Below, piece after piece: positions 1-64,000 of a stretch of DNA of 64,000 nucleotides. The notes below the pieces were generated by a model. That model worked only from the letters and a program-made list of their open reading frames with translations, was not told the DNA's origin and ran no database searches. Location of the stretch: contig NZ_JACHLL010000006.1 in assembly GCF_014207935.1 (NCBI RefSeq), positions 186,001 to 250,000 on the forward strand. The letters run 5' to 3'. Source of the stretch: Pseudomonas fluvialis (GTDB lineage Bacteria > Pseudomonadota > Gammaproteobacteria > Pseudomonadales > Pseudomonadaceae). The translations under genes and the position numbers were made by a program. The stretch's first letter is position 1. Every line of letters begins with the position of its first letter.

Positions 1-478
1 CGAGGTGATAGGCCGCCACCAGTGCTGCCAGCAGCAGCATGGAGGCCAGTTCGACCGCCAGCAGGTACGGGCCGAACAGGCTGACGCCCACGGCCTTGGC
101 ATCGACCTGAGTACCCTGAATCAGGGCGCCGGTGCTGTTGCCAAACAGTACGTAGAGCAGTTCGGCCAGCAGCAGCAGGGACAGCAGGCCAGGCCCGATC
201 CAGACTCCAGGCGTCAGCCATTTGGCTTCCTGCTCGGCAACCGCCGGCCCCAGGTTGAGCATCATCACCACGAAGACGAACAGCACCATGATGGCGCCGG
301 CGTAGACGATGATTTCCAGGGCACCGGCAAAGGGCGCGCCGAGGGCGAAGAAGCACATCGACACGGCCAGCAGCGAGACGATCAGGTAAAGCAGGGCATG
401 TACCGGGTTGGTATGGGTGATGACCCGGAAGGTCGAGGCAACCGCAATAGCGGAGGCCAGGTAGAAAGCGAGTTCCAT
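1..478 (-). CDS. nuoJ: NADH-quinone oxidoreductase subunit J (partial, C-terminus off the window)
   Basis: This is a membrane-arm subunit of respiratory complex I. The minus-strand frame opens with MELAFYLASA at 478 and stays open to base 1, giving 159 codons. Pseudomonas NuoJ is about 166 residues as I recall it, so only the last few residues are missing. The frame encodes several hydrophobic helices, including the conserved stretch around GALEIIVYAGAIMVLFVF. It lies 9 bp downstream of nuoI in the nuo operon. nuoK to nuoN would be expected past the left edge. Confidence 0.93.
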   Translation of the reverse strand, partial: MELAFYLASAIAVASTFRVITHTNPVHALLYLIVSLLAVSMCFFALGAPFAGALEIIVYAGAIMVLFVFVVMMLNLGPAVAEQEAKWLTPGVWIGPGLLSLLLLAELLYVLFGNSTGALIQGTQVDAKAVGVSLFGPYLLAVELASMLLLAALVAAYHL

Positions 479-487
479 GTCCTCTCC

Positions 488-1036
488 TTAGGGCAGCAGG
501 CCTTTGACGTTGATCGGTTCGGCTTCGTTCTGCGCAGCGCCCTTGGGCTTGCCGGCAATGGCCATGCCCGAGACGCGGTAGAAGTTGTAGTCCGGGTATT
601 TGCCGGGGCCGGAAATCAGCAGGTCCTGCTTCTCATAGACCAGATCCTGGCGCTTGTACTCGGCCATTTCAAAGTCCGGGGTCAGCTGGATGGCTGTGGT
701 CGGGCAGGCTTCCTCGCACAGGCCGCAGAAGATGCAGCGCGAGAAGTTGATGCGGAAGAATTCCGGATACCAGCGACCGTCTTCTTTTTCGGCTTTCTGC
801 AGCGAAATACAGCCGACCGGGCAGGCCACAGCGCAGAGGTTGCAGGCCACACAACGTTCTTCACCGTCCGGGTCGCGGGTCAGGACGATGCGGCCACGGA
901 AGCGCGGCGGCAGGTACACGGGTTCTTCCGGGTACTGCAAGGTATCGCGCTTGCGGAAGCTGTGGCCAAACACCATCACCAGGCTGCGCAGCTGGGTGTA
1001 GGTACCGTGCAGGATGTGCAGGATTTCCTTGATCAT
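488..1036 (-). CDS. nuoI: NADH-quinone oxidoreductase subunit I (two [4Fe-4S] clusters)
   Basis: NuoI carries electrons through clusters N6a and N6b in the connecting part of complex I. Two classical CxxCxxCxxxCP motifs are visible, with cysteines at about 62/65/68/72 and 101/104/107/111. I chose the ATG at 1036 (182 residues) over the one at 1042. The Shine-Dalgarno AAGGA sits about 8 nt before 1036 but only 2 nt before 1042. The gene lies between nuoH and nuoJ, as in other gammaproteobacterial nuo operons. Confidence 0.96.
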
Positions 1037-1047
1037 GTTCATGTTCC

Positions 1048-2055
1048 TTACTGCCCCGCAGCCGGGCTGGTGGCCAGCACCAGTGCGGCAGTTACCAGCA
1101 GATTGATCAGGGTCAGCGGCAGGCAGAACTTCCAGCTGAAGCTCATCACCTGGTCATAGCGCGGGCGCGGAATGGAGGCGCGCAGCAGGATGAACAGCAT
1201 GATGAAGAACGCCACCTTGGCCGCAAAGTAGAAGAACGACAGCCACGGCAGCTGCTCCAGGAACGGGCCGTGCCAGCCGCCGAAGAACAGCGTCACCAGC
1301 AGCGAGGACACCAGCACGATGCCGATGTATTCGCCGACGAAGAACATGCCCCATTTCATCCCCGCGTATTCGATGTGGTAGCCGTCGGCGAGCTCCTGTT
1401 CGGCTTCCGGCTGGTCGAACGGGTGGCGGTGGGTGACGGCCACGCCGGCGATGAAGAAGGTACAGAAGCCGAGGAACTGCGGAATGATGAACCACAGGTT
1501 CTGCTGCTGGTATTCGACGATGTCGCGCATGTTGAAGCTGCCGGCCTGAGCCACCACGCCCATCAGCGCCAGGCCCATGAAGACTTCATAGGACAGGGTT
1601 TGCGCCGATGCCCGCAGGCTACCCAGCAGGGCAAACTTGTTGTTGCTCGACCAGCCGGCGAACAGCACCGCGTACACCGCGATACCGGCCATGCCGAAGA
1701 AGAACAGCAGACCGATGTTCAGATCCGCCACGCCCCAGGTGGGGGTAATCGGCACGACGGCGTAGGCGATCAGCAACGCACTCATGGCTACGATCGGCGC
1801 CAGAGTGAAGATCAGCTTGTCGGCGAACGGCGGCGTCCAGTCTTCCTTGAAGAACATCTTGACCATGTCGGCGCCGAGCTGGAAGGCACCGAACGGGCCC
1901 ACGCGGTTCGGACCATAGCGGTCCTGCCAGAGGCCGAGCAGGCGGCGCTCGACCCAGGACAGCAAGGCGCCGGTGACAACCACGGCGAGGAGAATCACCA
2001 CGGCCTTGACTACCGCGATGATCACCTCGATCAGTTCAGGCGTCAGCCAACTCAT
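1048..2055 (-). CDS. nuoH: NADH-quinone oxidoreductase subunit H
   Basis: NuoH is the membrane subunit that forms part of the quinone-binding chamber of complex I. The 335-residue protein shows about eight hydrophobic helices and the conserved acidic loop [19 protein letters not shown]. The start at 2055 gives MSWLTPEL with AGGAGG 7 nt upstream. A start at 2058 is also possible. The start codon overlaps the nuoG stop (TGATG), which suggests translational coupling. Confidence 0.96.
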
Positions 2056-4763
2056 CATGCCACCTCCTGAACATCACTCACGCTGACATTGGCTGTCAGC
2101 GCCGGTATGCCGGGCAGGCCTGCCGGCAGGCCGATCAGGCCACTGGACAGCGCGGCGCTCGTCTGCAGCGGCAGACGCAGGGATACGCCACCGACGGTCA
2201 GACCCAGCATGGCGCCTGGGTTGACGCCCAGCTTGGCGGCATCTTCCTCGGACAGCACCACATAAGCTTCGGGGATGCGCTGCTGGATCGGCTTGGCGCG
2301 GGCACTGTTTTCATCACTGCCAAACAGGTGGAAGTACGGCACGACCTGCCAGTTGCCCGGCTGGGCAGAACAGGCGGCCGGAACGCTGAACCAGTTCAGG
2401 TCCGCACGCTCACCATCGAGCAGGCGCACACCGGGATCACCGGCGCGCAGGTGACCGCCGACTTCGTCCTGGAACTTGTTCCAGGCCTGCGGCGAGTTCC
2501 AGCCCGGCGACCAGGCGAACGGAATCTGCTGACGATCTTCCGCGCTGCCGGCATAGCCTTCCATGGAGAAGGCAAAGGCCGAGTCCTTGTCCTGCGGTTG
2601 ACGCGGCTCGTGCACGCTGATGTTGGCGCGCATGGAGGTGCGGCCACTGTAGCGGTGCGGTTCGCGGGCGAGTTTCAGACCCTTGATGCGGAAGCTGGCA
2701 CTTGGCGCGGCGTCGCGGATCCCAGCGAGCAGTTCGCTGCTGGCGGCACAGGCATTGGTCACCTGGTCCAGCTGTGTCCAGTCGACGGACTGACCCAGCA
2801 GGGTGCTGTGCAGGGCGTGTAGCCAGCGCCAGCCTTCACGAACCAGATTGTCGGCGTTGTAGTAGACCGGGTCGAACACCTGGAAGAAGCGCTGGGCGCG
2901 GCCTTCCTGGCTGACCAGGGTGCCATCGCCTTCGGCAAAGGTGGCTACCGGCAGCACCAGATCAGCGCGCGAGACGGTAGTTGTCGGCTGGTGATCGGCG
3001 ACGATCAGCACACTGGCCTTGGCCAGCGCGGCATCGACCACGACCTTGTCGGCGCGGCGATACAGATCGTTTTCCAGCACGATCAGAGCATCGGCTTCGC
3101 CGTTCTGCAGGCGGGCAAGGGCGCTTTCCAGCGAGTCACCGCCAAGCAGGGTGGCGCCGAGACTGTTGGCTTCACCCAGCGCCAGGCTGATGGAGGCGTT
3201 TTTCTCGCGGTTTTTCAGGGCTTGGGCAATGTTGCCGGCGGCTTCCAGCAGCGCCTGGCTGCCCAGCGAGGTACCGGCAACGATCAATGGGCGCTTGCCG
3301 GTCAGCAGTGCGGTGGCGATACGCTGAGCCAGTTGCTCGGCTTCGCTGTCCAGACCGCTTACTGCGGGCGCGCTCGGGTCGATGGCATGGGCTACGGCAA
3401 AGCCGAGGCGGGCCAGGTCTGCCGGAGCGGCGTGTACGGTTTCCGTGGCGGCGTCGTCCAGGCGTGTGAGATCGACCGTGGCGATGAACAGCGGATTGCT
3501 GGCGTGCTGGGCGACGTTCTGCACGGCGGCCATGTGCCAGTCCTGAATTTTCATCGAGGCGGCGATGTCGGTGGCCTTGCCTTTGACCGCCTGACGCAGG
3601 GCCAGGGCGACACGGGCAGAAGTCTGGGTCAGGTCTTCACCGAGAACAAACACCGCGTCATGGTCTTCGATCTCGCGCAGCGTCGGTGTCGGCAGCGGGC
3701 CGTTCTGCAGCAGTTCACGGGCCAGTTGCAGGCAGGCCAGTTCGTTGGCGGCGATACCCACGGAGAAGTTGCCCGCACCGACCAGTTCGCGCAGGGCGAA
3801 GTTGCCTTCCAGGCTGGCGCGCGGCGAACCGATACCGATGACACGGCGCCCCTTGAGCAGGGCCGCGGCCTTGTCCAGAGCCGCATCCAGCGACAGCGGG
3901 GTACCGTCGGCCAATTGCGGCTGGCGCGGACGATCGCTGTTGTTGACATAGCCATAGCCGAAACGGCCACGGTCACAGAGGAAGTAGTGGTTCACCGAGC
4001 CGTTGAAGCGGTTCTCGATGCGGCGAATCTCGCCATAGCGTTCACCGGGGCTGATGTTGCAACCGGCCGCGCAACCCTGGCAGATGCTCGGGGCAAACTG
4101 CATGTCCCACTTGCGGTTGTAACGCTCGGAGTGGGTCTTGTCGGTGAACACGCCGGTCGGGCAGACCTCGACCAGGTTGCCGGAGAACTCGCTTTCCAGC
4201 ACGCCGTCTTCGACACGACCGAAGTACACGTTGTCATGGGCGCCGTAGACACCCAGGTCGGTACCACCGGCGTAATCCTTGTAGTAGCGCACGCAGCGAT
4301 AGCAGGCGATGCAGCGGTTCATCTCGTGGGCGATGAACGGGCCGAGCTCCTGATTGGTATGGGTGCGCTTGGTGAAGCGATAACGGCGCTTGTTGTGACC
4401 GGTCATCACGGTCATATCCTGGAGGTGGCAATGACCACCTTCCTCACACACCGGGCAGTCGTGCGGGTGGTTGGTCATCAGCCACTCCACCACGCTTTCG
4501 CGGAACTGCTTGGCTTCCTCGTCGTCGATGGAAATCCAGGTATTGTCGGTGGCGGGCGTCATGCAGGACATGACCAGGCGGCCGCGCTTGTCGTTCTCGT
4601 CGGTGTACTGCTTGACCGCGCACTGGCGGCAGGCACCAACGCTGCCCAGCGCCGGATGCCAGCAGAAGTACGGAATATCAAGTCCCATGGAGAGGCAGGC
4701 CTGCAGCAGGTTGTCCGCCCCATCGACTTCAAAGGTCTTGCCGTCTACGTGAATAGTGGCCAT
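2055..4763 (-). CDS. nuoG: NADH-quinone oxidoreductase subunit G
   Basis: NuoG is the large iron-sulfur subunit of the complex I electron-input arm. The 902 residues begin with a plant-ferredoxin-like [2Fe-2S] domain (GACRQCAV). This is followed by the [16 protein letters not shown] ligands, CIACYRCV and CQGCAAGC motifs for [4Fe-4S] clusters. The CQGC set matches the extra N7 cluster typical of enterobacterial-type NuoG. The rest is a degenerate molybdopterin-oxidoreductase fold. It overlaps nuoH by 1 nt. It is separated from nuoF by an unusual 101-nt spacer that carries two hairpins. Confidence 0.96.
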
Positions 4764-4864
4764 TTTCGGGTGTCTTCTTGTACTCGCCAGGCGAGCTGTC
4801 TAATTGAGAAACCGTTGTGTCCGCAGGGCGGACCAACCGCAGGCCAAGCCTGCGGTCACTGTAT
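4764..4864 (-). promoter_or_regulatory. nuoF-nuoG intercistronic spacer with two hairpins
   Basis: Most nuo genes here touch or overlap, but nuoF and nuoG are 101 nt apart. Within this spacer, ACCGCAGGC at 4836-4844 can pair perfectly with GCCTGCGGT at 4848-4856 across a 3-nt loop. A second dyad, CTCGCC-A-GGCGAG, lies at 4783-4795. Neither is followed by a T-run, so termination is unlikely. An mRNA-processing or stability role is inferred only. Confidence 0.45.
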
Positions 4865-6193
4865 TCATGCCGGTACGGCGGCTGCCTGTTTGGCGATACC
4901 CGCCTCGAACTCGGGGCGGAAATACTTCAGCGCGCTGCCCAGTGGCTCCACGGCACCCGGGGCGTGCGCACAGAAGGTACGGCCTGGGCCGAGCGAGGTC
5001 ACGAGCTGCTCGAGGGTCTCGAGATCGCCAGCCTGGCCATCGCCACGCTCCAGCGCCCGCAGCACCTTGACGCTCCACGGCAGACCATCACGGCACGGCG
5101 TGCACCAGCCGCAGGACTCGCGGGCAAAGAACTCTTCCATGTTGCGCAGCAGCGACACCATGTTGATCGAGTCGTCGACGGCCAGCGCCAGACCGGTGCC
5201 CATGCGAGTGCCCACCTTGGCGATGCCGCCGGCGAACATCGGTGCATCTAGGTGTTCCGGCAGGAGGAAACCGGTGCCCGCACCGCCCGGTTGCCAGGCT
5301 TTGAGCTTGAAGCCATCGCGCATACCGCCAGCGTAGTCTTCAAACAGCTCACGAGCCGGCACGCCAAAGGGCAGTTCCCACAGACCGGGGTTCTTCACCT
5401 TGCCGGAGAAGCCCATCAGCTTGGTGCCGTGGTCTTCGCTACCGGCGCGGGCCAGCGACTTGTACCAGTCGACACCGTTGCCGACGATGGCCGGCACGTT
5501 GCACAGGGTTTCGACGTTGTTGACGCAGGTCGGTTTGCCCCAGACGCCGACGGCGGCGGGGAAGGGCGGCTTGGAGCGCGGGTTGGCGCGACGGCCTTCC
5601 AGCGAGTTGATCAGCGCCGTTTCTTCACCACAGATGTAGCGGCCGGCGCCGGTATGCACGAACAGCTCGAAGTCGAATCCGCTGCCCAGAATGTTCTTGC
5701 CCAGCAGACCGGCGGCTTTGGCTTCATCAATGGCCTTGTTCAGGTTGCGCGCCGCATCCACATACTCGCCGCGCAGGAAGATATAGCCACGGTAGGCCTT
5801 AAGCGCGCGTGCAGAAATCAGCATGCCTTCGATCAGCAGGTGCGGCTGCTGCTCCATGAGCATGCGGTCCTTCCAGGTGTTGGGCTCCATTTCGTCCGCG
5901 TTGCACAGCAGGTAGCGGATGTTCATGGACTCATCGTTGGGCATCAGGCCCCACTTGACCCCGGTGGGGAAACCCGCGCCGCCACGACCCTTTAGTCCGG
6001 AGTCCTTGACGGTCTGGACGATGTCGGCCTGAGCCATGTCGACGAGCGCCTTGCGCGCGGCGGTATAGCCGTTCTTGGCCTGGTATTCAGCCAGCCATAC
6101 CGGCTCGCCGTCATCACGAAGACGCCAGGTCAGCGGGTGGGTTTCGGCGCTGCGGGCGATGCGGTTGGCGGGCCCCATGGAGGTAAGAATCAT
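4865..6193 (-). CDS. nuoF: NADH-quinone oxidoreductase subunit F (NADH/FMN site)
   Basis: NuoF binds NADH and FMN and holds cluster N3, so it is the entry point for electrons into complex I. The 442-residue protein shows the glycine-rich [14 protein letters not shown] nucleotide-binding segment, the FMN-site region [14 protein letters not shown], and the [4Fe-4S] ligands [12 protein letters not shown] with a distal Cys in RTFCAHA. The ATG at 6193 overlaps the nuoE stop by 4 nt (ATGA). Confidence 0.97.
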
Positions 6194-6684
6194 GCGTAGG
6201 CCTCCAGAAGCTGGGCAACACTGCCGGCATCGACGTTGCCAAAGGTGTCATCATCGATCATCAGCGCCGGTGCCTTGTCACAGTTGCCCAGGCAGCACAC
6301 GGGCAGCAGTGTGAAGCGGCCATCGGCGGTGGTCTGGCCCGGAGCGATGCCCAGGTGGTTCTTGATACTGCCGAGGATCGATTCGTGACCGCCGATGAAA
6401 CAGGTCATGCTGTCGCACACGCGAATGATGTGGCGGCCAACCGGCTGGCGGAAGATCTGGCTGTAAAAGGTAGCCACACCCTCAACGTCACTGGCTGGAA
6501 TACCTAGGATGGCGCCGATGGCGTCGGCTGCACCGTCCGGAACCCAACCGCGCTCTTTCTGCACGATTTTCAGGGCTTCGATGGACGCCGCGCGCGGGTC
6601 CTCGTAGTGATGCATCTCGTGCTCGATGGCCGAGCGCTCGGTGTCGCTGAGGACGAAACGGTCAGTCTGGATCAACGTGCTCAT
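6190..6684 (-). CDS. nuoE: NADH-quinone oxidoreductase subunit E ([2Fe-2S])
   Basis: NuoE is the thioredoxin-fold [2Fe-2S] (N1a) subunit that pairs with NuoF. The 164-residue product has the expected C-x4-C and C-x3-C ligands at about Cys90/95 and Cys131/135 (VCDSMTCF and CCLGNC). It lies 2 bp after nuoCD and overlaps nuoF by 4 nt. Confidence 0.96.
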
Positions 6685-6686
6685 GC

Positions 6687-8468
6687 TTAGCGGTCCACGT
6701 CAGCCATAACGAAGTCGATACTGCCCAGATAGGCAATCAGGTCAGCCACCATGCTGCCGCGGATCACCGAAGGAATCTGCTGCAGGTGGGCGAAGCTCGG
6801 CGTGCGGATGCGCGTCCGGTAGCTCATGGTGCTGCCATCGCTCGTCAGGTAATAACTGTTGATGCCCTTGGTCGCCTCGATCATCTGGAAGGCTTCGTTG
6901 GCCGGCATGACCGGTCCCCAGGAAACCTGCAGGAAGTGGGTGATCAGGGTTTCGATGTGCTGCAGGGTGCGCTCTTTCGGCGGCGGCGTCGTCAGCGGGT
7001 GATCCGCCTTGAACGGGCCGGCCGGCATGTTCTTCAGGCACTGATCGATGATACGAATGCTCTGGCGCATCTCCTCGACACGCACCATGCAGCGGTCGTA
7101 GGCGTCACCGTTGTGCGCCAGCGGCACTTCGAACTCGAAGTTCTCGTAGCCTGAGTAGGGGCGGGCCTTACGCAGATCGAAGTCGCAGCCGGTAGAACGC
7201 AGGCCGGCGCCGGTAACGCCCCATTCCAGCGCTTCCTTGGTGTTGTACTGGGCAACGCCTTTGGTACGGCCGATGAGGATGCTGTTCTGCAGGGCGGCCT
7301 TTTCGTATTCGTCCAGGCGCTTGGGCAGCCAGTCCACGAACTCCTTGACCAGCTTGTCCCAGCCGCGCGGAAGGTCGTGTGCCACGCCGCCGATACGGTA
7401 CCAGGCCGGGTGCAGGCGGAAGCCGGTCACTGCTTCGATCACCTTGTAGGCGCGCTGGCGGTCGGTGAAGGTGAAGAACACCGGAGTCATCGCACCGACG
7501 TCCTGGATATAGGTCCCCAGGAACAGCAGATGGCTGGTGATGCGGAAGAACTCGGCCATCATCACACGGATGAAGTCGACGCGGTCCGGCACCTTGATCC
7601 CGGCCAGTTTCTCGACGGCAAGGACATAGGGCAGGTTGTTCATCACCCCACCGAGGTAATCGATGCGGTCGGTGTAGGGGATGAAGCTGTGCCAGCTCTG
7701 GCGCTCGGCCATCTTCTCGGCGCCACGATGGTGGTAGCCGATCTCCGGCACGCAGTCGACGATCTCTTCGCCATCCAGTTGCAGGATGATGCGGAACGCA
7801 CCGTGCGCGGAAGGGTGGTTGGGGCCGAGGTTGAGGAACATGTAGTCCTCATGCTCGCTGCCCCGCTTCATGCCCCAGTCTTCCGGCTTGAAACGGGCGG
7901 ACTCTTCCTCGAGCTGCTGCTTGGCCAGGGTCAGGCTGAACGGATCGAACTCGGTGGCTCGCGCCGGGTAGTCCTTGCGCAGCGGATGGCCTTCCCAGGT
8001 CGGCGGCATCATGATGCGGGTCAGGTGCGGATGGCCCTGGAAGGTGATTCCGTACAGGTCCCACACTTCGCGTTCATACCAGTTGGCATTCGGCCAGATC
8101 CTGGTCGCGGTCGGCAGGTTGAGGTCACCTTCGTTCAGGGCCACCTTGAGCATGACGTCGCTGTTCCGATCGATCGACAGCAGGTGGTAGAACACGCTGT
8201 AGTCGGCGGCTGGCAAACCCTGACGCTGGGTGCGCAGGCGCTCGTCGACGCCATGCAGGTCGTACAGCATGACGTAGGGCTTGGGCGACTGACGCAGGAA
8301 GGTCAGTACTTCAATCAGCTTGTCGCGCGGTACCCAGATCACCGGCATACCGGTACGCGTCGGCTGAATGACGAAGGTTTCCGCGCCAAAGCGCGAATTC
8401 AGTTCGACGACCACATCTTGGTCGTCGGCCTTGTAAGGCGGGATGTACAGAGCGGAGTCTGCAGTCAT
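6687..8468 (-). CDS. nuoC: NADH-quinone oxidoreductase subunit C/D fusion
   Basis: This is one 593-residue polypeptide that fuses the NuoC (30-kDa) and NuoD (49-kDa) subunits, the arrangement known from Escherichia and Pseudomonas. The NuoC part occupies roughly the first 190 residues and ends around [14 protein letters not shown]. The NuoD part follows from about [16 protein letters not shown] and contains the quinone-site neighbourhood [12 protein letters not shown]. Many databases call it nuoC or nuoCD. It sits 44 bp after nuoB. Confidence 0.97.
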
Positions 8469-8512
8469 GTTCTCGGTCGCTGTCGGGTCAACGGAATGGC
8501 AAGCCAGCAGGC

Positions 8513-9190
8513 TTACACTTCGTCCGGGCTGCGCAGGTTGGTTACCTGAATACGCTGTTCACGGCGCAAGTCCTTCTGGGCTGGCATCTCGGCGCGGTAC
8601 ACGCCTTGCTCACCAACCACCCAGGACAACGGGCGACGCTCCTCACCGATGGAATCCTGCAGCAGCATCAGGGCCTGCAGGAAGGCTTCGGGACGAGGCG
8701 GGCAACCCGGCACATAGACATCCACCGGCAGAAACTTGTCCACGCCCTGGACCACCGAGTAAATGTCGTACATGCCGCCGGAGTTGGCACAGGAACCCAT
8801 TGAAATGACCCACTTGGGCTCCAGCATCTGTTCATACAGACGCTGGATGACCGGGGCCATCTTCACGAAACAGGTACCAGCGACCACCATGAAGTCTGCC
8901 TGGCGCGGAGACGCACGAATCACCTCAGCACCGAAGCGGGCAATATCGTGTGGCGCGGTGAAGGCAGTCGTCATTTCCACATAGCAGCAGGAAAGACCGA
9001 AGTTGTAGGGCCACAAGGAATTCTTGCGCCCCCAGTTGACGGTCTTGTGCAGTACATCTTCAAGCTTGCCCATGAAGATGTTCTTGTGAACCTGATCTTC
9101 TAGCAGCGGGTCCTGGACAGTCTCCCGCTCGCCGATCGGATACTGCTCATTCGGCGCATCCGGATCGATCCGAGTAAGTTTGTATTGCAT
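8513..9190 (-). CDS. nuoB: NADH-quinone oxidoreductase subunit B (cluster N2)
   Basis: NuoB holds the terminal [4Fe-4S] cluster N2 that reduces quinone. Its four ligands are visible in the 225-residue protein: tandem Cys68-Cys69 (LSCCYVE), Cys134 (GSCANSGG) and Cys163 (PGCPPRPE). I chose the ATG at 9190, which has GAGG upstream and reads [10 protein letters not shown]. It lies 10 bp after nuoA. Confidence 0.97.
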
Positions 9191-9200
9191 TGCCAAAGCC

Positions 9201-9614
9201 TCATTGTTTCAGCTTCGCCTGCCGCTTGCGACGTGCTTCGGGCGCCCAGTCGAGCGCGCCGATACGCCAAAGATAGACAAGACCTGCCAACAGAATTGCG
9301 ATGAAAATGGTAGCTTCGATAAAGCCGGCCCACCCGCTTTCGCGAACGGATACCGACCAGGCGAAGAGAAATAGGGCTTCAACGTCGAAGATCACGAACA
9401 GCATCGCGACCAGATAGAACTTGGCGGACAGGCGCAGGCGTGCGCTGCCGGTCGGCAGCATGCCGGATTCGAACGGCTCGTTCTTGCTGCGCCCCCAGGC
9501 ACGGCTACCGAGCAGGCTGGAAACCCCGAGCATGAATGCGATGAGGCCGAACACGGCCAGAAGGAAAAGACCGAAGGCCCAGTTGTGGGCGAGTAGGGCG
9601 GTAGATTCAGTCAC
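9201..9614 (-). CDS. nuoA: NADH-quinone oxidoreductase subunit A
   Basis: NuoA is a small membrane subunit with three predicted helices and is the first gene of the nuo operon. The 137-residue product has the conserved core [29 protein letters not shown] only in part hydrophobic, as in the family. It starts with GTG at 9614, preceded by a good AAGGAG about 7 nt away. No nuo gene lies upstream, so the promoter should be in the 9615-9975 gap. Confidence 0.96.
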
Positions 9615-9637
9615 GCCGGCGCTCCTTTATCTCGTTG

Positions 9638-9672
9638 GGTGACATATTGAAGATTGGGTTCAATATGTGACC
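9638..9672 (-). promoter_or_regulatory. 14-bp inverted repeat in the nuoA leader
   Basis: The arm GGTGACATATTGAA at 9638-9651 and the arm TTCAATATGTGACC at 9659-9672 are reverse complements at 13 of 14 positions, separated by a 7-nt loop. The element ends 24 nt before the nuoA start codon, so it could form a hairpin in the nuo mRNA leader or act as an operator. I do not recognise a known regulator's consensus. Confidence 0.5.
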
Positions 9673-9736
9673 AATATTTGATTTTTGGTCGGCTTAAATT
9701 CCTCTAATTCTAAGCGCCCAAGTGTAGCCAAGTAAA

Positions 9737-9765
9737 TTTATCTAACAGAAAAAATGGATAGCCAA
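9737..9765 (-). promoter_or_regulatory. candidate sigma70 promoter of the nuo operon
   Basis: Reading the minus strand, TTGGCT (9765-9760) is followed by 17 nt and then GATAAA (9742-9737), within a T-rich spacer. This is a moderate match to a sigma70 promoter, about 120 nt upstream of nuoA. It is inferred from sequence only. Confidence 0.3.
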
Positions 9766-9975
9766 TAACAGCTTAGGACACTCGCCCCTTAGTGCTGCAA
9801 GGCTTGCAAGGCTATTCACAGGTATATCAGGCTTAAGTCGAATGGCCAGTCAATAACCATTTATGTCCGCTTTTTATAAGCTGATATTGCGATCAATTCG
9901 CATTAGAAGGCTGTTTGAGCTGCGCTGCATTGATCAGGGACAAGGGTGTCCGGCCATCTGGCCGTCTGCCGGCCT

Positions 9976-10464
9976 TCAGTGCTGACGTGGCAGCCAGGCC
10001 CAGATCATCTCGCAGGTAATGGGTTGCCGGCCTGACTCGTCGGTTATCGCTACCTCCACGGTGATTTCTCCGCGTGTTTGCGTAGCCAGTGTCATCAGTT
10101 GCTCGGACGTCAGGGTGGCCAGCGCACGCAGACTACCTGTTGCGCGTCGCCTGTAGTCGACTTGCAGGGTCTTGATCAGCAGCAGATGGGTGTCCGGGAC
10201 GCTCATGCCGACCAGGAAGCCTGTGGCTGACTCGGCCAGTAACGCCATGGCAGCGGCATGTATGCCGCCCACATGATTGCGCACGCGGCGCCTGTTGCGC
10301 AGAGTCAGGCAGGCTTGCTGCGGGGTGAGGCTATCCACCCGGATTCTGGCCGTACCGGCAAAGCGGACCTGGGAGGCAAATAGCAGACTGAGCAGGGAGG
10401 GGCGCAGGCCTTGCGGCAGGCGATTGATCAGACTGACCGCGCGCTTGAGTCGATTACTGGGCAC
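9976..10464 (-). CDS. DUF4442 / hotdog-fold thioesterase-like protein
   Basis: The 162-residue protein looks like the DUF4442 family, whose members adopt the hotdog fold of acyl-CoA thioesterases. The central segment (RNHVGGIHAAAMALLAE) resembles the helix-capped active-site region of that fold. The start is GTG at 10464. The substrate is unknown. It lies between aceA and nuoA on the same strand with its own spacing on each side, so it may be monocistronic. Confidence 0.7.
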   Translation of the reverse strand: MPSNRLKRAVSLINRLPQGLRPSLLSLLFASQVRFAGTARIRVDSLTPQQACLTLRNRRRVRNHVGGIHAAAMALLAESATGFLVGMSVPDTHLLLIKTLQVDYRRRATGSLRALATLTSEQLMTLATQTRGEITVEVAITDESGRQPITCEMIWAWLPRQH

Positions 10465-10572
10465 GACTGCTTCCTGGATGAGAGAAAGCTGGATTGTCGG
10501 TGCCGCGCATGTCGGTGTCTCTGGCCGTCAGCGCAGCCTGGAGCCGTCATTCTGGTCAATCCGCAGAAACGA

Positions 10573-10597
10573 CAAACCCCAGCCTAGCTGGGGTTTG
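10573..10597 (-). terminator. hairpin terminator after aceA
   Basis: The arms CAAACCCCAGC (10573-10583) and GCTGGGGTTTG (10587-10597) pair perfectly over 11 bp with a 3-nt loop. The hairpin lies 55 bp past the aceA stop. The following T-run is short on both strands, so termination strength is uncertain. Confidence 0.7.
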
Positions 10598-10652
10598 TTG
10601 GGCAACACTAGCGGAAAGTGCGACGGCAACTTCCCGCTGGAGCCAGTTCCTA

Positions 10653-12248
10653 TTAGTGGAACTGGTTCATGGTGTTGTCTTTACCGGAGGCCTTCAGAGC
10701 CGCTTCGCCAGCGAAGTACTCTTTGTGGTTGTCACCGATGTCGGAACCAGCCATGTTCTGATGCTTGACGCAAGCGATGCCTTGACGCAGCTCTTGACGC
10801 TGAACACCTTTCACGTAGGCCAGCATGCCCTGATCTGCGAAGTAACCTTTGGCCAGGTTGTCGGTCGACAGCGCGGCAGTGTGGTAGGTCGGCAGAGTGA
10901 TCAGGTGGTGGAAGATGCCGGCCTGAGCCGAACCATCGCGCTGGAAGGTACGGATCTTCTCGTCAGCAACCTGAGCCAGTTCGGTCTCGTCGTACTCGAC
11001 GCTCATCAGCTTGGCGCGGTCGTAGGCGGAAACGTCTTTGCCTTCGGCAACGAACGCATCGAACACCTGCTGACGGAAGTTCAGGGTCCAGTTGAAGGAC
11101 GGGCTGTTGTTGTAGACCAGCTTGGCGTTCGGGATGACCTTGCGGATCTCGTTAACCATGGCAGCGATCTGGCCAACGTGCGGCTTCTCGGTTTCGATCC
11201 ACAGCAGGTCGGCACCGTTCTGCAGCGAGGTGATGCAGTCCAGCACGCAACGAGCTTCACCGGTGCCAGCGCGGAACTGGAACAGGTTGGACGGCAGACG
11301 CTTCGGACGCAGCAGCTTGCCTTCGCGGTTCAGAACGACGTCGCCGTTCTTCAGGTCGGCAGCGGAAACTTCTTCGCAATCCAGGAAGGAGTTGTACTGG
11401 TCGCCCAGGTCGCCAGGAGCGTTGGTCACGGCGATCTGCTTGGTCAGGCCAGCACCCAGGGAGTCGGTACGAGCAACGATCACGCCGTTGTCGATGCCCA
11501 GCTCCAGGAAGGCGTAGCGAACAGCAGCGATCTTGGCCAGGAAGTCAGCGTGCGGAACGGTTACTTTACCGTCTTGGTGGCCGCACTGCTTCTCGTCGGA
11601 AACCTGGTTTTCGATCTGGATGCAGCAAGCGCCTGCTTCGATCATGCGCTTGGCCAGCAGGTAGGTGGCTTCCGGGTTACCGAAGCCAGCGTCGATGTCT
11701 GCGATGATCGGTACGATGTGAGTTTCGTAGTTGTCGATCTGAGCTTGCAGTTCGGCTTCCTTGGCCTTGTCGCCAGCAGCGCGGGCAGCGTCAACGGCGG
11801 TGAACAGCAGATCCAGTTCACGGCTGTCAGCCTGGCGCAGGAAGGTGTACAGCTCTTCGATCAGATCGGAGACGGCAGTCTTCTCATGCATCGACTGATC
11901 CGGCAGCGGGCCGAAGTCGGAACGCAGAGCAGCAACCATCCAGCCGGACAGGTACAGGTAGCGCTTGTTGGTGGTCTTCAGGTGCTTCTTGATGGCGATC
12001 AGCTTCTGCTGGCCAATGAAACCGTGCCAGCAACCCAGCGACTGGGTGTACTTGGAGGAGTCAGCATCGTACTCGACCATGTCTTTGCGCATGATGTCGG
12101 CGGTGTACTGAGCGATTTCCAGACCGGTCTTGAAGCGGTTCTGCGCGCGCATGCGAGCAACCGATTCCGGGTTGATAGCGCTCCAGCTGCTGCCGGCAGC
12201 TTCTTTCAGTGCGGCAACGGCTTTGATGTCGTTTTGATAAGCTGACAT
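10653..12248 (-). CDS. aceA: isocitrate lyase
   Basis: Isocitrate lyase cleaves isocitrate to glyoxylate and succinate, the first step of the glyoxylate shunt. The 531-residue length and sequence match the long pseudomonad form, not the roughly 430-residue enterobacterial form. The catalytic segment KQCGH is at residues 220-224 (catalytic Cys222). The metal-site region IIADIDAGFG precedes it. The ATG at 12248 follows AAGGATTGACC with good spacing. It is monocistronic, ends in a hairpin, and competes for substrate with Icd, which is also encoded in this window. Confidence 0.97.
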   Translation of the reverse strand: MSAYQNDIKAVAALKEAAGSSWSAINPESVARMRAQNRFKTGLEIAQYTADIMRKDMVEYDADSSKYTQSLGCWHGFIGQQKLIAIKKHLKTTNKRYLYLSGWMVAALRSDFGPLPDQSMHEKTAVSDLIEELYTFLRQADSRELDLLFTAVDAARAAGDKAKEAELQAQIDNYETHIVPIIADIDAGFGNPEATYLLAKRMIEAGACCIQIENQVSDEKQCGHQDGKVTVPHADFLAKIAAVRYAFLELGIDNGVIVARTDSLGAGLTKQIAVTNAPGDLGDQYNSFLDCEEVSAADLKNGDVVLNREGKLLRPKRLPSNLFQFRAGTGEARCVLDCITSLQNGADLLWIETEKPHVGQIAAMVNEIRKVIPNAKLVYNNSPSFNWTLNFRQQVFDAFVAEGKDVSAYDRAKLMSVEYDETELAQVADEKIRTFQRDGSAQAGIFHHLITLPTYHTAALSTDNLAKGYFADQGMLAYVKGVQRQELRQGIACVKHQNMAGSDIGDNHKEYFAGEAALKASGKDNTMNQFH

Positions 12249-12634
12249 GGTCAATCCTTCAAAGTATGTGTTTGGTTAAGCACCTGGTTCCCATCCGGCT
12301 ACACGCCGCAGAACGCCGAAGATGCTGACTGACACGGATTGACACTAAGGAGGAGGGGCTGGACTGGCAGGATCGCCTATCGAAGAGCTCCGATGGGGCG
12401 ACACAGCAGTTGATCGTTACGCTTCCCCGTCCCTCAGGACAACCTCGTTCCAGTCGCAACCTCGTCGAACGGCCTTGTGGGCTGGTAAGACACAGATCAT
12501 GTTGAAGTTCTTCGCGATGATCTGGAGGCTTTCAAAGCCTCTGGCTAGCGGGAGCGCGGCAATGATGCGCCTAGCTGGCGCGGGCGTCAATCAATTTGTA
12601 GTGCCGATTATCGGGCACTACATTTTGCGACTGC
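12249..12634. promoter_or_regulatory. aceA upstream region
   Basis: This 386-bp gap precedes aceA and follows the stop of the secretin-like gene. Apart from the aceA ribosome-binding site and the palindrome at 12597-12622, I see no convincing gene or consensus promoter. The short open frames here lack ribosome-binding sites. It presumably contains the aceA promoter and leader. Confidence 0.5.
12597..12622. promoter_or_regulatory. palindrome TGTAGTGCC-N8-GGCACTACA
   Basis: Nine-base arms at 12597-12605 and 12614-12622 are perfect reverse complements around an 8-nt centre. The site lies 13 bp past the stop of the secretin-like gene and about 350 bp upstream of aceA. It could be a weak terminator for the former, although no T-run follows on the minus strand. 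It could instead be an operator for aceA, because it shares the TTGTAG/CTACA half-site with the palindrome before icd. Confidence 0.45.
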
Positions 12635-13444
12635 TCAGTCAAGCGCCTCGACCTTGATGCGCATGCTGGTGTCGCTGTAGCCCTGTGTCGACCGCCTTTG
12701 CAGAAAGCCCTGGCTGTCTCCCTGGCTCTGCTCACTGACGCCACCCAACTGAATCCACTCGCCAAGGCGGCCGCTGACCCGAGTATCGGCGCTCTGTACG
12801 TCAATCACGCCAGGCTGATGCTGACTGAGGCGGTCGTTATTGCTGCTGATGCTCAAATGCACCATTTGCCCCGTCACCGATGCTGTGACGTAAAAGCCCT
12901 GGGTGACATTGCGGTATTCGGTATTGCTGTAGACCTGGCCATAGGGACCGACACTGGTACTGGTCAGTGGTACGCTCTGGCCGACCTGAATCAGCGCTGG
13001 ATAGCCTTCGCTGGCCTGGATCTGCTGTACACCGCCACGGCGACTGTCGGTACTGCGACGGATAATGCGGACCTGATCATGCCCTTGGACTTCGCCGCGA
13101 CCCGCTTCAATCTCGACATTACCGGCACTTGCCGAGCCATCGACGCGATAGCCCTCGGTATCGCCTGCGGCAGACTCACTGGTATCGACGCTGATCAGCA
13201 GTCGGCGCGGAGCGGTGTCCAGCTGCGCAACCAGCTGACGGACTTCCTCGATCTTGGCGGGTTCGGCATTGATCACCAGTTGGTTGCCGTAACTGCTGAC
13301 CCGACCTTCACCTGCCAGCATGGACTGCACCACGCCGAGAACCTCGTCAGCGGTACGGTAGTTGAGCTGAATCAATTCGGTGGCCGCCATGACCGGCGCT
13401 GTCATAACCAGCAACGAAAGGGCAAGCCAGCGGCGCAGGGTCAT
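12635..13444 (-). CDS. exported protein with secretin N-domain-like region
   Basis: The 269-residue product has a typical signal peptide (LALSLLVMTAPVMAA). It is followed by a domain like the N0/N1 modules of secretins: residues about 22-75 read ELIQLNYRTADEVLGVVQ then NQLVINAEPAKIEEVRQLV. Unlike true secretins it lacks the membrane barrel, so it is unlikely to form a pore by itself. It overlaps the upstream gene at 13441-14073 by 4 nt and is probably cotranscribed with it. The function is unknown. Confidence 0.75.
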   Translation of the reverse strand: MTLRRWLALSLLVMTAPVMAATELIQLNYRTADEVLGVVQSMLAGEGRVSSYGNQLVINAEPAKIEEVRQLVAQLDTAPRRLLISVDTSESAAGDTEGYRVDGSASAGNVEIEAGRGEVQGHDQVRIIRRSTDSRRGGVQQIQASEGYPALIQVGQSVPLTSTSVGPYGQVYSNTEYRNVTQGFYVTASVTGQMVHLSISSNNDRLSQHQPGVIDVQSADTRVSGRLGEWIQLGGVSEQSQGDSQGFLQRRSTQGYSDTSMRIKVEALD

Positions 13445-14073
13445 AGCAGAAAACTCCTCAGGTCGGGATCACTCAGGCTGTAGCTCCAGGCCTGTTCGAA
13501 CAGTTGCAACTGCTGTCGCAGTCGCCCCGGATTGCTGTAGTAGGCATAGCCGGCATATTGGCCGGGCTCAGGCCGAATCCACAAAGCACAGTCATCCACC
13601 AGCAGAAAACTGCCCTCACTGGCGGGATGTTCCGGATTGACGCGGCGAATGCTGCAGTTGCTCGACAGGCGGCGACTCAGGTTGATCAGGCGGTGACCGT
13701 CTTGTACGGCGCGCCGCACATCCTGAACCAGAATGCGCAACTGGTTGCGCGGACTGGCCAGCAGCAACTGGGTACAGGCATCCTGCACGCTGCTGTGGTT
13801 ATAAAGCCATGGCTCCAGATCGCCGCTGTAAATGCAGATGCGCCGCCGGGCCTGCTGCAACAGTGCCAAGGCGTGAGCGCGAGCAAGATCCGCCGAAGCA
13901 AAGCGTTCCAGCGTCTGGTGCTTGCCTAGCTGGAACGGAGCAGGTTCTGGCCTGGCAGAAACAGTCGCCTCAGCAGCAGGATTGTGAATGGCGAAACGCC
14001 CGGGAGAGTCGAATTCTATGGCCGGCAGTTCAATGTCTGCAGCGGGAATCTCGTCTTCCGGGCGTTCGCTCAT
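13441..14073 (-). CDS. DUF7931-like (phospholipase D-fold related) protein
   Basis: The 210-residue protein resembles conserved pseudomonad proteins often mislabelled as acetyltransferases. The region from about 60 to 210 (ICIYSGDLEPWLYN ... RILVQDVRRAVQDGHRLINLSRRL ... FLLVDDCALWIRP) has the layout of a phospholipase D-like fold. I do not see a complete HKD catalytic motif. The genes around it overlap or are a few bases apart, forming a run from roxA to the secretin-like gene. The role is unknown. Confidence 0.6.
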   Translation of the reverse strand: MSERPEDEIPAADIELPAIEFDSPGRFAIHNPAAEATVSARPEPAPFQLGKHQTLERFASADLARAHALALLQQARRRICIYSGDLEPWLYNHSSVQDACTQLLLASPRNQLRILVQDVRRAVQDGHRLINLSRRLSSNCSIRRVNPEHPASEGSFLLVDDCALWIRPEPGQYAGYAYYSNPGRLRQQLQLFEQAWSYSLSDPDLRSFLL

Positions 14074-14079
14074 GGTGGC

Positions 14080-14508
14080 TCAGCTCGATTGTTGGCGCAG
14101 CATGTCTACGTGAGGGATGCCGGCATCAAGGTATTCCTCACTGAGGATGCGAAAGCCATGGCGTTCATAGAATGGCGTGGCCTGTACCTGCGCCGACAGA
14201 CGCTGTTCATGCAGGCCGCGCCGCTCGGCCTCGGCAATCACCGCGGCAAGCAGGGCATCACCCACATTCAGGCCGCGCCAATCCTTCAGCACTGAAACGC
14301 GGCCAATCTGGCCATCCGGCAGCAGACGCGCAGTGCCAATCGCATAGTCACCTTCGTACGCCAGGAAGTGCACGGCCTGAGCGTCTTCGGTGTCCCACTC
14401 CAGTTCCGGCGGCACAGCCTGTTCGGCAATAAAAACTTTCTCGCGGATGCGGCGCAGATCGGCATTGTCTTTCTGCCAGTCGGCAACGCGTACGCTAATG
14501 CTATTCAT
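14080..14508 (-). CDS. GNAT family N-acetyltransferase
   Basis: The 142-residue protein shows the GNAT core: a beta strand IGRVSVLKDWRGLNVGDALL containing the acetyl-CoA-binding R/Q-x-x-G-x-G/A region (WRGLNVGDAL) and a C-terminal ATPFYERHGF motif. Family members transfer acetyl groups to small molecules or proteins. The substrate is not evident. It overlaps the roxA stop by 8 nt and sits in the same minus-strand run. Confidence 0.85.
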   Translation of the reverse strand: MNSISVRVADWQKDNADLRRIREKVFIAEQAVPPELEWDTEDAQAVHFLAYEGDYAIGTARLLPDGQIGRVSVLKDWRGLNVGDALLAAVIAEAERRGLHEQRLSAQVQATPFYERHGFRILSEEYLDAGIPHVDMLRQQSS

Positions 14509-15670
14509 CGGCGAACCCCAGACTTCCTTGCTTGATCAGTTCGTTGACCAGTTTACGCCCGTCTTCATCTTCCAGCCATTGGCCAAGATTCTCGACATGC
14601 AGGGCATCGGCGCTGCAGACCAGCTTCAGCAGCTCGCGCAGGCCTCCCGGCAGCAACCGGCTCTGGCCACTGGCAAACAGCAGCAGATCATCATCGACTT
14701 CGCTCCAGGCCAGACGCGCACTGGGGTTGCGAATGATCACGGCTCCCTGCTCGAGGGCTGTGAGCAGATCGTCCTCCTCCAAGTCTTCTCCGGCCACCAG
14801 TTCGGGGTAACGCGGCTCGGTCATGAACTGGCCGAACCAGGTCAGCAGCAGGCGCTCGTCGCTCATGTGCTCATTGAGCAGGCCTTTGAGGCGCTCCAGG
14901 GCATCGCGCTGAATCTGTGCCGGGTCGCTACCCACGGGCTGGATATCGGCGTCGCTGTAACGCTCCTCGTCACTGAGAAACTGCGCCAGGAAATCCGTGA
15001 AGTGGGTCAGTACTTCCGCCGCGCTCGGCGCGCGAAAGCCAATCGAATAGGTCATGCAGTCATCCACGGCAGTGCCGAAATGCGCCAGGCGCGGGGGCAG
15101 GTAGAGCATGTCGCCGGGCTCCAGTATCCATTCATCGGTACCGGCGAACTCAGCCAGGATGCGCAGGTCGGCATGCGCCAGCAGTGGGCTATCGCTGTCG
15201 CACATCTGACCGATCTGCCAACGACGCTGACCATGCCCCTGGAGAAGGAAAACATCGTAATTGTCAAAGTGTGGGCCAACACCGCCACCGGGCGCGGCGT
15301 AGCTGATCATCACGTCGTCGATGCGCCAGCTGGGCAGGAAGCGGAACTGCTCCAGCAGCTCGGCTACCTCCGGCACGAATTGATCGACTGCCTGCACCAG
15401 CAGGGTCCAGTCACGCTCCGGCAGCTGGCTGTAGGTGTCGTCGGCAAACGGTCCGCGGCGCAGTTCCCAGGGATGCTCGCCATGCTCAAGCACTAGGCGC
15501 GACTCGATTTCTTCTTCCAGCGACAGGCCGGCCAGTTCATCCGGCGTCAGCGGGCTGACAAAATCAGGAATGGCCTGACGGATCAGCAGCGGCTTTTTCT
15601 GCCAGTAATCGCGCAGAAATTCACGGGCAGTGAGCCCGCCCAGCAGTTGCAGTGGAGTGTCAGGATTCAT
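14501..15670 (-). CDS. roxA: ribosomal protein uL16 3-hydroxylase (JmjC/cupin)
   Basis: This enzyme (YcfD/RoxA family) is an Fe(II)/2-oxoglutarate oxygenase that hydroxylates an arginine of ribosomal protein uL16. The 389-residue protein has the metal triad visible as His134-x-Asp136 (GPHFDNYD) and His197 (PPRLAHFG), in a cupin fold. A C-terminal winged-helix-like part follows. The purB terminator at 15692-15712 separates it from purB. Confidence 0.88.
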   Translation of the reverse strand: MNPDTPLQLLGGLTAREFLRDYWQKKPLLIRQAIPDFVSPLTPDELAGLSLEEEIESRLVLEHGEHPWELRRGPFADDTYSQLPERDWTLLVQAVDQFVPEVAELLEQFRFLPSWRIDDVMISYAAPGGGVGPHFDNYDVFLLQGHGQRRWQIGQMCDSDSPLLAHADLRILAEFAGTDEWILEPGDMLYLPPRLAHFGTAVDDCMTYSIGFRAPSAAEVLTHFTDFLAQFLSDEERYSDADIQPVGSDPAQIQRDALERLKGLLNEHMSDERLLLTWFGQFMTEPRYPELVAGEDLEEDDLLTALEQGAVIIRNPSARLAWSEVDDDLLLFASGQSRLLPGGLRELLKLVCSADALHVENLGQWLEDEDGRKLVNELIKQGSLGFADE

Positions 15671-15691
15671 AGTTAAACCTTTGAAATAAAA

Positions 15692-15712
15692 ACGCCCGGC
15701 ACAGCCGGGCGT
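15692..15712 (-). terminator. intrinsic terminator of purB
   Basis: ACGCCCGGC and GCCGGGCGT form a 9-bp stem with an ACA/TGT loop. On the minus strand the stem is followed by TTTTTATTT. This is a good rho-independent terminator just past the purB stop. Confidence 0.88.
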
Positions 15713-15730
15713 GCAATGTGGAGGCGTCTG

Positions 15731-17140
<1,410 letters not shown>

Positions 17141-17170
17141 TTATAACGGAAGAATCGGTACTGCGCTTGC

Positions 17171-18028
17171 TCAGCGCTTACGCCGGATGACCGCACTGAG
17201 GCTGGCGCCGAATATCAGCAGGGTTCCCAGGACTGACCACAGGTCAGGGGTTTCGCCCCAGCGCAGCCAGGCCAGCAGGCCGCTGAAGACAATCGCCAGG
17301 TAAGCGAACGGTCCGATCAGTCCGGGCGGCGCCAGGGTATAGGCCTTGGACATGGCCAGCTGGCTGATGGTCGCCATAACCCCAACAGCAACCAGCAACA
17401 GCAGGGTAGTGTCACTCAGCGGTTGCCAGGTCAGAACAAAGGGCACTGTCGAGCCGAGGGTGCTGAACAGGGCAAAATAGAACACCATGCGAAATGCCGG
17501 TTCGGTATCGCTCATCTCGCGGATCGAGACAAAGGCAAAGGCGGCCAGGATGCTGGCAGCCAGGCCGACCAGCGATAGGCTGTCGAATAGTGCGCCACTG
17601 GGTTTGGCGACCAGCAGCACACCGGCAAAGCCAACCAGCGATGTGAGCTGCATTCGGCGTGTCAGCGGCTCCTTCAGCCACCACCAGGCTATCAGCGGGG
17701 TAAAAACCGGCGCCGAATAGGTAAACACCATGGCGTCAGCCAGAGGCAGGTGCGCAATGGCGTAAAAGAAGCAGTACATGGCCAGCAGGCCGAAACCGCT
17801 GCGCCACAGATGAGACTTGAGGCGCCGGGTGTGCAAGGGCGCCACGCCCTTGAGCAGCACCAGTGGCAGAAAGGCCAGCACGCCGATCAGGTTGCGAAAG
17901 AACACCACGGCTTCGTTGCCCGCGGTGCTGGAAACCTCGCGGATCAGCACCCCCATCAACGAGAACAGCAAGGCCGACAAGGCCAGTAGCAGGGCGCCCT
18001 GCACTGGCTTTAAGCTGCGGGTGGCCAT
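17171..18028 (-). CDS. EamA/DMT-family inner-membrane permease
   Basis: The 285-residue protein has ten hydrophobic helices arranged as two EamA repeats, the layout of the drug/metabolite transporter superfamily (for example RhaT- and S-adenosylmethionine-type exporters). Characteristic short motifs such as GFAGVLLVAKPSG between the halves support this. The substrate cannot be told. It starts 2 bp after the hflD stop, so it is likely cotranscribed with mnmA and hflD. Confidence 0.88.
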   Translation of the reverse strand: MATRSLKPVQGALLLALSALLFSLMGVLIREVSSTAGNEAVVFFRNLIGVLAFLPLVLLKGVAPLHTRRLKSHLWRSGFGLLAMYCFFYAIAHLPLADAMVFTYSAPVFTPLIAWWWLKEPLTRRMQLTSLVGFAGVLLVAKPSGALFDSLSLVGLAASILAAFAFVSIREMSDTEPAFRMVFYFALFSTLGSTVPFVLTWQPLSDTTLLLLVAVGVMATISQLAMSKAYTLAPPGLIGPFAYLAIVFSGLLAWLRWGETPDLWSVLGTLLIFGASLSAVIRRKR

Positions 18029-18030
18029 GC

Positions 18031-18651
18031 TCAGTTACGAATCAGCGGGTACAGGGCGTTGAGCAGCTTGCGACGGCTGAAAAGCAGCTGCCAGCGTCGG
18101 CCACCGAGCTGGTGCCAGAGACGTGCCGCACGAATACCGGCAAGCAGCAGAGCTCGAATCTTCGCGGCGTTGGCCGGTTGCTGGAGAAAACGCATGTCGC
18201 CATGAACCTGAATGCGCTGACGGAAGGTGCTGATGGTGTCCTGATACAGGCCGCCACAGGCCGCGATGACATTTTCGTGAGCAACACCAAAGTGCTGAAC
18301 CTGCTGCTCGATCTGATCCAGCCGAGAACCCATGATCTCAAGCAGGTCGTTACGGGCATTCAGTTGGCGCTCCAGTCCCAGCATGGCCAAGGCATAGCGC
18401 AATGGTTCACGCTGCAGACTGGCCGGATTACGCTCCAGTGCGCTGGCCAGCGCCTTGAAGCCATCCTTGAGGTTCAGCGTATCGCCGCCGTACACCTCGA
18501 GGGTGTTGCCCGGGTTGCGCACCAGCAGGCTGCCAATCAGGCATGCTACGGGCGCTTCGGGAACCTGGCCGGTGCGGGCGATACGATCAGCCAGGCTGGC
18601 GGCAGCGAACACTGCGCCGAGCGCAACCAGTTGCTCTTCAAGGGCAGTCAT
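18031..18651 (-). CDS. hflD: high-frequency lysogenization protein HflD homolog
   Basis: HflD is a conserved helical protein. In E. coli it binds phage lambda CII at the membrane, but its ordinary role is unclear. The 206-residue product aligns in length and in the motif pattern [11 protein letters not shown]-like ... [20 protein letters not shown]. It overlaps mnmA by 4 nt, an arrangement seen in E. coli and Pseudomonas alike, which strengthens the call. Confidence 0.9.
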
Positions 18652-19769
18652 GCGCGGTTCTCCGCCAAATGGTCGGGTTCGGCTCGCTCGATCACGCCGC
18701 CGCCCAGGCAGACTTCACCGTCATAGAAGACCACGGACTGTCCCGGTGTGACCGCACGCTGTGGCTCATCGAAGACCACGCGGTAACCGTGCTGCGGGTC
18801 ATAACTGAGTACGCAGGCCTGGTCGGCCTGGCGGTAACGCACCTTGGCGGTCAGTCGCCGCGGAGTGCTGAGATCAACCGGGTTGACCCAGAAGATTTCA
18901 GTCGCCAGCAAGGCTTCGGCAAACAGCCATGGATGATTATTGCCCTGGCCCACGACCAGCACGTTGCGCTTGAGATCTTTGGCCAGCACATACCAGGGCT
19001 CGTCACTGGCGTCCTTCATGCCGCCAATGCCCAGCCCCTGACGCTGACCCAGCGTGTGATACATCAGGCCATGATGACGACCGATAACATCGCCATCAGT
19101 GGTCTCGATATCACCGGGCTGAGCGGGCAGATACTGCTTGAGGAAGTCGCTGAAACGACGTTCGCCAATGAAGCAGATGCCGGTCGAATCCTTTTTCTTG
19201 GCTGTTGCCAGACCATGCTTCTCGGCAATCGCGCGGACCTGGGGCTTTTCCAGTTCACCCACCGGGAACAGTGTCTTGGCGATCTGTTCGCCGCCCACGG
19301 CGTGCAGGAAATAGCTCTGGTCCTTGTTCGGGTCGAGGCCCTTTAGCAGTTCGCTACGACCGTCGATATCACGACGACGCACATAGTGACCGGTGGCGAT
19401 CAGGTCGGCGCCGAGCGACAGGGCGTAGTCAAGGAATGCTTTGAACTTGATTTCGCGGTTGCACAGGATGTCCGGATTCGGCGTACGTCCGGCCTTGTAT
19501 TCGGCCAGGAAGTGCTCGAACACGTTGTCCCAGTACTCGGCGGCGAAGTTGGCGGTGTGCAGCTTGATGCCGATGCGGTCGCACACGGCCTGGGCGTCGG
19601 CCATGTCTTCCTTGGCAGTGCAGTACTCGCTGCCGTCATCTTCCTCCCAGTTCTTCATGAACAGGCCTTCGACCTGATAACCCTGCTCAAGTAGCAGCAA
19701 GGCAGAAACCGAGGAGTCGACGCCGCCGGACATGCCGACAATGACGCGGGTATTGGCTGGAGTTTGCAT
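18648..19769 (-). CDS. mnmA: tRNA-specific 2-thiouridylase
   Basis: MnmA activates U34 of tRNA Lys, Glu and Gln with ATP and inserts sulfur to make s2U. The 373-residue protein shows the PP-loop SGGVDSS at residues 14-20. It also shows the two catalytic cysteines, one in [10 protein letters not shown] near residue 102 and one in TGICFIG near residue 200. In gammaproteobacteria its sulfur comes from TusE, and tusE and tusBCD lie at 36.6-38.0 kb in this window. Confidence 0.97.
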
Positions 19770-19820
19770 GATGATCAGTACGGCAAAAGCGCGATTCTAG
19801 CAGCTGCCTGCCCGCCGCCG

Positions 19821-20264
19821 TTAGCCTTGGCGAATCAACGCCAGCGGAAAGCATTCCCCGGCCAGGTAGTCGTCCACGCAGCGCAGTACCAGTTCACTGC
19901 GCCAGCGCTGGGGATCGGCAGCTAGTTCGTCTCGGCTCATCCAGCGCGGGCCGATAATGCCATCGTCGAGCTCAAGTTCCGGATCATGGCGCAGCGGCTT
20001 GGCCGCAAAGCACACCCGCTGGTAGGTAATGCCATTGCTGGGAGCGGTATACAGATAGATGCCGGTGACGCCTGTCAGCTCCACATGCCAACCAGTTTCT
20101 TCCAGGGTTTCGCGCAAAGCGGCCTCGATAAGACTTTCGTCGGCTTCCAGATGGCCAGCAGGCTGGTTAAATACGGCACGGCCGCCGGCTATTTCTTCGA
20201 CCAGGAGAAAACGTCCCTGATCCTCCACTACCGTGGCCACGGTCACATGAGGAATAAAACGCAT
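19821..20264 (-). CDS. NUDIX hydrolase (NudJ-like)
   Basis: The 147-residue protein carries a NUDIX box near residues 38-60 (GHLEADESLIEAALRETLEETGW), which binds metal for pyrophosphate hydrolysis. It resembles NudJ, a phosphatase of thiamin and nucleoside pyrophosphates, which in E. coli also lies next to mnmA. The ATG at 20264 is preferred over GTG 20267 because AGGAG is 8 nt upstream. It is separated from mnmA by 51 bp. Confidence 0.85.
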   Translation of the reverse strand: MRFIPHVTVATVVEDQGRFLLVEEIAGGRAVFNQPAGHLEADESLIEAALRETLEETGWHVELTGVTGIYLYTAPSNGITYQRVCFAAKPLRHDPELELDDGIIGPRWMSRDELAADPQRWRSELVLRCVDDYLAGECFPLALIRQG

Positions 20265-20589
20265 CACTCAGACTCCTGAAACTTGTGCGCGGATCTTAGC
20301 GTCTGATGCACTGCGCAGCGAGTCACAAGCATTCTGCGTGGCAGCTGCTAGATTTATAGCGGCCGCCATTCAGGGAGGTAGCGGATGCCCGTGCACCCGG
20401 CACTACATGAGGCCGAATGGGGTCTTCAGCCCTTGGATAGAGCGCAACGAATTGTAAGCAAGCAAATGAAAGTGCGTGACATCTTGTAGAAAAACTACAA
20501 GAATGAAGCGCTTCTTATGAGACCCAAAAGAGCCCTCTATCACGCCACCCGCGCGGTAGATGACAGATCACACAAAAACGGAGTCCAGC
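20265..20589. promoter_or_regulatory. divergent control region between the NUDIX gene and icd
   Basis: This 325-bp gap separates divergently transcribed genes and must contain both promoters. The clearest element is the A5-centred palindrome at 20482-20502. The icd ribosome-binding site GGAG is at about 20580. I see no other gene or RNA structure. Confidence 0.5.
20482..20502. promoter_or_regulatory. palindrome upstream of icd resembling an RpiR-family (HexR/RccR-type) operator
   Basis: The core TTGTAGAAAAACTACAA (20484-20500) is a perfect palindrome around A5. With one more matching base pair on each side the stem is 8 bp. It lies 88 bp before the icd start. HexR- and RccR-type regulators of Pseudomonas carbon metabolism bind TTGTA...TACAA palindromes of this length, as I recall. 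The assignment to a regulator is inference. Confidence 0.45.
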
Positions 20590-21843
20590 ATGGGATACCA
20601 GAAAATCCAGGTACCGGCCGGTGACAAAATCACCGTCAATGCCGATATGTCCCTGAACGTGCCGAACAACCCGATCATCCCCTTTATCGAAGGCGATGGT
20701 ATTGGCGTCGATATCAGCCCCGTCATGATCAAGGTGGTTGATGCTGCCGTACAGAAAGCCTACGGTGGCGAACGCAAGATCTCCTGGATGGAAGTCTATG
20801 CTGGCGAAAAGGCCACCCAGGTCTACGACCAGGATACCTGGCTGCCGCAGGAAACCCTCGACGCAGTACGCGACTATGTTGTATCGATCAAAGGCCCGCT
20901 GACTACTCCGGTCGGTGGCGGCATTCGCTCGCTGAACGTGGCTCTGCGCCAGCAGCTCGATCTGTATGTCTGCCTGCGCCCGGTGCGCTGGTTCGAAGGC
21001 GTACCAAGCCCGGTGAAGAAGCCCGGCGACGTCGACATGACCATCTTCCGTGAGAACTCGGAAGACATCTATGCCGGTATCGAGTGGAAAGCCGGCTCGC
21101 CCGAGGCCAACAAGGTCATCAAGTTCCTCAAAGAGGAAATGGGCGTAACCAAGATTCGCTTCGACCAGGACTGCGGCATCGGCGTCAAGCCGGTTTCCAA
21201 AGAAGGCACCAAGCGCCTGGTACGCAAGGCCCTGCAGTACATCGTGGACAATGACCGCGAGTCGCTGACCATCGTGCACAAAGGCAACATCATGAAGTTC
21301 ACCGAAGGTGCCTTCAAGGATTGGGGCTACGAAGTGGCGCGTGACGAGTTCGGCGCTGAGCTGCTGGATGGCGGCCCGTGGATGCAGTTCACCAATCCGA
21401 AGACTGGCCGCAAGGTCGTGGTCAAGGATGCCATCGCCGACGCCATGCTGCAGCAGATCCTGCTGCGTCCGGCCGAGTACGACGTGATCGCTACCCTGAA
21501 CCTGAACGGTGACTACCTGTCCGACGCTCTGGCGGCCGAAGTAGGTGGTATCGGTATCGCGCCGGGCGCCAACTTGTCCGATACCGTCGCCATGTTCGAG
21601 GCGACCCACGGCACCGCACCGAAGTACGCGGGCCAGGACAAGGTCAACCCCGGCTCGGTCATCCTCTCTGCCGAGATGATGCTGCGTCACATGGGTTGGA
21701 CCGAAGCGGCCGACCTGATCATCAAGGGCACCAATGGCGCTATCGCTGCCAAGACCGTGACCTATGACTTCGAACGTCTGATGGATGGCGCGACCCTGCT
21801 GTCCTGCTCGGAGTTCGGCGACGCAATGATCCAGCACATGTAA
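20590..21843 (+). CDS. icd: isocitrate dehydrogenase (NADP+)
   Basis: Icd oxidatively decarboxylates isocitrate to 2-oxoglutarate in the TCA cycle. The 417-residue protein matches the E. coli-type enzyme. It has the [10 protein letters not shown] substrate loop with the serine (about Ser114) that AceK kinase phosphorylates to divert flux to the glyoxylate shunt. It also has the NADP-site region [19 protein letters not shown]. The ATG at 20590 is favoured over the upstream in-frame ATG at 20560 by GGAG spacing and family length. Confidence 0.97.
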
Positions 21844-21860
21844 TTCGGCGCTGGAACAAA

Positions 21861-21887
21861 AAAAGGCCGGTCATTGACCGGCCTTTT
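21861..21887. terminator. bidirectional terminator between icd and cspD
   Basis: GGCCGGTC (21865-21872) pairs with GACCGGCC (21876-21883), flanked by AAAA on the left and TTTTT on the right. It can therefore end transcription from icd (plus) and from cspD (minus). Confidence 0.9.
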
Positions 21888-21921
21888 TCATATGCGCTTT
21901 TTGCCGTGCTTCTACCGTGTA

Positions 21922-22191
21922 TCAGGCTTCTGCAGGAACGTGCGCGGCGGGAGAGAGTGCTTCTTCGCTCGGCTTGGCGGGGATTGCCCCGGCTGCACTG
22001 ATATTGACCGCGTGTAGCCCCTTGGGGCCCTGAATAATGTCGAACTGGACAGCCTGGCCGGCCTTCAGGGTTTTGTAGCCATCCATCTGAATGGCGGAGA
22101 AGTGGGCGAACAGGTCCTCATCTCGGCCGTCAGCGAGGATGAACCCATAGCCCTTGGCGTTGTTGAACCACTTGACCTTACCGCTGATCAT
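21922..22191 (-). CDS. cspD: cold-shock-domain protein CspD
   Basis: CspD is a nucleic-acid-binding cold-shock-domain protein. In E. coli it inhibits replication in stationary phase. The 89-residue product has the RNP1-like KGYGFI and RNP2-like DLFAHF motifs. The ATG at 22191 (MISGKVKW) follows GAGGGAT. The divergent pair cspD/clpS-clpA is conserved, and the acidic, alanine-rich tail is typical of CspD. Confidence 0.93.
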   Translation of the reverse strand: MISGKVKWFNNAKGYGFILADGRDEDLFAHFSAIQMDGYKTLKAGQAVQFDIIQGPKGLHAVNISAAGAIPAKPSEEALSPAAHVPAEA

Positions 22192-22212
22192 GCTGATATC
22201 CCTCTGCAAAGC

Positions 22213-22292
22213 ACTCCATCACTGGAGTATCATCAACTTCAACCCGTAGGCACTCATTGCCGACGCGGGTACCTGATACCCGTAGTGGGTAT
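22213..22292 (-). promoter_or_regulatory. cspD leader with alternative hairpins
   Basis: Three short dyads lie just upstream of cspD. ACTCCA-N4-TGGAGT is at 22213-22228. GGGTA-N5-TACCC (22267-22281) and ATACCC-N5-GGGTAT (22276-22292) share the central TACCC and cannot form together. Such competing structures could make a temperature- or growth-dependent leader, but this is inferred from sequence only. Confidence 0.35.
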
Positions 22293-22407
22293 TTATTGGT
22301 TTTAACACTCTTTTTTCTTTAGTCAAGGCACGCGACGGCAACCTTGCGAAGCCGGTCAATCTCTCTCCCGTGCCGCTTGTCCACTCGACCTGAGTTACCG
22401 AGCCCGC

Positions 22408-22770
22408 ATGCGTGCAAGCAGCCAGATTCAACTAACATCAAATCAGGATCATCCAGACGCCCATGAGGATGACGCCTCCGGTCTGGCCGTGCAGGAAGCG
22501 CGCCCCAAACTGCAGGCGCCACCAATGTACAAGGTGATTCTGTTTAATGATGACTACACGCCAATGGACTTTGTGGTGGAGGTGCTGGAGGTCTTCTTTG
22601 CGATGAATCGCGAGAAAGCCACCAAGGTGATGCTGACCGTGCACACCGAAGGCAAGGCAGTTTGCGGGGTATACACCCGAGACATTGCCGAGACCAAGGC
22701 GATGCAGGTCAATCAGTACGCCCGCGAGTGCCAACACCCGCTACTCTGTGAAATAGAGAAGGACAACTGA
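22408..22770 (+). CDS. clpS: ATP-dependent Clp protease adaptor ClpS
   Basis: ClpS binds destabilising N-terminal residues (Leu, Phe, Tyr, Trp) and hands such proteins to ClpAP. The 120-residue product shows the [11 protein letters not shown] segment that shapes the N-degron pocket, and the HTEG region that follows. A flexible N-terminus of about 35 residues precedes the fold. It lies 28 bp before clpA. Confidence 0.96.
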
Positions 22771-22798
22771 TGCTGGTTGCGTGGAATGAGGTGAAGTC

Positions 22799-25066
22799 AT
22801 GTTGAATCGCGAATTAGAAGTCACCCTCAATCTGGCCTTCAAGGATGCCCGGGCCAAACGCCACGAATTCATGACGGTCGAGCACCTGCTGCTGGCTCTG
22901 CTCGACAACGAGGCTGCAGCCAACGTGCTGCGTGCCTGCGCAGCCAATATGGACAAGTTGCGCCGTGACCTGCAGGAGTTCATCGACTCCACGACACCGC
23001 TCATTCCTGCGCATGAGGAAGACCGTGAAACCCAGCCGACCCTAGGGTTCCAGCGCGTGCTGCAGCGCGCAGTGTTCCACGTGCAGAGCTCAGGTAAGCG
23101 CGAAGTCACCGGTGCCAATGTGCTGGTGGCGATTTTCAGTGAACAGGAAAGCCAGGCAGTATTCCTGCTCAAACAGCAAAGCGTGGCGCGAATCGACGTC
23201 GTCAACTTCATTGCCCACGGTATCTCCAAGGTGCCCGGCCACAATGAAGGTCATGACAGCGAGGAAATGCAGGACGAGGAGGGGGGCGAAGCAGCTGCCA
23301 CCAACCATCCGCTAGATGCCTACGCCAGCAACCTCAACGAACAGGCGCGCCTCGGGCGTATCGATCCCTTGGTCGGTCGCGAGGCTGAGGTTGAGCGCGT
23401 TGCTCAGATTCTTGCGCGCCGGCGCAAGAACAATCCCTTGCTGGTTGGCGAAGCCGGTGTTGGCAAGACAGCCATCGCAGAAGGTTTGGCCAAGCGAATC
23501 GTAGATGGCGAGGTGCCAGACCTGCTGGCCGACAGCGTGGTCTACTCGCTGGACCTTGGTGCCTTGCTCGCCGGCACCAAATACCGCGGCGATTTCGAAA
23601 AACGCTTCAAGGCTCTGCTCAATGAGCTGCGCAAACGCCCTCACGCGATTCTGTTCATCGATGAGATTCATACCATCATCGGAGCAGGCGCTGCATCTGG
23701 CGGGGTAATGGATGCCTCCAACCTGCTCAAGCCGATGCTGTCTTCGGGCGAAATCCGCTGCATTGGCTCGACCACCTTCCAGGAGTTTCGTGGCATCTTC
23801 GAAAAGGATCGCGCCCTGGCTCGTCGCTTCCAAAAGGTCGACGTGGTTGAGCCTTCGGTGGAAGATACCATCGGCATTCTCAAGGGGCTCAAGGGCCGCT
23901 TCGAGCAGCATCATGGCATTCCGTACAGCGATGAAGCCTTGCGCGCCGCGGCTGAACTGGCCTCGCGCTATATCAATGATCGCCACATGCCTGACAAGGC
24001 TATCGACGTTATCGACGAAGCCGGTGCCTTCCAGCGCTTGCAGCCCGAATCCAAGCGCGCCAAGTGCATTGATGTGCCCGAGGTGGAGGATATCGTTGCC
24101 AAGATCGCGCGAATCCCCCCAAAACACGTCACCACTTCGGACAAGGAGCTGCTGCAGAGCCTTGAGCGCGATCTCAAGCTGACTGTGTTTGGCCAGGACG
24201 ACGCGATCGAGTCGCTGGCGACGGCCATCAAGCTGTCCCGCGCGGGCCTCAAATCACCCGACAAGCCGGTCGGCTCTTTCCTCTTTGCCGGCCCCACTGG
24301 GGTAGGCAAGACCGAAGTGGCTCGCCAGCTGGCTCGTGCACTGGGCGTCGAGCTGGTGCGCTTCGACATGTCCGAGTACATGGAGCGCCACACTGTCTCT
24401 CGCCTGATCGGCGCGCCGCCAGGCTATGTTGGCTTTGACCAGGGCGGGCTGCTCACAGAGGCCATCACCAAACAACCGCACTGTGTGCTGCTGCTGGATG
24501 AGATCGAGAAGGCGCATCCGGAGGTGTTCAACCTGCTGCTGCAGGTCATGGATCACGGCACCCTGACCGACAACAACGGACGCAAGGCGGACTTCCGCAG
24601 CGTGATTCTGATCATGACCACCAACGCCGGCGCGGAAACCGCTTCCCGTGCGTCGATTGGCTTCACGCTGCAGGATCACTCCAGCGACGCCATGGAAGTG
24701 ATCAAGAAGAGTTTCACGCCCGAGTTCCGCAATCGCCTGGATACCATTATCCAGTTTGGTCGTCTGAGCCACGAAGTCATCAAGAGCGTGGTGGACAAGT
24801 TCCTCACCGAGCTTCAGGTGCAACTGGAGGACAAGCATGTGCAACTGCTGGTCAGCGACGCAGCCAAAGGTTGGCTGGCCGAGCGCGGCTACGATGCCAT
24901 GATGGGCGCACGGCCGATGGCTCGGCTGATTCAGGACAAGATCAAGCGGCCGCTGGCCGAGCAGATCCTGTTCGGCGAGCTGGCGGATCATGGCGGCGTG
25001 GTGCATGTGGAGCTGCAGGATGGCGAACTCGCTTTCGCCATCGAGACAGAGGCCGAGCCGGCTTAA
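22799..25066 (+). CDS. clpA: ATP-dependent Clp protease ATP-binding subunit ClpA
   Basis: ClpA is the unfoldase ring that feeds ClpP. The 755-residue protein has an N-domain (about 1-140, the ClpS docking site). Two AAA+ modules follow, with Walker A motifs near residue 217 (GEAGVGKT) and residue 497 (GPTGVGKT). The IGL-type loop that docks on ClpP is expected near residue 620 in ASIGFTLQ. clpP is not in this window. It is cotranscribed with clpS and ends in a strong terminator. Confidence 0.97.
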
Positions 25067-25082
25067 TCGCCGGCAACGAAAA

Positions 25083-25109
25083 AGCCCGGCATTGGCCGGG
25101 CTTTTTTTG
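25083..25109. terminator. terminator between clpA and infA
   Basis: AGCCCGGC (25083-25090) pairs with GCCGGGCT (25095-25102), followed by seven Ts on plus and preceded by a run of As. It serves clpA and probably also infA from the other side. Confidence 0.92.
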
Positions 25110-25118
25110 CACTGAGGC

Positions 25119-25337
25119 TTAGCGGGCGCGGTAGGTGATGCGGCCCTTGCTCAGGTCATACGGCGTCAGTTCAACGCGGACCTTGTCGCCAGTCAGAATG
25201 CGGATGTAGTTCTTGCGCATCTTGCCGGAGATATGCGCGGTAACGACGTGCCCGTTTTCCAACTCCACACGGAACATGGTGTTGGGCAGGGTGTCGACGA
25301 CAGTGCCTTCCATTTCGAAGCTGTCTTCTTTCGACAT
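25119..25337 (-). CDS. infA: translation initiation factor IF-1
   Basis: IF-1 is a 72-residue OB-fold factor that occupies the ribosomal A site during initiation. The product [11 protein letters not shown] ... GRITYRAR matches the family in length and ends. The start at 25337 is set by family length. An in-frame upstream extension to 25430 is not supported. It lies between the oppositely oriented clpA and the minus-strand bpt. Confidence 0.96.
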
Positions 25338-25440
25338 GCAGTAAAGCCCTCGGTGACCATAGAAAGTGCCGACGCTGATGGCCGGACAAAAACGGCGTGC
25401 ATTGTGCACGAAAAGCACCCCTGACGCCAAGGGGTGACGC

Positions 25441-26148
25441 TCAGGTCAGTCGGGCCCAGTGCTGATTGACCAGCAGTTCAAGTGGTCGGTACTGGGTTTT
25501 GTAGCTCATCTTGCGGCACTTCTTGATCCAGTAGCCCAGATACACCGACGCCAGTTCGAGCCGCCGGCATTCGGCGATCTGCCAGAGTACGGCGAAACGA
25601 CCAAGGCTGCGCCGTTCCTCATCCGGGTCATAGAAGGTGTAGACCGCTGACAAGCCCGTCGAGAGCAGGTCAGCCACCGCTACCGCAAGCAGTCGTCCCT
25701 CCAGGCGAAATTCGAAGAAATGGCAGAAGGACAGGTCGCGGACCAGAAAGGTGCTGAACTGTTCCCGGCTAGGCGGGTACATGTCGCCGTCGGCGTGGCG
25801 CTGCTCGATATAGCGCACATACAGCGCGTAGTACTCCTCGCTGAAAGCCGGGCGAACGCGACAGACCTGCAGATCGGCATTGCGCCGCCAGGCCTTGCGC
25901 TGCTGGCGATTGGGCACGAAGTCGGCAACCGGAATCCGCGCGGGAACGCAGGCATTGCAGCTCTGGCAGTGCGGGCGATAAAGGTGATCGCCGCTGCGGC
26001 GAAAACCGAGATCGGACAGCTCGGCATACAACTGCACATTCATCGGCTGGCTGGGGTCGAGAAATAGCGTGGTCGCCTGCTCGTCGGGCAGGTAACTGCA
26101 GGAATGCGGCTGTGTGGCATAGAACTTCAGGCGGGCCAGCTCGGTCAT
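25441..26148 (-). CDS. bpt: aspartate/glutamate leucyltransferase (Bpt)
   Basis: Bpt adds leucine from Leu-tRNA to proteins with N-terminal Asp or Glu, turning them into ClpS substrates. The 235-residue product has the N-terminal cysteine-rich segment [13 protein letters not shown] and the conserved [15 protein letters not shown] end. The start at 26148 ([15 protein letters not shown]) matches other pseudomonad proteins. It is 53 bp downstream of aat, and both belong to the same N-degron pathway. Confidence 0.95.
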
Positions 26149-26201
26149 GATCACGCCTCGATAAACCTGCCTGTAAGTGTAAGCCAGCGCTACCAAGTCG
26201 C

Positions 26202-26882
26202 CTAGGCGATCCAGTCAGCGCTATTGGGGCGCTCAACCAGTTGCGCCAACTGTTCGGCAAAGGCCTGCCGATCAATGGCCCTGGCACCGAAACTGCCGAG
26301 ATGGCGAGTCTGCATCTGGCAGTCAATCAGGCGGATGCCCCAGCGCTGCAGATCGGGAACCAGATGAGCGAAAGCAATTTTCGAAGCATTGTCGACATGA
26401 CTAAACATCGACTCGCCAAAGAACACCTGACCGATGCTCAGGCCATACAGGCCACCGACCAGCTCTCCGGCCTGCCAGGTCTCAACCGAATGGGCATGCC
26501 CCAAGCGATGAAGCTGCTGATAGGCCCCGCGCATAGCATCGGTGATCCAGGTGCCGTCGGCATAGCTGCGCGGGCCTGCGCAGGCATCGATCACCCGATC
26601 AAAAGCCTTGTCGTAGCTGACCTCAAAGGTCTGGCGCCGCAGCACTTTGCCGAGACTTCGGGAAATGTGCAGTTCATTGGGGAACAGCACAAAGCGCGGA
26701 TCTGGAGACCACCAGAGAATCGGCTGACCTTGCTGATACCAGGGATAACAGCCGTGCCGGTATGCGGCCAGGATGCGTTCCGGTCGCAAGTCGCCGCCCG
26801 CCGCGAGCAAGCCATCCGGCTCGCGCATTGCGCGGGCCAGGGGTGGAAAGCTCAGGGAGTCTTTATTCAGCCAGGTCAGCAT
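26202..26882 (-). CDS. aat: leucyl/phenylalanyl-tRNA-protein transferase
   Basis: Aat transfers Leu or Phe to proteins with N-terminal Lys or Arg, the other entry to the N-degron pathway. The 226-residue protein shows the family blocks [31 protein letters not shown], and [20 protein letters not shown] in a GNAT-like fold. It starts 39 bp after the trxB stop and precedes bpt. Confidence 0.96.
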
Positions 26883-26921
26883 GGCAGGGGAGAGGGCCGG
26901 CAGAACGCCGGCCCGGCAAGA

Positions 26922-27881
<960 letters not shown>

Positions 27882-27991
27882 TCATAAGCCTTTGTCACAT
27901 AAAGGAATGCATGCTCCAATGGAGCGTTGCGAAGAGAACTGGCGGCTATGCTACACCCAACCCGGACGGGGCGGCAAAAGCGCGAGGCGCA

Positions 27992-28005
27992 CTTGCCATG
28001 GCAAG
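27992..28005. promoter_or_regulatory. perfect palindrome CTTGCCATGGCAAG upstream of ftsK
   Basis: This 14-bp site reads the same on both strands and lies in the 192-bp divergent gap between trxB and ftsK. It does not match the LexA consensus. Its function is unknown. Confidence 0.3.
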
Positions 28006-28064
28006 CGTCAGGTAAAACCGTACAATGGCCGCTTGCCTTGGCCCGCTGAGATGACACGCCCTGC

Positions 28065-30491
28065 GTGCAGGAAAGACCCGTTTTGAAGGACACCCGATCG
28101 CAAGCCCAATTGCCGCTCTGGCGCCAGCAGATCAAATCCCGCCTCAAGGAAGGGCTGCTCCTGGCACTGTGTGCGCTGTGCCTGATCCTGTGGATGGCGC
28201 TGTTGACCTACGCGCCCTCCGATCCAGGCTGGACTCACACCAGTAACGTCACCCAGGTGCAGAACGCGGCCGGTCGCGTAGGCGCTTGGGCGGCGGACGT
28301 GCTGTTCATGATCCTCGGCTACTTTGCCTATCTCTTCCCCCTGCTGCTGGCTGCCAAGACCTGGCAGGTGTTCCGCCATCGCCATCAGCCGATCGACTGG
28401 AGCGGCTGGCTGTTCTCCTGGCGCATGATCGGCCTGATCTTTCTGGTACTGTCGGGCTCGGCACTGGCCTATATCCATTTCCATGCGGGCAGCAGCCTGC
28501 CGGCCTCCGCCGGTGGCGCGCTGGGTGAAAGCCTGGGGCAGCTGGCGATCAGCGCTCTCAATGTGCAGGGCAGCACGCTGCTGTTCCTCGCCCTGTTCCT
28601 GTTCGGCCTCACGGTGTTCATTGACCTCTCCTGGTTCAAGGTGATGGATATCACCGGCAAGATCACCCTGGACCTAATCGAGCTGATCCAGAACGCCATC
28701 GAAAACTGGTGGGCCGCCCGCCAGGAGCGCCAGCAGCTGAAGGTCAAACTGCGCGAGGTCGACCTGCAGGTCGATGAGGTGGTGGCTCCGGTCAAGGTCG
28801 ACAAGGCCGAGCGCGCCAAGGTCAAGGAGCGCGTGATCGAGCGCGAGGAGTCCCTGGCCAAGTCCATCAGCGAGCGCGAGAAGCGCCCGGCACCGGTGGT
28901 CATTCCGCCAGCTGCCGAGCAGAAGCCCGCCGAACCGAGCAAGCGTGTGCTGAAGGAAAAGCAGGCGACGCTGTTTGTCGACAGCGCGGTGGAGGGCACC
29001 TTGCCGCCCATCTCCCTGCTTGACCCTGCCGAGAAGAAGCAGAAGAGCTACTCGCCAGAGTCACTGGAGGCGATGTCGCGCCTGCTGGAGATCAAGCTCA
29101 AGGAGTTTGGCGTAGAGGTCACGGTCGAGTCGGTGCACCCGGGTCCTGTGATCACGCGTTTCGAGATCCAGCCTGCGGCGGGCGTCAAGGTCAGTCGCAT
29201 CTCCAACCTGGCCAAGGACCTTGCTCGTTCGCTGGCGGTGATCAGCGTGCGGGTGGTCGAGGTGATTCCCGGCAAGACCACTGTCGGCATCGAAATTCCC
29301 AACGAGGACCGCGAGATCGTGCGTTTCTCGGAGGTGCTGTCGTCACGCGAATACGATGAAGCCAAGTCGCCGGTCACCCTGGCGCTCGGCCACGATATCG
29401 GCGGCAAGCCGGTGATCACCGATCTGGCGCGCATGCCGCACCTGCTGGTAGCCGGCACCACCGGCTCCGGTAAGTCGGTGGGCGTCAACGCCATGCTGCT
29501 CTCGATCCTGTTCAAGTCGACGCCGGAAGAGGCGCGCCTGATCATGATCGACCCGAAAATGCTCGAGCTGTCGATCTACGAAGGCATCCCGCACCTGCTG
29601 TGCCCGGTGGTGACCGACATGAAGGAAGCCGCCAATGCGCTGCGCTGGTCGGTGGCCGAGATGGAGCGGCGCTACAGGCTGATGTCCAAGCTCGGCGTGC
29701 GCAACCTGGCCGGCTTCAACCGCAAGGTCAAGGAAGCCGCCGAGGCAGGCACACCGATCTTCGACCCGCTGTTCAAGCGCGAGAATCAGGACGATCAGCC
29801 GGCCGAGCTGCAGGCGCTACCGACCATTGTGGTCGTGGTCGACGAATTTGCCGACATGATGATGATCGTCGGCAAGAAGGTCGAAGAACTGATCGCACGT
29901 ATCGCGCAGAAGGCCCGCGCCGCCGGTATCCATCTGATTCTGGCCACCCAGCGGCCTTCGGTGGACGTGATCACCGGCCTGATCAAGGCCAACATTCCGA
30001 CCCGCATGGCCTTCCAGGTATCCAGCAAGATCGACTCGCGCACCATTCTCGACCAGGGCGGTGCCGAGCAGCTGCTGGGCCATGGTGACATGCTCTACCT
30101 GCCGCCGGGCACCGGCCTGCCGATCCGCGTCCACGGCGCCTTCGTCTCAGACGAGGAAGTGCACCGCGTGGTCGAGGCCTGGAAGCTGCGCGGCGCGCCG
30201 GACTACATCGAGGACATCCTCAACGGTGCCGACGAGGGTAGCGGTGGCTCCTTCGACAGCACCGGTGGCGAGGGTAGCGAAGGCAGTGAAGAAGATCCGC
30301 TGTATGACGAGGCCGTGCGCTTTGTCACCGAAAGCCGTCGCGCCTCCATCTCTGCCGTGCAGCGCAAGCTGAAAATCGGCTACAACCGCGCCGCGCGGAT
30401 GATCGAATCGATGGAAATGGCCGGCGTGGTCACCTCGATGAACACCAACGGTTCGCGCGAGGTCATAGCCCCTGCGCCCATCCGTGATTAA
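28065..30491 (+). CDS. ftsK: DNA translocase FtsK
   Basis: FtsK is the septum-anchored DNA pump that aligns dif sites for XerCD and links chromosome segregation to division. The protein has four N-terminal membrane helices (to about residue 190), a charged linker, a RecA-like motor with Walker [11 protein letters not shown] near residue 465, and a C-terminal gamma winged helix (about 740-805) that reads KOPS. The start is unsure. GTG 28065 is listed, but TTG 28083 has AGGAAAG 7 nt upstream and may be the true one. Confidence 0.95.
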
Positions 30492-30510
30492 TGTTGCCGT
30501 GAGGAATTCG

Positions 30511-31137
30511 ATGCGCCTGTTTCGCTTGCTCTGTATTGCCGCTCTGTCCTGCGCCAGCCTGTTGGCTCAAGCTGACGAAACCGAATCCATCGCCCGCCTG
30601 ACCAAACTGCTGACCCAGGCGCAGACCATCACCGGCAGTTTTTCCCAGCTGAGCCTCGACGGCTCCGGGGTCAATCTGCAGGAAACCACCGGAAAGATGG
30701 CGCTCAAGCGCCCCGGCCTGATGCGCTGGCATACCGATCCGCCTCTGGAGCAGCTGCTGGTCTCCAACGGCCAGAAGGTCTGGCTGTACGACCCGGATCT
30801 AGAGCAGGTGACCATCCAGAACCTCGACCAGCGCCTCAGCCAGACCCCGGCGCTGCTGCTCTCCGGCGACATCTCGAAGATCAGCGAGAGCTTTTCCATC
30901 ACCCACAAGGAAGGCGGCAATATCGTCGATTTCTTCCTCAAACCCAAAGCCAAGGACAGCCTGTTCGATACCCTGCGCCTGTCCTTCCGTGATGGCGTGA
31001 TCAACGACATGCAACTGCTCGACACCATTGGCCAGCGCACCAACATCCTGTTCCGTGAAGTGAAGATGAACGAGCCGCTGGATGCCGCACAGTTCAACTT
31101 CGAAGTTCCGCCAGGCGCGGACGTCATCGAGGAATAG
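30511..31137 (+). CDS. lolA: outer-membrane lipoprotein carrier protein LolA
   Basis: LolA ferries lipoproteins across the periplasm from LolCDE to LolB. The 208-residue product has a signal peptide ending near LLAQA-DE and a LolA fold with [17 protein letters not shown]. The start MRLFRLL at 30511 is preferred over an upstream in-frame ATG overlapping ftsK, because it gives the family length. It lies 19 bp after ftsK, the same order as in E. coli and Pseudomonas. Confidence 0.95.
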
Positions 31138-31145
31138 CACCTTTC

Positions 31146-32471
31146 ATGGACCTGTTTGGCAGCGCGCCCATTGCCCAGCCTCTGGCGGCGCGGCTGCGCG
31201 CCAGCAGTCTGGACGAGTATGTCGGCCAGGAGCATCTGCTGGCCCCCGGCAAGCCGCTGCGCGAAGCGCTGGAGCAGGGCGCCCTGCACTCGATGATTTT
31301 CTGGGGGCCGCCAGGCGTGGGTAAGACCACCCTGGCCAGGCTGCTCGCCCAGGTGTCCGACGCCCATTTCGAGACGATTTCCGCGGTGCTGTCCGGCGTC
31401 AAGGAGATCCGTCAGGCGGTTGAGATGGCCAGGCAGCAGATCGCCCAGTACGGCCGCCGGACCATCCTCTTTGTCGATGAAGTGCACCGCTTCAACAAGA
31501 GCCAGCAGGATGCCTTCCTGCCCTACGTCGAAGACGGCACGCTGATCTTTATCGGCGCGACGACCGAAAATCCGTCGTTCGAGCTGAACAACGCCTTGCT
31601 CTCCCGGGCCCGCGTCTATGTGCTGAAAAGCCTGGATGAAACTGCGATGCGCAAGCTGGTGGCGCGCGCGCTGGGAGAGGATAAAGGGCTGGGCAAACGC
31701 CAGTTGCAGCTGCCCGAAGAGAGCTTCCAGATCCTGCTGGCCGCCGCCGATGGCGATGGCAGACGCTTGCTCAACCTGCTGGAGAACGCTGCCGACCTGG
31801 CTGAAGATGGCGGCGAGCTCGGCGTTGATCTTCTGCAAAATCTTCTGGGTGACAGTCGCCGGCGTTTCGACAAGGGTGGCGAGGCGTTCTACGACCAGAT
31901 TTCCGCACTGCACAAATCGGTACGCGGCTCGAACCCAGACGCTGCCCTTTACTGGTACGCGCGCATGCTTGACGGTGGCTGCGACCCGCTGTACCTGGCC
32001 CGTCGAGTGGTGCGCATGGCCAGCGAAGATATCGGCAATGCCGACCCGCGAGCGCTGACGCTGTGCCTCAATGCCTGGGATGTGCAGGAACGCCTGGGTA
32101 GTCCCGAAGGCGAACTGGCCGTGGCCCAGGCGGTGGTCTACCTGGCGTGCGCCCCCAAGAGCAACGCGGTGTACATGGGCTTCAAGGCCGCCATGCGCGA
32201 TGCCGCCGAACACGGCTCGCTAGAGGTGCCGCTGCACCTGCGCAATGCACCGACCAAACTGATGAAGGAGCTGGGTTACGGCGAGGAATACCGCTATGCC
32301 CACGACGAACCCGATGCCTACGCGGCCGGCGAGGACTACTTTCCCGAGCTGCTGGAACCACGCCAGTATTACCAGCCCGTGCCTCGTGGCCTGGAGTTGA
32401 AGATTCGCGACAAGCTCGACCACCTGGGCAAGCTCGATCGGCAGAGCCCGCGCCAACGGAGAAAACCATGA
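31146..32471 (+). CDS. rarA: replication-associated recombination protein A
   Basis: RarA (MgsA) is an AAA+ ATPase related to clamp loaders that acts at stalled forks. The 441-residue protein has Walker [13 protein letters not shown] near residue 53 and the Walker B segment [11 protein letters not shown] near residue 110. A sensor and a C-terminal tetramerisation domain follow. It is 8 bp downstream of lolA and overlaps crcB by 4 nt. Confidence 0.96.
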
Positions 32472-32842
32472 TCAAGGTCGCCATCGCCGTCGCCCTGGGC
32501 GGAGCCGCCGGATCCTTGCTGCGTTTTCTCACCAGCGCCTGGGTGGTGGCCAACTGGCCGCGGCATTACTACCTGGCAACCCTCACGGTGAACCTGATCG
32601 GCTGCCTGGCCATCGGCTTTCTCTCGGCCTGGTTTCTGCTGCGGAGCGATATTCCTATGGTCCTGCGTACCGGCCTTACCGTCGGCGTACTGGGTGGCCT
32701 GACCACCTTTTCCAGCTTCAGCCTGGAAGTACTGCGCCTAATGGAAAACGGCCAGCATGGCCTGGCCATCAGCTACCTGCTCGGCAGCGTGATCGGTGGC
32801 CTAGGCGCTGCCTGGCTGGGCATGACCCTGGCACGGCTGTAA
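32468..32842 (+). CDS. crcB: fluoride efflux channel CrcB (Fluc)
   Basis: CrcB forms a dual-topology dimeric fluoride channel in the inner membrane. The 124-residue protein has four helices, the polar-track segment [11 protein letters not shown] and the family signature [10 protein letters not shown]. The start ATG overlaps the rarA stop (ATGA), so it is translated from the ftsK-lolA-rarA message. I see no fluoride riboswitch, which could not act on an overlapping gene anyway. Confidence 0.93.
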
Positions 32843-32913
32843 ACGCAAAAAAACTCGGCTTGACCGCGCAGACTCCGTAAACTGCGCAGCATCGTGCTCC
32901 TTGCGAGCCCTAA

Positions 32914-34221
<1,308 letters not shown>

Positions 34222-34243
34222 TACCGGATCGCTTTAGACAATG

Positions 34244-34272
34244 CGGGGTGGCAAAGGCCACCCCGTTTTTTT
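34244..34272 (+). terminator. intrinsic terminator after serS
   Basis: CGGGGTGG (34244-34251) pairs with CCACCCCG (34258-34265), followed by seven Ts. It lies between the serS stop and the cysG start. Confidence 0.9.
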
Positions 34273-34292
34273 ACCTCTGGTGAGATCGAGCC

Positions 34293-35687
34293 ATGGATTT
34301 CCTGCCGCTGTTCCACAAACTCAAGGATCGTCTGGTGCTGGTTGTCGGCGGTGGCGAGGTTGCCTTGCGCAAAGCCCGACTGCTGAGCGATGCCGGTGCC
34401 CGTCTGCGGGTGGTCACGCCAGAAGTCCGTGACGAGTTGCGCCAGATGGTGGAGCAGGGCGCCGGGGAACTGCATCTGCGTGGCTATGAAACCCGCGATC
34501 TGCAAGGCGTCTGCCTGGTGATTGCTGCCACCGATGACGAGCCACTGAATGCGCAGATTTCCGAAGACTGCAAAGGTCTCGGCATCCCGGTCAACGTGGT
34601 CGATGCGCCGGCACTGTGCAGCGTGATCTTTCCGGCCATCGTCGACCGCTCGCCGCTGATCGTCGCGGTGACCAGCGGCGGTGATGCGCCGGTCCTGGCC
34701 CGACTGATCCGCGCCAAGATCGAGACCTGGATCCCAGCGACCTACGGGCAACTGGCCGGCCTGGCCAAGAAGTTCCGCGCCCAGGTCAAGAGCCTGTTTC
34801 CCGATGTGCAGCAGCGCCGGGTGTTCTGGGAGGATGTGTTCCAGGGGCAGATTGCCGAAAGCGTATTCGCCGGCAAACTGGCCGAGGGCGAGCGCCTGCT
34901 GCAAGACAAGGTCAATGGCGCGGCGCCTCGGGCCCTCGGTGAGGTGTATCTGGTCGGCGCCGGCCCTGGCGATCCCGATCTGCTGACTTTCCGCGCCCTG
35001 CGCCTGATGCAGCAGGCTGATGTGGTGCTGTATGACCGTCTGGTGGCGCCCGCCATCATCGAGCTGTGCCGCCGCGATGCCGAGCGTCTCTATGTCGGCA
35101 AGCGCCGTGCCGAGCATGCCGTGCCGCAGGAAGAGATCAACCGCCTGCTGGTCAAACTGGCCAAAGAAGGCAAGCGGGTTCTGCGCCTCAAGGGTGGTGA
35201 TCCGTTCATCTTCGGGCGCGGCGGTGAGGAGATCGAGGAGCTGGCCGCCGAAGGCATTCCGTTTCAGGTCGTCCCGGGCATTACCGCCGCCTCCGGTTGC
35301 GCCGCCTATGCCGGTATTCCACTGACCCACCGCGACCATGCCCAGTCGGTACGTTTTGTCGCCGGGCATCGCAAGGATGGCAGTTTCGATCTTAACTGGG
35401 CGGATCTGGTCAGCCCGAGCCAGACCCTGGTGTTCTACATGGGCCTGACCGGCCTGACGGACATCTGCCAGCAACTGATTGCCCATGGTCGAGCCGCCAG
35501 CACACCGGCGGCGCTGATTCAGCAGGGCACTACCCAGCAGCAACGGGTCTACAGTGGCAACCTGAGCAATCTGGCCGAGCTTGTCGCGGAACATGAAGTG
35601 CACGCGCCAACACTGGTCATCGTCGGCGAGGTGGTCAGCCTGCGGGAGAAACTGGCCTGGTTCGAAGGCGCCCAGGCCAGCGTTTAA
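34293..35687 (+). CDS. cysG: siroheme synthase (trifunctional)
   Basis: CysG makes siroheme for sulfite and nitrite reductases. The 464-residue protein joins an N-terminal NAD-dependent precorrin-2 dehydrogenase/ferrochelatase (Rossmann motif [15 protein letters not shown], about 1-210) to a C-terminal uroporphyrinogen III methyltransferase. The latter shows [17 protein letters not shown] and [22 protein letters not shown]. Its stop codon abuts the stop of the convergent gene at 35688 with no bases between. Confidence 0.96.
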
Positions 35688-36665
35688 TCAGGCCAGGCGC
35701 TCAGCCCACAGGACTTCGGCCCGTTGCAAGGCGGTTTCGTGTGGCTCGCCCAGCCCGCGCAACGCCAGGGCCATGGTTGCCAGCACCGCCAGACGGCCAT
35801 AGTCGTCGTCCAGTTCGCCCCGCCAGAAGGCACCCAGCTGCGCCGAGTCGAGCCGCTCCGGCTTGACGTGACGCTGGGCCGACAGCGCCGGCCATTCTTC
35901 ATCCCAGGCTTCGCCATTAGTGGTGCCATACAGGTGGCAGGCGGTGTCAGGGTTGACCTCGATCTCGCCGCCTTCACCCTTGATGACGATGGTGTGATCG
36001 CCCAGCAGGCGACTGGCTTCGCGGTGTGGCTCCTGATAGCCGGGATGGAAGATGCTCTGCAGGCCGCAGCGCGCGCCCAGGGGGTTGAGAATGCGTGCCA
36101 GCGAGTGGATGGGGGAGCGCAGCCCGAGGGTGTTGCGCAGGTCGATCATGCGCTGCAGGCCGGGCATCCAGTCACCCAGCGGCATGAAGGCCAGATGCTG
36201 GCTGTCCAGCGCCTGCTTAACGCTATTCCAGTCACGGCACCGCGGAATATCCAGCTCGGCCAGCAATTGCTCGGCATACATCCGGCCGGCGGTATGGGCG
36301 CCGCCGCCATGCATGAAAATGCGAATACCACCGGCCGCCAGAGCCTTGGCTGCCAGCAGGTACCAGGGCAGGTGACGTTTCTTGCCCGCGTAGCTTGGCC
36401 AGTCGATATCTACTGAGATGCCATTTGCTGGTAAGCGAGTGCGCACAGCCTCGGTGAAGCCGGCCAGCTCCTCGGCGCTTTCCTCCTTGTGCCGCAGCAG
36501 CATGAGAAAGGCCCCAAGCTGGGTATCCTCGGCCTGACCGTCAAGCAGCATGCCCATGGCCTCAAGGGCTTCCGCACGGGTCAGGTCGCGAGCGCCGCGC
36601 TTGCCTTTGCCAAGGATGCGGACAAAGACGGCAAAGGGATGTTCGGGCGGGGTTTCAAGGATCAT
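35688..36665 (-). CDS. ybiB: TrpD2/YbiB-family protein (anthranilate phosphoribosyltransferase fold)
   Basis: The 325-residue protein has the fold and several motifs of anthranilate phosphoribosyltransferase. Residues about 30-70 read LTRAEALEAMGMLLDGQ and AFLMLLRHKEESAEELAGF. In E. coli YbiB has no such enzyme activity and binds nucleic acids, so the common glycosyltransferase label is misleading. It overlaps tusE by 4 nt, placing it in the tus operon. Confidence 0.85.
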   Translation of the reverse strand: MILETPPEHPFAVFVRILGKGKRGARDLTRAEALEAMGMLLDGQAEDTQLGAFLMLLRHKEESAEELAGFTEAVRTRLPANGISVDIDWPSYAGKKRHLPWYLLAAKALAAGGIRIFMHGGGAHTAGRMYAEQLLAELDIPRCRDWNSVKQALDSQHLAFMPLGDWMPGLQRMIDLRNTLGLRSPIHSLARILNPLGARCGLQSIFHPGYQEPHREASRLLGDHTIVIKGEGGEIEVNPDTACHLYGTTNGEAWDEEWPALSAQRHVKPERLDSAQLGAFWRGELDDDYGRLAVLATMALALRGLGEPHETALQRAEVLWAERLA

Positions 36666-36997
36666 ATGCAATTCGTCGGTTTGGGCAGGCCGGCCAGCTT
36701 GGCCGCGAGCTTGGCGGGAGTGCCCTTGAACAGCTGATTGAGACAGGCACTGTTGCCGGTTTCGGGGCCCAGCTTGAGGGCGATGTATTTGACCAGCGGG
36801 CGGGTAGCCGGCGACAGCTGGAACTCGGCATAGAATTCGCGCAAGGCGTCGAGTACCGCCCAGTGCGCGGGCGTCAGCGAAAGACCTTCTGCCTGGGCCA
36901 GAGCCATCGCCACGGCAGGCGCCCAGTCCGTCAGCTCGCACAGGTAACCATCCTGGTCCAGCGCAATGCGCCGGCCGTCGACAAGCAGCTCAGTCAT
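36662..36997 (-). CDS. tusE: sulfurtransferase TusE (DsrC family)
   Basis: TusE receives persulfide sulfur from TusBCD and passes it to MnmA bound to tRNA. The 111-residue protein has the DsrC pattern, including LTPAHWAVLDALREFY, and ends NCI with the active Cys110 as penultimate residue. I chose the start at 36997 (MTELLVDG), which overlaps the end of tusB. The partner mnmA is at 18.6 kb. Confidence 0.93.
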   Translation of the reverse strand: MTELLVDGRRIALDQDGYLCELTDWAPAVAMALAQAEGLSLTPAHWAVLDALREFYAEFQLSPATRPLVKYIALKLGPETGNSACLNQLFKGTPAKLAAKLAGLPKPTNCI

Positions 36998-37293
36998 AGC
37001 CAGCTGTTGACCTTGGCATGTTGCAGCGTCAGCGCGACAAATTGCGGATAGTCGATGCACTGCACGCGCTCAGGCACCTGCAGTGCGCGCGCCTGCACGT
37101 CTTCCTGCAGGGCATACAGGCCGATGGAGGACGGCATCAGTTCCAGCGCCTCGCAAGTGCGCGTCCCGTTCTGCAGGGCATACACCGCATCGCCACACAG
37201 CAACAGACCATCATCGGCACTCAGCAGGCGCAGGCAACTGGCCAGACGACTGTCGGCAAAGGGCGAATGGGTGAGGATATGCAGGGTACTCAT
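36994..37293 (-). CDS. tusB: sulfurtransferase complex subunit TusB
   Basis: TusB is the smallest subunit of the TusBCD heterohexamer, which relays sulfur from TusA to TusE. The 99-residue protein begins MSTLHILTHSPFAD and has the DsrH-like pattern DGLLLCGDAVYAL. It overlaps tusE by 4 nt and touches tusC (TGATG). Confidence 0.9.
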   Translation of the reverse strand: MSTLHILTHSPFADSRLASCLRLLSADDGLLLCGDAVYALQNGTRTCEALELMPSSIGLYALQEDVQARALQVPERVQCIDYPQFVALTLQHAKVNSWL

Positions 37294-37652
37294 CAGATCG
37301 TCATCACCTGGTCGAATCGGCCCAGCAGAGCGCGCAAGGCGTCGTCATCCAGCACGCTCACCGGCAAGCCCAATTGGTCTGCCACAAGGCCGCGCTCGAC
37401 CAGGCTGCGCTGGCAGGCATAGAGCTCTTCGACACCAAACAGCGGCAAGGCCTGCAGGTTGGCAGCGAGATCCTTCTGCTGCAGCAGAACAGCCTGCTGA
37501 TCCTTGCGCAGCTGGAAGACGCCGTCATCGAGAAACAGCAGGGCCAGCGGCAGATCGAAAGCACCGCCCGCCAGGGCAATATCGAGCGCCTCGCGGGCGC
37601 CCGGGCCCGACCACGGCGCCTGACGGCTGATCAGCAAGAGTGACTGGGCCAT
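37293..37652 (-). CDS. tusC: sulfurtransferase complex subunit TusC
   Basis: TusC is the DsrF-like subunit of TusBCD. The 119-residue protein starts MAQSLLLISRQAPW at 37652, a start that overlaps the tusD stop. It contains the family segments REALDIALAGGAFDLPLALLFLDDGVFQL and VEELYACQRSL. It is part of a tightly overlapping ybiB-tus operon. Confidence 0.9.
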   Translation of the reverse strand: MAQSLLLISRQAPWSGPGAREALDIALAGGAFDLPLALLFLDDGVFQLRKDQQAVLLQQKDLAANLQALPLFGVEELYACQRSLVERGLVADQLGLPVSVLDDDALRALLGRFDQVMTI

Positions 37653-38044
37653 CAGTGGCCTCCAAAGCAGATCAGGCGATCGCACTGCTGGATCGCTTCA
37701 TGCAGCTGCCCAAGGCCGGACAGCGCCCAGGGTGCATCGATACTGGCCGCCGAACGCTGATAGCGCTGGGCTTCTTCTGTGTTCAGCTCGCCGCGGCGCA
37801 GAGCAGCAGCAATGCAGACCACTGCATCCAGCTGGTGCTGCGCGACAAACTCGCGCCATTGCCGCGCGGTGTCGAGTTCGTCCTGTGGACTGACGACTGT
37901 ACTGGATGCGCTGTGTACACCGTCCTGATAGAAGAACAGACGCATTATTTCGTGGCCGCCAGCTAGCGCGGCCTCTGCAAAGCGCAAGGCGCGGCGAGCA
38001 GCCGGGGAGTGGGCAGGGGCGTGCAGGGCGATGGCAAATTTCAT
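37652..38044 (-). CDS. tusD: sulfurtransferase complex subunit TusD
   Basis: TusD is the catalytic DsrE-like subunit of TusBCD. The active cysteine is visible as Cys77 in VVCIAAALRRGE, equivalent to E. coli Cys78. The 130-residue protein starts MKFAIALHAPAHSPAARRAL at 38044. It is the first gene of the tusD-C-B-E-ybiB operon. Confidence 0.93.
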   Translation of the reverse strand: MKFAIALHAPAHSPAARRALRFAEAALAGGHEIMRLFFYQDGVHSASSTVVSPQDELDTARQWREFVAQHQLDAVVCIAAALRRGELNTEEAQRYQRSAASIDAPWALSGLGQLHEAIQQCDRLICFGGH

Positions 38045-38106
38045 CGGCGTCACTGGCAATCCATGATGCCGCGCATGATAACGCCGTTTACCGGCGAACA
38101 GGCATG

Positions 38107-38129
38107 AAAAAGCCCGCCGAAGCGGGCTT
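38107..38129 (-). terminator. UUCG-tetraloop terminator of the YccA-like gene
   Basis: On the minus strand AAGCCCGC-TTCG-GCGGGCTT forms an 8-bp stem closed by a UUCG tetraloop and is followed by a T-run. It lies just past the stop of the gene at 38147. Confidence 0.92.
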
Positions 38130-38146
38130 CTCCAGACACTGCTTGA

Positions 38147-38815
38147 TCAGTCATCACTGCCCATGATGCCGAAGATCTGCAGCAGGCTGACAAACAGGTT
38201 GTAGATGGACACATACAGGCTGATGGTCGCCATGATGTAGTTGCGCTCGCCACCGTGAATGATCTCGCTGGTCTGGTAGAGGATCGCCGCCGAGGAGAAC
38301 AGCACGAAACCGGCGCTGATGGCCAGTTGCAGGCCGCTGATCTGGAAGAAGAAGCTCACCAGCGTGGCGCCCAGCAGGACAAAGAAGCCGGCGGTAATGA
38401 AGCCGCTGAGGAAGCTCATGTCCTTACGGGTGGTCAGTACGTAGGCCGACAGGCCACAGAATACCAAGGCCGTCATGGCAAAGGCCGCGGTAATCACTTC
38501 ACCGCCATTGGCCATGCCCAGGTAGCGGTTGAGGATAGGGCCGAGCGTGTAACCCATGAAACCGGTCAGGGCGAAGGTCGACAGCAGCCCCCAGGCCGAG
38601 TTGCGCAGTTTCACGGTGAGGAAGAACAGACCGTAGAAACCGATCAGCACAACGAACACGTTGGGATAGGCCGCATTCATCTGCTGCGCCATGTAAGCGA
38701 CCAGGCCGCTGAAGGCTAGGGTCATGGCCAGCAGGCCGTAGGTGTTGCGCAGTACAGAGCTGACCTGAGTCTGCTCACCCTGCAGTTGTTCGATGGAATA
38801 GGGTTGTTGTTGCAT
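38147..38815 (-). CDS. Bax inhibitor-1/YccA family membrane protein
   Basis: The 222-residue protein has seven hydrophobic helices and ends with a short charged tail (GIMGSDD). Motifs such as [11 protein letters not shown] and [21 protein letters not shown] mark the BI-1/YccA family, whose E. coli member inhibits FtsH. The start [11 protein letters not shown] at 38815 fits the family. It is monocistronic with its own terminator. Confidence 0.92.
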
Positions 38816-38967
38816 GACATCACTCCCAGTGATTGGACAGTCCCTGACCAGGGTTTGAGGCGAGCATAGCAAATCCCCTGCGACAACCAACCACGGGTAT
38901 TTATCAGGTTGTTGCGAAGCCGTGCGCTTTCTCCGAGATACGGCCGAAATGCCGGCAAATCAACTAT

Positions 38968-38995
38968 TTGAAAGGCGAATCGGTTGCGGTAGTAT
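38968..38995 (+). promoter_or_regulatory. sigma70 promoter of tRNA-Ser
   Basis: TTGAAA (38968-38973), a 16-bp spacer and TAGTAT (38990-38995) lie just before the tRNA gene. A GC-rich discriminator (TGCCGCCCGC) follows, as is common for stable-RNA promoters. Confidence 0.65.
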
Positions 38996-39012
38996 TGCCG
39001 CCCGCATACGCC

Positions 39013-39102
39013 GGAAGCGTGGCAGAGCGGTTGAATGCAACGGTCTTGAAAACCGTCGAAGGGGAAACTCTTCCGTGAGTTCGAATCTCACCGCTTCCGC
39101 CA
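39013..39102 (+). tRNA. tRNA-Ser (anticodon UGA)
   Basis: The 90-nt gene folds into a tRNA with acceptor GGAAGCG/CGCTTCC, discriminator G and encoded CCA. The anticodon TGA sits in the loop CTTGAAA, and there is a long variable arm typical of tRNA-Ser. Its last 17 nt (39086-39102) are duplicated at 41960-41976, so it is the integration site of the following island. Confidence 0.96.
39086..39102 (+). repeat. attL: tRNA-Ser 3' end repeat, left copy
   Basis: This is the 17-bp left copy of the direct repeat, which forms part of the functional tRNA-Ser gene. Integration by a tyrosine recombinase at a tRNA 3' end leaves this arrangement. Confidence 0.85.
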
Positions 39103-39157
39103 ACTAACATGTTGTTTCCATTGATATTTTCTTGATTCAGTACCGAAAAGGGAGCGT

Positions 39158-39190
39158 TTTGGGAACACTTTGGGAACACTTTGGGAACAA
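39158..39190. repeat. three tandem 11-bp repeats (TTTGGGAACAC)
   Basis: Three head-to-tail copies occupy 39158-39168, 39169-39179 and 39180-39190, the last with one change at its end. The 11-bp period is close to one DNA turn. A 12-bp repeat GTTTGCGAGTGC follows at 39197-39208 and 39221-39232. The position between tRNA and integrase remnant fits integrase arm-type sites. Confidence 0.6.
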
Positions 39191-39301
39191 TCGCCAGTTT
39201 GCGAGTGCCCCAGCGGTAGGGTTTGCGAGTGCTGGAGCGTCGATTTCTGCAGTGATTTTCAGGTGGGCCGCTAACTATCGCTGTCAGGGCCGCCGGAACA
39301 A

Positions 39302-39330
39302 AAAAAAGGCACCTCATGGGTGCCTTTTTT
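39302..39330. terminator. bidirectional terminator after the island lipoprotein gene
   Basis: AAAAAAGGCACC (39302-39313) and GGTGCCTTTTTT (39319-39330) form a hairpin with A/T runs on both sides. It closes the minus-strand gene ending at 39360 and would also stop transcription coming out of tRNA-Ser. Confidence 0.88.
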
Positions 39331-39359
39331 GTTTCTTCACTTTGTCGCTGATGAGCCTG

Positions 39360-39917
39360 TTACGGCGTACTGGTGGTCTGGCCCGCGCTGGCATCTTCCA
39401 TAATTTTAGCGCGCACGTTTTGGAAGTGGGCCTCGAGTAGCTGGTTAGCGACTGGCATCTTCCAGTTCAGTGCGCGGGCATCCGGGCTGTTGCTGATTTC
39501 GCTGATCTCGGCCTGCTGTGCCTCAGAAAGACCCGGCGGATCCATTCCGACTACAGCGAGCTCGAACAGGCGGCCGACTTTCTTGCTCTCCTCAGGGGTG
39601 AAGAGAACTGCAAATTTTCGGGCCATCTGGTCGGTGAAGTACTCTCTGGTCAGGTAAGGCTCAGCCTTCTGAACCACCATTCGCTTCTGCTCTTCGGGCT
39701 CAGGCAGCGACGCCAGCATCGTATTAATTCGATCCCTGGATTTTTGATAGGTCGAGTCGTAATAGGTGTGCGCAAGGTCGATACCAGCCTGCATCCGAAT
39801 CGGGTCGCCTTCTGGGTTCGACATAACCGACTCAGTGGACTGTGTTGGGGGCGGGGTAGAGCAACCACTGAGTAAACTCAGGAAAAGCAGGGTAAACACT
39901 AGGTGGATCGAGCGCAT
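39360..39917 (-). CDS. putative lipoprotein, possibly DUF2059-like
   Basis: The 185-residue product has a lipoprotein signal peptide with lipobox LSGC at Cys19 and then a proline- and serine-rich stretch. The C-terminal half (about 110-165: FAVLFTPEESKKVGRLFELA ... SEISNSPDARALNWKMP) recalls DUF2059, but the match is weak. The ATG at 39917 has AAGGA at good spacing. Its frame is continuous with the integrase stump upstream, so a fused product is also possible. The function is unknown. Confidence 0.65.
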   Translation of the reverse strand: MRSIHLVFTLLFLSLLSGCSTPPPTQSTESVMSNPEGDPIRMQAGIDLAHTYYDSTYQKSRDRINTMLASLPEPEEQKRMVVQKAEPYLTREYFTDQMARKFAVLFTPEESKKVGRLFELAVVGMDPPGLSEAQQAEISEISNSPDARALNWKMPVANQLLEAHFQNVRAKIMEDASAGQTTSTP

Positions 39918-40316
39918 TCTCTGTCCTTTAGGGGGATGTGGATGGCGGGAGAGTACACAAAGCCTTTCGGCGGCTGCTACGTGTGCCCAGCAAAAAGCTG
40001 CTCGTAAGCGATATTCGAGCTTCAAGGCCTGATTCAAAAGACCCACGAAGTCCGGGCCATCCTTGCTGATCCACCTCGCGTAGTGTTTGAAAATCATCGT
40101 CGTGGATGTGTGCCCCATCTGATCCGCAATCCACTCAGGAGTGGCAATGCCGCTGCTCAGCATCTGGCTGGCGAAGGTGTGCCGGCACTGGTTCGGGCCG
40201 CGTGGTCGCACGCCGGCCTTCTTCAAGTGCGATTTCCACCAGCCATTGCGCAGCGTGTCCGAGGTTGAGTACGCCTCTCCGCACAACGTATCGCACCGAT
40301 CAGGCGCGCACTGCGA
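39918..40316 (-). pseudogene. C-terminal remnant of a tyrosine recombinase (integrase)
   Basis: The minus-strand frame starts right after a stop at 40317-40319 and encodes only the last part of a phage-type integrase. The second active-site arginine is in CRHTFAS, the histidine in MGHTSTT and the tyrosine nucleophile in HYARWI. The N-terminal and core-binding domains and the first arginine are absent. There is no stop before the following lipoprotein start, so the frame runs straight into it. The enzyme cannot be active. Confidence 0.85.
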
Positions 40317-40346
40317 TCACTGAAAGGCGAAGCTAAAAGCGACCTG

Positions 40347-40547
40347 ATGTTCAGCGAACCCAAGGAGGGCTTTCAAAGCGTGCTCCGGTGGTCGGTGTAC
40401 TGCGCCAAGAACGAAATGTCGGTTCTTGAAGCACCTGAACTCAAACAGCACTACGACCTGCTTCCCGGCAAGGCAACGTTCATTTCCCGCCCGCTCCTCC
40501 AGCAGACTCGGGAGCACTACGAGACGGTAATCCTGCCTTTCGCATAG
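40347..40547 (+). CDS. unrecognised short protein, probably a gene remnant
   Basis: An open frame of 66 codons starting at ATG 40347 encodes a soluble peptide beginning MFSEPKEGFQSVLRW. The frame is open further upstream to about 40270 without a start, and no ribosome-binding site is evident. This suggests the end of a truncated island gene. It is directly followed by a 9-bp GC-rich hairpin at 40558-40580. I do not recognise the family. Confidence 0.3.
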   Translation: MFSEPKEGFQSVLRWSVYCAKNEMSVLEAPELKQHYDLLPGKATFISRPLLQQTREHYETVILPFA

Positions 40548-40590
40548 CCCCTCAAATCGCCCTGTGCGGCTCACAGGGCGCGAGATAGAA

Positions 40591-40689
40591 ATGAAGGCTA
40601 CCCACGTGGCGCTTTTTGCACTTCTCGCGACCAGCGCGATTTCTGCCCCCATCCTGAGCACTGACAGCACAGGGCCTGCTACTGCCTAA
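40591..40689 (+). CDS. candidate small exported peptide
   Basis: A 32-codon frame from ATG 40591 encodes MKATHVALFALLATSAISAP and a short polar tail, which looks like a cleavable signal peptide with little mature sequence. The ribosome-binding site is weak (GAGATAG). It may be a chance frame or a decayed exported protein. Confidence 0.22.
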   Translation: MKATHVALFALLATSAISAPILSTDSTGPATA

Positions 40690-40854
40690 AATGAAGTAAG
40701 GTCCGATATGTGCGCCCCGGATCAAAGCTAAGTTTGCAACAAGGCTGATCAGTACGAAGAGTGAAAAGGCATTACGAAAGCAAAGCAGTTCGCGGATTAG
40801 CTAAACTCACCTGAAAGGTTCGGAACCAGGCGTCACGATTAGGGGTTATCACGG

Positions 40855-41622
40855 ATGAATAGTTTTTTAAGAATCACCACGCTGCTCTTGGTATTAGCAG
40901 GCGTCTCATCATGCGACTCAGAAAAATACAAATATAAGGCCTTTGAAAAGCTATCTGTCCCAGAAAAGCTCCAGAACCGTCAATGCCCTAAGCCTATTGG
41001 AGAAAGAAGTCTTGCCGGTTCAAACGAGCAGGCATTTGGGCCGTATAAATTTCAATATACAGACAATCTCCTTGGTATCGGCGCATATATGTCAAGTAAA
41101 GTAGGCGATCCTAAAATAAACCAATACGGAGAGCGAAGCAGAGTTGACGATAACCAAGAGACGCTGAATTTCGGATTCTATCTGCCAGATACTATACCCA
41201 CATTCTTGAATTATACAGAGCAGCGCAAGCGGATTGATCGTGGCGAATTATTTGCAGTAAATGTTGAGCTTTTCTGGAGTCAGCGCGAAACGGTAATTCC
41301 CGAAAGCGGGCATACAATCTCAAGAATAACCACTAGATCATCCTCACCCTGGTCGAAAACCACAGATGACTTAATGGTGAAAGAGCAAGAAGAGCGCGGT
41401 CTCTTATTTTACATATACGCCCCGACAGGCAATTCCATACCAAGCGCAGTGAAATTCATATCCTGCGAAACCAACTGCACAGTTATAAGCAAAATCAGGA
41501 AAGATGTTTGGCTACGCTATTCGTATCCAAGCGCCAACATTAAGTGCTGGCGCTACATTGATGAAGAAGTTCATCGGATGCTAAGCGAAACTACTTCCAA
41601 CTGGGCCAGTTCAGAGAAATAG
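40855..41622 (+). CDS. island-encoded putative lipoprotein
   Basis: The 255-residue product begins with a hydrophobic stretch and the lipobox VSSC (Cys20), so a membrane-anchored lipoprotein is likely. The mature part is polar and has no transmembrane segment. Cysteines at CETNC could form a disulfide. AGGGG precedes the start. Codon use is much more AT-rich than in flanking housekeeping genes, which supports horizontal origin. I recognise no family. Confidence 0.7.
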   Translation: MNSFLRITTLLLVLAGVSSCDSEKYKYKAFEKLSVPEKLQNRQCPKPIGERSLAGSNEQAFGPYKFQYTDNLLGIGAYMSSKVGDPKINQYGERSRVDDNQETLNFGFYLPDTIPTFLNYTEQRKRIDRGELFAVNVELFWSQRETVIPESGHTISRITTRSSSPWSKTTDDLMVKEQEERGLLFYIYAPTGNSIPSAVKFISCETNCTVISKIRKDVWLRYSYPSANIKCWRYIDEEVHRMLSETTSNWASSEK

Positions 41623-42091
41623 CTCCGCAGTTCCACAAACTCAGGATTACCGAACCGCTCACACCTAAGCCGCCTGGCCACAAGAAAAGGGTATCCGAAG
41701 CCGCAACAGCTATCGTGCTGACGATCTATCTAGCGATGAACCGGGAACCCTTTAAGTGCACCTGATTGCCGAACTTTTTCTGTGCGCGACGGCAGCCCAT
41801 AGGACGCCAGCCGGCATCTACAAGGAGTCGCAGCGGTCTTTAGCCGTTGCCCAGCGATTGCCCCGCCTTGTAAGATGCGCCACTAATCAATGACGTTCAC
41901 AGGCTCCACTTGCTTGCGCGTAGCCCTAGAAAACCCCAGTGCAGAGCAGTGAGATCATCTCTCACCGCTTCCGCCATATTTGCTCTGCCTGCGCACCGCG
42001 CAGGCGAGCCAGAGCGACAGGCAACAGCCCGTCTGGCATTCCGAACAAGACCGCTGCATGGATGGCGGCTCGCGTGTAGGCGAGGTGATGT
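41623..42091. other. island right end and gacA upstream region
   Basis: This 469-bp gap holds no convincing gene. A frame open from 41565 to 41765 without a usable start encodes a peptide ending LAMNREPFKCT and may be another gene fragment. The right attachment repeat is at 41960-41976. After it, the remaining 115 bp must supply the gacA promoter. No clear sigma70 site was found there. Confidence 0.5.
41960..41976 (+). repeat. attR: tRNA-Ser 3' end repeat, right copy
   Basis: The 17 bases TCTCACCGCTTCCGCCA are identical to the last 17 nt of tRNA-Ser at 39086-39102. No other part of the tRNA is duplicated, which is what integration at a tRNA 3' end leaves. Confidence 0.85.
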
Positions 42092-42722
42092 GTGATTCGT
42101 GTTCTGGTGGTCGATGACCACGATCTGGTTCGCACAGGCATTACCCGCATGCTGGCTGATATCAGTGGCCTGCACGTGGTCGGTGAAGCCGAAACGGGCG
42201 AGGAAGCCCTGAAGAAAGTTCGCGAACTCAAGCCCGACGTCGTCCTCATGGACGTCAAGATGCCCGGCATCGGCGGCCTTGAGGCCACACGCAAGCTGCA
42301 GCACAGCCATCCCGATACCAAAGTCGTTGCCGTCACCGTGTGCGAGGACGATCCGTTTCCCACGCGCTTGATGCAGGCTGGCGCCGCTGGTTATCTGACC
42401 AAGGGCGCGGCGCTCGAGGAAATGGTTCAGGCCATTCGCCAGGTTTTTGCCGGGCAGCGCTACATCAGCCCGCAGATTGCCCAGCAGATGGCCCTCAAGT
42501 CGTTCCAGCCGAAGGCCAGTGAGTCGCCATTCGAGCTGTTGTCCGAACGGGAAATCCAGATTGCCCTGATGATCGTCAGCTGCCAGAAGGTGCAGGACAT
42601 CTCAGACAAGCTGTGCCTGTCGCCCAAGACGGTCAATACCTACCGTTACCGCATCTTCGACAAGCTGGACATCACCAGCGACGTCGAGCTGGCCCTACTG
42701 GCCGTGCGGCATGGCATGGTCG

Positions 42723-42736
<14 letters not shown>
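42092..42736 (+). CDS. gacA: response regulator GacA
   Basis: GacA, activated by GacS, switches on the small RNAs that sequester RsmA/CsrA, controlling secondary metabolism and lifestyle. The 214-residue protein has a receiver domain with Asp54 (VVLMDVKMP) and a LuxR-type helix-turn-helix near residues 150-205 ([12 protein letters not shown] ... [16 protein letters not shown]). It starts with GTG at 42092 after GAGGTG. uvrC overlaps its 3' end, the usual gacA-uvrC pairing. Confidence 0.97.
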
Positions 42737-44561
<1,825 letters not shown>

Positions 44562-44592
44562 AATCGCGCCACTTCCTGTTGCGAACAGACTG

Positions 44593-45156
44593 ATGACCAA
44601 TATTCCGAACCTGCTGACCCTGTTGCGCGTGCTGCTCATCCCGGTCTTCATCCTGCTGTTCTATCTCCCGTTTGAGTGGAGCTATCTGGCTGCCAGCGCT
44701 GTATTTGCCGTCGCCAGCCTGACTGACTGGCTGGATGGCTATCTGGCACGGCGCTGGGAACAGAGCACGCCGTTTGGTGCCTTCCTCGATCCGGTAGCAG
44801 ACAAGCTGATGGTGGCCGTGGCCCTGGTGATGCTGGTGGAAGAGCACGCCAGCTTCTGGCTGACCCTGCCCGCGGTGATCATCATTGGCCGCGAGATAGT
44901 GGTCTCCGCGCTGCGTGAGTGGATGGCAGAACTGGGCGCACGTGCCCAGGTGGCGGTATCCAATCTGGGCAAGTGGAAGACCACCGCACAGATGGTCGCG
45001 CTGGTCATTCTGATTGCCAATCCGCCGCAATTGTCTGTTTATGTAGTGCTCGGCTACCTCCTGCTGATCGTGGCCGCCGTACTGACACTGTGGTCGATGG
45101 CGCAGTACCTGCTGGCCGCCTGGCCGCACCTCAGCAGTGAAGTCGAAAAAAAATAA
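44593..45156 (+). CDS. pgsA: CDP-diacylglycerol-glycerol-3-phosphate 3-phosphatidyltransferase
   Basis: PgsA makes phosphatidylglycerophosphate, the committed step to phosphatidylglycerol and cardiolipin. The 187-residue membrane protein has the CDP-alcohol phosphotransferase motif D-x2-D-G-x2-A-R-x8-G-x3-D-x3-D ([12 protein letters not shown] ... [11 protein letters not shown]). The start ATG 44593 (MTNIPNLL) lies 31 bp after uvrC. Confidence 0.96.
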
Positions 45157-45174
45157 ACTTTTTGAATCAAGGGG

Positions 45175-45202
45175 TTGACGAGCGTTTTTAAAACGCTAGA
45201 AT
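45175..45202 (+). promoter_or_regulatory. tRNA-Gly/Cys promoter with palindromic spacer
   Basis: TTGACG (45175-45180) and TAGAAT (45197-45202) are spaced by 16 bp, followed by a GC-rich discriminator. The spacer plus first base of the -10 element form a perfect palindrome, AGCGTTTTTAAAACGCT (45181-45197), which could be an operator. Confidence 0.75.
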
Positions 45203-45223
45203 GGCCCCCGTCAACACGACAAC

Positions 45224-45299
<76 letters not shown>

Positions 45300-45305
45300 A
45301 ATTTT

Positions 45306-45326
45306 ACGGGCCGTCATACGGCCCGT
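45306..45326 (+). other. hairpin between tRNA-Gly and tRNA-Cys
   Basis: ACGGGCCGT and ACGGCCCGT form a perfect 9-bp stem with a CAT loop between the two tRNAs. Only two Ts follow, so it is more likely a processing site or weak attenuator than a full terminator. Confidence 0.55.
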
Positions 45327-45335
45327 TTGCATAAT

Positions 45336-45409
45336 GGCTGAGTAGCAGAGTGGTTATGCACCGGATTGCAAATCCGTGAACGCCGGTTCGATTCCGACCT
45401 CAGCCTCCA
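45336..45409 (+). tRNA. tRNA-Cys (anticodon GCA)
   Basis: The 74-nt gene has acceptor GGCTGAG/CTCAGCC, anticodon GCA in the loop TTGCAAA and encoded CCA. It shares a transcript with tRNA-Gly and is followed directly by a strong terminator. Confidence 0.97.
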
Positions 45410-45413
45410 TATG

Positions 45414-45449
45414 AAAAGCCCCGTAGATCCCAGATATACGGGGCTTTTT
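45414..45449 (+). terminator. intrinsic terminator of the tRNA-Gly/Cys operon
   Basis: AAAAGCCCCGTA (45414-45425) pairs with TACGGGGCTTTT and five Ts close the hairpin. The tRNA-Leu gene therefore needs its own promoter. Confidence 0.92.
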
Positions 45450-45478
45450 GTTTGTCCAGATGGAACCGCCTGCGTACC

Positions 45479-45507
45479 TTGCAGGCATCCGGCTGGGCTT
45501 ATATAGT
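45479..45507 (+). promoter_or_regulatory. tRNA-Leu promoter
   Basis: TTGCAG (45479-45484), a 17-bp spacer and TATAGT (45502-45507) form a near-consensus sigma70 promoter. A GC-rich discriminator follows, about 36 bp before the tRNA. Confidence 0.8.
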
Positions 45508-45543
45508 CCCGGCCAGCCACGGCTACGGCCGGGAAGCGCTACC

Positions 45544-45630
45544 GCCCCGATGGCGAAATCGGTAGACGCAGGAGACTTAAAATCTCTCGACCTCACGGTC
45601 ATGCCGGTTCGAGTCCGGCTCGGGGCACCA
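45544..45630 (+). tRNA. tRNA-Leu (anticodon UAA)
   Basis: The 87-nt gene has acceptor GCCCCGA/TCGGGGC, a long variable arm, anticodon TAA in the loop CTTAAAA and encoded CCA. Confidence 0.96.
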
Positions 45631-45919
45631 TCTCACGACGTCTGTCTGTCCCTCGCAGCGACGAACTCAGTCAAATAAGTTGCTCAGCCCGTTGCGGCGC
45701 CCTCAAACCCCCTTACTGCACAGCTAGGAAGCTTGGCGGATCCCTCGGTAATCCGTCGAGCCAAATAACACAACAGCTCACAGTACGTGAACGACACTGA
45801 CAGTTATTCCGCTTCTGTATCTAGGCGAGGAGCAAGGATGGTGCTTCGGGCTGCATCGCAGTACTGTACGGACTCTTGGCAGGCTGGCGCAGGCTGCCCC
45901 TCGAACACACAGGAACTGA
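45631..45919. other. gap between tRNA-Leu and the autotransporter
   Basis: This 289-bp stretch has no supported gene. A frame from 45787 runs into the autotransporter in another phase and has no homology that I recognise. The conserved gacA-to-tRNA block ends here and the neighbourhood changes, so a rearrangement point may lie in this gap. Confidence 0.4.
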
Positions 45920-47818
45920 GTGATCATGGACAGGATGCCGCAGAGGGCAGCTCAAGAGATTCTACGTACCCCACCGAGACCGCTGGTGGTAGCGAAAATA
46001 GTCCTTATCTTGCTTGTCTGGGCGAGCGGCTCAATGCCAGCGCTGGCCAAGAATTGCAATACCAACGGACATCTGCGCTTTGTCGGAACAACGGCCGATG
46101 CTGCACGCTCGGTATGGCTCTCCGCGACCTCTGCCGGAGCATTCAGGCTGGACTCTGCGCAGGGTAATCAGACCGTCGATAGCTGGAGTAAAAATCGCCG
46201 CGGCTTGCACCTGTCGCTGTCTCCAAACGTATCCAACGGCAATGGCGGGACGCACAAACTCTATGACAACAGCAACAGTGGTGATTGCCTGCTGGATACG
46301 CAAAATCAAATAGGTGGTTTTGTCCTGCCGCCGACCTTCATCCCGCCGACAATAGCCCGCCCGCCGATTGGCACGCTGCCTCCCAGCGGGCTGATGCCCT
46401 CGCTGCCCGGTGGCGTGACCCCGCCGATGGGCACGCTGCCTCCCAGCGGGCTGATGCCCTCGCTGCCCGGTGGCGTGACCCCGCCGATGGGCACGCTGCC
46501 TCCCAGCGGGCTGATGCCCTCGCTGCCCGGTGGCGTGACCCCGCCGATGGGCACGCTGCCTCCCAGCGGGCTGATGCCCTCGCTGCCCGGTGGCGTGACC
46601 CCGCCGATGGGCACGCTGCCTCCCAGCGGGCTGATGCCCTCGCTACCCGGTGGCGTGACCCCGCCGATGGGCACGCTGCCTCCCAGCGGGCTGATGCCCT
46701 CGCTACCCGGTGGCGTGACCCCGCCGATTGGTACGCTGCCTCCTGACGGACTAAAGCCAACGCGGCCTGGTGGCGTTACTCCCCCGATTGGCACGCTGCC
46801 ACCGGATGGGCTCATGCCCGGCACGGAAGATGCCCACGAGTTACAGCTGGCCGCTTCGTCAGTCCAACTAGCAGCTGAGCGTTGCCCACCTGGCGCGCGA
46901 GAGGATATCTCTGCTCCGGGATCGGTCGACGCAAGCCGATGTCGCGCGCTCGGAGAACAGTACTCGGCGCAACCGAGTGCTGCTGCAGTGCCGATCACAC
47001 CGGGGCGCGACCTGCTGGACGATACTCAGTGGAACAGCTGGGTCGATACCAGCTATATGCGTATCCGAGACCGCCGCGAAAATCAGGATATCGACGGTAC
47101 AGGTGGCGTATTGCTGCTAGGTACGGATCGCCGTGTCGGCGATGCCATGGTAGCCGGCATGATGATCTCTATGGAAAACAGTCGTACGGATGCCTATGGC
47201 GGCGAGCAGCAGATTGATGTCAATGGCTTTATGGTAGGCCCTTACATGGCGTATCAGCTCACACCGGTCTGGTCACTGTATGCCAATTTCAATATCGGAC
47301 ATTTCAACCAGGATCAGGAGCTGTCGACACTTAGCGGCAGTGGCGATGTGCAGCGCTATGCCTTGACCTTGAACGCCGAGGGGCAGTATGCAGTTGATGA
47401 GGTTTACCTGCGCCCCAAGATTCTGCTCAGTTATTTGCATAGTAATAACGAAGCATACGAGCTAGAAGGAGCAATCGAGGGGCAGGCGATCCACTTGCGG
47501 TTGCCTGAAGACAGTTACAACACTGGCAGCCTGCAACCGTCACTGGAGATCAGTCGGCAAATCAGCTTCAGCAATGGTTCAGTGTTCGTACCCTATGCCG
47601 AAGTTGGCATCAGCTATGCGTTTGAGCGACCCGATGCTACAGAACTGTATCTCGCGGGTACGGATGAACCGAGCCGCTTTAGCGGCATGATGCGGCTCGG
47701 GGCGCGTACCTTGGTCGGCGAGTCCAGCATGCTGGACTTCAACAGCAGTTACCAAAGTATCGGCACACCTGGGCTGGATGTGTGGGAAGCGGAGGTGCTC
47801 TTCTCACATGGATTCTGA
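45920..47818 (+). CDS. autotransporter with proline-rich 20-residue repeats
   Basis: The 632-residue protein is a type Va-like secreted protein. A signal peptide ends near MPALA-KN at about residue 43. A short passenger of about 90 residues follows, then eight 20-residue proline-rich repeats (about residues 148-307), a linker, and a C-terminal beta-barrel (about 370-632) ending in SHGF with terminal Phe. The barrel matches the autotransporter pattern of alternating strands. The passenger is very small and has no known enzyme motif. GTG 45920 or ATG 45926 may be the start. Confidence 0.8.
   Translation: MIMDRMPQRAAQEILRTPPRPLVVAKIVLILLVWASGSMPALAKNCNTNGHLRFVGTTADAARSVWLSATSAGAFRLDSAQGNQTVDSWSKNRRGLHLSLSPNVSNGNGGTHKLYDNSNSGDCLLDTQNQIGGFVLPPTFIPPTIARPPIGTLPPSGLMPSLPGGVTPPMGTLPPSGLMPSLPGGVTPPMGTLPPSGLMPSLPGGVTPPMGTLPPSGLMPSLPGGVTPPMGTLPPSGLMPSLPGGVTPPMGTLPPSGLMPSLPGGVTPPIGTLPPDGLKPTRPGGVTPPIGTLPPDGLMPGTEDAHELQLAASSVQLAAERCPPGAREDISAPGSVDASRCRALGEQYSAQPSAAAVPITPGRDLLDDTQWNSWVDTSYMRIRDRRENQDIDGTGGVLLLGTDRRVGDAMVAGMMISMENSRTDAYGGEQQIDVNGFMVGPYMAYQLTPVWSLYANFNIGHFNQDQELSTLSGSGDVQRYALTLNAEGQYAVDEVYLRPKILLSYLHSNNEAYELEGAIEGQAIHLRLPEDSYNTGSLQPSLEISRQISFSNGSVFVPYAEVGISYAFERPDATELYLAGTDEPSRFSGMMRLGARTLVGESSMLDFNSSYQSIGTPGLDVWEAEVLFSHGF
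46361..46840 (+). repeat. eight tandem 60-bp repeats inside the autotransporter gene
   Basis: Units start at 46361, 46421, 46481, 46541, 46601, 46661, 46721 and 46781. Units 2-6 encode the same 20 residues (PPMGTLPPSG then LMPSLPGGVT), several being identical in DNA. Units 1, 7 and 8 differ (PPIG; LKPTRPGG; the last breaks off). Because the unit is a multiple of three, gain or loss of copies would keep the frame. Confidence 0.95.
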
Positions 47819-47894
47819 GTCCACAGGTCTGCTGCGCTTGCAGCAATGTGAGCTTCGCGTGAAGCTGCTGGCACTACATCCCGCGAGAGTTACC

Positions 47895-48230
47895 ATGCGC
47901 ACACTTTCCGTTGCCTTTGCCCTCAGTACGTCCCTTGCCCCGCTCATGACTGTGCAGGCTGAGCCGAGTACTGTGCAACCGATCGAGCGGGTGTATGTCA
48001 GCCCCGGTGCGTCTGGCAGCATCGAGTCCTCACGCAGCCAGCAGCGCTATGACGTCTACAACGGCACGAGGGTGCCCAGCGACGTCAGCGAGACCCAAGT
48101 GTATCGCTACAGCAACGAACAGAACCAGACCAGTGGCGGCTTGCGCCAGAGCATTGAGTACCCGGACGGGCGGGTAATCGAGCAGACACCCGGCCAGAGC
48201 ACGGATGTGAAGCAGGGCTATCGCCGCTAG
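47895..48230 (+). CDS. small exported protein of unknown function
   Basis: The 111-residue product has a signal peptide (VAFALSTSLAPLMTVQA) and a polar mature part rich in Ser, Gln and Tyr (for example QQRYDVYNGTRVPSDV and GLRQSIEYPDGRVIEQ). It has no cysteine or membrane helix. It follows the autotransporter by 76 bp on the same strand and may be cotranscribed, but no functional link is proven. Confidence 0.65.
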   Translation: MRTLSVAFALSTSLAPLMTVQAEPSTVQPIERVYVSPGASGSIESSRSQQRYDVYNGTRVPSDVSETQVYRYSNEQNQTSGGLRQSIEYPDGRVIEQTPGQSTDVKQGYRR

Positions 48231-48300
48231 TGTTCAGCGCACAAAGTTGCTGGTTTACTACGCGCCGTTATCCATCCTTTCAATGACAAGGACTGCCTGA

Positions 48301-49242
48301 ATGGCCGGAACCAGCCTGCTTGCCCTGCTCGATGACATAGCCAGCGTACTCGACGATGTGTCGGTCATGACCAAACTGGCCGCCAAGAAGACTGCAGGCG
48401 TGCTGGGCGATGACCTGGCTCTGAATGCCCAGCAGGTCACAGGGGTGAAGGCCGACCGTGAACTGCCGGTGGTCTGGGCGGTAGCCAAGGGCTCGCTGCG
48501 CAACAAGCTGATTCTGGTGCCGGCGGCCTTGCTGATCAGCGCCATCGCTCCCTGGCTGATCACGCCGCTGCTGATGCTCGGTGGGGCATTCCTCTGTTTC
48601 GAAGGCTTCGAGAAACTGGCCCACAAGTTTCTCCACAGCGCGGCTGAAACCGAGCAGGCGCACGCCGCCGAAATGGCCGCGCTGCAGGACGAAAACGTCG
48701 ACCTGCTGACCTTCGAACAGGACAAGATCAAGGGCGCCATCCGTACCGACTTCGTCCTCTCGGCAGAGATCATCGCCATCACCCTCGGCGTAGTCGCCAC
48801 CAGCAGCCTCAGCCAGCAACTCGCGGTACTGTCGGGCATTGCCCTGCTGATGACGGTCGGGGTCTATGGCTTTGTCGCCGCCATCGTCAAGCTGGATGAC
48901 GCCGGCCTGTATCTGCTGCAACGACCGTCAGCCTTCAGCCAGCGCATCGGCCGCGGCATCCTGGCCTTCGCGCCCTGGCTGATGAAGAGCCTTTCCGTGG
49001 TCGGCACGGCCGCCATGTTCCTGGTCGGCGGCGGCATCCTCAGCCATGGCTGGCCCTGGGCCCACCATGTGATCCAGGCAGCGAGTCAGAACCTGGCCAG
49101 CCTCGGCAGCGCAGGGCCTGTGCTCGCCGCCGTCACGCCCAGTCTGCTTGATGGTGTTCTGGGGATCATCGCCGGCGCGGTCTGCCTGCTGCTGGTCAGC
49201 CTGGCCAGCAGGCTGTGGCAACAAGTACGTCCCAGCGCCTGA
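48301..49242 (+). CDS. DUF808 (YedI-like) inner-membrane protein
   Basis: The 313-residue protein starts [40 protein letters not shown]-like, the hallmark N-terminus of the DUF808/YedI family. It has about six membrane helices. Family members occur across proteobacteria and their role is unknown. It has a separate ribosome-binding site and precedes ugd by 88 bp. Confidence 0.88.
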
Positions 49243-49330
49243 TCGCTGTCATCGGCTAGTCGCCCGGCTGTCACGCCCTTGCCACGCGGCTGCGTTGCAA
49301 TCACCTGAACCACGGGATGAGGGTCGAGCA

Positions 49331-50692
49331 ATGCAGCTATGCGTGATTGGCGCCGGCTATGTCGGACTGGTGACGGCGGCCTGTTTCGCCGAAATGGGCA
49401 ATCGGGTGATCTGCGTGGAACGCGATAGCACACGTCTTGCGCAACTTCGGGACGGCCATTGCCCGATTCATGAGCCCGGTCTGGACAGTCTGTTACACCA
49501 GCACCTGGCCAGCGGACAGCTGAGTTTCAGTGCCAGCCTGCGCGGTTCGGCGCTGCACGCCCAAGTGATCTTCATTGCCGTTGGTACGCCACAACAGGAG
49601 GATGGCTCGGCGGACCTGCGCCATGTACTGGCGGTAGCCGATGAGCTGGGCAGGGTGCTGCGCAAGCCCTGCATCGTGGTCAACAAATCCACCGTTCCCG
49701 TCGGCAGCGCCGAGCGGGTCGAGCAGCGCATTCGCAGCGGTTTGCAGCAGCGAGGTCTGAGCTTCAGCGTGCCGGTGCTGAGCAATCCGGAGTTTCTCAA
49801 GGAAGGCAGCGCCCTGGAGGATTTTACCCGCCCTGACCGGGTAATCATCGGCAGCGACTGTGCGCAGGCTGGCGAAGCCTTGCGCCGCCTGTACGCCCCC
49901 TTTGTTCGCAACCACGAACGCATCCTGCTGATGCCGCGGCGCGAAGCCGAGTTCAGCAAGTACGCCGCCAATGCCTTTCTCGCCACCAAGATCTCCTTCA
50001 TCAACGAGATGGCCAGTCTGTGCGCCCGCCTTGGCGTGGATATCGAGCAGGTGCGCCACGGCATTGGCAGTGACCGGCGCATCGGCACGCACTTCATCTA
50101 TGCGGGTTGCGGCTATGGCGGCTCCTGTTTCCCCAAGGATGTGCGCGCTCTGATCCGCTGCGCCGAACAGCTCGGCATCGAGCCCGGCGTGCTGCGAGCG
50201 GTGGAAGCCCGCAATGCGCTGCAGAAAACCCTGCTGTTCCAGGCCCTGCGCGAACACTTCAGTGGCGTCTTGCAGGGGCGGGTCGTGACGCTCTGGGGGC
50301 TGTCCTTCAAGCCCGGCACGGACGATTTGCGCGAGGCCCCCAGCCTGGTGTTGCTGGATGCACTGCTGCTCGCCGGCTGTCAGGTACGCGCCTACGATCC
50401 GGTTGCCAACGAGGGAGTTGCCAGCCGCTATCCACGCGAGGTCGCCAGCGGCCAGTTGCAGCTGTGCGGCAACGCCCTGGAGGCGGTGGAGGCCAGCGAA
50501 GCCTTGATTCTGGTGACCGAGTGGAAGCAGTTCCGCCAACCGGACTTTGCCCGGGTGCGCCATCTGATGCACCGGCCGCTGCTGCTTGATGGCCGCAATC
50601 TCTACGACCCTGCAGAGCTGCGCGCCCTGGGTTTTGTCTATCAGGGCGTCGGTCGGGCGACTCAAGGGCATTGTAAGGAAGAGGCCGCCTGA
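49331..50692 (+). CDS. ugd: UDP-glucose 6-dehydrogenase
   Basis: Ugd oxidises UDP-glucose twice with NAD+ to UDP-glucuronate, used for polysaccharides and aminoarabinose lipid A. The 453-residue protein has the N-terminal NAD motif GAGYVGLV and the catalytic cysteine at about residue 266 (GGSCFPKD). A C-terminal UDP-binding domain follows. ATG 49331 is chosen since an upstream in-frame extension overlaps the DUF808 gene. galU, 48 bp downstream, makes its substrate. Confidence 0.94.
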   Translation: MQLCVIGAGYVGLVTAACFAEMGNRVICVERDSTRLAQLRDGHCPIHEPGLDSLLHQHLASGQLSFSASLRGSALHAQVIFIAVGTPQQEDGSADLRHVLAVADELGRVLRKPCIVVNKSTVPVGSAERVEQRIRSGLQQRGLSFSVPVLSNPEFLKEGSALEDFTRPDRVIIGSDCAQAGEALRRLYAPFVRNHERILLMPRREAEFSKYAANAFLATKISFINEMASLCARLGVDIEQVRHGIGSDRRIGTHFIYAGCGYGGSCFPKDVRALIRCAEQLGIEPGVLRAVEARNALQKTLLFQALREHFSGVLQGRVVTLWGLSFKPGTDDLREAPSLVLLDALLLAGCQVRAYDPVANEGVASRYPREVASGQLQLCGNALEAVEASEALILVTEWKQFRQPDFARVRHLMHRPLLLDGRNLYDPAELRALGFVYQGVGRATQGHCKEEAA

Positions 50693-50740
50693 TTAGACTG
50701 CGCGGCATTTACTCGCCCACCCCTCAAGACAAGGTTTGTC

Positions 50741-51580
50741 ATGATCAAGAAATGCCTGTTCCCGGCTGCTGGTTACGGTACTCGTTTTCTCCCGGCGACC
50801 AAGGCCATGCCCAAGGAAATGCTGCCAGTGGTCAACAAACCGCTGATTCAGTATGGGGTAGAGGAGGCTCTGGAGGCCGGTCTGAAAGAGATCGCGATGG
50901 TGACCGGCCGCGGCAAGCGCGCCCTGGAAGACCATTTCGACATCAGCTACGAGCTGGAGCACCAGATTCAGGGTACCGACAAGGAGAAATACCTGGTCGG
51001 CATCCGTCGTCTTATTGACGAGTGCTCGTTCTCCTACACCCGTCAGGTCGAAATGAAAGGCCTTGGCCATGCCATCCTCTGTGGCCGTCCGCTGATCGGT
51101 GACGAACCCTTCGCCGTGGTTCTGGCCGACGACCTGTGCTTCAACCTCGAAGGTGACGGCGTGCTGCAGCAGATGGTTAAGCTGTACAACCAGTTCCGCT
51201 GCTCCATCGTGGCCATCCAGGAAGTGCCGCCGGAGGAAACTTCCAAATACGGCGTCATTGCTGGTGAGATGATCCGTGAGGACATCTTCCGGGTGAACAG
51301 CATGGTGGAAAAACCCAAGCCGGAAGATGCGCCGTCCAACCTGGCGATCATCGGTCGCTACATTCTCACCCCGGACATCTTCGATCTGATCGAGCAGACC
51401 GAACCGGGCAAGGGCGGCGAAATCCAGATCACCGACGCGCTGATGAAGCAGGCCCAGGACGGCTGCGTGATTGCCTACAAGTTCAAGGGCAAGCGCTTCG
51501 ACTGCGGTGGCGCCGAGGGCTACATCGAGGCGACCAACTTCTGCTACGAAAACCTCTACAAGACCGGCAAGGCCTACTAA
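50741..51580 (+). CDS. galU: UTP-glucose-1-phosphate uridylyltransferase
   Basis: GalU makes UDP-glucose from glucose-1-phosphate and UTP. The 279-residue protein has the nucleotidyltransferase signature FPAAGYGTRFLPATKAMPKEM at its N-terminus and the catalytic region VVLADDLC near residue 130. It pairs with ugd, the same order that I recall from P. aeruginosa (ugd-galU). Confidence 0.97.
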   Translation: MIKKCLFPAAGYGTRFLPATKAMPKEMLPVVNKPLIQYGVEEALEAGLKEIAMVTGRGKRALEDHFDISYELEHQIQGTDKEKYLVGIRRLIDECSFSYTRQVEMKGLGHAILCGRPLIGDEPFAVVLADDLCFNLEGDGVLQQMVKLYNQFRCSIVAIQEVPPEETSKYGVIAGEMIREDIFRVNSMVEKPKPEDAPSNLAIIGRYILTPDIFDLIEQTEPGKGGEIQITDALMKQAQDGCVIAYKFKGKRFDCGGAEGYIEATNFCYENLYKTGKAY

Positions 51581-51595
51581 GCCAGACGGTTAGGG

Positions 51596-51619
51596 CAAAG
51601 CCACCTGCGGGTGGCTTTG
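51596..51619. terminator. terminator between galU and the VOC gene
   Basis: CAAAGCCACC (51596-51605) and GGTGGCTTTG (51610-51619) pair over 10 bp with a 4-nt loop between convergent genes. T-runs are short, so it may act with Rho or be partly effective. Confidence 0.7.
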
Positions 51620-51625
51620 TGCGTT

Positions 51626-52048
51626 CTAGGGAATGGGCATTTGCTCTGCGCCAGGCCCCAGCGGTTGCCCATAGCTGAACTCGACATAGTTGCCGTTTGG
51701 ATCACGCAGCCCGCAGTAGTAGCCCACCGGATAGGGTTCGTCACGCGGTGGCCAGATCAGGCATCCCCAGCGGGCGGCCTCGGCGGCAATGGCATCAACG
51801 GCCACGCGGCTGTCCACGGCAAAACCGAAATGGCTGTAGTCCGTGGCCGGCAGGTTACGGTCAACGCCGCCTGGCATCATGACCAAGATGAAGCTGTGCT
51901 CCTTGCCCGGCTCGCTCATCCAGACGATGCGCGAGCCCTTGCCGGCGCGCTGGTGAATCACCGCCATGCCACAGAAGCGCTCGTAGAAAGCAATGCAGGC
52001 GTCCAGATCGGCGACATGCAAGGCGATGTGGGTGAGGGTGGGGCGCAT
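51626..52048 (-). CDS. VOC-family (glyoxalase/dioxygenase fold) protein
   Basis: The 140-residue protein has the vicinal oxygen chelate fold: LTHIALHVADLDACIAFYERF at the start and GLRDPNGNYVEFSYGQ near the end. The latter carries the usual metal-ligand Glu. Members include glyoxalases, fosfomycin resistance proteins and ring-cleaving dioxygenases, and the substrate here is not evident. It lies divergent to gor, as in P. aeruginosa. Confidence 0.85.
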   Translation of the reverse strand: MRPTLTHIALHVADLDACIAFYERFCGMAVIHQRAGKGSRIVWMSEPGKEHSFILVMMPGGVDRNLPATDYSHFGFAVDSRVAVDAIAAEAARWGCLIWPPRDEPYPVGYYCGLRDPNGNYVEFSYGQPLGPGAEQMPIP

Positions 52049-52138
52049 GACGTTCCTCCACAACATTCGGCACAAGCCCGATTATCGGCAGCCAGGCGCA
52101 ACTTGAGTATGCTGGCGTCCTGACTCAGGAGAATAGCC

Positions 52139-53491
52139 ATGTCCTTTGATTTCGATCTGCTGGTAATAGGTGCCGGCTCCGGTGGCGTCCGCGCCGCACG
52201 TTTCGCCGCTGGCTTTGGTGCCCGCGTGGCCATCGTCGAGAGCCGCTACCTGGGCGGCACCTGCGTCAACGTAGGCTGCGTACCGAAAAAGTTGCTGGTG
52301 TACGGTGCCCATTACCACGAGGACTTTACCCAGGCAGCCGGGTTTGGCTGGACGCTTAGCGAGCAGCAGTTCGACTGGGCGACCCTGATTGCCAACAAGA
52401 ACCGCGAAATCGAGCGCCTCAACGGCATATACCGCAATCTACTGGTGGGCAGCGGCGTGACCCTGCTGGAAGGCCATGGCCGCCTGCGCGATGAGCACAG
52501 CGTTGAGGTGGCGGGGCAGGTCTACCGGGCCCGGCATATCCTCATCGCAACCGGAGGCTGGCCACAAATCCCGGATATTCCCGGCAAGGAACTGGCCATC
52601 ACCTCGAATGAGGCCTTCTTCCTGCCGGCACTGCCCAGGCGTGTACTGGTGGTTGGCGGCGGCTATATCGCCGTCGAATTCGCCTCGATCTTCCAGGGGC
52701 TGGGCGCCCGGACGTCGCTGCTCTATCGCGGCGAGCTGTTCCTGCGCGGTTTTGATCAGTCCGTGCGCCTGCACCTCAAGGAGGAACTGAGCAAGAAGGG
52801 CCTCGACCTGCAGTTCAACAGCGATATCCGCCGGATCGAGCGCCAGGCTGATGGCAGCCTGCTGGCTACCCTGAATGATGGCCGTGAGTTGGCAACCGAC
52901 TGTGTGTTCTACGCCACCGGGCGCAGGCCGATGCTGGATGATCTGGGGCTGGAAAATGTCGATATCCAACTGGATGCCCGTGGCTTCATTCAGGTCAACG
53001 AACGCTATGAAACCAGCACACCATCGATTCTCGCCCTGGGCGATGTGATCGGCGGCATGGCCCTCACGCCGGTTGCCCTTGCCGAAGGCATGGCGGTGGC
53101 CAGGCGACTGTTCAAACCCGAGGAATACCGCCCGGTGGACTACCAGAACATTCCCACGGCGGTATTCAGCCTACCCAATGTGGCCACCGTGGGACTCACC
53201 GAGGAACAGGCCAGGGCTGCCGGTCATACACTGAACATCTACGAAAGCCGCTTCCGTCCCATGAAGCTGACGCTCACCGACTGCCAGGAGCGCAGCCTGA
53301 TGAAACTGGTGGTGGATGCCGAAACGGACCGCGTACTGGGCTGCCATATGGTCGGTGGCGAGGCCGGAGAAATCCTCCAGGGCATTGCCATCGCCATCAA
53401 GGCCGGTGCCACCAAGCGGATTTTCGACGAAACCATCGGCATCCACCCGACGGCTGCGGAAGAGTTTGTTACCATGCGCGCCCCCATTTAG
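52139..53491 (+). CDS. gor: glutathione-disulfide reductase
   Basis: Gor regenerates reduced glutathione with NADPH. The 450-residue flavoprotein has the FAD motif [14 protein letters not shown], the redox-active Cys42 and Cys47 ([11 protein letters not shown]) and the NADPH motif [12 protein letters not shown]. The C-terminal [11 protein letters not shown] supplies the catalytic His and Glu from the partner subunit. Confidence 0.95.
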
Positions 53492-53505
53492 GGCAAAGCT
53501 GACTC

Positions 53506-54129
53506 ATGGAACAACTTTTCTATCTCTCCGACCTGTTTGGCGTCGCGGTATTCGCCATTACCGGCGCGCTGATGGCCGGGCGCAAGTCCATGGACCTGTT
53601 CGGCGTGCTGGTGATTGCCATCGTCACCGCCCTGGGCGGCGGCACACTGCGCGACGTCATCCTCGACAACCACCCGGTGAGCTGGATTCGCAACGACACC
53701 TACATCCTGGTGGCTTCGCTGGCGGCTATCGGTACCGTGGTCTGGGTGCGTCTGACGCAGCCGATCCATGACAAGGGCCTGCTGCTGGCCGATGCCTTCG
53801 GCCTGGCGGTGTTTACCGTGATCGGCACCGAGGTCGCCATGCGCCACGAGGTGCCGCACAGTACTGCCGTGATCATGGGGGTGATGACCGGTGTTGCCGG
53901 CGGGGTAATGCGCGATGTGATCTGCAACGAGATCCCGATGATCTTTCGCAAGGAAATCTACGCCACCGCCTGCATCCTCGGCTCGGTAGTTTTCATTACG
54001 CTCAGGGAACTGGAGCTGACGCACTGGCTGGCCACCGGCCTGTCGATGCTGGTGGTGCTGCTTGCCCGCCTGGCCGCGCTGCGCTGGCAACTGTCGCTGC
54101 CCCGTTTTCATCTGCTCGACCGCGACTGA
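53506..54129 (+). CDS. TRIC/YicG-type (UPF0126) membrane protein
   Basis: The 207-residue protein has seven hydrophobic helices arranged in two repeats, each with a GGG(T)-R-D pattern (ALGGGTLRDVILDN and GVAGGVMRDVICNE). These are the ion-path features of prokaryotic TRIC cation channels. It starts 14 bp after gor and may be cotranscribed with it. The ion and role are unknown. Confidence 0.88.
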   Translation: MEQLFYLSDLFGVAVFAITGALMAGRKSMDLFGVLVIAIVTALGGGTLRDVILDNHPVSWIRNDTYILVASLAAIGTVVWVRLTQPIHDKGLLLADAFGLAVFTVIGTEVAMRHEVPHSTAVIMGVMTGVAGGVMRDVICNEIPMIFRKEIYATACILGSVVFITLRELELTHWLATGLSMLVVLLARLAALRWQLSLPRFHLLDRD

Positions 54130-54145
54130 CCTGGCGAGAGGGAGA

Positions 54146-54169
54146 GGGCGGTGAGGACACCCACCGCCC
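54146..54169. terminator. hairpin between the YicG-like gene and the PCuAC gene
   Basis: GGGCGGTG (54146-54153) and CACCGCCC (54162-54169) form an 8-bp GC stem between convergent genes. There is no T-run on either side. Confidence 0.5.
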
Positions 54170-54175
54170 GGATCA

Positions 54176-54640
54176 TCAGTGGCCCTGATGCTCGTGCTGT
54201 GCCGGCGCCGCCTCGACGTTGACGGTCACCTCGACCTTGCCAGCCTTCTCGAACTGCAGGGTCAGCGGGAAGCTGTCGCCAGCCTTGAGCGGTTGCTTCA
54301 GGTCAAACAGCATCACGTGATTGCCACCCGGCACAAATTCGGTCATGCCATGGGCCGGGATGCTCGCCGAATCGATCTTCTGCATGCGCATTACTTCGCC
54401 CATGTGGATATGGGTATGCAGTTCAGCCTTGCCGGCCACCGGCGTGCTGGCACCCAGCAGTCGATCCTCCTGCGCACCGTGGTTGTGCAGGGTGAAGAAG
54501 GCCGCGCTGGTCGCCGACGTCGGCGGCAGCTCGCGGGCCCAGGGATGGTCGATCATCAGATCGCCGGCCCTGAACTCGTGGGCCAGGGTAAGGGTGGACA
54601 ACGACAGCAGCACGGCGCTGGCAAGCAGATGACGCAACAT
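54176..54640 (-). CDS. periplasmic copper chaperone PCuAC
   Basis: PCuAC proteins bind Cu(I) and help assemble cytochrome oxidase copper sites. The 154-residue product has a signal peptide and the Cu(I)-site pattern H-M...M...H-x-M: HIHMGEVMRM and GGNHVML. A histidine-rich tail (QHEHQGH) follows. The start at 54640 (MLRHLLAS) has GGAG at fair spacing. It lies downstream of the patatin gene on the same strand with 100 bp between. Confidence 0.9.
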   Translation of the reverse strand: MLRHLLASAVLLSLSTLTLAHEFRAGDLMIDHPWARELPPTSATSAAFFTLHNHGAQEDRLLGASTPVAGKAELHTHIHMGEVMRMQKIDSASIPAHGMTEFVPGGNHVMLFDLKQPLKAGDSFPLTLQFEKAGKVEVTVNVEAAPAQHEHQGH

Positions 54641-54742
54641 GGACGGCTCCTTGAAAGTGCGAACCGGCACCTTAGCACGAGCCCGTGCCCACCAGCAGCG
54701 CTGAGCTGCCGCGCGACAGGGTGACGCAGATAAATCAGCGCC

Positions 54743-56971
54743 TCAGAACGGCCGCCCAAGGTAGAAATAGAGGCTGCTGTTGCCGTCGTCGGCGCGACCA
54801 TAGCCCAGGTAAAGCGGGCCGATCGGGCTGTCGGTGCCGATGAACAGGCTGTTGGACAGTATCCAGTCGTCGCTGTTGCTCTTGACCAGCGGTTCGCCCA
54901 TGCGCCCGACCTCCATCGAGATGCCACCGTAGGCGCCTTCCAGCACCGTGCCCTGCATGATGCGGTGGTAGTACATGACGCGGCCGAACTGCAGGTCCGC
55001 GCCGAGCAACTGGCCCGGAGCATAGCCGGACTGACGCAGAAAGCCGCCCCACTGGAATTGCTCGTAGTTGGGCAGCGGCTCGTCACCCAGCTTGTCGGCA
55101 GCGAACAGGGCGAAGTTGAAGGTGTGCGAATCGAAGGAAATGGCCGAGGTCAGCTCGCCCGACCACTTGGTGTATTCCTCTTCCGCACCGAGCGCCTGCT
55201 GCGAGTCGAACACATTGATCTGGCTGCGCCAGCCGGAACGGGGGAAGTTGGCGCTGTCGATCTGGTCGAGGCGCAGGCGGGCGGTGAGGGCGCCGGCCTG
55301 CAGGCGCTTGTCCAGGGGTTCCAGATAGTCGGGGCCGCTGTCCAGGCTGGGGCTGACCTGGCCGGTGACCAGACCCAACCTTAGCTCGCCGTAGCGGTTG
55401 AACTGGCTGCCGACGTCGACCCCGACCAGGGTCGAGAACATGTCGTAGGTGCCGATGCGCCGTTCATCGTCATAGAGGTCGGCACTGCGCTGGGTGATGG
55501 CCAGATGTGGGGCAACAAACAACGGATTGCCGGCACTCAGCGGCTGATACCACTCGCTCTGCCAACTGGTGGTCTGGCCGATTTGCACATCGTTGCGCCA
55601 CTCGGCACCGCGCTCGTTGAGCCAGGTCTGACGGTGGCTGCCGAGCAGGTTGAAGGACGAATCACCGTCGAAATCACTGGACAGGCCCAGGCCGAAGCGC
55701 AGGTAGTTCGGTCCCCAGGTCTTTTCGGCGGCATTGATGGCCAGCACGCGCTTGCCATCCTCCTCCAGCACCCGGTAGCTGACATGCTCGAAGTCGCCGG
55801 TGCCGTACAGTCGGCGCATGTCCTTGTCGAGCACGGCTTGGTCGACGGGCTTGCCGGGCTGGGTGTCGACAAGGCCAACCAGGGCTTGCGGGTTGACCCG
55901 CTGGAGGTTGTCGAAGCGGATTTCATCGACCACCAGTTGCTCCGCCGGCGCGTGGTTCATCTGCTGCTGGCGCAAGGCGGCATACTCGGCTGGCGGCAGG
56001 GCCAGCTGGCGCAGGCGTTGCTCCATCTTGCGCGCGGCGGCCTCGCCCAGCGGGGCGATTTGCGGCAGGGCGTCGAAGTCGCCGGTCGAGTAATCGCCCA
56101 GTTCCGGCGAGATCAGGATGTCCTGGGGCTGCAGGTTGGCCAAAGAGGCCTGCACGTTCTGCTCGGTGAGGATACTGAGCATTTGCCCGGACACGCCGAG
56201 GATGCCGTTGAGCTGCTCACGCTTGAGCAGCGGGGTGCCGACGTTGACCGCGATGATCACGTCGGCGCCCATCTGGCGCGCGGTCTCGACCGGCAGGTTA
56301 CTGGTCAGCATGCCATCGACCAGCATCATCCCGTTGAACTCGGCCGGTGCCACGGCGCCCGGTACCGACATGCTGGCGCGCATCACGTTGGCCAGCTCAC
56401 CTTCCTTGAACACCACGGCCTGGCCGGTGACCAGGTCGGTGGCTACCGCGCGGTAAGGAATCGGCAGGCGGTCGAAATGCTGGTAGCCCTTGGTCTTGCT
56501 CAACTGGCGCAGGACGGTTTCCAGCTGCACGCCGGTGACGATGCCCTTGCCCATCTTGACCTCGCCCTTGCTCAGGCCAACCTCGGGCGTGAAGAGGATG
56601 TCGTAGTCGTCCTGCTTGCGCCGCATGGACAGTTCCTGGCGCGGCGGCTCCTCCTTGAACAGCAGCTCGGTGGATATGCTGCCGAGGATCACGTCCATCT
56701 CCGGCAGGGTGGTGCCGGTGGCATAGGCGGCACCTACCAGCGAACCCATGCTGGTGCCGGCGATGCAGTGCACCGGCACGCGGTATTCCTCCAGCACCCT
56801 GAGTACACCAACATGGGCGGCGCCGCGGGCACCACCACCGGACAGCACCAGGCAGATGCGCGGACGCTTGCCCGGCTCATCAGTCGCCGAGTTGCTGGCA
56901 GCCGCCGGGGTAGCGGGCAGGGCAGCGCTGGCGAGCAGCCACAGGGCAAGAAAACGGGGCATACGGGTCAT
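54743..56971 (-). CDS. PlpD-like patatin phospholipase with POTRA and outer-membrane barrel (type Vd)
   Basis: The 742-residue product is a type Vd autotransporter-like protein. A signal peptide is followed by a patatin lipase (about 35-320) with oxyanion GGGARG, nucleophile Ser74 in GTSMG and Asp219 in VDGML. A POTRA-like segment then leads to a C-terminal barrel ending in GRPF. Such proteins are processed in the periplasm and release or display the lipase. The start is unsure: ATG 56971 has AAGG upstream, while ATG 56992 overlaps the DUF4105 stop as TGATG. Confidence 0.9.
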   Translation of the reverse strand: MTRMPRFLALWLLASAALPATPAAASNSATDEPGKRPRICLVLSGGGARGAAHVGVLRVLEEYRVPVHCIAGTSMGSLVGAAYATGTTLPEMDVILGSISTELLFKEEPPRQELSMRRKQDDYDILFTPEVGLSKGEVKMGKGIVTGVQLETVLRQLSKTKGYQHFDRLPIPYRAVATDLVTGQAVVFKEGELANVMRASMSVPGAVAPAEFNGMMLVDGMLTSNLPVETARQMGADVIIAVNVGTPLLKREQLNGILGVSGQMLSILTEQNVQASLANLQPQDILISPELGDYSTGDFDALPQIAPLGEAAARKMEQRLRQLALPPAEYAALRQQQMNHAPAEQLVVDEIRFDNLQRVNPQALVGLVDTQPGKPVDQAVLDKDMRRLYGTGDFEHVSYRVLEEDGKRVLAINAAEKTWGPNYLRFGLGLSSDFDGDSSFNLLGSHRQTWLNERGAEWRNDVQIGQTTSWQSEWYQPLSAGNPLFVAPHLAITQRSADLYDDERRIGTYDMFSTLVGVDVGSQFNRYGELRLGLVTGQVSPSLDSGPDYLEPLDKRLQAGALTARLRLDQIDSANFPRSGWRSQINVFDSQQALGAEEEYTKWSGELTSAISFDSHTFNFALFAADKLGDEPLPNYEQFQWGGFLRQSGYAPGQLLGADLQFGRVMYYHRIMQGTVLEGAYGGISMEVGRMGEPLVKSNSDDWILSNSLFIGTDSPIGPLYLGYGRADDGNSSLYFYLGRPF

Positions 56972-56991
56972 GATTGGCCTTGGTGCGGTCA

Positions 56992-57978
56992 TCAGGGTTG
57001 GCGGATAAGGTGCGAGAACTCCACAGAGTCCTGGGCAGCCTGGGCCTTGTCATTGATCAGGGCTTCACGCTGCAGCTCGGAGAAGGGCCGCTGGCCATCC
57101 TGCAGGCGACCCTGTTCGTACAGGTACTGCGGGACATGGCCGCTGGCCAGAAGCTTCCAGCTGAAGGGCAGGTGCTGCTCGTTGACCTGACTGCTCATCC
57201 AGATGCTGGTGGTGCAGTTGGTGGTCAGGGTGTTGTAGAACTCAGGGCGCTCATGCAGCTGGTTGATCCGCTCGACATAGGCCATGAACAGCCGCCGGCC
57301 GTTTTCCAGCGGAGCCTGCAGACGGTAGAGATAAACCTGCTCCGGCGGATTGTGCCGATGGTTGGTGCGCAGGCCGATGACATCACGCTCGTCAGCCACC
57401 ACGTAATACAGCTCGTACTGGCGGAAAAACCCATTGATGGTCGAGTAACTTTCACCGACTTCCTTGCGCGTTTCGATGGACACAGCCACGTGCTGACCAT
57501 CGGCGAAGGCGAAGCTGAGAAATACATGGGCGATCGACGGGCCCATCCAGTAGGTGGCGATCAGATCGACTCCGACCAACTGATCCAGATCGACCTGCTT
57601 GTCGTAGTACGCAGGGGTGTAGTCGTACTCGCTGCGATACTGAAAGTTGCGCACGTTGTGCAGGGTGATGCGATTGCCTTCGACAGTAGCCGAGGGCAAC
57701 ACCGCCACATCGCTTTGCCATTGGCGCTCGTTGGACGGTTCCAGGGACTGCCACCACAGCAGCCAGGCTCCAGCTGTCACCAGCAGCAGACCGGCAACAA
57801 TGAGCCGACCGCGGCTCAACCACAGGCGGGTAATAGCCAGCAGGCCCAGCGCAACCAGGCACGCGGCCAGCGTGGCACTCAGGCGCCCGTGTGGACCGGC
57901 GATCAGCAATGCCGCCGCACCCCAGGCAGTCAGCGCGGCCAGAACCAGTGCCAGCAGCAGTTTTCCGATTATCATCAT
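56992..57978 (-). CDS. DUF4105 (Lnb N-terminal-like) membrane-anchored protein
   Basis: The 328-residue protein has three N-terminal hydrophobic helices (to about residue 80). A periplasmic domain of the DUF4105 family follows, with conserved blocks HNVRNFQYRSEYDYTPAYY and NTLTTNCTTSIW. DUF4105 is related to the N-terminal domain of Lnb proteins, thought to be thiol-dependent acyl-hydrolase-like, and the Cys/His pattern is consistent. It touches the patatin gene downstream, so they are probably cotranslated. The substrate is unknown. Confidence 0.82.
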   Translation of the reverse strand: MMIIGKLLLALVLAALTAWGAAALLIAGPHGRLSATLAACLVALGLLAITRLWLSRGRLIVAGLLLVTAGAWLLWWQSLEPSNERQWQSDVAVLPSATVEGNRITLHNVRNFQYRSEYDYTPAYYDKQVDLDQLVGVDLIATYWMGPSIAHVFLSFAFADGQHVAVSIETRKEVGESYSTINGFFRQYELYYVVADERDVIGLRTNHRHNPPEQVYLYRLQAPLENGRRLFMAYVERINQLHERPEFYNTLTTNCTTSIWMSSQVNEQHLPFSWKLLASGHVPQYLYEQGRLQDGQRPFSELQREALINDKAQAAQDSVEFSHLIRQP

Positions 57979-58263
57979 GGTGATCGCAAACCTAAGGAGA
58001 TCAAAGCATGGCGCTAACGCTATCAGCCAGACAGGGTAACGACGTCATGCTATGGGGGGAAGCAATCAGCGGCAAAGCCAGCGCTGTGGAATCTGTTCAC
58101 CAGTGCTCTACATAATATTTAACATAATATTGATTATGCGAACTTATCTATGGCGCGACCTACAGTCAGGTACAAGCTTGCGGCTGCAGATCGCTCACGT
58201 GGCAAACCTCGGGCAAAATACCACCTTGCCCATTCCATCACCGCCAGAATCCAGGAAACCGCA
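57979..58263. other. AT-rich divergent gap
   Basis: This 285-bp gap separates the DUF4105 gene (minus) from the small membrane protein gene (plus). It holds an AT-rich cluster at 58111-58138. CATAATATT is repeated directly at 58111-58119 and 58123-58131, and CATAAT-N4-ATTATG is a perfect inverted repeat at 58123-58138. These could be promoter or operator elements. Confidence 0.45.
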
Positions 58264-58464
58264 ATGAGAGCCGTACGCGACGATGACGATTTCAACGACT
58301 TTGACGAAGTCCGGCCGCGTGTGACACCGCTGCAACGACAAAGACGACTGGCATTCGAGATCGCGCTGGGCATCTGGCTGGGTGGCGTTTCGTTGGCTGC
58401 GACGGCAGCCGGCCTGTGGCTGGCGCTGGGTCAACTGGCACTCGGCACCCTCAGTCTTGGCTGA
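58264..58464 (+). CDS. small membrane protein of unknown function
   Basis: The 66-residue product begins with an acidic and basic head (RAVRDDDDFNDFDEVRP) and ends with one or two hydrophobic helices (FEIALGIWLGGVSLAATAAGL). ATG 58264 is likely, although the frame is open further upstream. It ends 9 bp before the stop of the convergent formate dehydrogenase gamma gene. No family is recognised. Confidence 0.55.
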   Translation: MRAVRDDDDFNDFDEVRPRVTPLQRQRRLAFEIALGIWLGGVSLAATAAGLWLALGQLALGTLSLG

Positions 58465-58473
58465 TCACGAAAC

Positions 58474-59307
58474 TCAGCAATGGCGTATCGCCTGAGCCGT
58501 CGAATAAAGACCAGCCGCGCGCGTTAGCGCCAGGTACTGCTCATAGTTGTAAGTCGGCCCGTCTACGCAGGCGTAGCTGGCGCCGATATGGCAATGACCG
58601 CACAAGCCCGCGCCACAATGCATACGTCGCTCCAGCGATAGCCAGATATGCACGGCCGGCACGCCACGTTTGAGGCAATGCTCGGCGCTGGCCAGCATCA
58701 GCGGCTCCGGGCCGCAGCACAGCACTGCATCCGGGATGTTTTGGCCCAGTAGCTCGTCCAGGTGCGCCACTGGCGAGCCGCTGCGCTCACCGGGCGAGGC
58801 GACATCGCAGGTTTCCAGGTAATCAAGATCCAGACGCCAGCGCGCGCGTTCGCGGGCCAGCACCTGGGCGCCGGGATGACGAGCGCCGTAGATCACCTGC
58901 AGGCGAGCTGCGTTGTCGCGCGCCGCGTCGATCAACCCGGCCAGCGGCGCCAGACCGCAGCCACCGGCGATCACCAGCACGTGGCGTCCGGTCAGGTCAT
59001 GCGGCCAGCCTCGGCCCAGCGGTCCGCGATAGCCCAGTACGCTGCCGATCTGCAGCTCGAACAGCGCCTCGGTCAGTTGTCCGGTACGCCGGACCAGCGC
59101 GGAGAAACGGCCCTCTGCATCCGGGGCGCGCACATAGGTGAATGGCGCCTCGCCATGCCCAGGCACGGCCAGCATGAAGAACTGTCCAGGTTGCGCGGCC
59201 AGGTCGGTTGCCTGCGGATCGACCAGGCGCAGCTGGAAGTGCCGGGCATCCTCGCCATCGGCATAGGCGTCTTCCAGAATCATCGGGCGCGGGGTCGAAT
59301 CGATCAT
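58474..59307 (-). CDS. FAD/NAD-binding, [2Fe-2S] sulfhydrogenase-gamma-like subunit of the formate dehydrogenase
   Basis: The 277-residue protein resembles HydG/dihydroorotate dehydrogenase electron-transfer subunits. It has an FAD domain, an NAD(P) domain with GGCGLAPLAG near residue 115 and CCGPEPLM near 198, and a C-terminal [2Fe-2S] site with Cys231, 236, 239 and 247. It should pass electrons between NAD(P) and the iron-sulfur chain of the beta subunit. Its start overlaps the beta stop by 4 nt. Confidence 0.85.
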   Translation of the reverse strand: MIDSTPRPMILEDAYADGEDARHFQLRLVDPQATDLAAQPGQFFMLAVPGHGEAPFTYVRAPDAEGRFSALVRRTGQLTEALFELQIGSVLGYRGPLGRGWPHDLTGRHVLVIAGGCGLAPLAGLIDAARDNAARLQVIYGARHPGAQVLARERARWRLDLDYLETCDVASPGERSGSPVAHLDELLGQNIPDAVLCCGPEPLMLASAEHCLKRGVPAVHIWLSLERRMHCGAGLCGHCHIGASYACVDGPTYNYEQYLALTRAAGLYSTAQAIRHC

Positions 59308-60320
59308 GGCCGGCTTATCCTCGTCATCACGCCGTGGGCACCGATGCTCCCCGGACAGACCACGTCGCAGCGGCCGCAGCCGACGCAGCCATAGGCGCCG
59401 AAGCGCTCGGCGAAAGCCGTGCCGAACTTGTGGTACCAGAAGCGCTGCACGCGCTGGCCGGCCGTGGCCGCCGGGTTGTGGCTGCTGGCCTCCTTCTGGA
59501 AGCCCGTGTACAGACAGGAATCCCACACGCGCTCATGCAGCAGCGCACCGCCCTCCTCGCGCTGTTCCAGTGGCGCGTAGCAGGAGCAGGTCGGGCACAC
59601 CGAGGTGCAGCCGGAACAGCCCAGGCAGCGCAGGCCTAGCGCTTCCCAGCGCTCAGGCTCGACGCTGGCCGCCTGGATGGCCGCGATACCGGCGGTGATC
59701 TCGGCCTGGGCACCCTGCTCCGCCCGCACCTGGGCCAGATCCGCGTCGCGCTCGGCGGTCCAGTCCTCAGGGGCCTGTGGCAAGGCCAGCGCGGCAATGG
59801 CCTCGGCGCCGGCCTGGCTGGCTACCAGCAGAGTCCAGCCGCCGTGCCCATTGCGGCGCAGGATCAGATCGGCCTGGGTCTGATTCACCAGCGGGCTGCC
59901 GCCCACCGCGGTGCAGAAACCGCCGGCGCAGCTGTGGCCGCAGTCGTAGCCGACCAGCAGGGTCTGCCGGCGACGCCGCTGATAATGCTCGTCCTGGGCG
60001 AAGAACTGGTCCTGGTAGGCCAGCGCTCGCAGATCGCAGGCCGAGACGCCGAACAGCACCTTCGGCTCGATCTCCGGCAGGCAGCCGTAGAAGGTGCCGC
60101 CGTCGAAGCGAAACAGCGCCTCGCGCTCGGCGAAGAACAGCGGCTTGGCCGAGGTCAGCGGCGGACGCGGTGGCGGCTCGAAGGGCAGCCCATCGCCGGC
60201 CGCAAGATTCTGCCAGTGCCAGCCACCCTGCCCGTCGGCCCGCATCTCCTGCACCTCACGGCCTTGCGCCAGGTGGGCGCGCAGGCGCTCGGGGCTGTCC
60301 AACTTATGGGCGGCGAGCAT
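59304..60320 (-). CDS. [4Fe-4S] sulfhydrogenase-beta-like subunit of the formate dehydrogenase
   Basis: The 338-residue protein resembles HydB/anaerobic sulfite reductase A subunits. Two [4Fe-4S] motifs are visible at Cys232/235/238/242 and Cys312/315/318/322, plus further cysteines (VGYDCGHSCAGGFC) typical of the family. It likely wires the molybdenum subunit to the flavin subunit. Its start overlaps the alpha gene end by 17 nt, so all three subunits are translated from one message. Confidence 0.85.
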   Translation of the reverse strand: MLAAHKLDSPERLRAHLAQGREVQEMRADGQGGWHWQNLAAGDGLPFEPPPRPPLTSAKPLFFAEREALFRFDGGTFYGCLPEIEPKVLFGVSACDLRALAYQDQFFAQDEHYQRRRRQTLLVGYDCGHSCAGGFCTAVGGSPLVNQTQADLILRRNGHGGWTLLVASQAGAEAIAALALPQAPEDWTAERDADLAQVRAEQGAQAEITAGIAAIQAASVEPERWEALGLRCLGCSGCTSVCPTCSCYAPLEQREEGGALLHERVWDSCLYTGFQKEASSHNPAATAGQRVQRFWYHKFGTAFAERFGAYGCVGCGRCDVVCPGSIGAHGVMTRISRP

Positions 60321-62379
60321 GAGCGCCCTCCTCTTTGGCCTGCTCATCGACAGCCTCCAGCGCCACGGCGCAGGCCTTGAGCTCGGGCATGCGGGTGATG
60401 GGGTCCTGGGCGTCGTTGGTCAGCAGATTGCACGGCGCTTCGCGAAAGTGATACGGCATGGCCAGGGTGCCGGGCGCCAGGTCGTCGGACAGCTCCAGCC
60501 GGGTGATCAGCTCGCCGCGCCGCGAACTCACCCTGACCCGTTGATGCTGCGCCAACCCCAGCCTGACCGCATCCGCAGGATGGATAAACAGCAACCCGGC
60601 CGGTGTCTCGCGCTCCAGCAGCGGCGATTTGCGGGTCATCGAGCCGCAGCCGTAGTGAAAATGCAGGCGGTGGGTGGTGAACCAGAACGGATAGTCCGCA
60701 TCCGGGCATTCGGCTGGTGCCACGCAGCTGACCGGCAGCAGCCGCGCGCGGCCCAGCGGAAAGCTGTGCTGATGGAGGATCGGGCTGCCCTGTGGGTGCT
60801 CGGCATCGCAGGGCCACTGCAGGCCGTGGTGCGTATCCAGCGCGGCGTAGCTCATGGCGGAGAAGATCGGCGACAGGCTCGCCATTTCGTCGAACACTGC
60901 TTCGGCGCTCTGCCACTCAAAGCCAGTGTGGCCAAGGCGGCGGGCCAGCTCACCGAGTATCTGCCAGTCGCAGCGTGCCTGCCCCGGCGGCGGCAGCGCG
61001 CGGCGGATGCGCTGCACGCGGCGTTCGCAGTTGCTGAAGGTGCCGTCCTTCTCGGCGAAGCTCGCTGCCGGCAGGATCACATCGGCTAACTTCGCCGTCT
61101 CGGTCAGGTGCATCTCGATCACCACCAGGCAGTCCAACTGGGCCAGGGCATGGGCCACCTGATTGCGGTCCGGGTCAGTCTGCACCGGGTCCTCGCCCAG
61201 AATCATCAGGCAGCCGAACTGGCCGGCCGCCGCGGCCTTGGTCATGCCCAGCGAGGTCATCCCCGGCGTCTCGGGCATTGCACAGCCCCAGGCGTCAGCG
61301 AACTTGGCGCGCACAGACGCGTCCGCGACCTTTTGATAACCGGGAAACACGTCCGGCAGGCAGCCCATGTCGCAGGCGCCCTGCACGTTGTTCTGCCCGC
61401 GCAGCGGATTGATGCCGGTGCCGGGTCGGCCGACCTGGCCGCAGACCAGCGCCAGGTTGGACACGGCGATGACGTTGTTGGTCCCGCTCTGGAACTGAGT
61501 GATGCCCATGCCGTAGGCGATGAAGGCCGCCTTCGACTGGCTGTACAGACGCGCCAGCTTGATCAGCTGTTCCACCGGCACGCCGGTTTCGCGGCTGGTC
61601 TGCTCAGGCGTGATGCCGGCCAGGTGGCGGCTCAGCGGCTCGATATCCTCGCAGCGTTTGGCGAGGAAGGCCCTGTTCTCCCAGCCATTGTCGAGGATGA
61701 TCTGCACCAGCCCGTTGAGCAGCGCGATATTGCTGCCCAGGCGCAGTTGCAGGTGCATGTCGGCCAGTCGCGCCAGGCGTGTCTTGCGCGGGTCGATCAC
61801 CACCAGCCTGGCGCCACGGGCCTGGGCCCTGAGCATGCGCGCGCCGATCATCGCGTGGTTCTCGGTGACGTCGGCGCCTATCACCAGGATCAGCTCGGCC
61901 TCGTCGAGGTCGGCGATGCTGTTGGTCATCGCCCCCGAACCCAGGGTGCGCGACAGCCCCGCCACCGAGGGGCTGTGGCAGATGCGCGCGCAGTGATCGA
62001 TGTTGTGGGTGCCAAGCACGGCGCGGGCGAATTTCTGCGCCGCGTAGTTGTCCTCGTTGCTCGCCCGGGCGCAGCTGATCACCCCGACGCCCAGTGGGCC
62101 GTAGGTTTCCAGCGACGTGCGCAACGCCTCGGCCACCCGTGTCAGGGCCTCGTCCCAGCCGGCCGGGCGCAGCTCTCCATGCTCGCGCACCAGCGGCGTG
62201 GTGATGCGTCCAACGGGGTCGACCGCATAGGCATTGGACCAGCCCTTGGCGCACAGCTGGCCCTGGCTCACCGGATGCCCGGCCTGCGGCTCGACCCCGA
62301 TCACCCGCCCGCCCTCGACGCGCAGGCCGACGCCACAGCCAACGCCGCAATAGGCACAGATGCTCGGCACTGTATGCAT
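60304..62379 (-). CDS. formate dehydrogenase catalytic subunit, cytoplasmic, Cys-type
   Basis: The 691-residue protein resembles FdhF (formate dehydrogenase H). A [4Fe-4S] site is formed by Cys8/11/15/43. The active site reads CARICHSP with Cys134-His135, so cysteine replaces the selenocysteine of E. coli. The bis-MGD-binding molybdopterin domains follow. It has no Tat signal, so it is cytoplasmic. It should oxidise formate to CO2, or do the reverse, and pass electrons to the beta/gamma pair. An ANR-like box is 55 bp upstream. Confidence 0.88.
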   Translation of the reverse strand: MHTVPSICAYCGVGCGVGLRVEGGRVIGVEPQAGHPVSQGQLCAKGWSNAYAVDPVGRITTPLVREHGELRPAGWDEALTRVAEALRTSLETYGPLGVGVISCARASNEDNYAAQKFARAVLGTHNIDHCARICHSPSVAGLSRTLGSGAMTNSIADLDEAELILVIGADVTENHAMIGARMLRAQARGARLVVIDPRKTRLARLADMHLQLRLGSNIALLNGLVQIILDNGWENRAFLAKRCEDIEPLSRHLAGITPEQTSRETGVPVEQLIKLARLYSQSKAAFIAYGMGITQFQSGTNNVIAVSNLALVCGQVGRPGTGINPLRGQNNVQGACDMGCLPDVFPGYQKVADASVRAKFADAWGCAMPETPGMTSLGMTKAAAAGQFGCLMILGEDPVQTDPDRNQVAHALAQLDCLVVIEMHLTETAKLADVILPAASFAEKDGTFSNCERRVQRIRRALPPPGQARCDWQILGELARRLGHTGFEWQSAEAVFDEMASLSPIFSAMSYAALDTHHGLQWPCDAEHPQGSPILHQHSFPLGRARLLPVSCVAPAECPDADYPFWFTTHRLHFHYGCGSMTRKSPLLERETPAGLLFIHPADAVRLGLAQHQRVRVSSRRGELITRLELSDDLAPGTLAMPYHFREAPCNLLTNDAQDPITRMPELKACAVALEAVDEQAKEEGAHARRP

Positions 62380-62701
62380 GAAGGGTCCCCCGAAGCCTGG
62401 TATTCAAGCTAGCCCCACCCCGGCAATCCGGGCCTGATGCAGGTCAAGCCGGAGCGCAATCCGTTATGGCAAGAAGCCTAGGCGTAAAGCCATGAACATG
62501 CGCCTGACGCAGGCGGACAGCTATTGGCAATAGCCTGTCTGCCGCCCGATCGGAAGCGGCCTGCCGAGTAACTCGTACAGACTGACCTGGCTGGTCGTTG
62601 CTCACCAGGGCATGGGCCCGGCAGAATGCCGGCATGGCGTGTTGTCGCCCACTCAAGGATCTCCGCCGCTGATGATCAGCCGCGATGAAGGAAGCTCGAT
62701 C
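62380..62701. promoter_or_regulatory. divergent gap between the formate dehydrogenase operon and the MscS-like gene
   Basis: This 322-bp region has no gene and must hold two divergent promoters. The ANR/DNR-like site at 62434-62447 is the only element I can name. The MscS-like gene has AAGGA at about 62688-62692 before its start. Confidence 0.5.
62434..62447 (-). promoter_or_regulatory. ANR/FNR-like box upstream of the formate dehydrogenase
   Basis: On the minus strand the sequence TTGACCTGCATCAG fits TTGAC-N4-ATCAG. It matches the FNR consensus TTGAT-N4-ATCAA at eight of ten positions, and the same variant is, as I recall, the ANR box of the P. aeruginosa arc promoter. Its centre is about 60 nt before the start codon. 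Confidence 0.5.
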
Positions 62702-64000
62702 ATGCGCAAATTACTGCACGCGTCTGTTGTCCCTTGGCTGGCTCTGCTGTTCTGCCTCTCAGGCTGGAGCCCGGCGCTGCTGGCGGACGAAGCATTCACG
62801 GCTGACGAGGCCGAGCCGCACGCCGTCGCGCTGGAAGTCGCCAACCGCACCATCCTGGTGTTCCGCAGCAACCTGCTGGCTGAAACACCGGCGTTACGCG
62901 CAGCGCGGGCGCGCTCAGTGATCAACGAAGTGCTCGATGAGAGCGCCAACCTGTCGGTCAGCCTGCAGCCGATGCAGGACAACTTCATCGTGCTGCTGGG
63001 GGGACGAAGGGCCTTTATCGTCTCCGCCGCGGACACCGACCCGCTGGAACACGACTCTACCCAGGCAGCGGCAGAAGCCGCCGCTGAAAACCTGCGCCTG
63101 GTCGTGGCGGAAACCCAGGAGAGCCGTGACCTGCGCTTCATGCTCACCGCGGCGGCCTATTCAGGCATTGCCACGCTGATTTTCGCCTTTCTGATCCGCC
63201 TGATCTACTTCATCCGTGCCCGCGTGCTGCAGGCCCTGCCGGGACTGATGCAGCGTCACACCCAGGCACTCAAGGTAGGCACCACCCAGGTGGTCGATGC
63301 CAACCAGTTGTTTCCGCTGGTCACCCGCAGCCTGCACGCCCTGCGCTGGATGCTGATGTTGCTGCTGGGCTACGAGTGGCTGAGTTTTGTCATGTCGCGT
63401 TTTCCCTATACGCGGCCATGGGGCGAGAGCCTCAACAGCTACCTGCTGCAGGTTGCTGCCTATCTGTTCGATGGCGTGGTGAGTGCCTTGCCGGGCCTGG
63501 GCATTGCCGTGGCCATTTTCTTCATTGCCCGCGGGGTGAGCGGCTTTGTGCAGCGCCTGCTCAAGCGCATGGCGGCCCCCGGCAACAGCGATGCCTGGCT
63601 CAATGGAGAAACCCTGCAACCCACCCGGCGCCTGACCTCCCTGGCAATCTGGCTGTTTGCCCTGGCGATGGCCTACCCGTATCTGCCCGGCGCCGGCACC
63701 GAGGCCTTCAAGGGGCTGTCGGTTCTGATCGGCCTGATGATTTCCCTCGGTGCCTCCAGTGTCGTCGGCCAGGCAGCCTCGGGCTTGATCCTGACCTACA
63801 CACGAACCCTGCGCCCAGGCGAGTATGTAAGGGTCGGCGAGCATGAGGGCACCGTCACCGAAGTCGGCATGTTCACCACCCGTATCCGTACCGGCGTTGG
63901 CGAGGTACTCACCATCCCCAACTCGATGATTACCGGCACTGTGACCAAGAACTACTCACGTGCCGTAGCCGGCGCCGGCCACCTGCTCGACACCAGCGTC
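62702..64000 (+). CDS. MscS-family mechanosensitive channel, long form (partial, C-terminus off the window)
   Basis: The plus-strand frame from ATG 62702 stays open to the right edge (433 codons). It has a signal peptide (LLFCLSGWSPALLA), a periplasmic domain (about 30-150) and several membrane helices. The MscS pore helix GLMISLGASSVVGQAASGLILTY near residue 345 and the beta domain GEYVRVGEHEGTVTEVG ... TIPNSMI follow. It is a long YnaI/YbdG-like type rather than the short MscS. The end is missing. Confidence 0.9.
   Translation, partial: MRKLLHASVVPWLALLFCLSGWSPALLADEAFTADEAEPHAVALEVANRTILVFRSNLLAETPALRAARARSVINEVLDESANLSVSLQPMQDNFIVLLGGRRAFIVSAADTDPLEHDSTQAAAEAAAENLRLVVAETQESRDLRFMLTAAAYSGIATLIFAFLIRLIYFIRARVLQALPGLMQRHTQALKVGTTQVVDANQLFPLVTRSLHALRWMLMLLLGYEWLSFVMSRFPYTRPWGESLNSYLLQVAAYLFDGVVSALPGLGIAVAIFFIARGVSGFVQRLLKRMAAPGNSDAWLNGETLQPTRRLTSLAIWLFALAMAYPYLPGAGTEAFKGLSVLIGLMISLGASSVVGQAASGLILTYTRTLRPGEYVRVGEHEGTVTEVGMFTTRIRTGVGEVLTIPNSMITGTVTKNYSRAVAGAGHLLDTSV

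Follow-up and report, generated by a model that had tools for sequence, protein, structure and literature searches.

The window, a 64,000-nucleotide stretch of Pseudomonas fluvialis DNA, carries an insert of 2,874 bp (39103-41976) between tRNA-Ser(UGA) and a response-regulator gene that we take to be gacA (42092-42736, forward strand). The insert is real and decayed, a known and ordinary kind of genomic scar. It very probably represents a phiCTX-family element that integrated at the 3' end of the tRNA gene and was internally deleted after insertion. It provides a clean example of a tRNA-borne phage element wearing down, with the empty site surviving in a close relative, and it leaves the understanding of such elements unchanged.

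Boundaries of the insert and the empty site

The tRNA-Ser(UGA) gene (39013-39102, forward strand; ARAGORN, anticodon tga) is the attachment site and is intact across the junction. As an earlier note on this DNA had claimed, its last 17 nt (39086-39102, forward strand; attL core) recur exactly at 41960-41976 (forward strand; attR core), and these were found to be the only two exact copies in the strain's own genome (3.95 Mb, 15 contigs). When up to two mismatches were allowed, the window still yielded these two copies only. An integrase-borne insertion at a tRNA gene is expected to carry the tRNA 3' end as a direct repeat at its far boundary, as it does here. The repeat-bounded segment, given as 2.9 kb in the earlier note, is therefore upheld, with its size corrected to 2,874 bp when one repeat copy is counted.

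Once 39103-41976 was cut out of the window, 3,527 bp aligned without gaps, at 94.0% identity, to the genome of a close relative (G402), reaching the end of the G402 contig. In G402 the tRNA continues directly into the gacA flank, and the join falls exactly at the repeat. An empty site missing precisely the segment between the repeats had been predicted, and it was found here. G402, the sole close relative found, is a draft assembly of about 560 contigs totalling 2.7 Mb, with 77% completeness and 5% contamination.

A longer, imperfect repeat of 28 nt (86%) relates 39075-39102 to 41949-41976. Compared to the tRNA, its right copy has four mismatches, all of them in the T-loop (4 of 7 T-loop positions). 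The attR of the window has no TTCGAA, which is part of the phiCTX core and is retained in the right copies of two other genomes, G028 and G344. Because the attR T-loop departs from the tRNA in this way, the right end may stem from a different element or from mutation. The imperfect extension is also the only observation that speaks for a right 17-bp copy arising by chance or by a small duplication unrelated to integration. The probability of such an origin is negligible, since none of 100 dinucleotide shuffles of the window held two 17-nt copies and the empty site of G402 joins exactly at the repeat.

A phiCTX-type left junction and a truncated integrase

On the element side of the left junction (39103-39189, forward strand) an AT-rich stretch (GC 39.1%) is followed by three GGGAACA-type repeats at 11-bp spacing, which are putative arm-type integrase sites. 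Judged by eye, this layout resembles that of phage phiCTX (Peduoviridae, Citexvirus; D13409) and of nine genomic elements. The annotated 30-bp attP core of phiCTX contains a tRNA-Ser 3' end that differs by one base from the 17-bp repeat of the window. The literature gives a tRNA-Ser gene as the integration site of phiCTX (PMC12024412, in a passage citing Hayashi et al. 1993).

The insert contains the C-terminal stump of a phiCTX-family tyrosine integrase (40017-40292, reverse strand), aligning to about residues 297-388 of the 389 residues of the phiCTX protein. By this alignment the stump starts at 40286-40292 and ends at 40017, about 296 N-terminal residues being absent. It shares 88.6% identity with the C-terminus of the phiCTX integrase, so that the integrase stump reported earlier could be confirmed and assigned to a family. 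The ORF holding the stump scored 26.5 bits against Pfam Phage_integrase, just below the curated cut-off of 27.1, and matched a PHROG integrase family at 2.4e-11. The stop codon of the stump is lost, and the frame continues into a predicted lipoprotein gene (lipoprotein gene 1), forming a 308-aa ORF (39360-40286).

When the strain's own genome was searched with the whole phiCTX integrase, the only hit besides the stump was a weak one (35% over 53 residues, E 0.009), and residues 1-298 were unmatched. A functional mobile element would be expected to have a complete integrase or to show a sign of excision; no complete phiCTX-type integrase was found in the insert or elsewhere in the genome. Beside the attachment site the gene is present only as the stump, which ends 915 nt from the core. 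In nine relatives this distance is about 125 nt (123-127); the larger value in the window is due to an intervening stretch of about 830 bp that includes lipoprotein gene 1. A terminator-like hairpin lies after lipoprotein gene 1 (39302-39330), and the phiCTX annotation places a terminator just past the integrase stop codon. Terminator-like sites across the whole scan were no commoner than in shuffles (3 versus a mean of 3.7).

Compared to phiCTX, the window thus shares the integrase C-terminus and the attL layout of core, AT-rich stretch and GGGAACA repeats. It differs in that only the C-terminal quarter of the integrase is kept, no phage structural genes were found, the integrase is separated from the attachment site by a lipoprotein gene, and attR is without TTCGAA. 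Together, the repeats, the phiCTX-family stump and the empty site of G402 support the earlier proposal of a tyrosine-recombinase insertion at the tRNA 3' end.

A second gene truncated toward the integrase stump

Next to the stump lies an 82-codon C-terminal fragment (40299-40547, forward strand). Among 198 other genomes of the genus it had a match in G096 alone (44% over 75 residues), where it is related to a 310-aa protein of no known family; no match was detected in the viral_contigs or phages collections. The 310-aa protein itself had no Pfam or PHROG family, no relatives in viral_contigs and no plasmid match, and the surrounding G096 stretch contains no phiCTX-type integrase. We did not adopt a reading of the fragment as a replication protein, which a WHLHG motif had suggested.

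Integrase and fragment are each missing the N-terminal part, on the sides turned toward one another, which suggests a single internal deletion. We propose that an element encoding a phiCTX-family tyrosine integrase recombined with the tRNA-Ser(UGA) 3' end, just upstream of gacA; the element may have been a P2-like prophage or an island with this integrase. As judged from the repeats and the empty site, integration would have kept the tRNA whole at the left and put the 17-bp copy at the right. A later internal deletion would then have taken the N-terminal part of the integrase, the facing N-terminal part of the second gene and everything between, and the broken integrase would leave a scar unable to excise itself. 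The two lipoprotein genes of the insert may be leftover or late-arriving cargo; selection on them, raised as a possibility in the earlier note, is conjectural.

Fuller elements at the same tRNA end

A phiCTX-type left junction after the tRNA-Ser end was found in 9 of 11 loci compared in other genomes of the genus. Judged by alignment length, the integrase extends over the full 389 residues in six of them. In the other three of the nine it aligns by C-terminal parts only, for which assembly or frameshift causes are possible, so such stumps may be recurrent. In G028, 38.8 kb lie between two copies of the tRNA end, with P2-type phage genes within. Matches to phage genes, with GpD, primase and late control D among their names, cover parts of the first 19.1 kb; the best record reached 21% coverage at 77% identity. 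Over 389 residues the G028 integrase shares 85% identity with that of phiCTX, and over 88 residues it shares 88.6% with the window stump. The G028 island therefore shares with the window the kind of tRNA-Ser site and the left junction. It differs by its integrase aligned at full length and its phage-gene matches, and in that neither the lipoproteins nor the 82-codon fragment were found in it; none of the loci compared for these genes encodes them.

Within the insert itself (2,857 bp searched) no P2-like structural or replication genes were found, all 12 matching phage records falling within the integrase stump. Searches of four insert ORFs against Pfam, PHROG and NCBIfam gave no convincing phage family except integrase. 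The right-hand stretch (41623-41959) holds no assignable gene, and when 397 other genomes of the genus were searched with the DNA, matches on this side were limited to the repeat and the gacA flank. The expectation that full islands would extend this one thus held for the left junction and the integrase and failed for the lipoproteins, the 82-codon fragment and the right-hand stretch. Likewise, the earlier idea of a larger island lost by deletion is backed by the decay and by the two genes truncated toward each other, but the parent island was not found; since no full element with the lipoproteins or the right-hand sequence was detected, the lost island is inferred rather than seen.

These observations bear on two other origins. 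The scar could be composite, the product of two different elements lying in tandem at the tRNA. A deletion would then have joined the phiCTX-type attL and integrase, from the left end of the first, to lipoprotein gene 2 and attR, from the right end of the second. The attR T-loop, which differs from both the tRNA and the phiCTX attP core, would fit this, as would the lower GC of lipoprotein gene 2 (43.5%, against 59.1% for the integrase stump; window, 61.3%) and the about 2.3 kb found between the right repeat and gacA in G028 too. We nevertheless consider it unlikely, as mosaic composition is common within one element and a single decayed element requires fewer steps. Alternatively, the insert might be a small satellite-like element, undecayed and at about its original size, that relied on an integrase from elsewhere for its movement. 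The insert is indeed a clean repeat-bounded unit absent from G402. However, it carries the stumps of an integrase and of a second gene, needless for a functional minimal element, and no second copy was found in its own genome. In the 397 other genomes the matches were confined to short parts, chiefly the integrase stump and the left junction. This origin is very improbable.

A decayed, internally deleted phiCTX-family element is thus the preferred reading, and a comparable remnant is described for Pseudomonas fluorescens Pf-5. According to the account of its prophage 02 (PMC2647930), an 8.4-kb remnant with a broken integrase lies in a tRNA-Ser gene and its attachment site includes the T-loop. 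Going by the same account, it differs from the window in being larger, in an integrase that is frameshifted and not truncated, in a nuclease gene and in a 60-bp attachment site.

The lipoprotein genes

Both lipoprotein ORFs begin with a lipoprotein-type signal peptide, the lipobox being assigned by eye. Lipoprotein gene 1 (39360-39917, reverse strand; 185 aa) separates the integrase stump from attL. Lipoprotein gene 2 (40855-41622, forward strand; 255 aa) lies to the right of the 82-codon fragment. No relatives of either were found in the 397 other genomes of the genus, genome_contigs, viral_contigs, plasmids or PDB sequences; the single-protein scans of genome_contigs and viral_contigs detect close relatives only. 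Lipoprotein gene 2 had no family in Pfam, PHROG or NCBIfam at E values up to 1, and its structure model was unusable (mean pLDDT 28.9).

For lipoprotein gene 1, no Pfam match was obtained at E values up to 1. The PHROG matches were weak: the signal-peptide end resembled Rz-like spanins (E 0.016 and 0.33), and a family of unknown function was hit at E 0.081. Three NCBIfam models gave E values of 0.018-0.21, far below the model cut-offs. The predicted structure is all-helical at middling confidence (mean pLDDT 73.7), and the best PDB fold match had an E value of 1.2, so no fold is claimed. A DUF2059-like fold was considered and dropped for want of support. Lipoprotein gene 1 might conceivably be a working lysogenic-conversion gene of the lost phage that was retained by the host, perhaps a surface or envelope factor acting, for example, in superinfection exclusion, a reading that we regard as unlikely.

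The tRNA-Ser to gacA interval in relatives

Genomes with a tRNA-Ser flank near gacA were picked by eye from the search results. In 13 of the 22 loci compared, the gacA motif starts 128-174 nt past the tRNA end. The other nine comprise four large insertions, one locus with 431 nt, three without a match to the tRNA end and one stretch without gacA. The search pattern used did not match the tRNA in G001, G147 and G109. No second 17-nt tRNA end, at up to two mismatches, was present in the large insertions of G082, G120, G138, G118 and G060; G138 and G060 have a second 13-nt tail of the tRNA end with one mismatch. The response-regulator gene is conserved, being present in all 149 genomes searched. 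A small extra stretch was also observed in this interval in G042.

A decayed element between tRNA-Ser and gacA

The 3' terminal 17 nt of tRNA-Ser(UGA) (39013-39102, ARAGORN) recur exactly at 41960-41976, as the earlier note on this DNA had claimed. With up to 2 mismatches allowed, the pattern was found in the window at just these two sites, and two copies occurred in none of 100 shuffles. The exact 17-nt pattern occurs twice in the own genome (3.95 Mb), so the pair is unique there. Leftward extension of the repeat gives 28 nt of 86% identity, the right version lying at 41949-41976. By eye, all 4 mismatches to the tRNA are located among 7 T-loop positions, and both T-stem halves (GTGAG / CTCAC) are retained in the right repeat. 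TTCGAA is absent from this repeat and present in the right copies of the related elements in G028 and G344, two other genomes of the genus. The divergent right repeat would be explicable by mutation or by a right end derived from a second element.

A scan of 398 genomes of the genus, which gene content and phage matches indicate to be Pseudomonas, was carried out with the insert and the gacA flank as query, and 77 genomes, the own one included, gave any match. One close relative was found, G402, whose assembly is a fragmented 2.7-Mb draft with 77% completeness and 5% contamination; in it the region upstream of gacA directly continues from tRNA-Ser. After scripted removal of 39103-41976, the window aligned with G402 ungapped over 3,527 bp at 94.0% identity, up to the end of the G402 contig. 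Thus, a related genome lacks exactly this segment, as the earlier note had expected of an empty site. At 13 of 22 other loci compared, a conserved motif near the gacA start begins 128-174 nt past the tRNA end, and therefore the site is empty there too. Insertions of 3-16 kb were present at four loci (L030-L033), and the distance was 431 nt at L047. The tRNA-end pattern was unmatched at three (L019, L028, L029), and the L044 stretch did not include gacA. A conserved stretch like GGCGCTTGCTTTTTGAC...TGCGCCAAGCTAGG is visible by eye between tRNA-Ser and gacA at the majority of the 13 sites without an insertion, and it looks like a candidate gacA promoter. Both window positions 41977-42091 and G402 apparently lack this stretch, so that its loss would predate the insertion.

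The integrase stump and phiCTX

The integrase stump that had been noticed between the repeats (40017-40292, minus strand) was borne out by matches to integrase families, the Pfam score being slightly below the curated cut-off, and by 88.6% identity to the C-terminus of the phage phiCTX integrase (residues 297-388 of 389). PMC12024412, citing Hayashi et al. 1993, names a tRNA-Ser gene as the integration site of phiCTX. In the phiCTX record (D13409) a 30-bp attP core is annotated, whose complement includes the tRNA-Ser end with 1 base different over 17 shared positions. In the window, the first 87 bp past the tRNA consist of an AT-rich stretch followed by GGGAACA repeats, a layout shared, by eye, with phiCTX and nine genomic elements. 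Adjoining these attL repeats, at 39197-39239, lies an imperfect direct repeat of 19 nt with a spacing of 24 nt (GTTTGCGAGTGC...); by eye, no counterpart was apparent at the left junctions of the relatives inspected.

A phiCTX-type left junction adjoins the tRNA-Ser end at 9 of 11 loci (G028, G202, G133, G344, G007, G206, G127, G321, G351). Two loci lack it: in G024 the integrase part and the tRNA are ~5.6 kb apart, and the integrase-bearing stretch of G041 contains no tRNA end. The integrase is alignable over all 389 residues in six of the nine elements (internal stops not checked). The other three (L066, L069 and L070 in G133, G206 and G127) have only C-terminal parts beside the tRNA-Ser end (residues 282-388, 210-384 and 264-389, respectively), and thus stumps like that of the window may be recurrent. 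This pattern suggests that decay happens repeatedly, with the att-proximal end retained. In G028 the tRNA end is present twice, 38.8 kb apart. Parts of this island's first 19.1 kb match phage records (best match 21% of length, 77% identity), with names that include GpD tail protein, primase and late control D. A further copy of the tRNA end was also found in G344, 11.9 kb away, with three phage records matched.

Decay and cargo of the element

The N-terminal part of the window's integrase is missing, the phiCTX alignment stopping at 40286-40292. A plus-strand frame of 82 codons (40299-40547) starts 6-13 bases from this break. It is similar (44% over 75 residues) to a region within the C-terminal half of a 310-aa protein encoded in another genome, G096; no Pfam or PHROG family was found for this protein. 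Integrase and frame are truncated toward each other, as a single internal deletion would leave them. The integrase stop codon is lost, and the frame reads through into lipoprotein gene 1 (39360-39917, minus strand, 185 aa), giving a 308-aa ORF. About 830 bp separate the stump from the attL repeats and contain this gene together with a terminator-like hairpin, a type of site that the scan found no more often than in shuffles. The integrase end lies 915 nt from the core in the window versus ~125 nt in the nine relatives, which have no space for a gene there; gene 1 was therefore brought by the phage or arrived later.

Lipoprotein gene 2 (40855-41622, plus strand) encodes 255 aa and has a GC content of 43.5%, compared to 61.3% for the window. 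For both genes, no relatives in the collections searched and no convincing families were found. A usable structure model was available for gene 1 only, and a fold match to it was not found. Hence the idea that the lipoproteins are possibly selected cargo is neither supported nor refuted. The lipoprotein genes and the right-hand stretch are shared by none of the loci compared, and the parent element was not found among them, so that a prophage and an island are both possible.

The observation in the earlier note is confirmed, and its interpretation holds in outline; the cargo part is unproven. The feature belongs to an already known kind, a decayed element at a tRNA gene. For comparison, prophage remnants in tRNA genes are described for the Pf-5 genome, among them an 8.4-kb remnant in a tRNA-Ser with a broken integrase (PMC2647930). 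A literature search of incomplete coverage gave nothing on the tRNA-Ser/gacA interval in titles or the starts of abstracts, which is no proof that the site is unreported.

Elsewhere in the window, a 632-aa ORF (45920-47818) contains six near-identical GTLPPSGLMPSLPGGVTPPM-type repeats and at least one diverged copy (by eye). The C-terminal part following the repeats looks, by eye, like a putative autotransporter barrel.
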